A stretch of DNA of 33,213 nt from Patescibacteria group bacterium (lineage in GTDB: Bacteria > Patescibacteriota > Patescibacteriia > UBA1558 > GWA2-36-10). The first letter of the stretch is position 1, and the number at the start of each line of letters is the position of its first letter. The translations under genes and the position numbers were made by a program. The notes beneath the pieces are model-generated. The model had not been told where the DNA came from, ran no database searches, and saw only the letters and a list, made by a program, of their open reading frames with translations. Positions 1 to 33,213 of this stretch are shown here, piece after piece. The DNA lies in contig JAQUKX010000003.1 in assembly GCA_028718865.1 (NCBI GenBank), positions 1-33,213 of the forward strand, read 5' to 3'.

Positions 1-367
1 CTACATTACTTAAATCTCTTTTACTCCTAGGTAAATGGCCTTGAGTAACATCAAGGTATATGTCCTTACCAAAAAAAATTTTGTGCTTCACCAAAAATAC
101 TTTTACTTTGCTATCTGGTAGAGAGGTCTGATAGAGGTCAAAATGGACTTCTCTGCCCTCTATTTCCATTGCTAAAGATTTTTTTATTAATTTAGCCTTT
201 ATAATTTTATTCAAAAAACCATAAAAAGGTAAAAAAATAGATATCTCTACTCCGATATTAGACAAAGCTTTAGGCAAAGACCCCAAAACATCCGCCAAGC
301 CGCCCACTTTAGCTAAAGGATTTAATTCTGCTCCGGCAAAAATAACTTTTATTTTTTTATCAGCCAT
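1..367 (-). CDS. glgA: Glycogen/starch synthase (GT5), N-terminal part; runs off the left window edge
   Basis: Manual minus-strand translation from ATG at 367: MADKKIKVIFAGAELNPLAKVGGLADVLGSLPKALSNIGVEISIFLPFYG..., with the GT5 K-x-GGLADV motif. Absent from the ORF track because it is truncated. Confidence 0.85.
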   Translation of the reverse strand, partial: MADKKIKVIFAGAELNPLAKVGGLADVLGSLPKALSNIGVEISIFLPFYGFLNKIIKAKLIKKSLAMEIEGREVHFDLYQTSLPDSKVKVFLVKHKIFFGKDIYLDVTQGHLPRSKRDLSNV

Positions 368-407
368 TTTTTACTAAAAAATTAATAATCTATAACTATT
401 ATACACT

Positions 408-445
408 ATTATCGCCCAAAGGGCGACCGCCCTTTGGGCGATAAT
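408..445. repeat. Perfect 18-bp inverted repeat with 2-nt centre
   Basis: ATTATCGCCCAAAGGGCG-AC-CGCCCTTTGGGCGATAAT; no T-run follows on either strand. Confidence 0.85.
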
Positions 446-488
446 AAAAAACTAATTTTTTACGAGAAGATTAATAATTTTATTTCAA

Positions 489-1556
489 TTAGTATAAACT
501 AATCTTCTTTTCTCCTGACTTTGACAAATTCAAATAAGCCCTTGAATCAATCAATAGATCTCTAATTGAGTCTTGATTATCTCTCATGTAAAAAATAAAA
601 ACTGCACTCCGTAAAGCTGTCCAACTTTGATACAAATTTATTCGAGAGAAAAAACCGCTTTCTATTTTTTTAAAGTCAATTTCAAAATAATTTTCTAAAA
701 AATATTCTTTATAAATATTTATTTTTTTGCGACTTAAAAAATTATGCCCCATAAAATCAAATTGCTGCAAAAATACTCCCAAATCAAGCATGGGATCGCC
801 AAAAGCGATGTCCGTGAAATCTATCATTTCCAATGTCCGGCTTCTGAGGTTGGCAACTATTATGTTTTCTGGGTGATAATCTCCATAAATGACTTGCTTT
901 TTTAAGCGATGATTGATTTTTCTTTCCAAAACACTCATGTCCTTGAATAATTTTTCTATCAATCTTCCCTCTGACCGGCTACTAAGATAAAAATCTTTGA
1001 TAAATTTACTGGGTGTTGGCAACATGTTCTTTATTTGAAAATCATTCCATTTCAGTTTATTTTTATCCAGAGATAAATCATGTAATTTTTTTATCCAATC
1101 GGCTGCCAATTTAATTGATGGTTCAAAGTCTGCCTCTGGATTTTTAGTAAAAAAAGAAAACAAAGAAGAACCCGCTGAGGCTTGATAAAAAAACGCTCTT
1201 TGACTGGACAGGAAAAAAAGCGGCCTAGTCACCCGTAAACTGCCTTGATCAAAACCATTTTTATACAAAACCTTGGTCCGTTGATAAGCGATTTTTCGCG
1301 AATTGTCAGAATGCGCTGAGGCAAAAACAGTCAAAGATTTTTTTTGCCCCCCTGAGTTAAGATAGGCAATTTTATATTCCAAAACAAAAACCGCGCTGGT
1401 TTTGCCCAGATGTTTTTTATAAGGGGTGATTTTTAGAGCTATGATTTTTTTGCCATCAGGATAATACTTAAATAAACGCTCTTGAAAAACATTCCAAACA
1501 AACTCCTTATCCGTCAATTTAGCCATAGTCTGCTTGGTCTTTTTGGATAACTTCAT
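489..1556 (-). CDS. Phosphotransferase enzyme family (APH/choline kinase-like)
   Basis: Brenner-type motif VIYGDYHPENIIV followed by MIDFTDIAFGDPMLDLG. Confidence 0.8.
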   Translation of the reverse strand: MKLSKKTKQTMAKLTDKEFVWNVFQERLFKYYPDGKKIIALKITPYKKHLGKTSAVFVLEYKIAYLNSGGQKKSLTVFASAHSDNSRKIAYQRTKVLYKNGFDQGSLRVTRPLFFLSSQRAFFYQASAGSSLFSFFTKNPEADFEPSIKLAADWIKKLHDLSLDKNKLKWNDFQIKNMLPTPSKFIKDFYLSSRSEGRLIEKLFKDMSVLERKINHRLKKQVIYGDYHPENIIVANLRSRTLEMIDFTDIAFGDPMLDLGVFLQQFDFMGHNFLSRKKINIYKEYFLENYFEIDFKKIESGFFSRINLYQSWTALRSAVFIFYMRDNQDSIRDLLIDSRAYLNLSKSGEKKISLY

Positions 1557-1559
1557 TTT

Positions 1560-2711
1560 TTATTTGTTATACTTGCGCCAGTGACTGAGCCAAGTATTTT
1601 TTTTAATTTCAATATATATTTTTTCCGCTTTTATTTTTTCAGCGCTAGTAGCGCCCTTCAAGGTTCGGACACTTTTGATCAACTCTTCTGAACCATTGTC
1701 TATCATGTCCGGATTCCAAGTCAAAGGAGAAAAAGCCGAAGGGCGCTTGGCTGAAGCCCACCAAAAAGTGCAGGAAGAAAGCCCTCGGTCTAAATGCCGT
1801 CTGGCCCAAATCCAATTTTTGTCTTTTCTGTATTTGACCAAAAGACGGCTGGCATAAGCAACCAAATCCCACAAAGAGCGATGAATTTTATTTTTGGGAT
1901 CCTGCCACAGAGCAAAAGGCACACCTCGTTCTATTTCCGCCTGACTGCTCTCCCAGGAAGCTGGCCGCAGGGATATATTTTTTAGCTGCTTATAAGCGCT
2001 TAGATGCTGGGAAACCGTTTTTACTACCAAATTGCTATTTTGCAAAATCTTTTCCAAGTGTCCCTGCCAATCTTTGTGAAAATGACCATAGACCTCGCCA
2101 TCAGTGGCGCTGATTACGGTTTCTTCTGTTTTGATTTTTTTAAATTTATTGAAAATAACTTCCGGCGGATAAGCTTTGGACAGCTGCCGATCACGAAACA
2201 AAACTTTCAAACCAGAGCTTTTATCACGATAAACTCTGTTTTTTTCTACCTTCCCTCTGACACAAATCGAGTCTAAAATAATCCACTCAAAACCGGCTTG
2301 GCGGATAATTTTAGCAACAGTCGGGCTATAAGCCATTTCTGGCAGAAAAAAACCCTTAATTTTAGCCAAATCAAAATTCTGGGACAAAACCTCCTGATTG
2401 AGCTTTATTTGTCTTTTTGCTTCTGCTTTGTCCAGAAGCGGTAAAAAAGCATGATATTTGGCGCTAGCAGTGAGTTCCAGCTGCCCTTTTTTGACCAAAA
2501 TCTTTATCCTTTTGAGCAAATCCGGCCGGATCAGCTCTAGCTGCTGGATCAAATTACCGGTGATATTCAAAGTTGCTCGGAAATCAGGATAACGCTCAAA
2601 CAAAGACAAAAGATAATCATAGCTCTCTATTGCCACCTGCTCAATCACGCCTTTGTCCTGCCAAGGCGGCTGATAAATATGCAAAAAATTTATCCAATTA
2701 ATTTTGCTCAT
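1560..2711 (-). CDS. Glycoside hydrolase family 57 protein (alpha-amylase/glucanotransferase-like)
   Basis: N-terminal FLHIYQPPWQ, GFFLPEMAYSP (nucleophile motif) and TDGEVYGHFHKDWQ (acid/base motif) match GH57 conserved regions. Confidence 0.85.
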   Translation of the reverse strand: MSKINWINFLHIYQPPWQDKGVIEQVAIESYDYLLSLFERYPDFRATLNITGNLIQQLELIRPDLLKRIKILVKKGQLELTASAKYHAFLPLLDKAEAKRQIKLNQEVLSQNFDLAKIKGFFLPEMAYSPTVAKIIRQAGFEWIILDSICVRGKVEKNRVYRDKSSGLKVLFRDRQLSKAYPPEVIFNKFKKIKTEETVISATDGEVYGHFHKDWQGHLEKILQNSNLVVKTVSQHLSAYKQLKNISLRPASWESSQAEIERGVPFALWQDPKNKIHRSLWDLVAYASRLLVKYRKDKNWIWARRHLDRGLSSCTFWWASAKRPSAFSPLTWNPDMIDNGSEELIKSVRTLKGATSAEKIKAEKIYIEIKKNTWLSHWRKYNK

Positions 2712-4176
2712 CTTGTTTTTTGAATTTAATCGCTTTTTTATAAAGCTCCAGATAGCGCTCAGCTGGCAAATCCCAAGAATATGACGAGCGCATGCCTCTG
2801 GCTACCAGTTTTTGCCAGACATCTTTGTATTTATAAGTTTCCAAAGCGCGGCTAATGGATACCAAAAGCTCGTAGGTATTATAATTTTTAAAAGTAAAGC
2901 CATTACCGGAAAAATCCTCTGGATCAAAATTGGAAACTGTATCAGACAAACCGCCGGTATTTCTCACTATCGGCACTGCCCCGTAGCGAAAGCCTATTAG
3001 CTGATTTATACCACAAGGCTCAAAGCGGGAGGGTAAGAGGAACATGTCAGCACCGGCATAAATAGAGGTCTCCATTTTACGATCAAAAGGAACTACGGCC
3101 AATTTTTTAGGATATTTCTTTTTTATTTTATTTAATTTTTTCAAATACTCCTTATCGCCATCGCCCATGATGATAATCTGAACATCGCGCAGAAGCAAAG
3201 TGGGCAAAATATCCAAAATCAAATCAAAGCCTTTTTGCTCCACCACTCGAGAAGTCAGGCCTAGCAGCGGCATTCTGTCTAAAAGTGGCAGAGAATAAAA
3301 CTTCTGCAAATAACTTTTATTGGCCGCCTTGCGACGCAAATTATTTACATTATAATTTTTGTAAAGACCAGGATCAGTGGTGGGATTGTATTTGTTGTAG
3401 TCAATACCGTTGACCACCCCAAACAGTTTGTGCTGACGATTTTTCAAAATACCCTGCAAATCCTGGCCAAAACTTTTTTCCATGATTTCTTGAGCATAGG
3501 TCTCTGAAACTGTATTGATGACATCGGCATTGAGAATAGCCCGCTTGGCAAAATTGATATACTCAATTTTTTTGTCAGTAAACAAAGGCAAAGATTTATA
3601 ACCTTTGTCTTTGTACTTCAAGGGTACTTCCCACCAATTTGAGCCGAGCTGAAAAGTAAGATTGTGAATAGTAAAAACTGTTGCTGCTTTGGCCAAAGTG
3701 CGGCTGTTTTTAAATTTGGTCTTTTTCAAATAAGGCACTAGTCCGCTTTGCCAATCATGGCAGTGGATAATATCAGCTGGGAATTTTAACAAAGAAATCA
3801 ACTTAAGGGCAGCAACATCAAAAAGATAAAAACGAGCGTTCTCATGGTTGGAGCCGTAAATTTCTTTGCGGCGGGAAAAAAACTTATCATTTCTGACAAA
3901 ATAAACTTTCAATCCCGGCAAAAGCTCGCTGCGATAATAACTGACTTTGATTTCATTTTCCTTGTCAATTTTGAGCTGAATATCGCTGTATATTTTTTCC
4001 AAATTATATTTTTCCCGATTAATTACCTTGCCGTAAAACGGCGTGATGATAATGACATCATACCCTAGACGATGTAGAGACTTGGGCAAAGACCGAGCCA
4101 CGTCCGCCAGCCCGCCGGTCTTGGAATAAGGATCAACTTCTGAAGCAATGGAAACTATTTTTAAATTTTTAGCCAT
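2698..4176 (-). CDS. glgA: Glycogen synthase (GT5)
   Basis: SIASEVDPYSKTGGLADVARSLPKSL, HCHDWQSGLVPY, FTIHNLTFQ, PSRFEPCGINQLIGFRYGAVPIVRNTGGLSDTV. Confidence 0.93.
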   Translation of the reverse strand: MAKNLKIVSIASEVDPYSKTGGLADVARSLPKSLHRLGYDVIIITPFYGKVINREKYNLEKIYSDIQLKIDKENEIKVSYYRSELLPGLKVYFVRNDKFFSRRKEIYGSNHENARFYLFDVAALKLISLLKFPADIIHCHDWQSGLVPYLKKTKFKNSRTLAKAATVFTIHNLTFQLGSNWWEVPLKYKDKGYKSLPLFTDKKIEYINFAKRAILNADVINTVSETYAQEIMEKSFGQDLQGILKNRQHKLFGVVNGIDYNKYNPTTDPGLYKNYNVNNLRRKAANKSYLQKFYSLPLLDRMPLLGLTSRVVEQKGFDLILDILPTLLLRDVQIIIMGDGDKEYLKKLNKIKKKYPKKLAVVPFDRKMETSIYAGADMFLLPSRFEPCGINQLIGFRYGAVPIVRNTGGLSDTVSNFDPEDFSGNGFTFKNYNTYELLVSISRALETYKYKDVWQKLVARGMRSSYSWDLPAERYLELYKKAIKFKKQDEQN

Positions 4177-4179
4177 AGC

Positions 4180-4677
4180 TTAAGTTAATTTTTTATTAAA
4201 AAAAGAAGCGCAGAGAGCCACTGCCAGAGCATCAGCTACATCGTCGGATTTGGGTACCTGTTTTAATTTTAACAAAGTCTTGACCATTAGGCCAACTTGA
4301 TTCTTGGGTGCCCGGCCATTGGCGCAAACTGCTTGCTTTACCTGCAAAGGCGTGAATTCCAACAAATCAATCTTTGCCTGCCTAATGGCTAGTAAAATAG
4401 CTCCGCGAGCTTGCGCCACGGCCAAAGCAGTTTTAGTATTTTTGGCAAAAAAAATCTTTTCTACTGCCACCAAATCCGGCCGGTCACGCTGGAGCAAATC
4501 AAATACTGCTTGATAAATTTCTTGCAAGCGCCGAGAAAAATCTTTTTCTTTGCCGGTCTTAATCAGGCCGGCGGAAACAACTGCCAATTCTTGGCCCTTT
4601 TTCTTGATCAGGCCGTAGCCGACATCAGCCAAGCCCGGATCTAAACCCAGAATTATCTGCTCTTTTTTATCCATCAA
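4180..4677 (-). CDS. ruvC: Crossover junction endodeoxyribonuclease RuvC
   Basis: ILGLDPGLADVGYG, VAVEKIFFAKN, KSDDVADALAVAL acidic catalytic residues; 4-nt overlap with yebC. Confidence 0.95.
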   Translation of the reverse strand: MMDKKEQIILGLDPGLADVGYGLIKKKGQELAVVSAGLIKTGKEKDFSRRLQEIYQAVFDLLQRDRPDLVAVEKIFFAKNTKTALAVAQARGAILLAIRQAKIDLLEFTPLQVKQAVCANGRAPKNQVGLMVKTLLKLKQVPKSDDVADALAVALCASFFNKKLT

Positions 4678-5378
4678 ATATCAGCGTTAGTATAAATGTT
4701 GCTTACATCATCGTCATCATCAAGCGCCTCCAAAAAAGCGATGATTTTTTCTTCACTGGACACCTTGATTTTATCCTTGGGTAAATAAGTAAGCTCAAAG
4801 GACTCAATCTCAAAACCGGCTGCTTGGATTTTTTCTCTAACCGAGCGCAAATCAGTCATAGCGCTAATAACACTTATCTTGTCTTCTCTGACTATATCTT
4901 CAGCGCCGGCGTCTATCAGCTGCAATTCTTCCTCTTCACTAATGTCTTCTTTGGTCAAAATTATCTGCCCCTTAGGCTCAAAAAGCCACTTGACGCTGCC
5001 ATCGCTACCTAAAGAACCGCCATATTTATTAAGCAGGTGTTTGAGATTGGAAACAGTGCGATTTTTATTATCAGTAATCACCTCTATCATCAAAGCAATG
5101 CCCTCTGGCCCGTAGGCTTCGTAGACAAAGTTTTCTATTTTGTCATCGCCTGACTGGCCGCTGCCTCTTTTTACTGCCCGCTCAATATTATCTTTGGGCA
5201 TGCTAAAAGAGCGAGCCTTATCTATGGCTATTCTTAATTTAAAATTAGTTTCCGGGTCAGCTCCCTCGCGAGCAGCTATGGCAATGTTCTTAGCTAGTTT
5301 AGTAAAAAGATTGCTCCTTTTAGCATCATTGGCCGCCTTGGCCCTTTTGGTGGTCGCCCATTTACTATGGCCTGACAT
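4674..5378 (-). CDS. yebC: YebC/PmpR family protein; start corrected to MSGHSKW
   Basis: MSGHSKWATTKRAKAANDAKRSNLFTKLAKNI, YEAYGPEGIALMIEVITDNKNRT. The track start (5474) lies upstream of a good promoter at 5419-5447, so the start at 5378 is preferred. Confidence 0.93.
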   Translation of the reverse strand: MSGHSKWATTKRAKAANDAKRSNLFTKLAKNIAIAAREGADPETNFKLRIAIDKARSFSMPKDNIERAVKRGSGQSGDDKIENFVYEAYGPEGIALMIEVITDNKNRTVSNLKHLLNKYGGSLGSDGSVKWLFEPKGQIILTKEDISEEEELQLIDAGAEDIVREDKISVISAMTDLRSVREKIQAAGFEIESFELTYLPKDKIKVSSEEKIIAFLEALDDDDDVSNIYTNADI

Positions 5379-5418
5379 AAGTTTATAAAAATCAATAAAT
5401 AGTCTAAAACTATAAGCC

Positions 5419-5447
5419 ATAATAGCAGTAAAAAAGCAAAAAATCAA
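5419..5447 (-). promoter_or_regulatory. Predicted sigma70 promoter of the yebC-ruvC-glgA-GH57-APH run
   Basis: Minus strand TTGATT - 17 nt - TATTAT with TG extended -10 (TGCTATTAT). Confidence 0.6.
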
Positions 5448-5522
5448 CCGGGCTTGACGGAAAATAAAATCCATAATAAACTACTTATAACAGATTTATT
5501 CTTTAGTTCTCTAGCCAAAAAC

Positions 5523-5556
5523 AAAATCTCCGCGTCCGTGCCTGGCGGAGATTTTT
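5523..5556 (-). terminator. Rho-independent terminator downstream of the DUF2079 gene
   Basis: AAAATCTCCGC / GCGGAGATTTT perfect 11-bp stem flanked by A/T runs. Confidence 0.8.
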
Positions 5557-5581
5557 GCTTTTATTTTTTAAGTTAAAATTT

Positions 5582-7471
5582 TTATTTGAAATAAATCCGT
5601 TCGCTTAATTTTTCCAATTTTAACTCCAAAACCACCTCCATTACCGCCCCTAGCTTATTTTCTCCCTGCCAGGAAAAAATCTGAAAAGAATCAATGTCTT
5701 TGTTCAAATAATAATAAAAAATCGCCAGCTGGTCTTTTGGCCAAGAACTGGGCGGCCAAAGACCATAGCCCAAAGGAACATCAAAATAATAATCAGTGGC
5801 AAAAAATCGCAAAAGAACCTGATCGTCTAATTCAGCTGACTGAATAAAGGTCAATTTCAATTTATTCACTTCTCCAGTAAAATATTCTTTATCTTGTAAA
5901 AACTCCCTATTATTGATGGGCTTTTCTTCTGAAAAGGGGGCAAAGTGATAAAGCGGCAAGGAATAATCGTTTTGGTTTTTATCTTGCCACAAGAGCATAT
6001 TGTCTAGCGCCTTAACCAAATTATAATCAGCCAATGTTTGTCGCCAGTTATCAGTTGCGATTTTTTTAAGCTCAGGCTTATCTATGAAAACCGCTTGAGC
6101 CAGTAGCTTTAAATGCTCTTCGCTATCTACCAAAATATAATCAACCGGTGGTAAAATAAAACGATTTTTCACAAATTGACTAAACCTGAAAAAGGCATAA
6201 TACATTGGGTAAGTCACTGTTCGATTACTCAAAATAGGTAAAAAATTAAAATCAACGACCACTCTATCATCAGGCCCGATCAGCTCTACAAATTCTTTTT
6301 TCAGCTTTATTTTATCTGACTGGTAATCTTTGATCAAAATTTTTGGCACCGGCGAAAGAAACAGTAAAAAATAAAGAGCCGAAAAAAACAAGGCAATTTT
6401 GATAAAACTAAAATGACGACAAATAAAAGAACGAGGAAAAAAATTATTCTTTTGACCAATGGCGCCAAAAGAATAAACTAAAGCCAAAAAAATGCCGCAA
6501 AGCAAAGGCACAGCGTATTGGGTGGAATGAGTCAAAAAAGTAAAGCCGTGCTTAGACAACAAAAATTGTAAAGATGGTACGGCCATAAATAAAAGATACT
6601 TGGGCCTTATAAAAGGCAAGAATATAAGCGGACAAAATAAAAATAAAAAAATACTAATATTTTCTAAAGTAAAAATATGCAAAATTACTGCCAAGGGATC
6701 ACTTAGCCAGGCCAAAATAATTGATCCCATGGAATCGCCTCCTAGCCAAGAATAATAAACCAAATAAGCATAATTACCGCTTTCAGCAAAAATACCTAAA
6801 ACAGCCATAGCTAATAAAAAATATGCTACAGAGGCCAATAGAGGAAAAATAATCCATTTTAAACTTCTTTTATCCAGCCACGCCACTGGAGAGAAAGCAA
6901 ACAAAAGAAGAGCTGCGTCCTCTCTGACAAAAAGAGATAGGATAAATATTAAAATAAAAAGCCGCCAACTGCCCTGCCGATAAAAATAAAAAGTCCAAAA
7001 AAATAAAAATGGCAAGATTGTCAACAAATGAAATTCATAAAAATTGACATTGTGCAAAAATGGGTTGACTAGCCACAAACCAGCCACAGCCAAAGCAGTT
7101 AACTTGCTTCTGTTTATTTTTTCTGTTATCAAATAAAGCGGCCAAGCAGCCAGAGCTATAAATAAACTTTGTAAAAAAAGCAAGGTCAGGGGACTGGCTT
7201 TGATCGTGTAAAAAGGCAAGAGCAAAAAAATAATCGGATTAAAATGATCCCCTAAGTAATTATGCAAATTAATGGTCATATCCAAAAATCGGCCTTGGCT
7301 GGTATTGAAAAATACCTGATTGAATATTGCCAGATCAAAAGAAGTATAGTCAAAGCCATTATACTTTTTGATACACAAAAGAAAAATAATCAAGGTATAA
7401 ATAAAAATAGCTAAAAACAAAAAAAATAAGCTATTTTTTTCCAATTTTTCTTTGATCCTAGTTAAAAACAT
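5582..7471 (-). CDS. DUF2079 family multi-pass membrane protein
   Basis: FDYTSFDLAIFNQVFFNTSQGRFLDMTINLHNYLGDHFNPIIFLLLPFY is typical of DUF2079. Start moved to Met15 (7471) because a TGCTATAAT promoter element lies at 7478-7483, inside the longer ORF. Confidence 0.82.
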   Translation of the reverse strand: MFLTRIKEKLEKNSLFFLFLAIFIYTLIIFLLCIKKYNGFDYTSFDLAIFNQVFFNTSQGRFLDMTINLHNYLGDHFNPIIFLLLPFYTIKASPLTLLFLQSLFIALAAWPLYLITEKINRSKLTALAVAGLWLVNPFLHNVNFYEFHLLTILPFLFFWTFYFYRQGSWRLFILIFILSLFVREDAALLLFAFSPVAWLDKRSLKWIIFPLLASVAYFLLAMAVLGIFAESGNYAYLVYYSWLGGDSMGSIILAWLSDPLAVILHIFTLENISIFLFLFCPLIFLPFIRPKYLLFMAVPSLQFLLSKHGFTFLTHSTQYAVPLLCGIFLALVYSFGAIGQKNNFFPRSFICRHFSFIKIALFFSALYFLLFLSPVPKILIKDYQSDKIKLKKEFVELIGPDDRVVVDFNFLPILSNRTVTYPMYYAFFRFSQFVKNRFILPPVDYILVDSEEHLKLLAQAVFIDKPELKKIATDNWRQTLADYNLVKALDNMLLWQDKNQNDYSLPLYHFAPFSEEKPINNREFLQDKEYFTGEVNKLKLTFIQSAELDDQVLLRFFATDYYFDVPLGYGLWPPSSWPKDQLAIFYYYLNKDIDSFQIFSWQGENKLGAVMEVVLELKLEKLSERIYFK

Positions 7472-7477
7472 AGCTAT

Positions 7478-7486
7478 ATTATAGCA
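7478..7486 (-). promoter_or_regulatory. Extended -10 promoter of the DUF2079 gene
   Basis: Minus strand TGCTATAAT; -10 ends 6 nt before ATG at 7471. Confidence 0.55.
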
Positions 7487-7536
7487 CAACTTTTTCTCTT
7501 TAAAAGTAAACAAGCAACAATTTTTCTATAAAAATA

Positions 7537-7565
7537 TTGACATTTTTTAATTTTTATGATATAAA
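7537..7565 (+). promoter_or_regulatory. Sigma70 promoter for the plus-strand lipoprotein gene
   Basis: TTGACA - 17 nt - TATAAA. Confidence 0.75.
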
Positions 7566-7648
7566 AACATGCTAACATTCCTAATGTCAAAAATTAGGAA
7601 AAATAGTTTTTTCACAATACAACACCTCCACGAAAGGAAGGTTTAGCC

Positions 7649-8338
7649 ATGAGAAAACACGTCTGTTTGCTCGGGCTGGCCATTTTTGGCCTGCTAATGG
7701 TTCTAGGGGGATGTTCACCAAGAATCATCTACCCAAGTACCGGGGAAGTGAAGTCCAACCAAGACTTCAAAACAACCATTCACAACGACGGTCCTTTTCC
7801 GATCTTTTACGAAAGGCCTGGTCGAGGCATCAACCTCTGGGAAACGCTCTACGCTGTCTTCCCCAGAAACAGCGTAGTAGTCACTAACAAAGGCGGCTGG
7901 GAAACCAAAGGCCGTATTCGCTTTGGCAGTCCGGGGCCCGATGATTTTGTCGGGGAGACAATCACTGACATTCCCTTCCGTTATCTATCCCCCTTTCATC
8001 GCGAGATCAGAATCTCGCATCTAACCCTCAATCGCCGTAGTTTACAACTAGGGAGAGTCTGGAATAAGTCCAATGAAGCCATGGATGTCTATGACAACTA
8101 TGGCAACCGCTATGTGCTCCAGCCCGGAGAATTTCGTCTATATGAAGTACCATCTGGAGCACTTCAGATCAGCTACAAACCCATTGAGCTCAAACAGCCT
8201 CATATCAGACCAGAGAATTTTAATCTGATAGTGAATAACAAGCCCGACAGCCACTGGCACCTTGACCCATCAACTGGGGAATATAAGCCTATTGGCTGGT
8301 ATGTGGACATAAACTACTTTCCTAATATCTGGAGGTAA
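7649..8338 (+). CDS. Orphan lipoprotein of unknown function
   Basis: Signal peptide with lipobox VLGGC; SD AGGAAGG 7 nt before ATG; dedicated promoter and terminator; no recognisable family. Confidence 0.85.
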   Translation: MRKHVCLLGLAIFGLLMVLGGCSPRIIYPSTGEVKSNQDFKTTIHNDGPFPIFYERPGRGINLWETLYAVFPRNSVVVTNKGGWETKGRIRFGSPGPDDFVGETITDIPFRYLSPFHREIRISHLTLNRRSLQLGRVWNKSNEAMDVYDNYGNRYVLQPGEFRLYEVPSGALQISYKPIELKQPHIRPENFNLIVNNKPDSHWHLDPSTGEYKPIGWYVDINYFPNIWR

Positions 8339-8340
8339 AC

Positions 8341-8390
8341 AAAAACTCCGCTTCATCTGGCGTATGCCAGATGAAGCGGGGTTGTTTTTT
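8341..8390. terminator. Bidirectional terminator between the convergent lipoprotein and pilin genes
   Basis: CCGCTTCATCTGGC-GTAT-GCCAGATGAAGCGG, 14-bp perfect stem (8348-8379), T-rich on both strands (GGGTTGTTTTTTT on plus; GGAGTTTTTGTTT on minus). Confidence 0.9.
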
Positions 8391-8406
8391 TATTTTAGAT
8401 ATTTTT

Positions 8407-8817
8407 TTATCCACCGCCACCCTCGGCTGGTGGACCGCTCTGACCAAGTCCGCCTTCCAAAACCTGCAAAACAGCATAAACAATCACATAAGATAACACC
8501 ACTATAGCCAAGCCAATAGCCGCATTGCTTATTACTTTTTTAGCTTCATCCACTTGCTGACTATTGCCTCTGGCCAGCATCCATTTGAAGCCTCCATAAA
8601 TTACTAAAACAGTAAAAAGCATCCCCAAAAGACTTAAAAGGCCATTGATAACACCAGCAACAATTGTAAATAAGTTGGCGCCTTGTATCAGAGTAGTTCT
8701 TCTAGCCGCTGCATTCAAGCCGCTAGTTTCAGACAAACTGGGAGCTGTTTGCCCTGAAACCAATAAGGGTACTAGCAAAAATAAGAATAAACTTGATATG
8801 TGGTATTTATTTTTCAT
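8407..8817 (-). CDS. T4SS-type pilin-like protein (copy 1)
   Basis: Signal peptide plus two hydrophobic segments with YGGFKWMLARGNSQQVDEAKKVI between them. Confidence 0.8.
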   Translation of the reverse strand: MKNKYHISSLFLFLLVPLLVSGQTAPSLSETSGLNAAARRTTLIQGANLFTIVAGVINGLLSLLGMLFTVLVIYGGFKWMLARGNSQQVDEAKKVISNAAIGLAIVVLSYVIVYAVLQVLEGGLGQSGPPAEGGGG

Positions 8818-8830
8818 ATTTTATATATAA

Positions 8831-9235
8831 TTAAAGCGCGGGCGGGCCGATAAAATCTTGGGAATATCCATCAATAGAAGATTGATAAATTAATTGTAAA
8901 ATTGTCCGGCTGATAGAATAAGAAACCAAAACTATTATCAGTCCTATGGCGGCATTTTTTATTACTTTTTTGGCTTCATCCACTTGCTGGCTATTGCCTT
9001 GAGACAACATCCATTTGAAACCGCCGTATATTATCAATATAGTAAATAATACACCCAAAAATCCCAACAAAACATTAATTATGCCGGCAATTATTCTGCC
9101 CGGCGAACTATCCTTGGGTAAATTGAGGCGAGAACCAAAAGCCGGCAAGCCAAGACTTTCGGCTAAAGAAGCGCCCTGCGCCAAAAAAGGAAAAAACAAA
9201 AGGGCAAAGGCAAAAATTTTTTTTAACTGTTTCAT
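8831..9235 (-). CDS. T4SS-type pilin-like protein (copy 2); start corrected to MKQLKK
   Basis: IYGGFKWMLSQGNSQQVDEAKKVI. The track start at 9385 would overlap copy 3; ATG at 9235 is followed by a normal signal peptide. Confidence 0.8.
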   Translation of the reverse strand: MKQLKKIFAFALLFFPFLAQGASLAESLGLPAFGSRLNLPKDSSPGRIIAGIINVLLGFLGVLFTILIIYGGFKWMLSQGNSQQVDEAKKVIKNAAIGLIIVLVSYSISRTILQLIYQSSIDGYSQDFIGPPAL

Positions 9236-9256
9236 TATTGCAGTTAGTCCAAGCTC

Positions 9257-9287
9257 TAGTAGGTCATTGATTAGCAATGACCTACTA
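9257..9287 (-). promoter_or_regulatory. Intercistronic hairpin between pilin copies 3 and 2
   Basis: TAGTAGGTCATTG-ATTAG-CAATGACCTACTA, 13-bp perfect stem with no following T-run on the minus strand. Confidence 0.75.
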
Positions 9288-9317
9288 TAGTCTAGACTAA
9301 ATAGGTCTATTTTTAGA

Positions 9318-9695
9318 TTATACTGTGGCTTCGTAAACTTCGGCCAAGACAAATCTGGAAATAGCATAAGCGGCCAAAATAACAACCAAGCCGACTACGC
9401 CGGCGCCGATCATCTTCTTGGCTTCATCTACTTTGTCAGAACTGCCTTGAGAGGTCATCCATTTGAAACCGCCGATCAAAATAATAATAGTGGTCAAAAC
9501 ACCCAAAAAGCCCAAGACCAAGTTGATAATACCAGCAATAGAACCGCGCAAATCTCTGGTTCCTAGATAAACGCCATAACCGCCCAACTCTTCTGTGCCC
9601 CAATCTTCAGGAGAAAATTGAGCAGAAGCTTTGTTGACAGACAAAGAAGCTACAGCTGGAGCTACTAACAACATTGATGTTAAGAATTTTTTCAT
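9318..9695 (-). CDS. T4SS-type pilin-like protein (copy 3)
   Basis: LIGGFKWMTSQGSSDKVDEAKKMI; strong SD (AGAAAGGGGGTG) and its own promoter. Confidence 0.82.
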   Translation of the reverse strand: MKKFLTSMLLVAPAVASLSVNKASAQFSPEDWGTEELGGYGVYLGTRDLRGSIAGIINLVLGFLGVLTTIIILIGGFKWMTSQGSSDKVDEAKKMIGAGVVGLVVILAAYAISRFVLAEVYEATV

Positions 9696-9745
9696 TTTTT
9701 CACCCCCTTTCTTTCCCTTTATTTTAATAATTAATTGTCAATTAA

Positions 9746-9774
9746 ATTATAGGGTAAAATCGCTATTTTTTCAA
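9746..9774 (-). promoter_or_regulatory. Internal promoter for pilin copy 3
   Basis: Minus strand TTGAAA - 17 nt - TATAAT. Confidence 0.7.
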
Positions 9775-9793
9775 TAGCAAAAGACAAAAATGC

Positions 9794-10123
9794 TTAGCCA
9801 GCTCCTTGCAAGATGGTCAAAACTACATTGATAACAAAGTAACTCAAAAAAACAGCCACTAGCCCGAAAATGGCCCAAAGCATAGTATCTCTTCCGGCTT
9901 TTACTTTATCTGCGTTTCCTCTGGAAGTCATCCAAGTAATTCCTCCTTGAAATACAAAAAATAAGGATAAAGCCCCAACTATACCTAAAATTGCTCTTAT
10001 AAAATTGGCAATCAAATCGGGAATGCTATTTACATTAGGCAATGGATTGGGCACAGAAATAGCAATGGCTGAATAAATTGGAAAAAGAAGAAAAATTGCA
10101 AGGATAATAATTTTCTTTTTCAT
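9794..10123 (-). CDS. T4SS-type pilin-like protein (copy 4)
   Basis: FQGGITWMTSRGNADKVKAGRDTML between two hydrophobic segments, signal peptide. Confidence 0.8.
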   Translation of the reverse strand: MKKKIIILAIFLLFPIYSAIAISVPNPLPNVNSIPDLIANFIRAILGIVGALSLFFVFQGGITWMTSRGNADKVKAGRDTMLWAIFGLVAVFLSYFVINVVLTILQGAG

Positions 10124-10148
10124 TATAATAAATTATTTATTTAAATCA

Positions 10149-10595
10149 CTATTGATTTGGTTGGGCAGGAGGAGAAATATTCTCTGTATTACCAGATTGA
10201 ACCCTATAAGATTCATCAACTCTTAAAACATCGTTTATTAAAAATTGTAAAAATATATAACTGGCAAAAACAATGCCTAAAGCATAAATAGTATTAATCA
10301 TGATACTAGCGCCTTTTTTCACCTTTTCCGGATGACCATCGGAAGTCAGCCAAATAACTCCTCCCCAAAAAAAATAAAGCAAAGCCAAAGCGCCGACCAC
10401 TCCCAACATCCAATTAATAAGAGCCGTAATAGCCAATACTATATCATTTAGCTGACAATCGCCGGCTGTAAGGCAAGAAATATTATCCAAAAAACCGCGA
10501 GGGGCAGTAGAAGTAGCGTTACCTTGAGCCTGTCCGGCCAAAAATGGCCAAGCCCATACTGTCGCTACTACCAAAATAAGGTTTATTTTTTTCAT
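10149..10595 (-). CDS. T4SS-type pilin-like protein (copy 5)
   Basis: FWGGVIWLTSDGHPEKVKKGASIMI; start overlaps the stop of the upstream solute-binding protein (TAATG). Confidence 0.8.
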   Translation of the reverse strand: MKKINLILVVATVWAWPFLAGQAQGNATSTAPRGFLDNISCLTAGDCQLNDIVLAITALINWMLGVVGALALLYFFWGGVIWLTSDGHPEKVKKGASIMINTIYALGIVFASYIFLQFLINDVLRVDESYRVQSGNTENISPPAQPNQ

Positions 10596-11962
10596 TATGG
10601 TTGCCTATAAGTCTGATTGATGCGATTGACAAATAAATTCAAAACACTACCATCTCTATCTAGAATCATCTCGCCTGACAAAAGCCCTTCAATTGTTTCT
10701 TTGAGATAAAGTTCAGCGACCTCAATGTTGTAACCATTATACCAACTATCAGCAGTCAAAACTTGAGAAGCAAAAACCGCAGTATCAGGATCAGCTAATT
10801 GTTGGTTAACCAAAGACCGCAAAGCTGTTGGCTTCTTATTCGGTTCCAAATAAAGATTGACTTTATCAGAGGCGGAAGTGCTCTGAATAAAATTCCAAGC
10901 CGCCTCTCTATTATTAGATTTTTTGGCTACGACATTGACCCAATAATTGGTATAATATTTCGTGCCCTGAGCACCTCTGGTCTGAGGAAAATTGTTGATC
11001 CCCCAATTAAAAGCTGTGCCTCGACGACGCAATTCATCAGCATGATAGCTATAGCCGAAAAAATAAGCCAAGCGGCCGCTGGCAAAAAGCTCAAAAGCAT
11101 TGTCCAATTCCTTGTTCCAACTGTAACTAGCTCGGCCGGGCCGGGCAAAATCAGTATAAAAAGTAAATACTTGGGCCAAGCGATCAGCTGAATCCCTGTC
11201 AGTCAAAGGCTGAAAGGAATTGCCTTTGACCTGGACTCCGTTTTGCAGCATAATGCTGGAAAAAATATCAAAAAACCTCGGGATATTATCAGTGCCGCCC
11301 AAAGCTACGGCTGACTGAATAATTCTATTGCCCTCAGTAGCCAGGGTCAGACGGGGAGCTTGTTCCACTAAATCAAAAAAATCAAAGACTGGCTCGGGAA
11401 TACCCGCTCTATCGAGCATATCACGGTTATAAAAAGTGACCAAGGTATCAAGAGAGTAGGGCAAACCGTAAATCTGATTATTTAAAACCACGTTATCATA
11501 AACCGCCGGCACATAACGAGTTCTGATATCGTTGGCTGATAAGCCTCTGAATTCTCGTAATACCGTGACTTGCTCTGGTCTAACCGTCCCTTGTAATTCA
11601 TAAACCGGAATACGATAACTAGTCGGCATGGGTTCAAGCCGAGGCTCGTATTTTTTTATCCAAGTAGCAGGAATAGCAAATACATCGGGACCGCGGTCAT
11701 CAGCCCAAGCTTCTAAAAGTTCTCTTTCGTACTCTTCGTAGCGAAAATTACGATAACGGACAGTAATAGTCGGGTGACTGACGTTGTAGTCGTCTATCAA
11801 GGCCTTGAGCTGAGCCGGGGTGTCCCATACTCCCCAATACTCCAAAGTAATATTCTGATGAAGCTCTGGCTCTCTGCTAAAAGGATTAAATTTGCAGCCA
11901 AAGCCACTGGTGATAATAAACACCGCCAAAAGCAAAAGGGTAAATATTTTTGCTCTACTCAT
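10595..11962 (-). CDS. Extracellular solute-binding lipoprotein (family 1, ABC sugar-binding-like)
   Basis: Lipobox SGFGC; ITLEYWGVWDTPAQLKALIDDYNVSHPTITVRYRNFRYEEYERELLEAWADDRGPDVFAIPATWI is typical of SBP family 1. Confidence 0.88.
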   Translation of the reverse strand: MSRAKIFTLLLLAVFIITSGFGCKFNPFSREPELHQNITLEYWGVWDTPAQLKALIDDYNVSHPTITVRYRNFRYEEYERELLEAWADDRGPDVFAIPATWIKKYEPRLEPMPTSYRIPVYELQGTVRPEQVTVLREFRGLSANDIRTRYVPAVYDNVVLNNQIYGLPYSLDTLVTFYNRDMLDRAGIPEPVFDFFDLVEQAPRLTLATEGNRIIQSAVALGGTDNIPRFFDIFSSIMLQNGVQVKGNSFQPLTDRDSADRLAQVFTFYTDFARPGRASYSWNKELDNAFELFASGRLAYFFGYSYHADELRRRGTAFNWGINNFPQTRGAQGTKYYTNYWVNVVAKKSNNREAAWNFIQSTSASDKVNLYLEPNKKPTALRSLVNQQLADPDTAVFASQVLTADSWYNGYNIEVAELYLKETIEGLLSGEMILDRDGSVLNLFVNRINQTYRQP

Positions 11963-11965
11963 AGA

Positions 11966-12829
11966 CTATAATCCTTTTAAATATTTTTTTAGCTGACTTG
12001 AAAATTCTTTTCTTTTCAAGCCAAAGTTGACTATGGCTTTGATAAATTCCAGTTTGTTGCCGCAGTCATAATAATCACCATCGTAAGTGCAGGCATAACC
12101 GGCTCTTTTTTTAATATATCTGGCAATAGCATCGGTCAATTGTATCTCGCCGCCAGCGCCGGTTTTTTGCTCAGACAAAAAATCAAAAATTTCCGGCGTC
12201 AGAATATAGCGGCCAGTAATAGCTAAATTGGAAGGAGCTTTGGCTGGAGCTGGTTTTTCCACCAATTTTTTTATCTGTGAGGTTTTTTGGTCTATAAAAA
12301 TCGGATCCACTATGCCGTACTTATCAGTTTCTTTTTTGGCAACCTTGGTTACGCCGACTACCACATCCTGATACTTTTCATAAACTTTGATCAATTGTTT
12401 TATTGCCGGCACGCGCGAGTCAATAATATCATCGCCCAGCATTACGGCAAAAGGTTCGTTTTCTATCAATGAGCGAGCGCTGAAAATAGCATGCCCCAAA
12501 CCGCGGGGAGTTTTTTGCCGAACATAAACAAAATTGGCCATATCGGAAATGCGCAGTATTTCCTTGAGATTGGCCTGCTTGTTTTTTTGGCGCAGGCGGT
12601 ATTCCAATTCAAAGTTGCGATCAAAATGATCTTCTATGGCTCGCTTGTTTGAGGAAGTGACAAAAATAATCTCCTCAATGCCAGCTGCTACTGCTTCTTC
12701 CACTATATACTGAATAATCGGCTTATCCACCAAGGGCAGCATTTCCTTGGGCTGGGCTTTGGTAGCTGGCAAAAAGCGTGTGCCTAGGCCAGCGACAGGG
12801 ATAACTACTTTGCGAATTTTTTTCATCAA
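11966..12829 (-). CDS. galU: UTP--glucose-1-phosphate uridylyltransferase
   Basis: KVVIPVAGLGTRFLPATKAQPKEMLPLVDKPIIQYIVEEAVAAGIEEIIFVTS; EKPAPAKAPSNLAITGRYILTPEIF. Confidence 0.95.
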   Translation of the reverse strand: MMKKIRKVVIPVAGLGTRFLPATKAQPKEMLPLVDKPIIQYIVEEAVAAGIEEIIFVTSSNKRAIEDHFDRNFELEYRLRQKNKQANLKEILRISDMANFVYVRQKTPRGLGHAIFSARSLIENEPFAVMLGDDIIDSRVPAIKQLIKVYEKYQDVVVGVTKVAKKETDKYGIVDPIFIDQKTSQIKKLVEKPAPAKAPSNLAITGRYILTPEIFDFLSEQKTGAGGEIQLTDAIARYIKKRAGYACTYDGDYYDCGNKLEFIKAIVNFGLKRKEFSSQLKKYLKGL

Positions 12830-12877
12830 GCAATTTTAGTTGACTTTAAATCAAAAAAATCTATTTTACTGTTATTT

Positions 12878-12906
12878 ATTATACTAAAAATAGCCCCGGC
12901 TGTAAA
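12878..12906 (-). promoter_or_regulatory. Promoter for the galU-SBP-pilin run
   Basis: Minus strand TTTACA - 17 nt - TATAAT. Confidence 0.65.
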
Positions 12907-12922
12907 CAAAAATCAACAATGC

Positions 12923-14206
12923 CTAAAAAATTGCCGCTTCTTCTCTGTTGTCTTTGGCCCAGAGCGTCAAAAATAAAAGAAGGAAAAATAAAATACTCAG
13001 ATCATTTTTAAAATAAGGCACATCTGCCAAGCCGTGGCCAAACCAAATCAACCAAGACAAAAGCAGAGGCCAAGCCAGAGGATTTTTTTCTTTCAGCAAT
13101 AAATACAAAAAGTGACTGATATAAAAAACCATGCACAGAAAAACCAGCAGACCGAAAAATCCCAATTCTGACCAAAAATTTAAAAATATATTATGGGGAT
13201 AAAGATATATTTCCAACCAAGGCGTCTGGTGATAAGGACGCATGGCTGCCTGATAGCCGTCTAGCCCTGCTCCCAGCCAAAAATTATCTTTGAGCATGGC
13301 AAAAGTCTCTTGCCACTGATCGCTTCTTATTTCCAAAGAACTGGCTGAGAGGTCAATTTGCGGACTGCCGAGTTCAAGCAAAGATTTTTTCAAATACGTA
13401 CCGGCATTAAAAAATAAAAAAGCCGCCAGTATAAACAAAAGTGCCACCGGCTGCCCCCATTTTCTTACTTTTTTGGCTAAAATTAAGTAAAAAAATAAAA
13501 AAATTACTATGGCCAACATTGCTCCTTTGCTTTTGGCCAAAAACACCAAAACCACTGCTAAAAAAAACAAAATAATAAACAAATAACTATAGCGGCTCTT
13601 TTTTTGATAAAGCCAAAAAACAGAAAAAAATCCCGCCCAAGGAGCCGCTAAAAGCCCCAAGGCATTGGGATAAGGAAAAACCGCACTCATTCTTCCTGGC
13701 CAGTTAGGTAAATAATTCCATTGGAAAAACTTTTGATAAAGAGTGGCGCCAAACAGCCAAAAAATTAAAAAACCCCCGGCCGCGATTATTATTTTTAGAT
13801 CTGCTCGGCTTCTAACGCTATAGAGCAAAACTATAAAAAACATCATTGGCTCCAAAAAATAAGCTCGCCACAAACCCAAGGCGCCGTAGCTAGGATTGAC
13901 TACCAAAGCTAGGACACTGGCCAAGAGCCACAAAAGCAGTAAAAAACGCCAAGGCTTAGACAAAAGATTGCGCTGATTGCTCTGCAAAGAAAAATTAATA
14001 CTTTGCCAGCGCCCGTCTTTGAGCAAAAAAATAACAAACAAAGACAAAATCATCAGCTCCAAAAAAGTAGTGGGCAAAGAAAATATTTCCAAGCGCCACA
14101 AATAAGCCGGCAAAAAAGCTATTGTCAACCCAGCTCCCCAAACTAAGTTCCGCCAGGACAAATAAACAAATATCCCTAAAAATATAAAAGCTAATAACAA
14201 ACTCAT
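12923..14206 (-). CDS. O-antigen ligase/polymerase-like multi-pass membrane protein
   Basis: Multi-TM with Wzy_C/WaaL-like stretch LEIRSDQWQETFAMLKDNFWLGAGLDGYQAAMRPY...YPHNIFLNFWSELGFFGLLVF. Confidence 0.82.
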   Translation of the reverse strand: MSLLLAFIFLGIFVYLSWRNLVWGAGLTIAFLPAYLWRLEIFSLPTTFLELMILSLFVIFLLKDGRWQSINFSLQSNQRNLLSKPWRFLLLLWLLASVLALVVNPSYGALGLWRAYFLEPMMFFIVLLYSVRSRADLKIIIAAGGFLIFWLFGATLYQKFFQWNYLPNWPGRMSAVFPYPNALGLLAAPWAGFFSVFWLYQKKSRYSYLFIILFFLAVVLVFLAKSKGAMLAIVIFLFFYLILAKKVRKWGQPVALLFILAAFLFFNAGTYLKKSLLELGSPQIDLSASSLEIRSDQWQETFAMLKDNFWLGAGLDGYQAAMRPYHQTPWLEIYLYPHNIFLNFWSELGFFGLLVFLCMVFYISHFLYLLLKEKNPLAWPLLLSWLIWFGHGLADVPYFKNDLSILFFLLLFLTLWAKDNREEAAIF

Positions 14207-15630
14207 GCCTGTTTAGTTAAAAATATTTGGCGCAAATCTTGGCGGCTGACAGTTTTGAGCAAATACAGACAAAGGCCATAACCAAGAAAAAATAAACCAA
14301 GCTTAATAAGTAAATTGATATCGAAAAAATAAATTAGCAAAAAGCTGATCAGCCCGGCCAAAATGCTTTTGCCGGTAACAACAAAATTGACAGCTAGACG
14401 AATATTTTTCTTGACCACCCAGTAAGCAAAAAATACCAGCAGCCACTCTACCACCAGAGTCATGTAAGCCGCCCCCCAATAAGAATAAGGCGGAATAAAA
14501 ATAAAATAACCGACTATACCGACAATAGCCACTATCAAAAAATACTTAATCATTTGCTTTTGGGCGCCTATGGCCACTATCAGATAGGTAAATAAGGTGC
14601 CGAAAAATATACCAGCTGTAGCCAAGATCAAAATATCCAACAAGGGACCAGATAGAGCAAATTGCTCGCCAGCCAAGAATACCATCAAAGGCCGGCTGAC
14701 TAAAAAAACACTAGCAATCATCGCCACCGATACTATACTGAAAAAATTAAAACTGTGCTGAAAAACCTGATTGAGCTCCCGCGCTTTTTGACTGACAAAA
14801 TACCCAGTAAAAAAAGGCAAAATCAAGCTCATAAACATATGCGGGAAAGTAGCCACTACTTCCAAAACCCGATAAGGCGCGCCATATAGACCCACTGCTG
14901 CCGGGCTATGATAAGCCGACAATACCAAAGTATCAGCTTTGAAATAAAGCAAATTCAAAACCACAGTCAGTGCCAGCGGCCAAGTACGGTGAAAAACTTG
15001 ACGCCAATAAGAAAAATCCCAGGCCAAAGCCAATTGGTTGTAATGACGCAAAAAAAACAAAAGGAGCAAAAAAGCCAAGCCCGTAGTCAAAGCATTGGTC
15101 CAAAGAATTTGATTGAGGGTAGCGCCAAAGAAAAAGAAATAAAGCAAAAAAGCCAAATAAGCCAGCTTATTTACCAAATCCACTATAGCAATTTTGGGCA
15201 TAGCCAATTTTTTGGAAAAAACCGCCGACAGCGTGCTAATCAGGCTTTGGAAAAAGAAGGTGCCCATAAAATAAATCACTCCGGTTTTAACCTCGTCTTG
15301 ATAAGGGAAAAGGCTCACGGCCAAAGGAATAAGTAGCAGCATCAATAAAGAGAAAAGTAGGCGAATAGTAAAAATATTGTTGATTATCCGATTTTCGGAA
15401 AAGCGATCATTGACTGAAGAAATTTCTCTTAACAAAGTCATATAAAGCCCCAAATCCAGCAAAATAGCCACTATCTGCACAAAAGCAACAATAGTAGTAT
15501 AAAGACCAAAACCCGCTTGACCAAGTAAGCGGGTTATCAACGCCAAAGAAAAAACACCGATGATAATATTGACGGCTCTAATCGCCAATTGCCAAAAAGT
15601 GTTGCTAAATATTTTGTTGGCTAAAGACAT
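14203..15630 (-). CDS. Polysaccharide flippase (Wzx/MATE-like oligosaccharide translocase)
   Basis: MSLANKIFSNTFWQLAIRAVNIIIGVFSLALITRLLGQAGFGLYTTIVAFVQ. Start set at 15630; the track ORF extends into recA. Confidence 0.85.
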   Translation of the reverse strand: MSLANKIFSNTFWQLAIRAVNIIIGVFSLALITRLLGQAGFGLYTTIVAFVQIVAILLDLGLYMTLLREISSVNDRFSENRIINNIFTIRLLFSLLMLLLIPLAVSLFPYQDEVKTGVIYFMGTFFFQSLISTLSAVFSKKLAMPKIAIVDLVNKLAYLAFLLYFFFFGATLNQILWTNALTTGLAFLLLLFFLRHYNQLALAWDFSYWRQVFHRTWPLALTVVLNLLYFKADTLVLSAYHSPAAVGLYGAPYRVLEVVATFPHMFMSLILPFFTGYFVSQKARELNQVFQHSFNFFSIVSVAMIASVFLVSRPLMVFLAGEQFALSGPLLDILILATAGIFFGTLFTYLIVAIGAQKQMIKYFLIVAIVGIVGYFIFIPPYSYWGAAYMTLVVEWLLVFFAYWVVKKNIRLAVNFVVTGKSILAGLISFLLIYFFDINLLIKLGLFFLGYGLCLYLLKTVSRQDLRQIFLTKQA

Positions 15631-15655
15631 GGGGAAACTAAACGATAACAGCTGC

Positions 15656-16684
15656 TTAAACAGCCTCGGCTGATTTATATTCCTGCCAGACTTTTTTCTT
15701 GATTTCTTCAATTAATTTTTTGTTTTCCCGCAAATAAGCTTTGGCGTTTTCTCGGCCTACCCCCAGCTTGATATCGCTATAAGTGTAAGAATTGCCGCTT
15801 TTGTTAATCAGACCAAAAGCCAAGGCCGTGTCCAAAACATCACCGGAAACAGAAATGCCTTCATTATACATGATATCAAAAGTAGTACTCTTAAAAGGAG
15901 CAGCTACTTTATTTTTTACCACTTTGGCCTTGACTTGATTGCCGATTATTCTTTCGCCTTGTTTTATCTGAGCGCTGCGCCTGACTTCAATCCTAACCGA
16001 AGAATAAAACTTCAAAGCATTGCCGCCGGTGGTAGTTTCCGGATTGCCGAAAAACACGCCGATTTTCATTCTGATTTGATTGATAAAAATAACAATGGTA
16101 TTGCTTTTGTGAATAATACCGGCCAATTTGCGCAAAGCTTGACTCATCAGTCTAGCCTGTAAACCCATATGAGAATCTCCCATGTCTCCTTCAATTTCCG
16201 CCTTGGGTACCAGAGCCGCTACCGAATCAACCACTACTACGTCAATTCCGCCAGAACGAACCAGAGTTTCTACTATCTCCAAAGCCTGTTCGCCGGTATC
16301 AGGCTGGGAAATCAAAAGCTTGTTGATATCCACACCGATTTTTTTGGCATAATCCGGATCAAGAGCATGCTCAGCATCTACAAAAGCTGCGGTTCCGCCT
16401 TTTTTTTGCACCTCAGCCACTATATGCTGGGCCAAAGTGGTTTTACCCGAAGCTTCTGGTCCGTATATTTCTACAATCCGACCGCGAGGCACGCCGCCGA
16501 CTCCCAGAGCAATATCCAGCGACAAGCAGCCGGTGCTCACCACATTGACATTGGTGGTCTTAGCTTCTCCTAGATTCATTATCGCTCCTTCGCCAAAACG
16601 ACTACGAATCTGCTCAATCGCATCTTTAGCAGCCCGTTCAAAATCAGGCTTTAAATCTGGATTAACGCCTATTTTCTTTGACAT
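15656..16684 (-). CDS. recA: Recombinase RecA
   Basis: [58 protein letters not shown]; start at MSKK preceded by GAAAGGA. Confidence 0.97.
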
Positions 16685-16750
16685 ATTCAAAGTCCTTTCT
16701 ATCAGCAAACTAGCCTGTGATTGCCTGCTAATTAGTTAATTAATTAATAA

Positions 16751-17434
16751 TTATTCCACACTTTCTCTCAAAATAAGCAACTCATAAATACTGGTCTTGC
16801 TATGCTTCTTTTTAGCACTTATTTGCAAATTATTCAAGCCAACAATTAAGTTTATTTCCTGATAAAAACTACCATCTTCATTTAAGAGCACTTTCTCGTT
16901 ATTTATTTTCAATTCTACTTCCGGTTTGGTCTGGCCGCTGATCACTAGGCTGTTTTCTCTGGTGCGTAAATTCTGCTCTGGTTCAAAAATAACTACTTTG
17001 GGCGGAGCAATAATGCCATTTATTTCCCAACCTAGATAACCCAGTAAGGCTAAAATTCCCAAAGCCAAGCCAGCTATCTTTAAATTCCTAGGATTTATAA
17101 TCTTCCAAAAAATAAATCTTTTCTGCCTGGCTTTGAAATCCTCGGGCAAGGCTTTGAATTTGCTGCTAAGATTTTTTTCCAGTTTATAGTCTGCGACAAG
17201 TTCGCGATAATTGAGCTCCAAAGCCTCAGCGCAGAGCTTCAGCCATGATTTGACATAAACATCGCCAGGCAGAGACTGATAATTGCCTTCTTCCAAGGCT
17301 TTCAAATACTTGCTTTGGATTTTTAATTGCGAGCTTAATTCAGTCAAAGAAAAATTATGTTCCAGCCTTTTTTTATTTATCTTATCGCCCAAAGTCTGGC
17401 CACAGCTGATTTTTTTTTGTTTGAAGCTGGCCAT
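16751..17434 (-). CDS. RodZ-like helix-turn-helix membrane protein
   Basis: N-terminal HTH (GDKINKKRLEHNFSLTELSSQLKIQSKYLKALEEGNYQSLPGDVYVKSWLKLCAE), one TM segment, C-terminal beta-rich domain. Confidence 0.75.
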   Translation of the reverse strand: MASFKQKKISCGQTLGDKINKKRLEHNFSLTELSSQLKIQSKYLKALEEGNYQSLPGDVYVKSWLKLCAEALELNYRELVADYKLEKNLSSKFKALPEDFKARQKRFIFWKIINPRNLKIAGLALGILALLGYLGWEINGIIAPPKVVIFEPEQNLRTRENSLVISGQTKPEVELKINNEKVLLNEDGSFYQEINLIVGLNNLQISAKKKHSKTSIYELLILRESVE

Positions 17435-17438
17435 AGGA

Positions 17439-19667
17439 TCAAAGATTCTTATCTTTGTCTTGATCCCGGTCTTCAATCTCGTCGCTTAGCTCCTCTTGAT
17501 CTTCTGTTTCTTCTTCATCCAAATCACTAGAGAAATTTTCTTCCAAATCGTCTTGAGAAATTAAAACTTCGCGCGGCTTGGATCCTTCTGCTGAACTAAC
17601 TACTCCCATTTCTTCTAAGATATCCAACAACCTGGCGGCACGAGCATAACCGACCCGCAATCTTCTCTGCAAAAGCGTAGCCGAAGCTTTGCCGGCCTTG
17701 AGAACTATTTCCTTGGCTTCTTCAGCCAAACTATCCTCATAATCTTCGCCGCTGGAAAATCCCGCTACTGGTCCACCGGTTTTCTCCACCACTGTATCAT
17801 TGTATTCCGGTTCGGCTTTGGCTTTGACAAAGTCAACTACCGCCGCTATCTCTTCATCCGTCACATAAGCTCCTTGAATACGCACCGGCTTGGACTCTTC
17901 GGCAGTCATAAAAAGCATATCGCCCTTGCCTAGCAGCTTTTCTGCCCCCGAAGTATCAATAATAGTGCGGGAATCCATAGAAGAAGCCACGGCAAAAGCA
18001 ATCCGGCTGGTAATATTGGCTTTGATGAGACCAGTAATGACATTGACTGAAGGACGCTGAGTAGCCAAGACTAAATGAATGCCCACGGCTCTGGCCATCT
18101 GCGCCAGAGAAACTATTGCCGCCTCTACTTCCTTGGCGGCCAAAGACATCAAAGCCGCAAACTCATCAACAATCACTACAATATAAGGCAGGCGATTGAC
18201 TATCACTGCCTTGTTGTAACTATCTATGTTTCTCTTGCCGGCAGCTTGTAATAATTTATAACGCTCGTGCATTTCTTTGACCACCCAGCGCAAAGCATTG
18301 ATGGTTTTGTCAGTTTCGTTTATTACCGGGGTAAGTAAATAAGGAATGTGATTGTAGGCTGAGAGCTCTACTCGCTTGGGGTCTATCAAGATAAACTTGA
18401 GCTCGTCTGGAGAATTCTGATACATCAAACTCAAAATAATATTATTGACACAGACTGACTTGCCTGATCCAGTAGCGCCGGCTATCAGTAAATGGGGCAT
18501 GGACGGCAAATCAGCAAAAATAGAACGACCGGCCACATTTTTACCCAAAGCCAAAGCCAAATTGCTTTTTCTTTTTTTATAACTCTGGCTTTCTAAAACA
18601 TCGCGCAGCTTTACTACTGATACAGTCTGATTGGGCACTTCTATGCCTACCAAGGATCGGCCCGGTATAGGTGCTTCCATGCGCAAAGGATGGGCGGCCA
18701 AAGACAGAGCCAAATCATTTTGCAAAGTAAGCATTTGCGACAAGCGCACGCCTTCGGCCGGCCGCAAAGTATACTGGGTGACAGTCGGACCGACATTGAC
18801 ATCAGCCATAGCCACTTCAATGCCAAAATTTTCAAAAGTCTTCTGAATTTTTTGCATATTGGCATTGATATCTCCCGAATCAGGCTGAGTGTTGGCTTTT
18901 TGCAATAAATCCAAAGGTATGCTTATTTTGCCAAAAGATTTCTTTTTTGGTTTTTGTTCAATTGGCTCATCGTTAACCATTTCTTCTTCAGTTGGTTGAT
19001 CAGCCGGCATTGACTCCTCTTCTTCAATGTCAGAAAACTCTTCATCTGGTTCAAAGTCTGTCTCTTCCTCTTCTTCCTCCTCCGACTGCTCATCGCTAAG
19101 AGGCAAAAATTTTTCTTTGATAATGCCCAAAGCCTTGGCTCTATCTAGCAAATCCCTAAAAGAAGTATTAAAAGCCAAAAACAAACCAATAAAAAGAAAG
19201 GCTACTAGAAAAATCAAACCGCCCCAGAATCCCAAAGCTTTTTCTATCAGAGTGCCGACCAAATAGCCCAGAGCGCCGCCGCCTTTGCCAGCTTGGCTGA
19301 TTTCCTCCAAGCTAAATTCTAAAACAAAAAAATGCAAAATGCCGGTCAGAGAAATTATAATTAAAAAAAGACCCAAATAACTGTGCCACTTTACCTGGCT
19401 GCGACCGCTTTTGATCAAAATATAACCCAAGAGTAAAAGAATGAAGATAAACAGCCAGTCTGCCCAGCCCAAAGCATAAGACAAGGCGCTGTTTAAAATC
19501 CGGCCGATGATGCCGGCCAAATCAAAAATGGACAAAATGCCTATCAGCGCCACCAAAAAAACCAACACAGTAAAAATGCCTTTTTTGGTTTCTGGGCTAA
19601 TATTTAAGCCTTCTGGCTCTTCCTGAACCTGGCGACGAGTGTATTTTCTTTTTCTTTTTCCAAACAT
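17439..19667 (-). CDS. ftsK: DNA translocase FtsK/SpoIIIE
   Basis: N-terminal TM segments; HLLIAGATGSGKSVCVNNIILSLMY; winged-helix gamma domain LLQRRLRVGYARAARLLDILEEMGVV. Confidence 0.95.
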   Translation of the reverse strand: MFGKRKRKYTRRQVQEEPEGLNISPETKKGIFTVLVFLVALIGILSIFDLAGIIGRILNSALSYALGWADWLFIFILLLLGYILIKSGRSQVKWHSYLGLFLIIISLTGILHFFVLEFSLEEISQAGKGGGALGYLVGTLIEKALGFWGGLIFLVAFLFIGLFLAFNTSFRDLLDRAKALGIIKEKFLPLSDEQSEEEEEEETDFEPDEEFSDIEEEESMPADQPTEEEMVNDEPIEQKPKKKSFGKISIPLDLLQKANTQPDSGDINANMQKIQKTFENFGIEVAMADVNVGPTVTQYTLRPAEGVRLSQMLTLQNDLALSLAAHPLRMEAPIPGRSLVGIEVPNQTVSVVKLRDVLESQSYKKRKSNLALALGKNVAGRSIFADLPSMPHLLIAGATGSGKSVCVNNIILSLMYQNSPDELKFILIDPKRVELSAYNHIPYLLTPVINETDKTINALRWVVKEMHERYKLLQAAGKRNIDSYNKAVIVNRLPYIVVIVDEFAALMSLAAKEVEAAIVSLAQMARAVGIHLVLATQRPSVNVITGLIKANITSRIAFAVASSMDSRTIIDTSGAEKLLGKGDMLFMTAEESKPVRIQGAYVTDEEIAAVVDFVKAKAEPEYNDTVVEKTGGPVAGFSSGEDYEDSLAEEAKEIVLKAGKASATLLQRRLRVGYARAARLLDILEEMGVVSSAEGSKPREVLISQDDLEENFSSDLDEEETEDQEELSDEIEDRDQDKDKNL

Positions 19668-19745
19668 AAAAATTAAAGCTGACTAGCAAATGAATAGCTT
19701 TATTTTAGCACATAAAACAATAAAAATAAATGAGGTTTTGACCAC

Positions 19746-19778
19746 CAAAAAGCCTCTGGCTAAACAAGAGCCAGAGGC
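19746..19778 (-). terminator. Rho-independent terminator of the rpoBC operon
   Basis: Minus strand GCCTCTGGCT-CTTGTTT-AGCCAGAGGC followed by TTTTTGG. Confidence 0.9.
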
Positions 19779-19802
19779 CGGTTAAGAAGCATTTAATAAA
19801 GA

Positions 19803-22800
19803 TTATTTCCCCTCAAAAGCAGTGCCAGCCGGAATTTTGCGGCCGATAATGACATTTTCTTTTAACCCCCGCAAATGATCCACTCGACCAGAGATAGCTG
19901 CGTCTATCAATACTCGGGCGGTTTCCTGAAAAGATGCTGCTGATAAAAAGGAATCGGAGGTCAAAGCTGCTTTGGTAATGCCCAAGAGCAATGTTTCGCC
20001 TTTGGCTGGTTCTCCTTTGTTGGCATTATTGGCCTCCTGCAACTGCGTGCTGGTGATAATTTCTCCCGGCAAAAGATCAGTATCACCAACAGCGGTAATC
20101 AAAACTCGCGAAAACATCTGCCTGACTATCAATTCTACGTGCTTATCATTCAAGTTCTGACCCTGAGAAGAATAAATATGTTTGATCTCTCTGATAATAT
20201 AGCGCTGTACTTCCAGCTTTCCTTGTAGCTCATAGAGCTCTTGCAAGTCTATACTGCCCTCAGTGAGCTGCTGGCCTTCGGTCACCAGCTCTTTATCCTT
20301 GACCCAGAGAGTATAGCCAGCTGGCACTATTACTTCGTGCCAATCGTTTTCCCGGCTGGCTACTTGTAAGCTCTTGCCTTTAATGCTGACCAAGCCATTA
20401 AGAGTTGCTTTGGTTTTATTTTTGCCCAAAGAAAAAAGCAAATCACCAGCGGCCACTTCCTGACCATCTTTGACTTTTACTTCAGTCTTATCTTTTATTT
20501 CATACTCTTCCAAGCGAGTCTGATTAGGCATTATTTTGATAATACGCTGCTCTTTGCTCACCAGTTTTTGATCGTCATTGATGCTGACCACACCAGCCAG
20601 GGGTGCCAAAATAGCTTTTTTCTTAGGCAAACGGGCTTCGAAAAGCTCTTCTACCCTAGGCAAGCCTTGGGTAATATCGCCTTCGGCTACGCCGCCAGTA
20701 TGAAAAGTTCTCATGGTCAACTGAGTACCTGGTTCACCGATGCTTTGCGCTGCCACAATACCAACAGCCGTGCCCAATTTGACCGGCTGGTTAAAGCCCA
20801 AATTATAACCATAACATTCTTGGCAAACGCCGCGGATAGCTTTACAAGTCAAAAGTGATCTTACTTTTATTTCTTGTGGATCAAGATCGGCTATTTTTTC
20901 CGAAAGCTCCTTGCTTATTAAGCTGCCCTTTTTAATTACTACCTTGCCTTTTCCGTCTTTTAGATCCTGCGCCAAAACCCGGCCAATAGATCTCTCGGCC
21001 AAAGGCTCATTAATGACTGAACTTTCTTCTCGACTGATAATCAAGCCTTCGCTGTCTTTGCAATTTTTTTCCAAAATCACCATGTCTTGAGAAACATCCA
21101 CCAAACGCCTGGTCAAATAACCAGCATTGGCCGTACGCAAAGCCGTGTCTGACAATCCTTTTCTAGTGCCGTGAGTGGAAAAGAAATATTCCAAAACATC
21201 TAAACCCTCTTGAAAGTTGGCTTTGACCGGCAATTCAATAATTTCACCGGCCGGATTGATAACCAATCCTTTGATGCCCATGATCTGAATCATTTGCGAC
21301 CAAGAGCCGCGAGCGCCTGATTCAATAATACTGGCCACCGAACTTTTGGGATCAAAAACCTTTTTACTTTCTTCATAAATTCGGCTCTTGATTTTTTCCC
21401 AAACCTCAATCACCTTGATATATCTCTCGTTGTTGGTCAGCAAGCCGTTATTATACTGCTCACGGATTTCCGCCACTTGCTTTTCACCTTCTTTGATAAG
21501 CTGATTCTTGACCAATAGTTTGGGCACATCGTCCATTCCCCAAGACATACCCGAAAGACTGATGTATTTGAAAGCCACGTCTTTGATATCGTCAAGCAAA
21601 GCAACTGTTTCTTCGTGTGAACAAATACGAAAAGCTTCGGCTACGATATTTTTAAGACCTTTTTTATCCAAAGTGCGATTAACAAACTCAATTTTATCCG
21701 GCAAAATACGATTGAAAATTATTCGACCGGCTGAAGTTTCAATTATTTTATCATCGGCTTTTTTTACCCGTACTTTGATCAAGTCCTGGAGGCTTATTTT
21801 GCCCAAGATAAAAGCTTTTTCCGCTTCATCTTCATCACCAAAAATCTTTTTGGCCTCGGCCTGAGGATTGACATAGGTCAAATAGTAACCACCCCAGACT
21901 ATGTCCTGGTTGGGAATAGCCACTGGATCACCAGTAGCTGGCTTGAGCAAGTTATTGGCGGAAAGCATGGTATTGGCCGCTTCCAGCTTGGCTTCTTCGG
22001 TCAAGGGGACGTGCACAGCCATTTGGTCACCGTCAAAGTCAGCGTTGAAGGCTGAGCAAACCAAAGGATGAAGCTGAATAGCCTTACCTTCAATCAAAAC
22101 CGGCTGAAAAGCCTGAATGCCCAAACGGTGCAAAGTAGGAGCGCGGTTTAACAAGACATGTGTGCCTTTGATTACATCTTCCAAAATCGCCCAGACTTCG
22201 GCTGAACCATTGTCTATATAACGGTTAGCACTTCTGACATTGTGTACCAACTCAGCTTTGATCAAGCGAGAAATCACAAAAGGCCGAAAGAGCTCCAGAG
22301 CCATAGTCTTGGGCAAGCCGCATTGGTGAAGCTTGAGATGAGGGCCAACCACAATCACCGAACGACCGGAATAATCCACTCGCTTACCCAAAAGGTTCTG
22401 ACGGAAACGGCCTTGTTTGCCCTTGAGCATGTCGGCAATAGACTTGAGAGTTCTTTTTTGGCCAGTGGAAGCAGTCACGGTTTTACCATGACGGGCATTA
22501 TTGTCTATCAAGGCATCAACCGCTTCTTGCAACATTCTTTTTTCATTGCGCTGAATTACTTCCGGAGCATTAAGCTCTTTTAGTCTTTTGAGACGATTAT
22601 TTCTATTGATAACACGGCGATAAAGATCATTGAGATCAGAAGAAGCAAAGCGACCGCCGTCTAGCTGGACCATAGGACGCAAATCCGGCGGAATAACCGG
22701 TATGCTTTTCATGATCATCCACTGCGGGCTGATCTTATTGATAATCAAGCTCTTAATCAGACGAGCTCGACGGATGATTTTTTTCTGCTTGGAAATAATA

Positions 22801-23651
22801 GCAGTCTCTGTTTCGTTTTCCAGTTTTTCCAAAAGCTTCTTCAAATCTATTTTTTTCAAAAGCTCATAAACTGCTTCGGCTCCGATACTGGCTTCAAAAA
22901 CATGGCCGTAGCGAAGAGCTAATTCTTGATACTTGGTCTCAGAAATAATCTGCATCTCCTTGATTTCTTTGAGTTCTTTGAGGGCTGTGTCAGCAGCTTC
23001 TTCCAAAGTTTTTATTTTGTCGATTTTGGCTACATTCAAACTGGCGATTTCCTGCTCTATTTGCTTCTGCGCCTTTTCCTTAGCTTGGCCATCGGCCAGA
23101 AGTTTATTTTTACGATTGTTGATTTCCTGCTGACGCTGATTGAATTCATTGTCTATCTGCTTGCGCTTGGATTTCAATTCGCTGTTTATCTGCTCAATGG
23201 TTTCTTTGCGGGCAGCCTCATCCACCTGAGTGATGATAAAACTGGCAAAATAAATTACTTTTTCCAAAGCCTGAACACTCAAATCTAAAACCAAGCCTAT
23301 CTTGGAAGGAATGCCGCGCAAAAACCAAATATGAGAAACCGGCGCCGCCAAATCAATGTGCCCCATCCGCTCGCGGCGAACAATTGCTCGGGTAACTTCC
23401 ACGCCGCACTTATCGCAAACTATGCCCTTGTATCTTATTCTTTTATACTTGCCGCAATAACACTCCCAATCCTTGGTCGGGCCAAAAATCTTTTCGCAAA
23501 ACAAGCCATCTTTTTCCGGTTTTTGAGTACGATAATTGATAGTCTCCGGCTTGAGCACTTCGCCGTGTGACCACTGATGGATGTCCTCAGGAGAAGCCAG
23601 CTTGAGCTTAATAGCGTCAAACTCCAAAACAGTGTTTTTATCCTGACTCAT
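19803..23651 (-). CDS. rpoC: DNA-directed RNA polymerase subunit beta'
   Basis: [38 protein letters not shown] zinc site; [18 protein letters not shown]. Start could be 23684 or 23651 (MSQDK). Confidence 0.97.
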
Positions 23652-23721
23652 AAAAGTTGTTTTTGTTGAGGAGGGGGTAGGCATATTGTTTTAAATTAAA
23701 ATTTTATAGACCAAAAAATTT

Positions 23722-26700
23722 TTATTCTTCGTTTTGACTCTCAGTCAGCTTGCTTTCTTCAACCACAACCGGCGCCTCTTGAGCCAAAAGCTCTTCGGTT
23801 TCTTTGCTGACGGTTTCAATTTTTCTTTCTCGCTGGCCGATAAGCTCAACTTCTAAACCCAGTCCTTTGAGCTCTCTGACCAAAACATTGAAAGACTCAG
23901 GGACATTGAGACGATTGATTTCTTCTCCTTTGATAATCGCTTCATAAGCCTTAGAGCGACCAGGAACATCATCTGATTTGATAGTGAGCATTTCCTGCAA
24001 AGTGCTGGCTGCGCCATAAGCTTCCAAAGCCCAGACTTCCATTTCTCCAAATCTCTGGCCACCGAATTGCGCTTTACCGCCCAAAGGCTGCTGAGTAACC
24101 AAAGAATAAGGGCCAATGGAACGCTGGTGGATCTTGTCCTCTACTAAGTGATTGAGCTTGAGCATGTAAGCCACGCCCACAGTTGTCTTGCTGCCAAAAG
24201 GCTGGCCGGTACGACCATCATAAAGTTGTAATTTGCCATCAGTCGGCCAACCCGCCTTGGCCAGCTCCTGACGGATAGTTTCTTCATCCACGCCGTTTAA
24301 AGCCGGACTAGCCACCTTATAACCCAAAGTCTTAGCCGCCAAGCCCAAATGAGTTTCCAAAAGCTGCCCCAAGTTCATACGGGAAATAACACCCAAGGGA
24401 TTTAAAATAATATCCACTGGCGTACCATCTTCTAAAAACGGCATATCTGAAGCCGGCACAACTCTGGAAATTACTCCTTTGTTGCCATGACGGCCAGCCA
24501 TTTTATCGCCTACTTGGATTTTGCGTAGCTGCGCTACTGTTATTTGAATGGTTTTGATTACTCCGGCGGGCAATTTGTCGCCTTTGTCGCGGGAAAAAAT
24601 CTTGACGCCTATTACTTTTCCTCTTTCGCCGTGACGCAAGTAAAGAGAAGTGTCTCGAACATCTTTGGCTTTTTCACCAAAAATCGCCCTAAGCAGTTTT
24701 TCTTCGGCTGACAATTCAGTTTCTCCCTTGGGCGTAATTTTACCGACCAAGATATCACCGGAAGAAACATTGGCGCCAATACGCACTATGCCTTCACGAT
24801 CCAAATCTTTGAGTTTTTCTTCACTGACATTGGGAATATCGCGAGTGATTATTTCCGGACCCAACTTGGTATCTCGGACATCAATGGAATAATCCTCAAT
24901 ACTGACTGAAGTGTAATAATCATCCTGCACTACTCTTTCCGAAATAAGTATAGCGTCTTCATAATTGCCTCCGTCCCAAGTCATATAAGCCACCAACATG
25001 TTTTGTCCCAAGGCCAATTCACCTTGATCAGTGGCGGCACCATCAGCAATTACTTCCCCTTTTTTGATTTTTTGACCTTTGTCTACTATCGGATGCTGAT
25101 TCATACTAGTGGAAGTATTGGAACGGGAAAATTTGTTGAGATTATAAATATTGGTTTCGCCTTTTTTATTGCTGATTTCAATACGGCGACTATCTACATA
25201 GCTTATTTCTCCTTCTTCTTTGGCAGTCACCACTTGGCCAGAATCAATGGCCGCCTTAGCTTCTACGCCTGTGCCAATAATAGGCGCTTGCGGCTTGATA
25301 ACCGAAACTGCCTGCCTTTGCATGTTGGTGCCCATCAAGGCGCGAACCGCGTCATCATGCTCCAAAAAGGGAATCAATGAAGTGGCAATGGAAATAATCT
25401 GATTGGGCGCCACGTCCAGTAAGTCTATTTTTTCCACTTCTTCAAAAGTCGGGTTGCCCTTGACTCTGATTTCGGCAAAATCATTGACAAAATAACCGTT
25501 CTCGTCAATCGGCGTGGTGCAAGCGGCTGTATTATATTTTTCCTCTTCAAAAGCGTCAAAATAAACTATCTCCTCTGTCACCAAAGGCTTGATGGCGATA
25601 GTTTCCAATTCTTTATACTTGGCCAACTCTTTGGCCAAGCTGGCGGAAATAGTCTGCCCCTTGGCCACCAAAATCTTTTTGCCATCAGGCGTCAATATAT
25701 CCTGACGGGCAATTTTACCGGTACTTATTTTGGGATCATTTTCTATATCATGCAAAACTTTTCTAAAAGGAGTTTCAATAAAGCCAAAATCATTTACTTT
25801 GGCATAAGAAGCCAAGTGCCCGACCAGTCCGATGTTGGGACCTTCGGGAGTGGCAATAGGACAAATCCGGCCATAGTGAGTGCGATGCACATCTCTGACT
25901 TCAAAGCCAGCTCTTTCTCGAGACAAACCGCCCGGACCCATGGCTGATAAACGGCGCTTGTGTTCCAGCTCGGCCAAAGGATTGACCTGATCCATGAACT
26001 GAGAAAGCTGGGAGCTCATAAAAAATTCTTTGACCACGCCGATAACCGGTCGAGCATTGATAAGCTGATTAGGAGTAAGAGAGTTGATATCCAGCGTACT
26101 CATCCTATCTTTGACAATTCGCTCCATTCTGGCCAGACCGATGCGAAAGCGGTTTTGGATAAGCTCGCCGACTGCTCTTACCCGGCGATTGCCCAAATGA
26201 TCAATATCATCAGCGTCTTCCTGGCTGAGATTCAAACGAATAATTTCTTTGATGACCAAAACCAAGTCTTCCGGCCTCAATATCCTGGTTTCTTTATTGT
26301 TGGCAATGTCCAGAGAAAAACGGGAATTTATTTTGTAGCGTCCCACTCGGCCAAAATCATAACGATCAAAATCAAAAAACATAGAGTGGATAAGACTCCT
26401 GGCGTTATCGGTAGTAGCTAGATCACCCGGACGAATGCGGCGATAAACTTCCCTCAATCCGTCAGCCTCGTTTTTAGAAATATCTTTTTCAATCGTGGCT
26501 TTTATAAACTTCACTTCCGGATGAGTATCAACATCTTTAAATAACTCAATTATTTGTTCGTCGCTGAAATAACCAAAAGCCCTAAGCAGCGCCGATACTG
26601 GCACTTTGCGCTTGCGATCTATCTTGACATAAATGACATTGTTGACGTCAGTCTCCACTTCCAGCCAAGCACCACGATTGGGAATTATTTTGGCGCCATA

Positions 26701-27159
26701 ATATTTTCTGCCCCGCGCCAAAGTAGAAGTAAAGAATACTCCGGCGCTTCTAATCAACTGGGAAACAACTACTCTTTCTACTCCGTTGATGATAAAAGTT
26801 CCTCTCTCGGTCATCAAAGGAAAGTCGCCCAGATATATTTCCTGTTCTTTGACTTCATTGTTGCGCTTGTTGACCAAGCGGACATTGACTTTGAGCGGCG
26901 CCTCAAAGCTAATATTTTTGTTCTTGGCGCTTACCTCATCAAACTTGGGCTCGTCCAAATAGTAATCCAAAAAATATAGCTCCAAATCACGACCAATAAA
27001 ATCCCTGATAGGAGAGACTTCTTCAAAAAGCTCTTTTAAGCCTTCATCAAAAAACCATTGATAAGACTTTTTTTGAACTTCCACCAAATCACTCAAAGGG
27101 ATAGACTCCCGCAATTGACTAAAATACTTGCGAGAAGAAGAAATTTTTTGCTGGGGCAT
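23722..27159 (-). CDS. rpoB: DNA-directed RNA polymerase subunit beta
   Basis: [81 protein letters not shown]. Confidence 0.97.
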
Positions 27160-27222
27160 AAAAATCCTTAACTAATTTTATTAGTTCAAAGTTTTGCTAT
27201 CTTATGAAAAATTTTTTCAGAA

Positions 27223-27258
27223 CAAAAAAATAAACTCACCCTTGTTTTGGGTCAGTTT
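27223..27258 (-). terminator. Candidate attenuator in the rpoB leader
   Basis: Minus strand AAACTGACCC-AAAACAA-GGGTGAGTTT (one mismatch) followed by ATTTTTTTG, between promoter and rpoB ATG. Confidence 0.6.
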
Positions 27259-27311
27259 TTGAATCAGTTTTGAGATGAAAATAGGTCAACGAGAAAAAAT
27301 TGCATAGCACA

Positions 27312-27340
27312 ATGGTATCAATTTCGCGACTCTTTGTCAA
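27312..27340 (-). promoter_or_regulatory. Proximal rpoBC promoter
   Basis: Minus strand TTGACA - 17 nt - TACCAT. Confidence 0.6.
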
Positions 27341-27411
27341 GAACAAAAGCTAAAAAAGAAGAAAAAGTCATTAATTTTATCAAAAAAATTGCTAATTTTA
27401 GACAAAATGTT

Positions 27412-27439
27412 ATTATGTATAAAAACAAAAATTTGTCAA
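27412..27439 (-). promoter_or_regulatory. Distal rpoBC promoter
   Basis: Minus strand TTGACA - 16 nt - CATAAT. Confidence 0.55.
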
Positions 27440-27545
27440 ATAAACCTTAAAGTTGTTGGAATTTTAGAGAAAAATATACACAATTTAGCTTACTTAACTA
27501 CAATTTATCCACAATCATCAATTAATTGGCTTACCCACCATCCAC

Positions 27546-28853
27546 CTATTTTTTATGATTTAGCCTGTTTTTCAAGGCTTGCCTTAGGACTTGCCTATCG
27601 TCCCAAGCTTGTTTTTTGCCTTTGGCCAAGCAAATAAACTGCTCTGATCCTTTGCCGGTAATAAGCACCAAATCGGCTTTTTGAGCCAATTCTATTGCTT
27701 TGGCAATGGCCTGAGTTCGGTCTTCTATTTTAAACAGGGTCTTATTTTCTACTTTGCCAGCTTCTATTGCACCACTAGCCACATTATTTATTATTTCCAG
27801 AGGATCATCATCATAAGGATCTTCATTGGTCACTATCACAATATCCGCTTTTTGGCCGGCCATTTTACCTAGTATGGGCTGGCGAGCCTTGTCACGGCCG
27901 CCGCCGCAAGAACCCAAAATATGAATCAATTTATTTTTTTCTATTTTACCCAAAGCATTATAAAGCTGACTCAAGCCCTCTGGTTCTGGAGCATAATCAA
28001 CCAAAACCTTGAAATCCTGACCCTCGTCTATCCACTCTTGCCGGCCGGGTACGCTTCTCAACTTGCAGTTGGCTAAATCTTTTGGAGAAAAACCCAGTTC
28101 TGCCAAAGCAGCGATTGCTGCCAAGGTATTATAAACATTAAAGCGACCGATAAATCTCGTGTCTATTTTGTGGCCTTTAACTGAATAAGAAACCCCATTG
28201 TTCAAATCAATGTTTTCTGCTCGGTAGTCAGCTTCCTTATCAATAGAGTAAGTAATGAATTTATCAACTTTTATATTTTTCAGACGCTGAGTTTCTTGGT
28301 CGTCATTATTGCTGACAATTATTTTAGGGACTTTTTGTCCAGCTATGGTCTTCTTCTTATTTGCCGCCAAATGTTCAAAAAGTTTTTCCTTGTAGCGGCG
28401 ATAATTTTCAAAACTGCCATGCGCCTCAATATGCTCGGGAGTGAGATTGGTAAAAATAAGCAGATCATAATTGATGCCACTGTGCCTAGACTGCTCTACT
28501 CCTTGGGAAGATGTTTCTATCACGGCGTACTTACAACCAGCCTTTAGCATGCCTGCCAAAAGTTTTTGCGTTTGCAGTCTGCCCAACATGGTCATTTTTT
28601 TGTCGTTGAGCCAAGCAATATTATCAACTTTAAAATTAGCAGTTGAAGCCAAGCCATTTTTTTGGCTCAAACAATCCAAAAACTGCGAAACAAAATTAAC
28701 CGTGGCAGTTTTACCATTGGTACCAGTAACTCCTATGACTATTAACTTATCCGAAGGATGGCGATAAATAAAAGCTGCTAGTTTTGATAAAAAAAGATGA
28801 TAAAACAAAATAGATTTTCTGCCCAATATTTTTTTAAGCCCGCTTTTTATCAT
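27546..28853 (-). CDS. Mur ligase family protein, MurE-like
   Basis: VIGVTGTNGKTATVNFV ATP loop; TNLTPEHIEAHGSFENYRRYKEKLF; VDYAPEPEGLSQLYNAL; TNEDPYDDDPLEIINNV. Confidence 0.85.
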   Translation of the reverse strand: MIKSGLKKILGRKSILFYHLFLSKLAAFIYRHPSDKLIVIGVTGTNGKTATVNFVSQFLDCLSQKNGLASTANFKVDNIAWLNDKKMTMLGRLQTQKLLAGMLKAGCKYAVIETSSQGVEQSRHSGINYDLLIFTNLTPEHIEAHGSFENYRRYKEKLFEHLAANKKKTIAGQKVPKIIVSNNDDQETQRLKNIKVDKFITYSIDKEADYRAENIDLNNGVSYSVKGHKIDTRFIGRFNVYNTLAAIAALAELGFSPKDLANCKLRSVPGRQEWIDEGQDFKVLVDYAPEPEGLSQLYNALGKIEKNKLIHILGSCGGGRDKARQPILGKMAGQKADIVIVTNEDPYDDDPLEIINNVASGAIEAGKVENKTLFKIEDRTQAIAKAIELAQKADLVLITGKGSEQFICLAKGKKQAWDDRQVLRQALKNRLNHKK

Positions 28854-29575
28854 TGCTTGTTATTATTCAAATAATTTTCTACTTTGACAATATCCTCCGG
28901 CTTACCAAAATCCAACCAAATACCTTTGAGATCCATTGCCTTCACTTTTCCTTTTTCAGCCAATAAATTAATCACATCGGTTAATTCGTATTCTCCGCGC
29001 GGCGACAATTTTATTTTGTCCAAATAATCAAAAACCTCCGGACTAAACTTGTACAAACCAGTATTAATCAGGTTGCCGACCGGACGCTTGGGTTTTTCCA
29101 CGATTTTTTTTAGCAAACCATTTTCCGCTACTGACAATACTCCATAATTTTGCGGCTGCTCGTGTGGCAGTCCGGCTACATAACAATAGTCATCGTCAAT
29201 ATTAAATCTTTGCAAATCTTCTACTGAATATAAATTATCCCCATAAACTGCCAAAAAACTTTCCCCAACCAACAAATCTTTCGCGCACCAAAGCGGGCAA
29301 GCAGTACCATATTTCTCTTCGCCTAATATTTCAAACTGATTAACTAAGGTGATATTAAAATCATCTTTATATTTGTTTAAAAAAACTTCCATAAATTCTT
29401 TTTTATACCCAACCACCATGACAAACTCCTTGAAACCAGCTTGCTTCAAATTGATTAAAAGATAATATAAAAAAGGCTTATTATTGACTTCTATTAAATG
29501 TTTTGGTTTGTCTTTGGCCAAATCCAACATCCTGGTGCCGCGGCCGGCGGCCGAGATCAGAACTTTTTTTACCAT
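28850..29575 (-). CDS. Sugar-phosphate nucleotidyltransferase (NTP_transferase)
   Basis: VLISAAGRGTRMLDLAKDKPKHLIEVNNKPFLYYLL; VYGDNLY; EKPKRPVGNLINTGLYKF; 4-nt overlap with the MurE-like gene. Confidence 0.88.
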   Translation of the reverse strand: MVKKVLISAAGRGTRMLDLAKDKPKHLIEVNNKPFLYYLLINLKQAGFKEFVMVVGYKKEFMEVFLNKYKDDFNITLVNQFEILGEEKYGTACPLWCAKDLLVGESFLAVYGDNLYSVEDLQRFNIDDDYCYVAGLPHEQPQNYGVLSVAENGLLKKIVEKPKRPVGNLINTGLYKFSPEVFDYLDKIKLSPRGEYELTDVINLLAEKGKVKAMDLKGIWLDFGKPEDIVKVENYLNNNKQ

Positions 29576-29586
29576 ATATATAAAAG

Positions 29587-30609
29587 CTAATTTATTAATT
29601 TTTTAAAACAACGCCTGAAGCGTTTGCTTAGGTCGTAAAGATTATACCAATTTTGGTTATAAATCAAATTATAAGCCCCAGGATAAACCAAGCTCCGACC
29701 GCCAAAAGACTTCTTAAAACGGCTGATGCCCTGCCAAGAGGGTTTGGATCCGTCTTCAGGAGCTATACCCCAAAAATCATAAAAATGAAGCCCCTCGATT
29801 TTGGCTTTTTTGATACTTTCCCATTGCAGTAGATGCGGAGCCATCAACTGGCGCTGTTTATAATCAGCTCCACCATGCAGATAAGTAGCTGCTGGCGAAA
29901 AATTAATCACCAGGTTAGCGGCCAAAACCTGGCCGGCCAGCTCGGCAATAGCCAAGTGTCCGGCTTGATGCTCCAAAATAACCTGATAAAGAAGTTGATA
30001 ATATTGCCGGCTATGGCTGATAATATTATTTCTTCTACTGGTTTCTTTGATCAAAAAATAAAAACTATCAAAATCTTTTTCCTGGCGACTAAAGCGTATT
30101 TTTACTCCTTTTTTTCTAGCTAAATTTATATTATACCTGGTTTTAGCGTGCATTGCCGCTAATAATTCATCTTCATTTTTATTCAGATCTATTACCCAAG
30201 TTTCTTTGGGTTGGACGTCATTTTCTTTGGTAAAGTCATCTTGAAGCAAAAACTGATCACTAGGCTCGAATTTGAAAAACAGTTCTTTTTTCTTTTTAGT
30301 TTCCACACTCACGTCTCGAGCTGAAGATAAAATAAGCGCCAAAGCTTCCTTCCTCTCCTCAGGACTCAAATTATAAGCAACCACCGGACCCTTAGGAGCG
30401 TAGAGGTAACTAAAATCAAAAGGAAGCTCATTTTGATAAAACAAGCAAAGAGCCGCTAGTTCATCATCTTTGAAAACCACTGTTTGCCAATATGTCTTTT
30501 TCTGCTTTTTCAAAAAATTCCGCCACAAGCTGGACTGCAAAAAAGCGCCGGAGATAAAACGGCTTTGCAAAAAATAATCATAATCAACCTCGTTTCTTAA
30601 AAGACGCAT
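29587..30609 (-). CDS. FemAB-like peptidoglycan bridge aminoacyltransferase (GNAT fold)
   Basis: SRFISGAFLQSSLWRNFLKKQKKTYWQTVVF; MHAKTRYNINLARKKGVKIRFS; YLHGGADYKQRQLMAPHLLQWESIKKAKIEGLHFYDFWGIAP. Confidence 0.88.
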   Translation of the reverse strand: MRLLRNEVDYDYFLQSRFISGAFLQSSLWRNFLKKQKKTYWQTVVFKDDELAALCLFYQNELPFDFSYLYAPKGPVVAYNLSPEERKEALALILSSARDVSVETKKKKELFFKFEPSDQFLLQDDFTKENDVQPKETWVIDLNKNEDELLAAMHAKTRYNINLARKKGVKIRFSRQEKDFDSFYFLIKETSRRNNIISHSRQYYQLLYQVILEHQAGHLAIAELAGQVLAANLVINFSPAATYLHGGADYKQRQLMAPHLLQWESIKKAKIEGLHFYDFWGIAPEDGSKPSWQGISRFKKSFGGRSLVYPGAYNLIYNQNWYNLYDLSKRFRRCFKKLIN

Positions 30610-30613
30610 AAAA

Positions 30614-31180
30614 CTAATTATTTACCCTTTTGAGAGCTTCTTTGATGCGGCTAGCCAAATCACCGTCGCTAGACAAGCCTTTGGCCAAGTCAGCTGCTTC
30701 ACTCGGCTTATAACCCAGGGAAACCAAGGCTGCCACTACTTGCTGATTACCAACCAACTCTTCCAAAGACGAGCTTATTTCGTCAATAAATTTCTCCTTT
30801 AGCTCCACCACTATTCTTTCAGCGGTTTTTTTGCCAATACCAGCCACCTGCTGAAGCAAGTCAGACTGGCCACTGCTTATCGCTCTTTTTAAATCCTCAA
30901 TATCAGCCAAAGCCAAAACATTGATAGCGCTTCTGGGGCCAACGCCGGAAACGGAAATTAATTTTTTGAAAAAATCCAGCTCTTTATATTTTTCAAAACC
31001 ATACAAATCAAAAGCATCTTCCTTTACATGGGAATAAATAAAATACTCTGATTCCTGATCAATATTTGTTTTTTCTAGTTCCTTCAAACTCAAAAAAACC
31101 TCATAACCAAGACCGCCAGTAAAAACAATCACTGATCTTTGACTTTTTTTGATAATTTTTCCTTTTAAATAAGCAATCAT
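30614..31180 (-). CDS. ruvA: Holliday junction DNA helicase subunit RuvA
   Basis: MIAYLKGKIIKKSQRSVIVFTGGLGYEVFLS; ISVSGVGPRSAINVLA; VAGIGKKTAERIVVELKEKF. Confidence 0.95.
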   Translation of the reverse strand: MIAYLKGKIIKKSQRSVIVFTGGLGYEVFLSLKELEKTNIDQESEYFIYSHVKEDAFDLYGFEKYKELDFFKKLISVSGVGPRSAINVLALADIEDLKRAISSGQSDLLQQVAGIGKKTAERIVVELKEKFIDEISSSLEELVGNQQVVAALVSLGYKPSEAADLAKGLSSDGDLASRIKEALKRVNN

Positions 31181-31189
31181 AATAAGCTA

Positions 31190-31218
31190 ATTCTACCAGA
31201 GTTTGCCCACCTTTTCAA
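31190..31218 (-). promoter_or_regulatory. ruvA promoter
   Basis: Minus strand TTGAAA - 17 nt - TAGAAT; -10 ends 9 nt before the ruvA ATG. Confidence 0.6.
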
Positions 31219-31247
31219 TTGACAAAAAAATATCTTTGTATTAAATT
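31219..31247 (+). promoter_or_regulatory. Promoter for the small plus-strand ORF
   Basis: TTGACA - 17 nt - TAAATT, abutting the divergent ruvA -35. Confidence 0.55.
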
Positions 31248-31295
31248 TTAAAAATCTACCAGCGTTCATTCAACTAAATCCCGAGGAGGTTTGCT

Positions 31296-31436
31296 GTGAA
31301 TAAGTCTTACTCTGTCAAATACAACCTTTTTGAAGATTTGTCCTACTGTTTATATATCATAATTATATTTACCTTGATGAGCATCTCTTATTTTTTTTAC
31401 AAACTTATTTCCAAGCTAAACCACCCCTCAAACTAA
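31296..31436 (+). CDS. 46-aa single-pass small membrane protein
   Basis: GTG start after GAGGAGGT SD; MNKSYSVKYNLFEDLSYCLYIIIIFTLMSISYFFYKLISKLNHPSN; terminator immediately downstream. Below the size cutoff of the ORF track. Confidence 0.75.
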   Translation: MNKSYSVKYNLFEDLSYCLYIIIIFTLMSISYFFYKLISKLNHPSN

Positions 31437-31442
31437 CCCTCT

Positions 31443-31478
31443 CCCCGCAAACAAACTTGTGTTTTGCGGGGTTTTTAT
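31443..31478 (+). terminator. Terminator of the small ORF
   Basis: CCCCGCAAA...TTTGCGGGG followed by TTTTTATTT. Confidence 0.88.
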
Positions 31479-31484
31479 TTGAAC

Positions 31485-31583
31485 CAAAAAACACCCTAAT
31501 CGCGCCGTGGGTGTCATTTGGCTGTCCTATGAGACAGTTTTAACCTCTTATAGACCAATCGACTAATAGATCTTTTTCGAGGT
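31485..31583 (-). ncRNA. Candidate structured small RNA
   Basis: Promoter TTGCTA-17-TATAAT just upstream; AACCTC...GAGGTT and CTGTC...GACAG stems; terminator-like ACACCC...GGGTGT followed by TTTTTT. No ORF. Confidence 0.45.
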
Positions 31584-31589
31584 TTCTGT

Positions 31590-31618
31590 ATTATAGCAAA
31601 TAAAGAAAAAAATAGCAA
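31590..31618 (-). promoter_or_regulatory. Promoter for the candidate small RNA
   Basis: Minus strand TTGCTA - 17 nt - TATAAT. Confidence 0.6.
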
Positions 31619-31625
31619 AGACCTT

Positions 31626-32726
31626 TTATTGCCTAATGGGCATTACCAGATAAAGATAGTCTTTTTCATTTTTACTCTGCAACAAGCCCGGAGAATAATT
31701 ATTGTTTATTTTTAAAGTGACTTCACTGGAATTAAGCTGATTAAGACCGTCCAAAAGGTAGCGATAATTAAAAACAATATTATTATCCTGCCCATTGATC
31801 TCTCCTTTTATTTTAGCAGTTGAAGCACCACTACCAGAAGAAGCGCTTTCTATCACCAGTTCTTTTTTTTGCGCATCAAAACTCAAACGAACATCGTTTA
31901 TCCCCTGCTTGCAAAAAAGAGATACAGATTTTATAGCCGGCACCAACTCAGAAACATCACATAAACAACTAGTATTAAAATCAGCGGGAATTATCTGGCT
32001 ATAATCAGGGTATTTGCCGTCTATTACTCGAGAGATAAGCTCTACACCGTCAAAGGCAAATAGAATTTGATTTTCATTAAAATAAATTTCTAAATTACCC
32101 TCATTGTGATCACTAAGAATACGGGAGAGTTCTTGCAAGGTTTTTAGAGGTATAATAAGATCAAACTCTTTTTTATCATTGGTTATTTTTATTTTTTTCT
32201 CTGCCAAACGATAGCTGTCGGTAGCCGCCAAAATCAATTCTCCTTTTTTAAAAGAAAAGTTAACCGCGTTTATCTCTATCCGCGAAGGATCGCTGGAAGC
32301 GGCAAAAATAACTTGACTCAAACTCTTTTTCAAGGCAGCACAGGAAATTTCTATTTTATTATCTTTTTCAATTTCCGGAATAAGTGGGAAATCATCGGCA
32401 TCCAACCCCTTGATTATTGTTTCTTGATTTTTACTCTTTATTTTCAAGCCATCAGCCAGTTCAATGTTTATATTATCTTTACTAGAAAGAGATATAAGAT
32501 TATTAAGTAATTTAGCTTCTACGGTAAAGGTGCCGGTTTTTTCTATTTTACCGCGAACAAAAACTTTTATTCCTATTTCCAAGTCAGTGGTTATTAAAAA
32601 TAAACCATCTTTTTCCGCTCTTAAAAGCACATTATTGAGTATGGGAAGATTAGTGTTTTTATTGGCAATGTTGGCTACCAGGCTCAGACCTTTGTTTAAA
32701 TTTTCCTGGGTGCAAATTAACTTCAT
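31626..32726 (-). CDS. dnaN: DNA polymerase III subunit beta (sliding clamp)
   Basis: MKLICTQENLNKGLSLVANIANKNTNLPILNNVLLRAEKDGLFLITTDLEIGI; C-terminal YLYLVMPIR. Confidence 0.96.
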   Translation of the reverse strand: MKLICTQENLNKGLSLVANIANKNTNLPILNNVLLRAEKDGLFLITTDLEIGIKVFVRGKIEKTGTFTVEAKLLNNLISLSSKDNINIELADGLKIKSKNQETIIKGLDADDFPLIPEIEKDNKIEISCAALKKSLSQVIFAASSDPSRIEINAVNFSFKKGELILAATDSYRLAEKKIKITNDKKEFDLIIPLKTLQELSRILSDHNEGNLEIYFNENQILFAFDGVELISRVIDGKYPDYSQIIPADFNTSCLCDVSELVPAIKSVSLFCKQGINDVRLSFDAQKKELVIESASSGSGASTAKIKGEINGQDNNIVFNYRYLLDGLNQLNSSEVTLKINNNYSPGLLQSKNEKDYLYLVMPIRQ

Positions 32727-32971
32727 ATTATTATTTATTAATTATAGAAAATATAGAAGTAGTAAGTAGGCTTTGTTGATATGTTGATAAGTTTTTGTTT
32801 TAATAAGTTATTATTGGATTTTTTGAAAATTTTTCCAAAAAACCTTGGTTGATAAGTGGTTGATAAAAAATGTGTTTTCCCCAAATATTTTTTCTCAAGG
32901 TTAAGCACTGGGGATAAGTTGTTGTTTTATAAACAAGGTATATATTTTTATCAATATCTTATAAACAGTTT
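32727..32971. other. oriC: Predicted replication origin (oriC), dnaA-dnaN intergenic
   Basis: Cluster of TTATCAACA/TTATCCCCA-type DnaA-box variants, a GC triplet, then TAG-type trinucleotide repeats (DnaA-trio-like) next to dnaN. Confidence 0.75.
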
Positions 32972-33213
32972 TTACTCATAGATTTTTTGCTTAAGCACAC
33001 CAATATCATTTCTTATTTTCTCGTCTTTTTCTATGGCTTGGCTGATTTTTAAGCAGGCATGCATAGCAGTGGTATGGTCGCGTTGGCCAACTTCGCGGCC
33101 AATATTGGGAAATGATGCTTTTAATTCTTCTCTCATTAAAAACATTAAAACCTGACGGGGTAAAACCAATTCTTTTTTGCGGCTATTGCCTAGTAGTTGA
33201 TCGATTTTTATGT
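32972..33213 (-). CDS. dnaA: Chromosomal replication initiator DnaA, C-terminal part; runs off the right edge
   Basis: Minus translation IKIDQLLGNSRKKELVLPRQVLMFLMREELKASFPNIGREVGQRDHTTAMHACLKI is DnaA domain IV. Confidence 0.96.
   Translation of the reverse strand, partial: IKIDQLLGNSRKKELVLPRQVLMFLMREELKASFPNIGREVGQRDHTTAMHACLKISQAIEKDEKIRNDIGVLKQKIYE

What the first reader, a model, noticed from the sequence alone, without database searches (positions are those of the whole stretch)
8407..10595. Tandem array of five divergent T4SS-type pilin paralogs
Five consecutive small proteins share a signal peptide, two hydrophobic segments and the signature GG(F/I/V)xW(M/L)xSxGxxxxVxxA/G. They fall into two subgroups: copies 1-3 (GGFKWM...VDEAKKxI) and copies 4-5 (GGxxWxTS.G...KVKxG). 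No VirB4/VirD4/VirB6-like gene is adjacent. The array could encode a heteropolymeric fibre or a set of alternative subunits for a surface appendage or DNA/protein transfer system, plausibly linked to host attachment. The resemblance to the Pfam T4SS_pilin/VirB2-like family is established knowledge; the function is inference.
Basis: partly seen in the sequence, partly recalled or inferred. Interest (0 to 1): 0.7.

Follow-up and report, generated by a model that had tools for sequence, protein, structure and literature searches.

The report
Pilin operon with sugar-binding partner
Five neighbouring genes of an ultrasmall, probably host-dependent bacterium encode related pilus subunits; one looks like the bulk building block, and comparison with relatives ties the set to giant surface proteins carrying the same pilin domain and to an unexplained sugar-binding protein, which suggests parts for a poorly understood host-contact fibre.

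Summary
In detail: five T4SS_pilin (PF18895) genes lie in tandem on the minus strand. Such arrays are already known in Patescibacteria (PMC12102498; an array is essential in S. epibionticum, PMC10633639). The window belongs to a Komeilibacteria-like family (class ABY1). Its genome has a dispersed monoderm-type T4SS (VirB4, PrgI, TrsD, a VirB8 fold) on another contig.

New here:
(1) The array positions are old, conserved orthologue groups, not recent or alternative copies. P3 looks like the major subunit: near-consensus ribosome-binding site in 21 of 22 P3 genes against 1 of 125 others, and its own promoter-like site.
(2) The same pilin domain sits at the N-terminus of an unlinked pair of surface proteins (~540 aa and 2,000-3,600 aa, with TIG, Ig-like and sometimes VWA domains). 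It co-varies with P3 genome by genome in two separate genome sets, while P4, P5 and the T4SS-operon pilin do not.
(3) A lipoprotein of the sugar-ABC solute-binding family directly precedes the array across much of the phylum, in genomes that mostly lack any ABC sugar permease.

The best reading is a heteropolymeric T4SS-type fibre: P3 shaft, minor pilins, pilin-anchored giant adhesins and a repurposed solute-binding lipoprotein. Filament formation is not shown.

The parts
8407..8817 (-). P1, T4SS_pilin (class A4)
   Evidence: PF18895 42 bits; orthologue class in tree
8831..9235 (-). P2, T4SS_pilin (class A4 neighbourhood); start corrected to ATG at 9235
   Evidence: PF18895 38.6 bits; sequence shows signal peptide from 9235
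9318..9695 (-). P3, T4SS_pilin, proposed major subunit (class A3); ends just after the second helix, no C-terminal tail
   Evidence: PF18895 30.7 bits; highest codon-adaptation value of the set, 0.751; strong SD class-wide; co-varies with giant fusions
9700..9708 (-). near-consensus Shine-Dalgarno (AGGGGGTGA) of P3
   Evidence: sequence; conserved in 21 of 22 P3-class genes, 1 of 125 other pilin genes
9746..9774 (-). promoter-like site TTGAAA-17-TATAAT upstream of P3
   Evidence: 11 of 12 consensus match, one of the two best in the region; score of 10 or more in 18 of 22 P3-class genes
9794..10123 (-). P4, T4SS_pilin (class A2, 'LPNPL' group), minor subunit
   Evidence: PF18895 36.5 bits; one clade, SH-aLRT 92
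10149..10595 (-). P5, T4SS_pilin (class A1, 'GFLD...GC' group), minor subunit; 148 aa here, about 200-320 aa in relatives
   Evidence: PF18895 43.5 bits; one clade, SH-aLRT 99; lengths
10595..11962 (-). Solute-binding-protein-family lipoprotein (PF01547/PF13416), conserved partner directly upstream of the array; stop overlaps P5 start
   Evidence: invariant lipobox Cys23; linkage; no ABC sugar permease in the genome
11966..12829 (-). galU (UTP-glucose-1-phosphate uridylyltransferase-like), usual gene upstream of the SBP
   Evidence: sequence (name from my own knowledge of the family); conserved position
12878..12906 (-). promoter-like site upstream of galU
   Evidence: 11 of 12 consensus match
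8344..8383 (.). two-way terminator-like hairpin after P1, shared with the convergent gene 7649-8338
   Evidence: 18-pair stem plus T tract on both strands

Best explanation
The array encodes the subunits of one T4SS-type (VirB2-like) surface fibre. P3 is the abundant shaft subunit, with its own promoter-like site and strong ribosome-binding site. P1, P2, P4 and P5 are fixed, non-interchangeable minor subunits. Two surface proteins encoded elsewhere in the genome, one about 540 aa and one of 2,000-3,600 aa, begin with a P3-type pilin domain and continue into Ig-like, TIG and sometimes VWA domains. They most likely insert into the same fibre or its base and act as its adhesins. A lipid-anchored protein of the sugar-ABC solute-binding family, encoded directly upstream in the same apparent operon, serves the fibre rather than an importer, for example by binding host or envelope glycans or by helping assembly at the membrane. 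The dispersed VirB4/PrgI/TrsD/VirB8-like machine, encoded on another contig, would drive assembly. Shown: gene content, conservation, expression signals, co-variation and linkage. Inferred: polymerisation, co-assembly, adhesion, and the role of the SBP.
For: All five are T4SS_pilins. VirB4 is present in 21 of 21 family genomes, with an operon of PrgI, TrsD, VirB4, a VirB8-fold protein (best PDB match PrgL VirB8 domain, E 3.5e-4) and its own pilin. Array positions are orthologue groups: A1, A2 and T are each one clade; all eight labels need 16 changes against a shuffled mean of 101.8. P3 class: SD at least 7 of 9 in 21 of 22 genes against 1 of 125 others, promoter score at least 10 of 12 in 18 of 22 against 10 of 125; own P3 has the highest codon-adaptation value. 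In enriched Patescibacteria T4SS pilins are among the most highly expressed genes of unknown function (PMC10936435). Co-variation of the mature N-terminal segment within genomes: P3 with short fusion 0.572 against 0.442, P3 with giant 0.570 against 0.424, both 0 of 1000 permutations; P4, P5 and T controls show none. Replicated in 13 other ABY1 genomes: P3 with giant 0.483 against 0.270, 0 of 2000; P4 with giant 0.174 against 0.182. SBP followed by pilin: Komeilibacteria-type loci 16 of 16 testable, other ABY1 17 of 19 strictly (18 if a spurious 76-aa ORF is skipped); 17 of 20 loci elsewhere in the phylum. Permease PF00528 is absent in 19 of 21 family genomes and 124 of 143 phylum genomes, while the SBP is in 108 of 143.
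Against: No filament has been seen. The AlphaFold model is only a helical hairpin and Foldseek finds no significant PDB match, hence no VirB2/TraA match. Array, T4SS operon and giant genes are unlinked, so the claim that they form one machine rests on co-occurrence and co-variation. Co-variation can also arise from old gene conversion. The SBP-pilin linkage is lost in some families (for example G093, G109, G138, by coordinates). No VirB6 was identified. A VWA motif was seen in 8 of 13 complete giants only.
Confidence: 0.6

Rival explanations
1. The pilin domains are not filament subunits but two-helix membrane anchors or channel-lining subunits that stay in the membrane. The small ones would form the T4SS pore and the fusions would be membrane-tethered adhesins.
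For: No filament is shown. The domain is a plain helical hairpin and the fusions need an anchor. Gram-positive T4SS generally lack pili (PMC10633639, PMC12102498).
Against: Expression signals single out one small subunit as abundant, which suits a polymer better than a pore. A simple anchor would not need to co-vary with P3 in the mature N-terminal segment.
Confidence: 0.22
2. Alternative or variable subunits: the paralogues are interchangeable versions used for antigenic variation or different hosts, as suggested for other Patescibacteria arrays.
For: Proposed for VirB2 arrays by PMC12102498 by analogy with Bartonella and Anaplasma. The P1/P2 class varies in number and shows some DNA sharing with P3 (one 68-nt exact match).
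Against: Position-specific orthologues are kept across 13 genera. One member alone has strong expression signals.
Confidence: 0.12
3. The SBP is only a genomic neighbour: it belongs with galU and the envelope-glycan genes, or scavenges sugar for an unrecognised transporter, and has nothing to do with the pilins.
For: galU is the usual upstream gene, and glycan genes lie nearby. The SBP sequence remains a typical sugar-binding family member. A few genomes do have permeases.
Against: The SBP-pilin adjacency survives where galU is displaced (several loci) and where SBP similarity to the window copy is low. Most genomes lack any type-I permease.
Confidence: 0.3
4. P3/fusion co-variation comes from recurrent gene conversion, without a shared structural interface.
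For: The adjacent short and giant fusions do share long exact DNA matches (mean 18.6 against 11.2) and higher codon identity (0.506).
Against: P3 and the fusions are unlinked, and share no long DNA tracts (12.3 against 10.6 and 11.7 against 11.1). Codon identity at identical residues (0.42-0.44) is near that of control pairs (0.36-0.43). Old, decayed conversions are not excluded.
Confidence: 0.25

Closest known systems
VirB2 arrays of Patescibacteria (441 arrays of 2-11 genes; PMC12102498)
   Same: Tandem divergent PF18895 pilins in a genome with patescibacterial VirB4
   Different: That paper treats them as variable VirB2 copies. Its main text mentions no solute-binding partner (0 occurrences) and reports no adhesins in its data set; I found no mention of pilin-fused giant proteins.
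Essential T4SS pilin series of Southlakia epibionticum ML1 (PMC10633639)
   Same: Series of predicted pilins with a Gram-positive-type T4SS
   Different: There the pilins lie inside the T4SS cluster and are essential by Tn-seq; here array, T4SS operon and fusions are dispersed, also in the single-contig genome G020
MPF-FATA (monoderm) T4SS, for example pCF10
   Same: VirB4, PrgI, TrsD-like protein and a VirB8 fold closest to PrgL
   Different: Pilins present; no VirB6 found by the searches made; coupling-protein-like genes are on another contig
Sulfolobus bindosome (sugar-binding proteins assembled by a pilus-like system; from my own knowledge, literature located)
   Same: Sugar-binding proteins linked to a pilus-type machine
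   Different: Bindosome uses type IV pilin signal peptides and a T4P-like assembly system, and serves real ABC uptake; here a lipoprotein and T4SS pilins without a permease
VWA-bearing pilus tip proteins such as PilY1 (own knowledge; review PMC9210963)
   Same: Large surface protein with VWA attached to a pilus
   Different: Here the protein itself begins with the pilin domain, of the T4SS not the T4P family

Membership tests
T4SS_pilin (PF18895) | Score above the curated cut-off | tested here: met
   All five 30.7-43.5 bits, cut-off 26.6
TrbC/VirB2 (PF04956) | Score above the curated cut-off | tested here: not met
   Best 16.2 bits against 27.9
Mbov_0395 pilin-like conjugal protein (NF045849) | Score above 40 bits | tested here: not met
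   Best 36.9 bits
Patescibacterial VirB2 array | Two or more tandem pilin genes in a genome with patescibacterial-type VirB4 | tested here: met
   Five genes; NF045971 VirB4 at 357 bits on contig C5
Patescibacterial VirB2 array | Filament made of these pilins | not testable with these tools
   No multimer prediction or imaging; monomer fold search gave nothing significant
MPF-FATA-like T4SS | VirB4 plus PrgI/VirB3 plus TrsD | tested here: met
   VirB4 357.9 bits (cut-off 325), PrgI 38.4 (cut-off 27); TrsD 35.4 bits, below its cut-off of 200
MPF-FATA-like T4SS | VirB8 fold | tested here: met
   189-aa operon protein, best match PrgL VirB8 domain E 3.5e-4, then IcmL/DotI/CagV
MPF-FATA-like T4SS | VirB6 | tested here: inconclusive
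   None recognised in the operon by Pfam or NCBIfam; NF045848 rang nowhere, controls included
Conjugative T4SS | Relaxase | not tested
   No relaxase search was run
Sugar ABC importer | Solute-binding protein of the family | tested here: met
   PF01547 69 bits; nearest solved chains are sugar-binding ABC proteins
Sugar ABC importer | Type-I permease (PF00528) partner | tested here: not met
   None in the own genome, 2 of 21 in the family; 14 of 14 control genomes positive

The most novel reading that the evidence does not exclude
Patescibacteria build a T4SS-type fibre of fixed composition in which a former sugar-importer binding protein has become a lipid-anchored pilus component, and host contact is made by giant proteins that are themselves pilin subunits: an adhesive secretion pilus not described before.
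Probability: 0.4. Interest if true: 0.82.

Novelty: new variant of a known kind. Interest (0 to 1): 0.66.

Why it matters
How these very abundant, mostly uncultured host-dependent bacteria hold on to and exploit other cells is an open question, and their T4SS is known to be essential in the one species tested. This work turns a vague 'pilin array' into named parts with testable roles: a major subunit, candidate adhesins that the earlier survey reported missing, and an unexpected sugar-binding partner conserved across much of the phylum.

Tried and rejected
Sequence search of the P3 profile against solved structures gave only chance matches, and fold search of the P3 model gave no significant match: a two-helix hairpin is too plain. 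NF045848 as a VirB6 probe rang nowhere, controls included, and says nothing. Gene conversion as the sole source of P3/fusion similarity was tested at DNA level and not supported, though old conversion is not excluded. For six of the 20 class genomes, the lone hit used to centre the stretch was not the array, so these say nothing about linkage. One A3 row there (G064) was a poor pick and mostly gaps. A call on an E. coli record was irrelevant. Literature searches for pilin-fused giant proteins or an SBP-pilin link in Patescibacteria found none, within an open-access library only. The codon-adaptation reference set was small (five genes), so P3's first place there is supportive only.

Full report
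What is in the window. Five small ORFs lie head to tail on the minus strand between 8407 and 10595, here called P1 (8407-8817) to P5 (10149-10595), transcribed from P5 to P1. All pass the Pfam cut-off for T4SS_pilin. They score below the cut-offs for TrbC/VirB2 and for the mycoplasma ICE pilin NF045849. The listed ORF of copy 2 starts too early; its signal-peptide ATG is at 9235. Upstream in the same direction come a solute-binding-family lipoprotein (10595-11962, its end overlapping the P5 start) and galU (11966-12829). A two-way terminator-like hairpin closes the unit at 8344-8383, and promoter-like sites stand before galU and before P3.

Genome context. The genome held as G000 (877 kb, 98% complete) has eight PF18895 domains. 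Five are the array. Two lie at the N-termini of a 541-aa and a 2809-aa protein, tandem on contig C1. One is in a 242-aa protein in a T4SS operon on contig C5. That operon holds a 464-aa hydrophilic protein, PrgI, TrsD, VirB4 (NF045971, above its equivalog cut-off), a 189-aa protein, a 174-aa membrane protein, a 407-aa propeller-like protein and the pilin. Its order is kept in the relatives checked. The 189-aa protein is modelled as a transmembrane helix plus an NTF2-like domain. Its best PDB match is the VirB8 domain of PrgL from pCF10, E 3.5e-4, followed by IcmL, DotI and CagV. Two coupling-protein-like genes are on contig C13. VirB4 and T4SS pilins occur in 21 of 21 family genomes. In the single-contig genome G020 the array (about 183 kb), VirB4 (451 kb) and fusions (986-988 kb) are far apart, so the dispersal is real and not an assembly effect. 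Named records of the same loci are Candidatus Komeilibacteria and other Parcubacteria-type MAGs.

Position-specific subunits. In the family the array sits in a fixed neighbourhood, recA, flippase, O-antigen-ligase-like gene, galU, SBP, array, DUF2079, yebC, ruvC, with 3-6 pilins recovered per complete array. A tree of 147 pilin domains separates the classes: P5-like (A1), P4-like (A2) and T4SS-operon (T) are each one clade. The P1/P2-like class needs two changes, and P3-like, fusion and extra P3-like copies form an intermixed group. The whole labelling needs 16 changes against a shuffled mean of 101.8. Only 108 columns are available, so many inner forks are unresolved. Old fixed paralogues speak against an array of interchangeable variants.

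P3 as major subunit. Across the family, 21 of 22 P3-class genes have a near-consensus Shine-Dalgarno (at least 7 of 9 matches), against 1 of 125 genes of all other classes. 18 of 22 have a promoter-like site of at least 10 of 12, against 10 of 125 others. In the window, P3 alone has such an SD (AGGGGGTGA), its own TTGAAA-17-TATAAT site, and the highest codon-adaptation value of the set, 0.751 against 0.63-0.71 for the other pilins (small reference set). P3 is also the most conserved array class (mean identity 0.63 against 0.42-0.58) and ends right after the second helix. This agrees with a report that T4SS pilins are among the most highly expressed genes of unknown function in Patescibacteria enriched with methanogens (PMC10936435).

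Giant pilin fusions. In the family, a pilin-fused protein of about 490-560 aa followed by a pilin-fused protein of about 2,300-3,600 aa was recovered in 18 genomes, several cut by contig ends. Domains after the pilin are TIG, Big_5, fn3 and Cys-rich repeats, with VWA over cut-off in one of three further giants scanned. A VWA-type DxSxS motif is seen in 8 of 13 complete giants. Similar pilin-headed frames over 1,500 aa occur in more than 20 of 57 class genomes, from the listed part, and upstream fusions were read. The earlier survey of Patescibacteria T4SS reports that no adhesins were detected (PMC12102498).

Co-variation test. If P3 and the fusions separated before the family radiated and evolved independently, a P3 should be no more like the fusion of its own genome than like that of another. 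Observed in the mature N-terminal segment, 18 genomes: P3 with short fusion 0.572 within against 0.442 between; P3 with giant 0.570 against 0.424; short with giant 0.678 against 0.480; all 0 of 1000 permutations. P4, P5 and T-class controls show no excess in this segment; the P1/P2 class shows a weak excess outside it. Replicate in 13 genomes of other ABY1 families, with the P3-like member picked by a family-trained profile: P3 with giant 0.483 against 0.270, 0 of 2000; P4 with giant 0.174 against 0.182. Longest exact DNA matches between P3 and fusions are hardly longer within than between genomes, and codon identity at identical residues is close to control pairs, so recent gene conversion is not the main cause. 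The adjacent short and giant fusions do show conversion-like DNA sharing. The simplest reading is a shared assembly interface. Old conversion remains possible.

The solute-binding partner. The lipoprotein has an invariant lipobox cysteine and is closest to sugar-binding ABC proteins. A scan keyed on this protein alone, without reference to pilins, gave 36 loci. The next downstream gene is a pilin in 16 of 16 testable Komeilibacteria-type loci and 17 of 19 others; of the two exceptions one has a pilin after a spurious 76-aa ORF and one is unresolved. Of 20 loci elsewhere in the phylum, chosen from the match list before their neighbourhoods were seen, 17 have pilins directly downstream and most have galU upstream. 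Coordinates show about 20 more such genomes, but also families in which the link is absent (G093, G109, G138, G189 and others). The SBP profile finds 108 of 143 phylum genomes, usually once, while type-I ABC permease PF00528 is found in only 19 of 143 and 2 of 21 in the family, with all 14 control genomes positive. An importer role is therefore unlikely in most of these genomes. I found no report of this link in the library. The nearest precedent for sugar-binding proteins tied to a pilus machine is the archaeal bindosome, a different system (own knowledge).

What is known and what is new. Tandem VirB2-like arrays (441 arrays of 2-11 genes) are known (PMC12102498), and such pilins are essential in S. 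epibionticum (PMC10633639). The array itself is thus a member of a known kind. The fixed roles with P3 as major subunit, the co-varying giant pilin fusions, and the solute-binding partner go beyond what those papers say. Polymerisation, attachment and the SBP's task remain inference.

Noticed in passing
L156 (G043:C15:41000-54000): A tandem run of 15 pilin-like genes behind the SBP, longer than the 11 reported as the maximum in PMC12102498.
   Followed up: no
L057-L063, L073, L074: Extra P3-like pilin genes, single or paired, away from the array in about ten family genomes; several lack the FKWMTSQG loop (for example GGFSMMISGG...), suggesting a distinct role.
   Followed up: partly
window 10149-10595: P5 is 148 aa here but about 200-320 aa in relatives: the C-terminal tail appears lost or shortened in this species.
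   Followed up: no
L017:2634-3884: A run of N (assembly gap) directly downstream of the giant pilin-fusion gene on contig C1, so a further gene may be missing there.
   Followed up: no
window 1560-4176: A glycogen-synthase-like gene and a GH57-like glycosidase gene lie a few kb downstream of the array, in a genome without sugar ABC permeases (names by inspection only).
   Followed up: no
control genome Haloferax volcanii: PF18895 scores above cut-off in the archaeon Haloferax volcanii, the only one of 14 control genomes.
   Followed up: no
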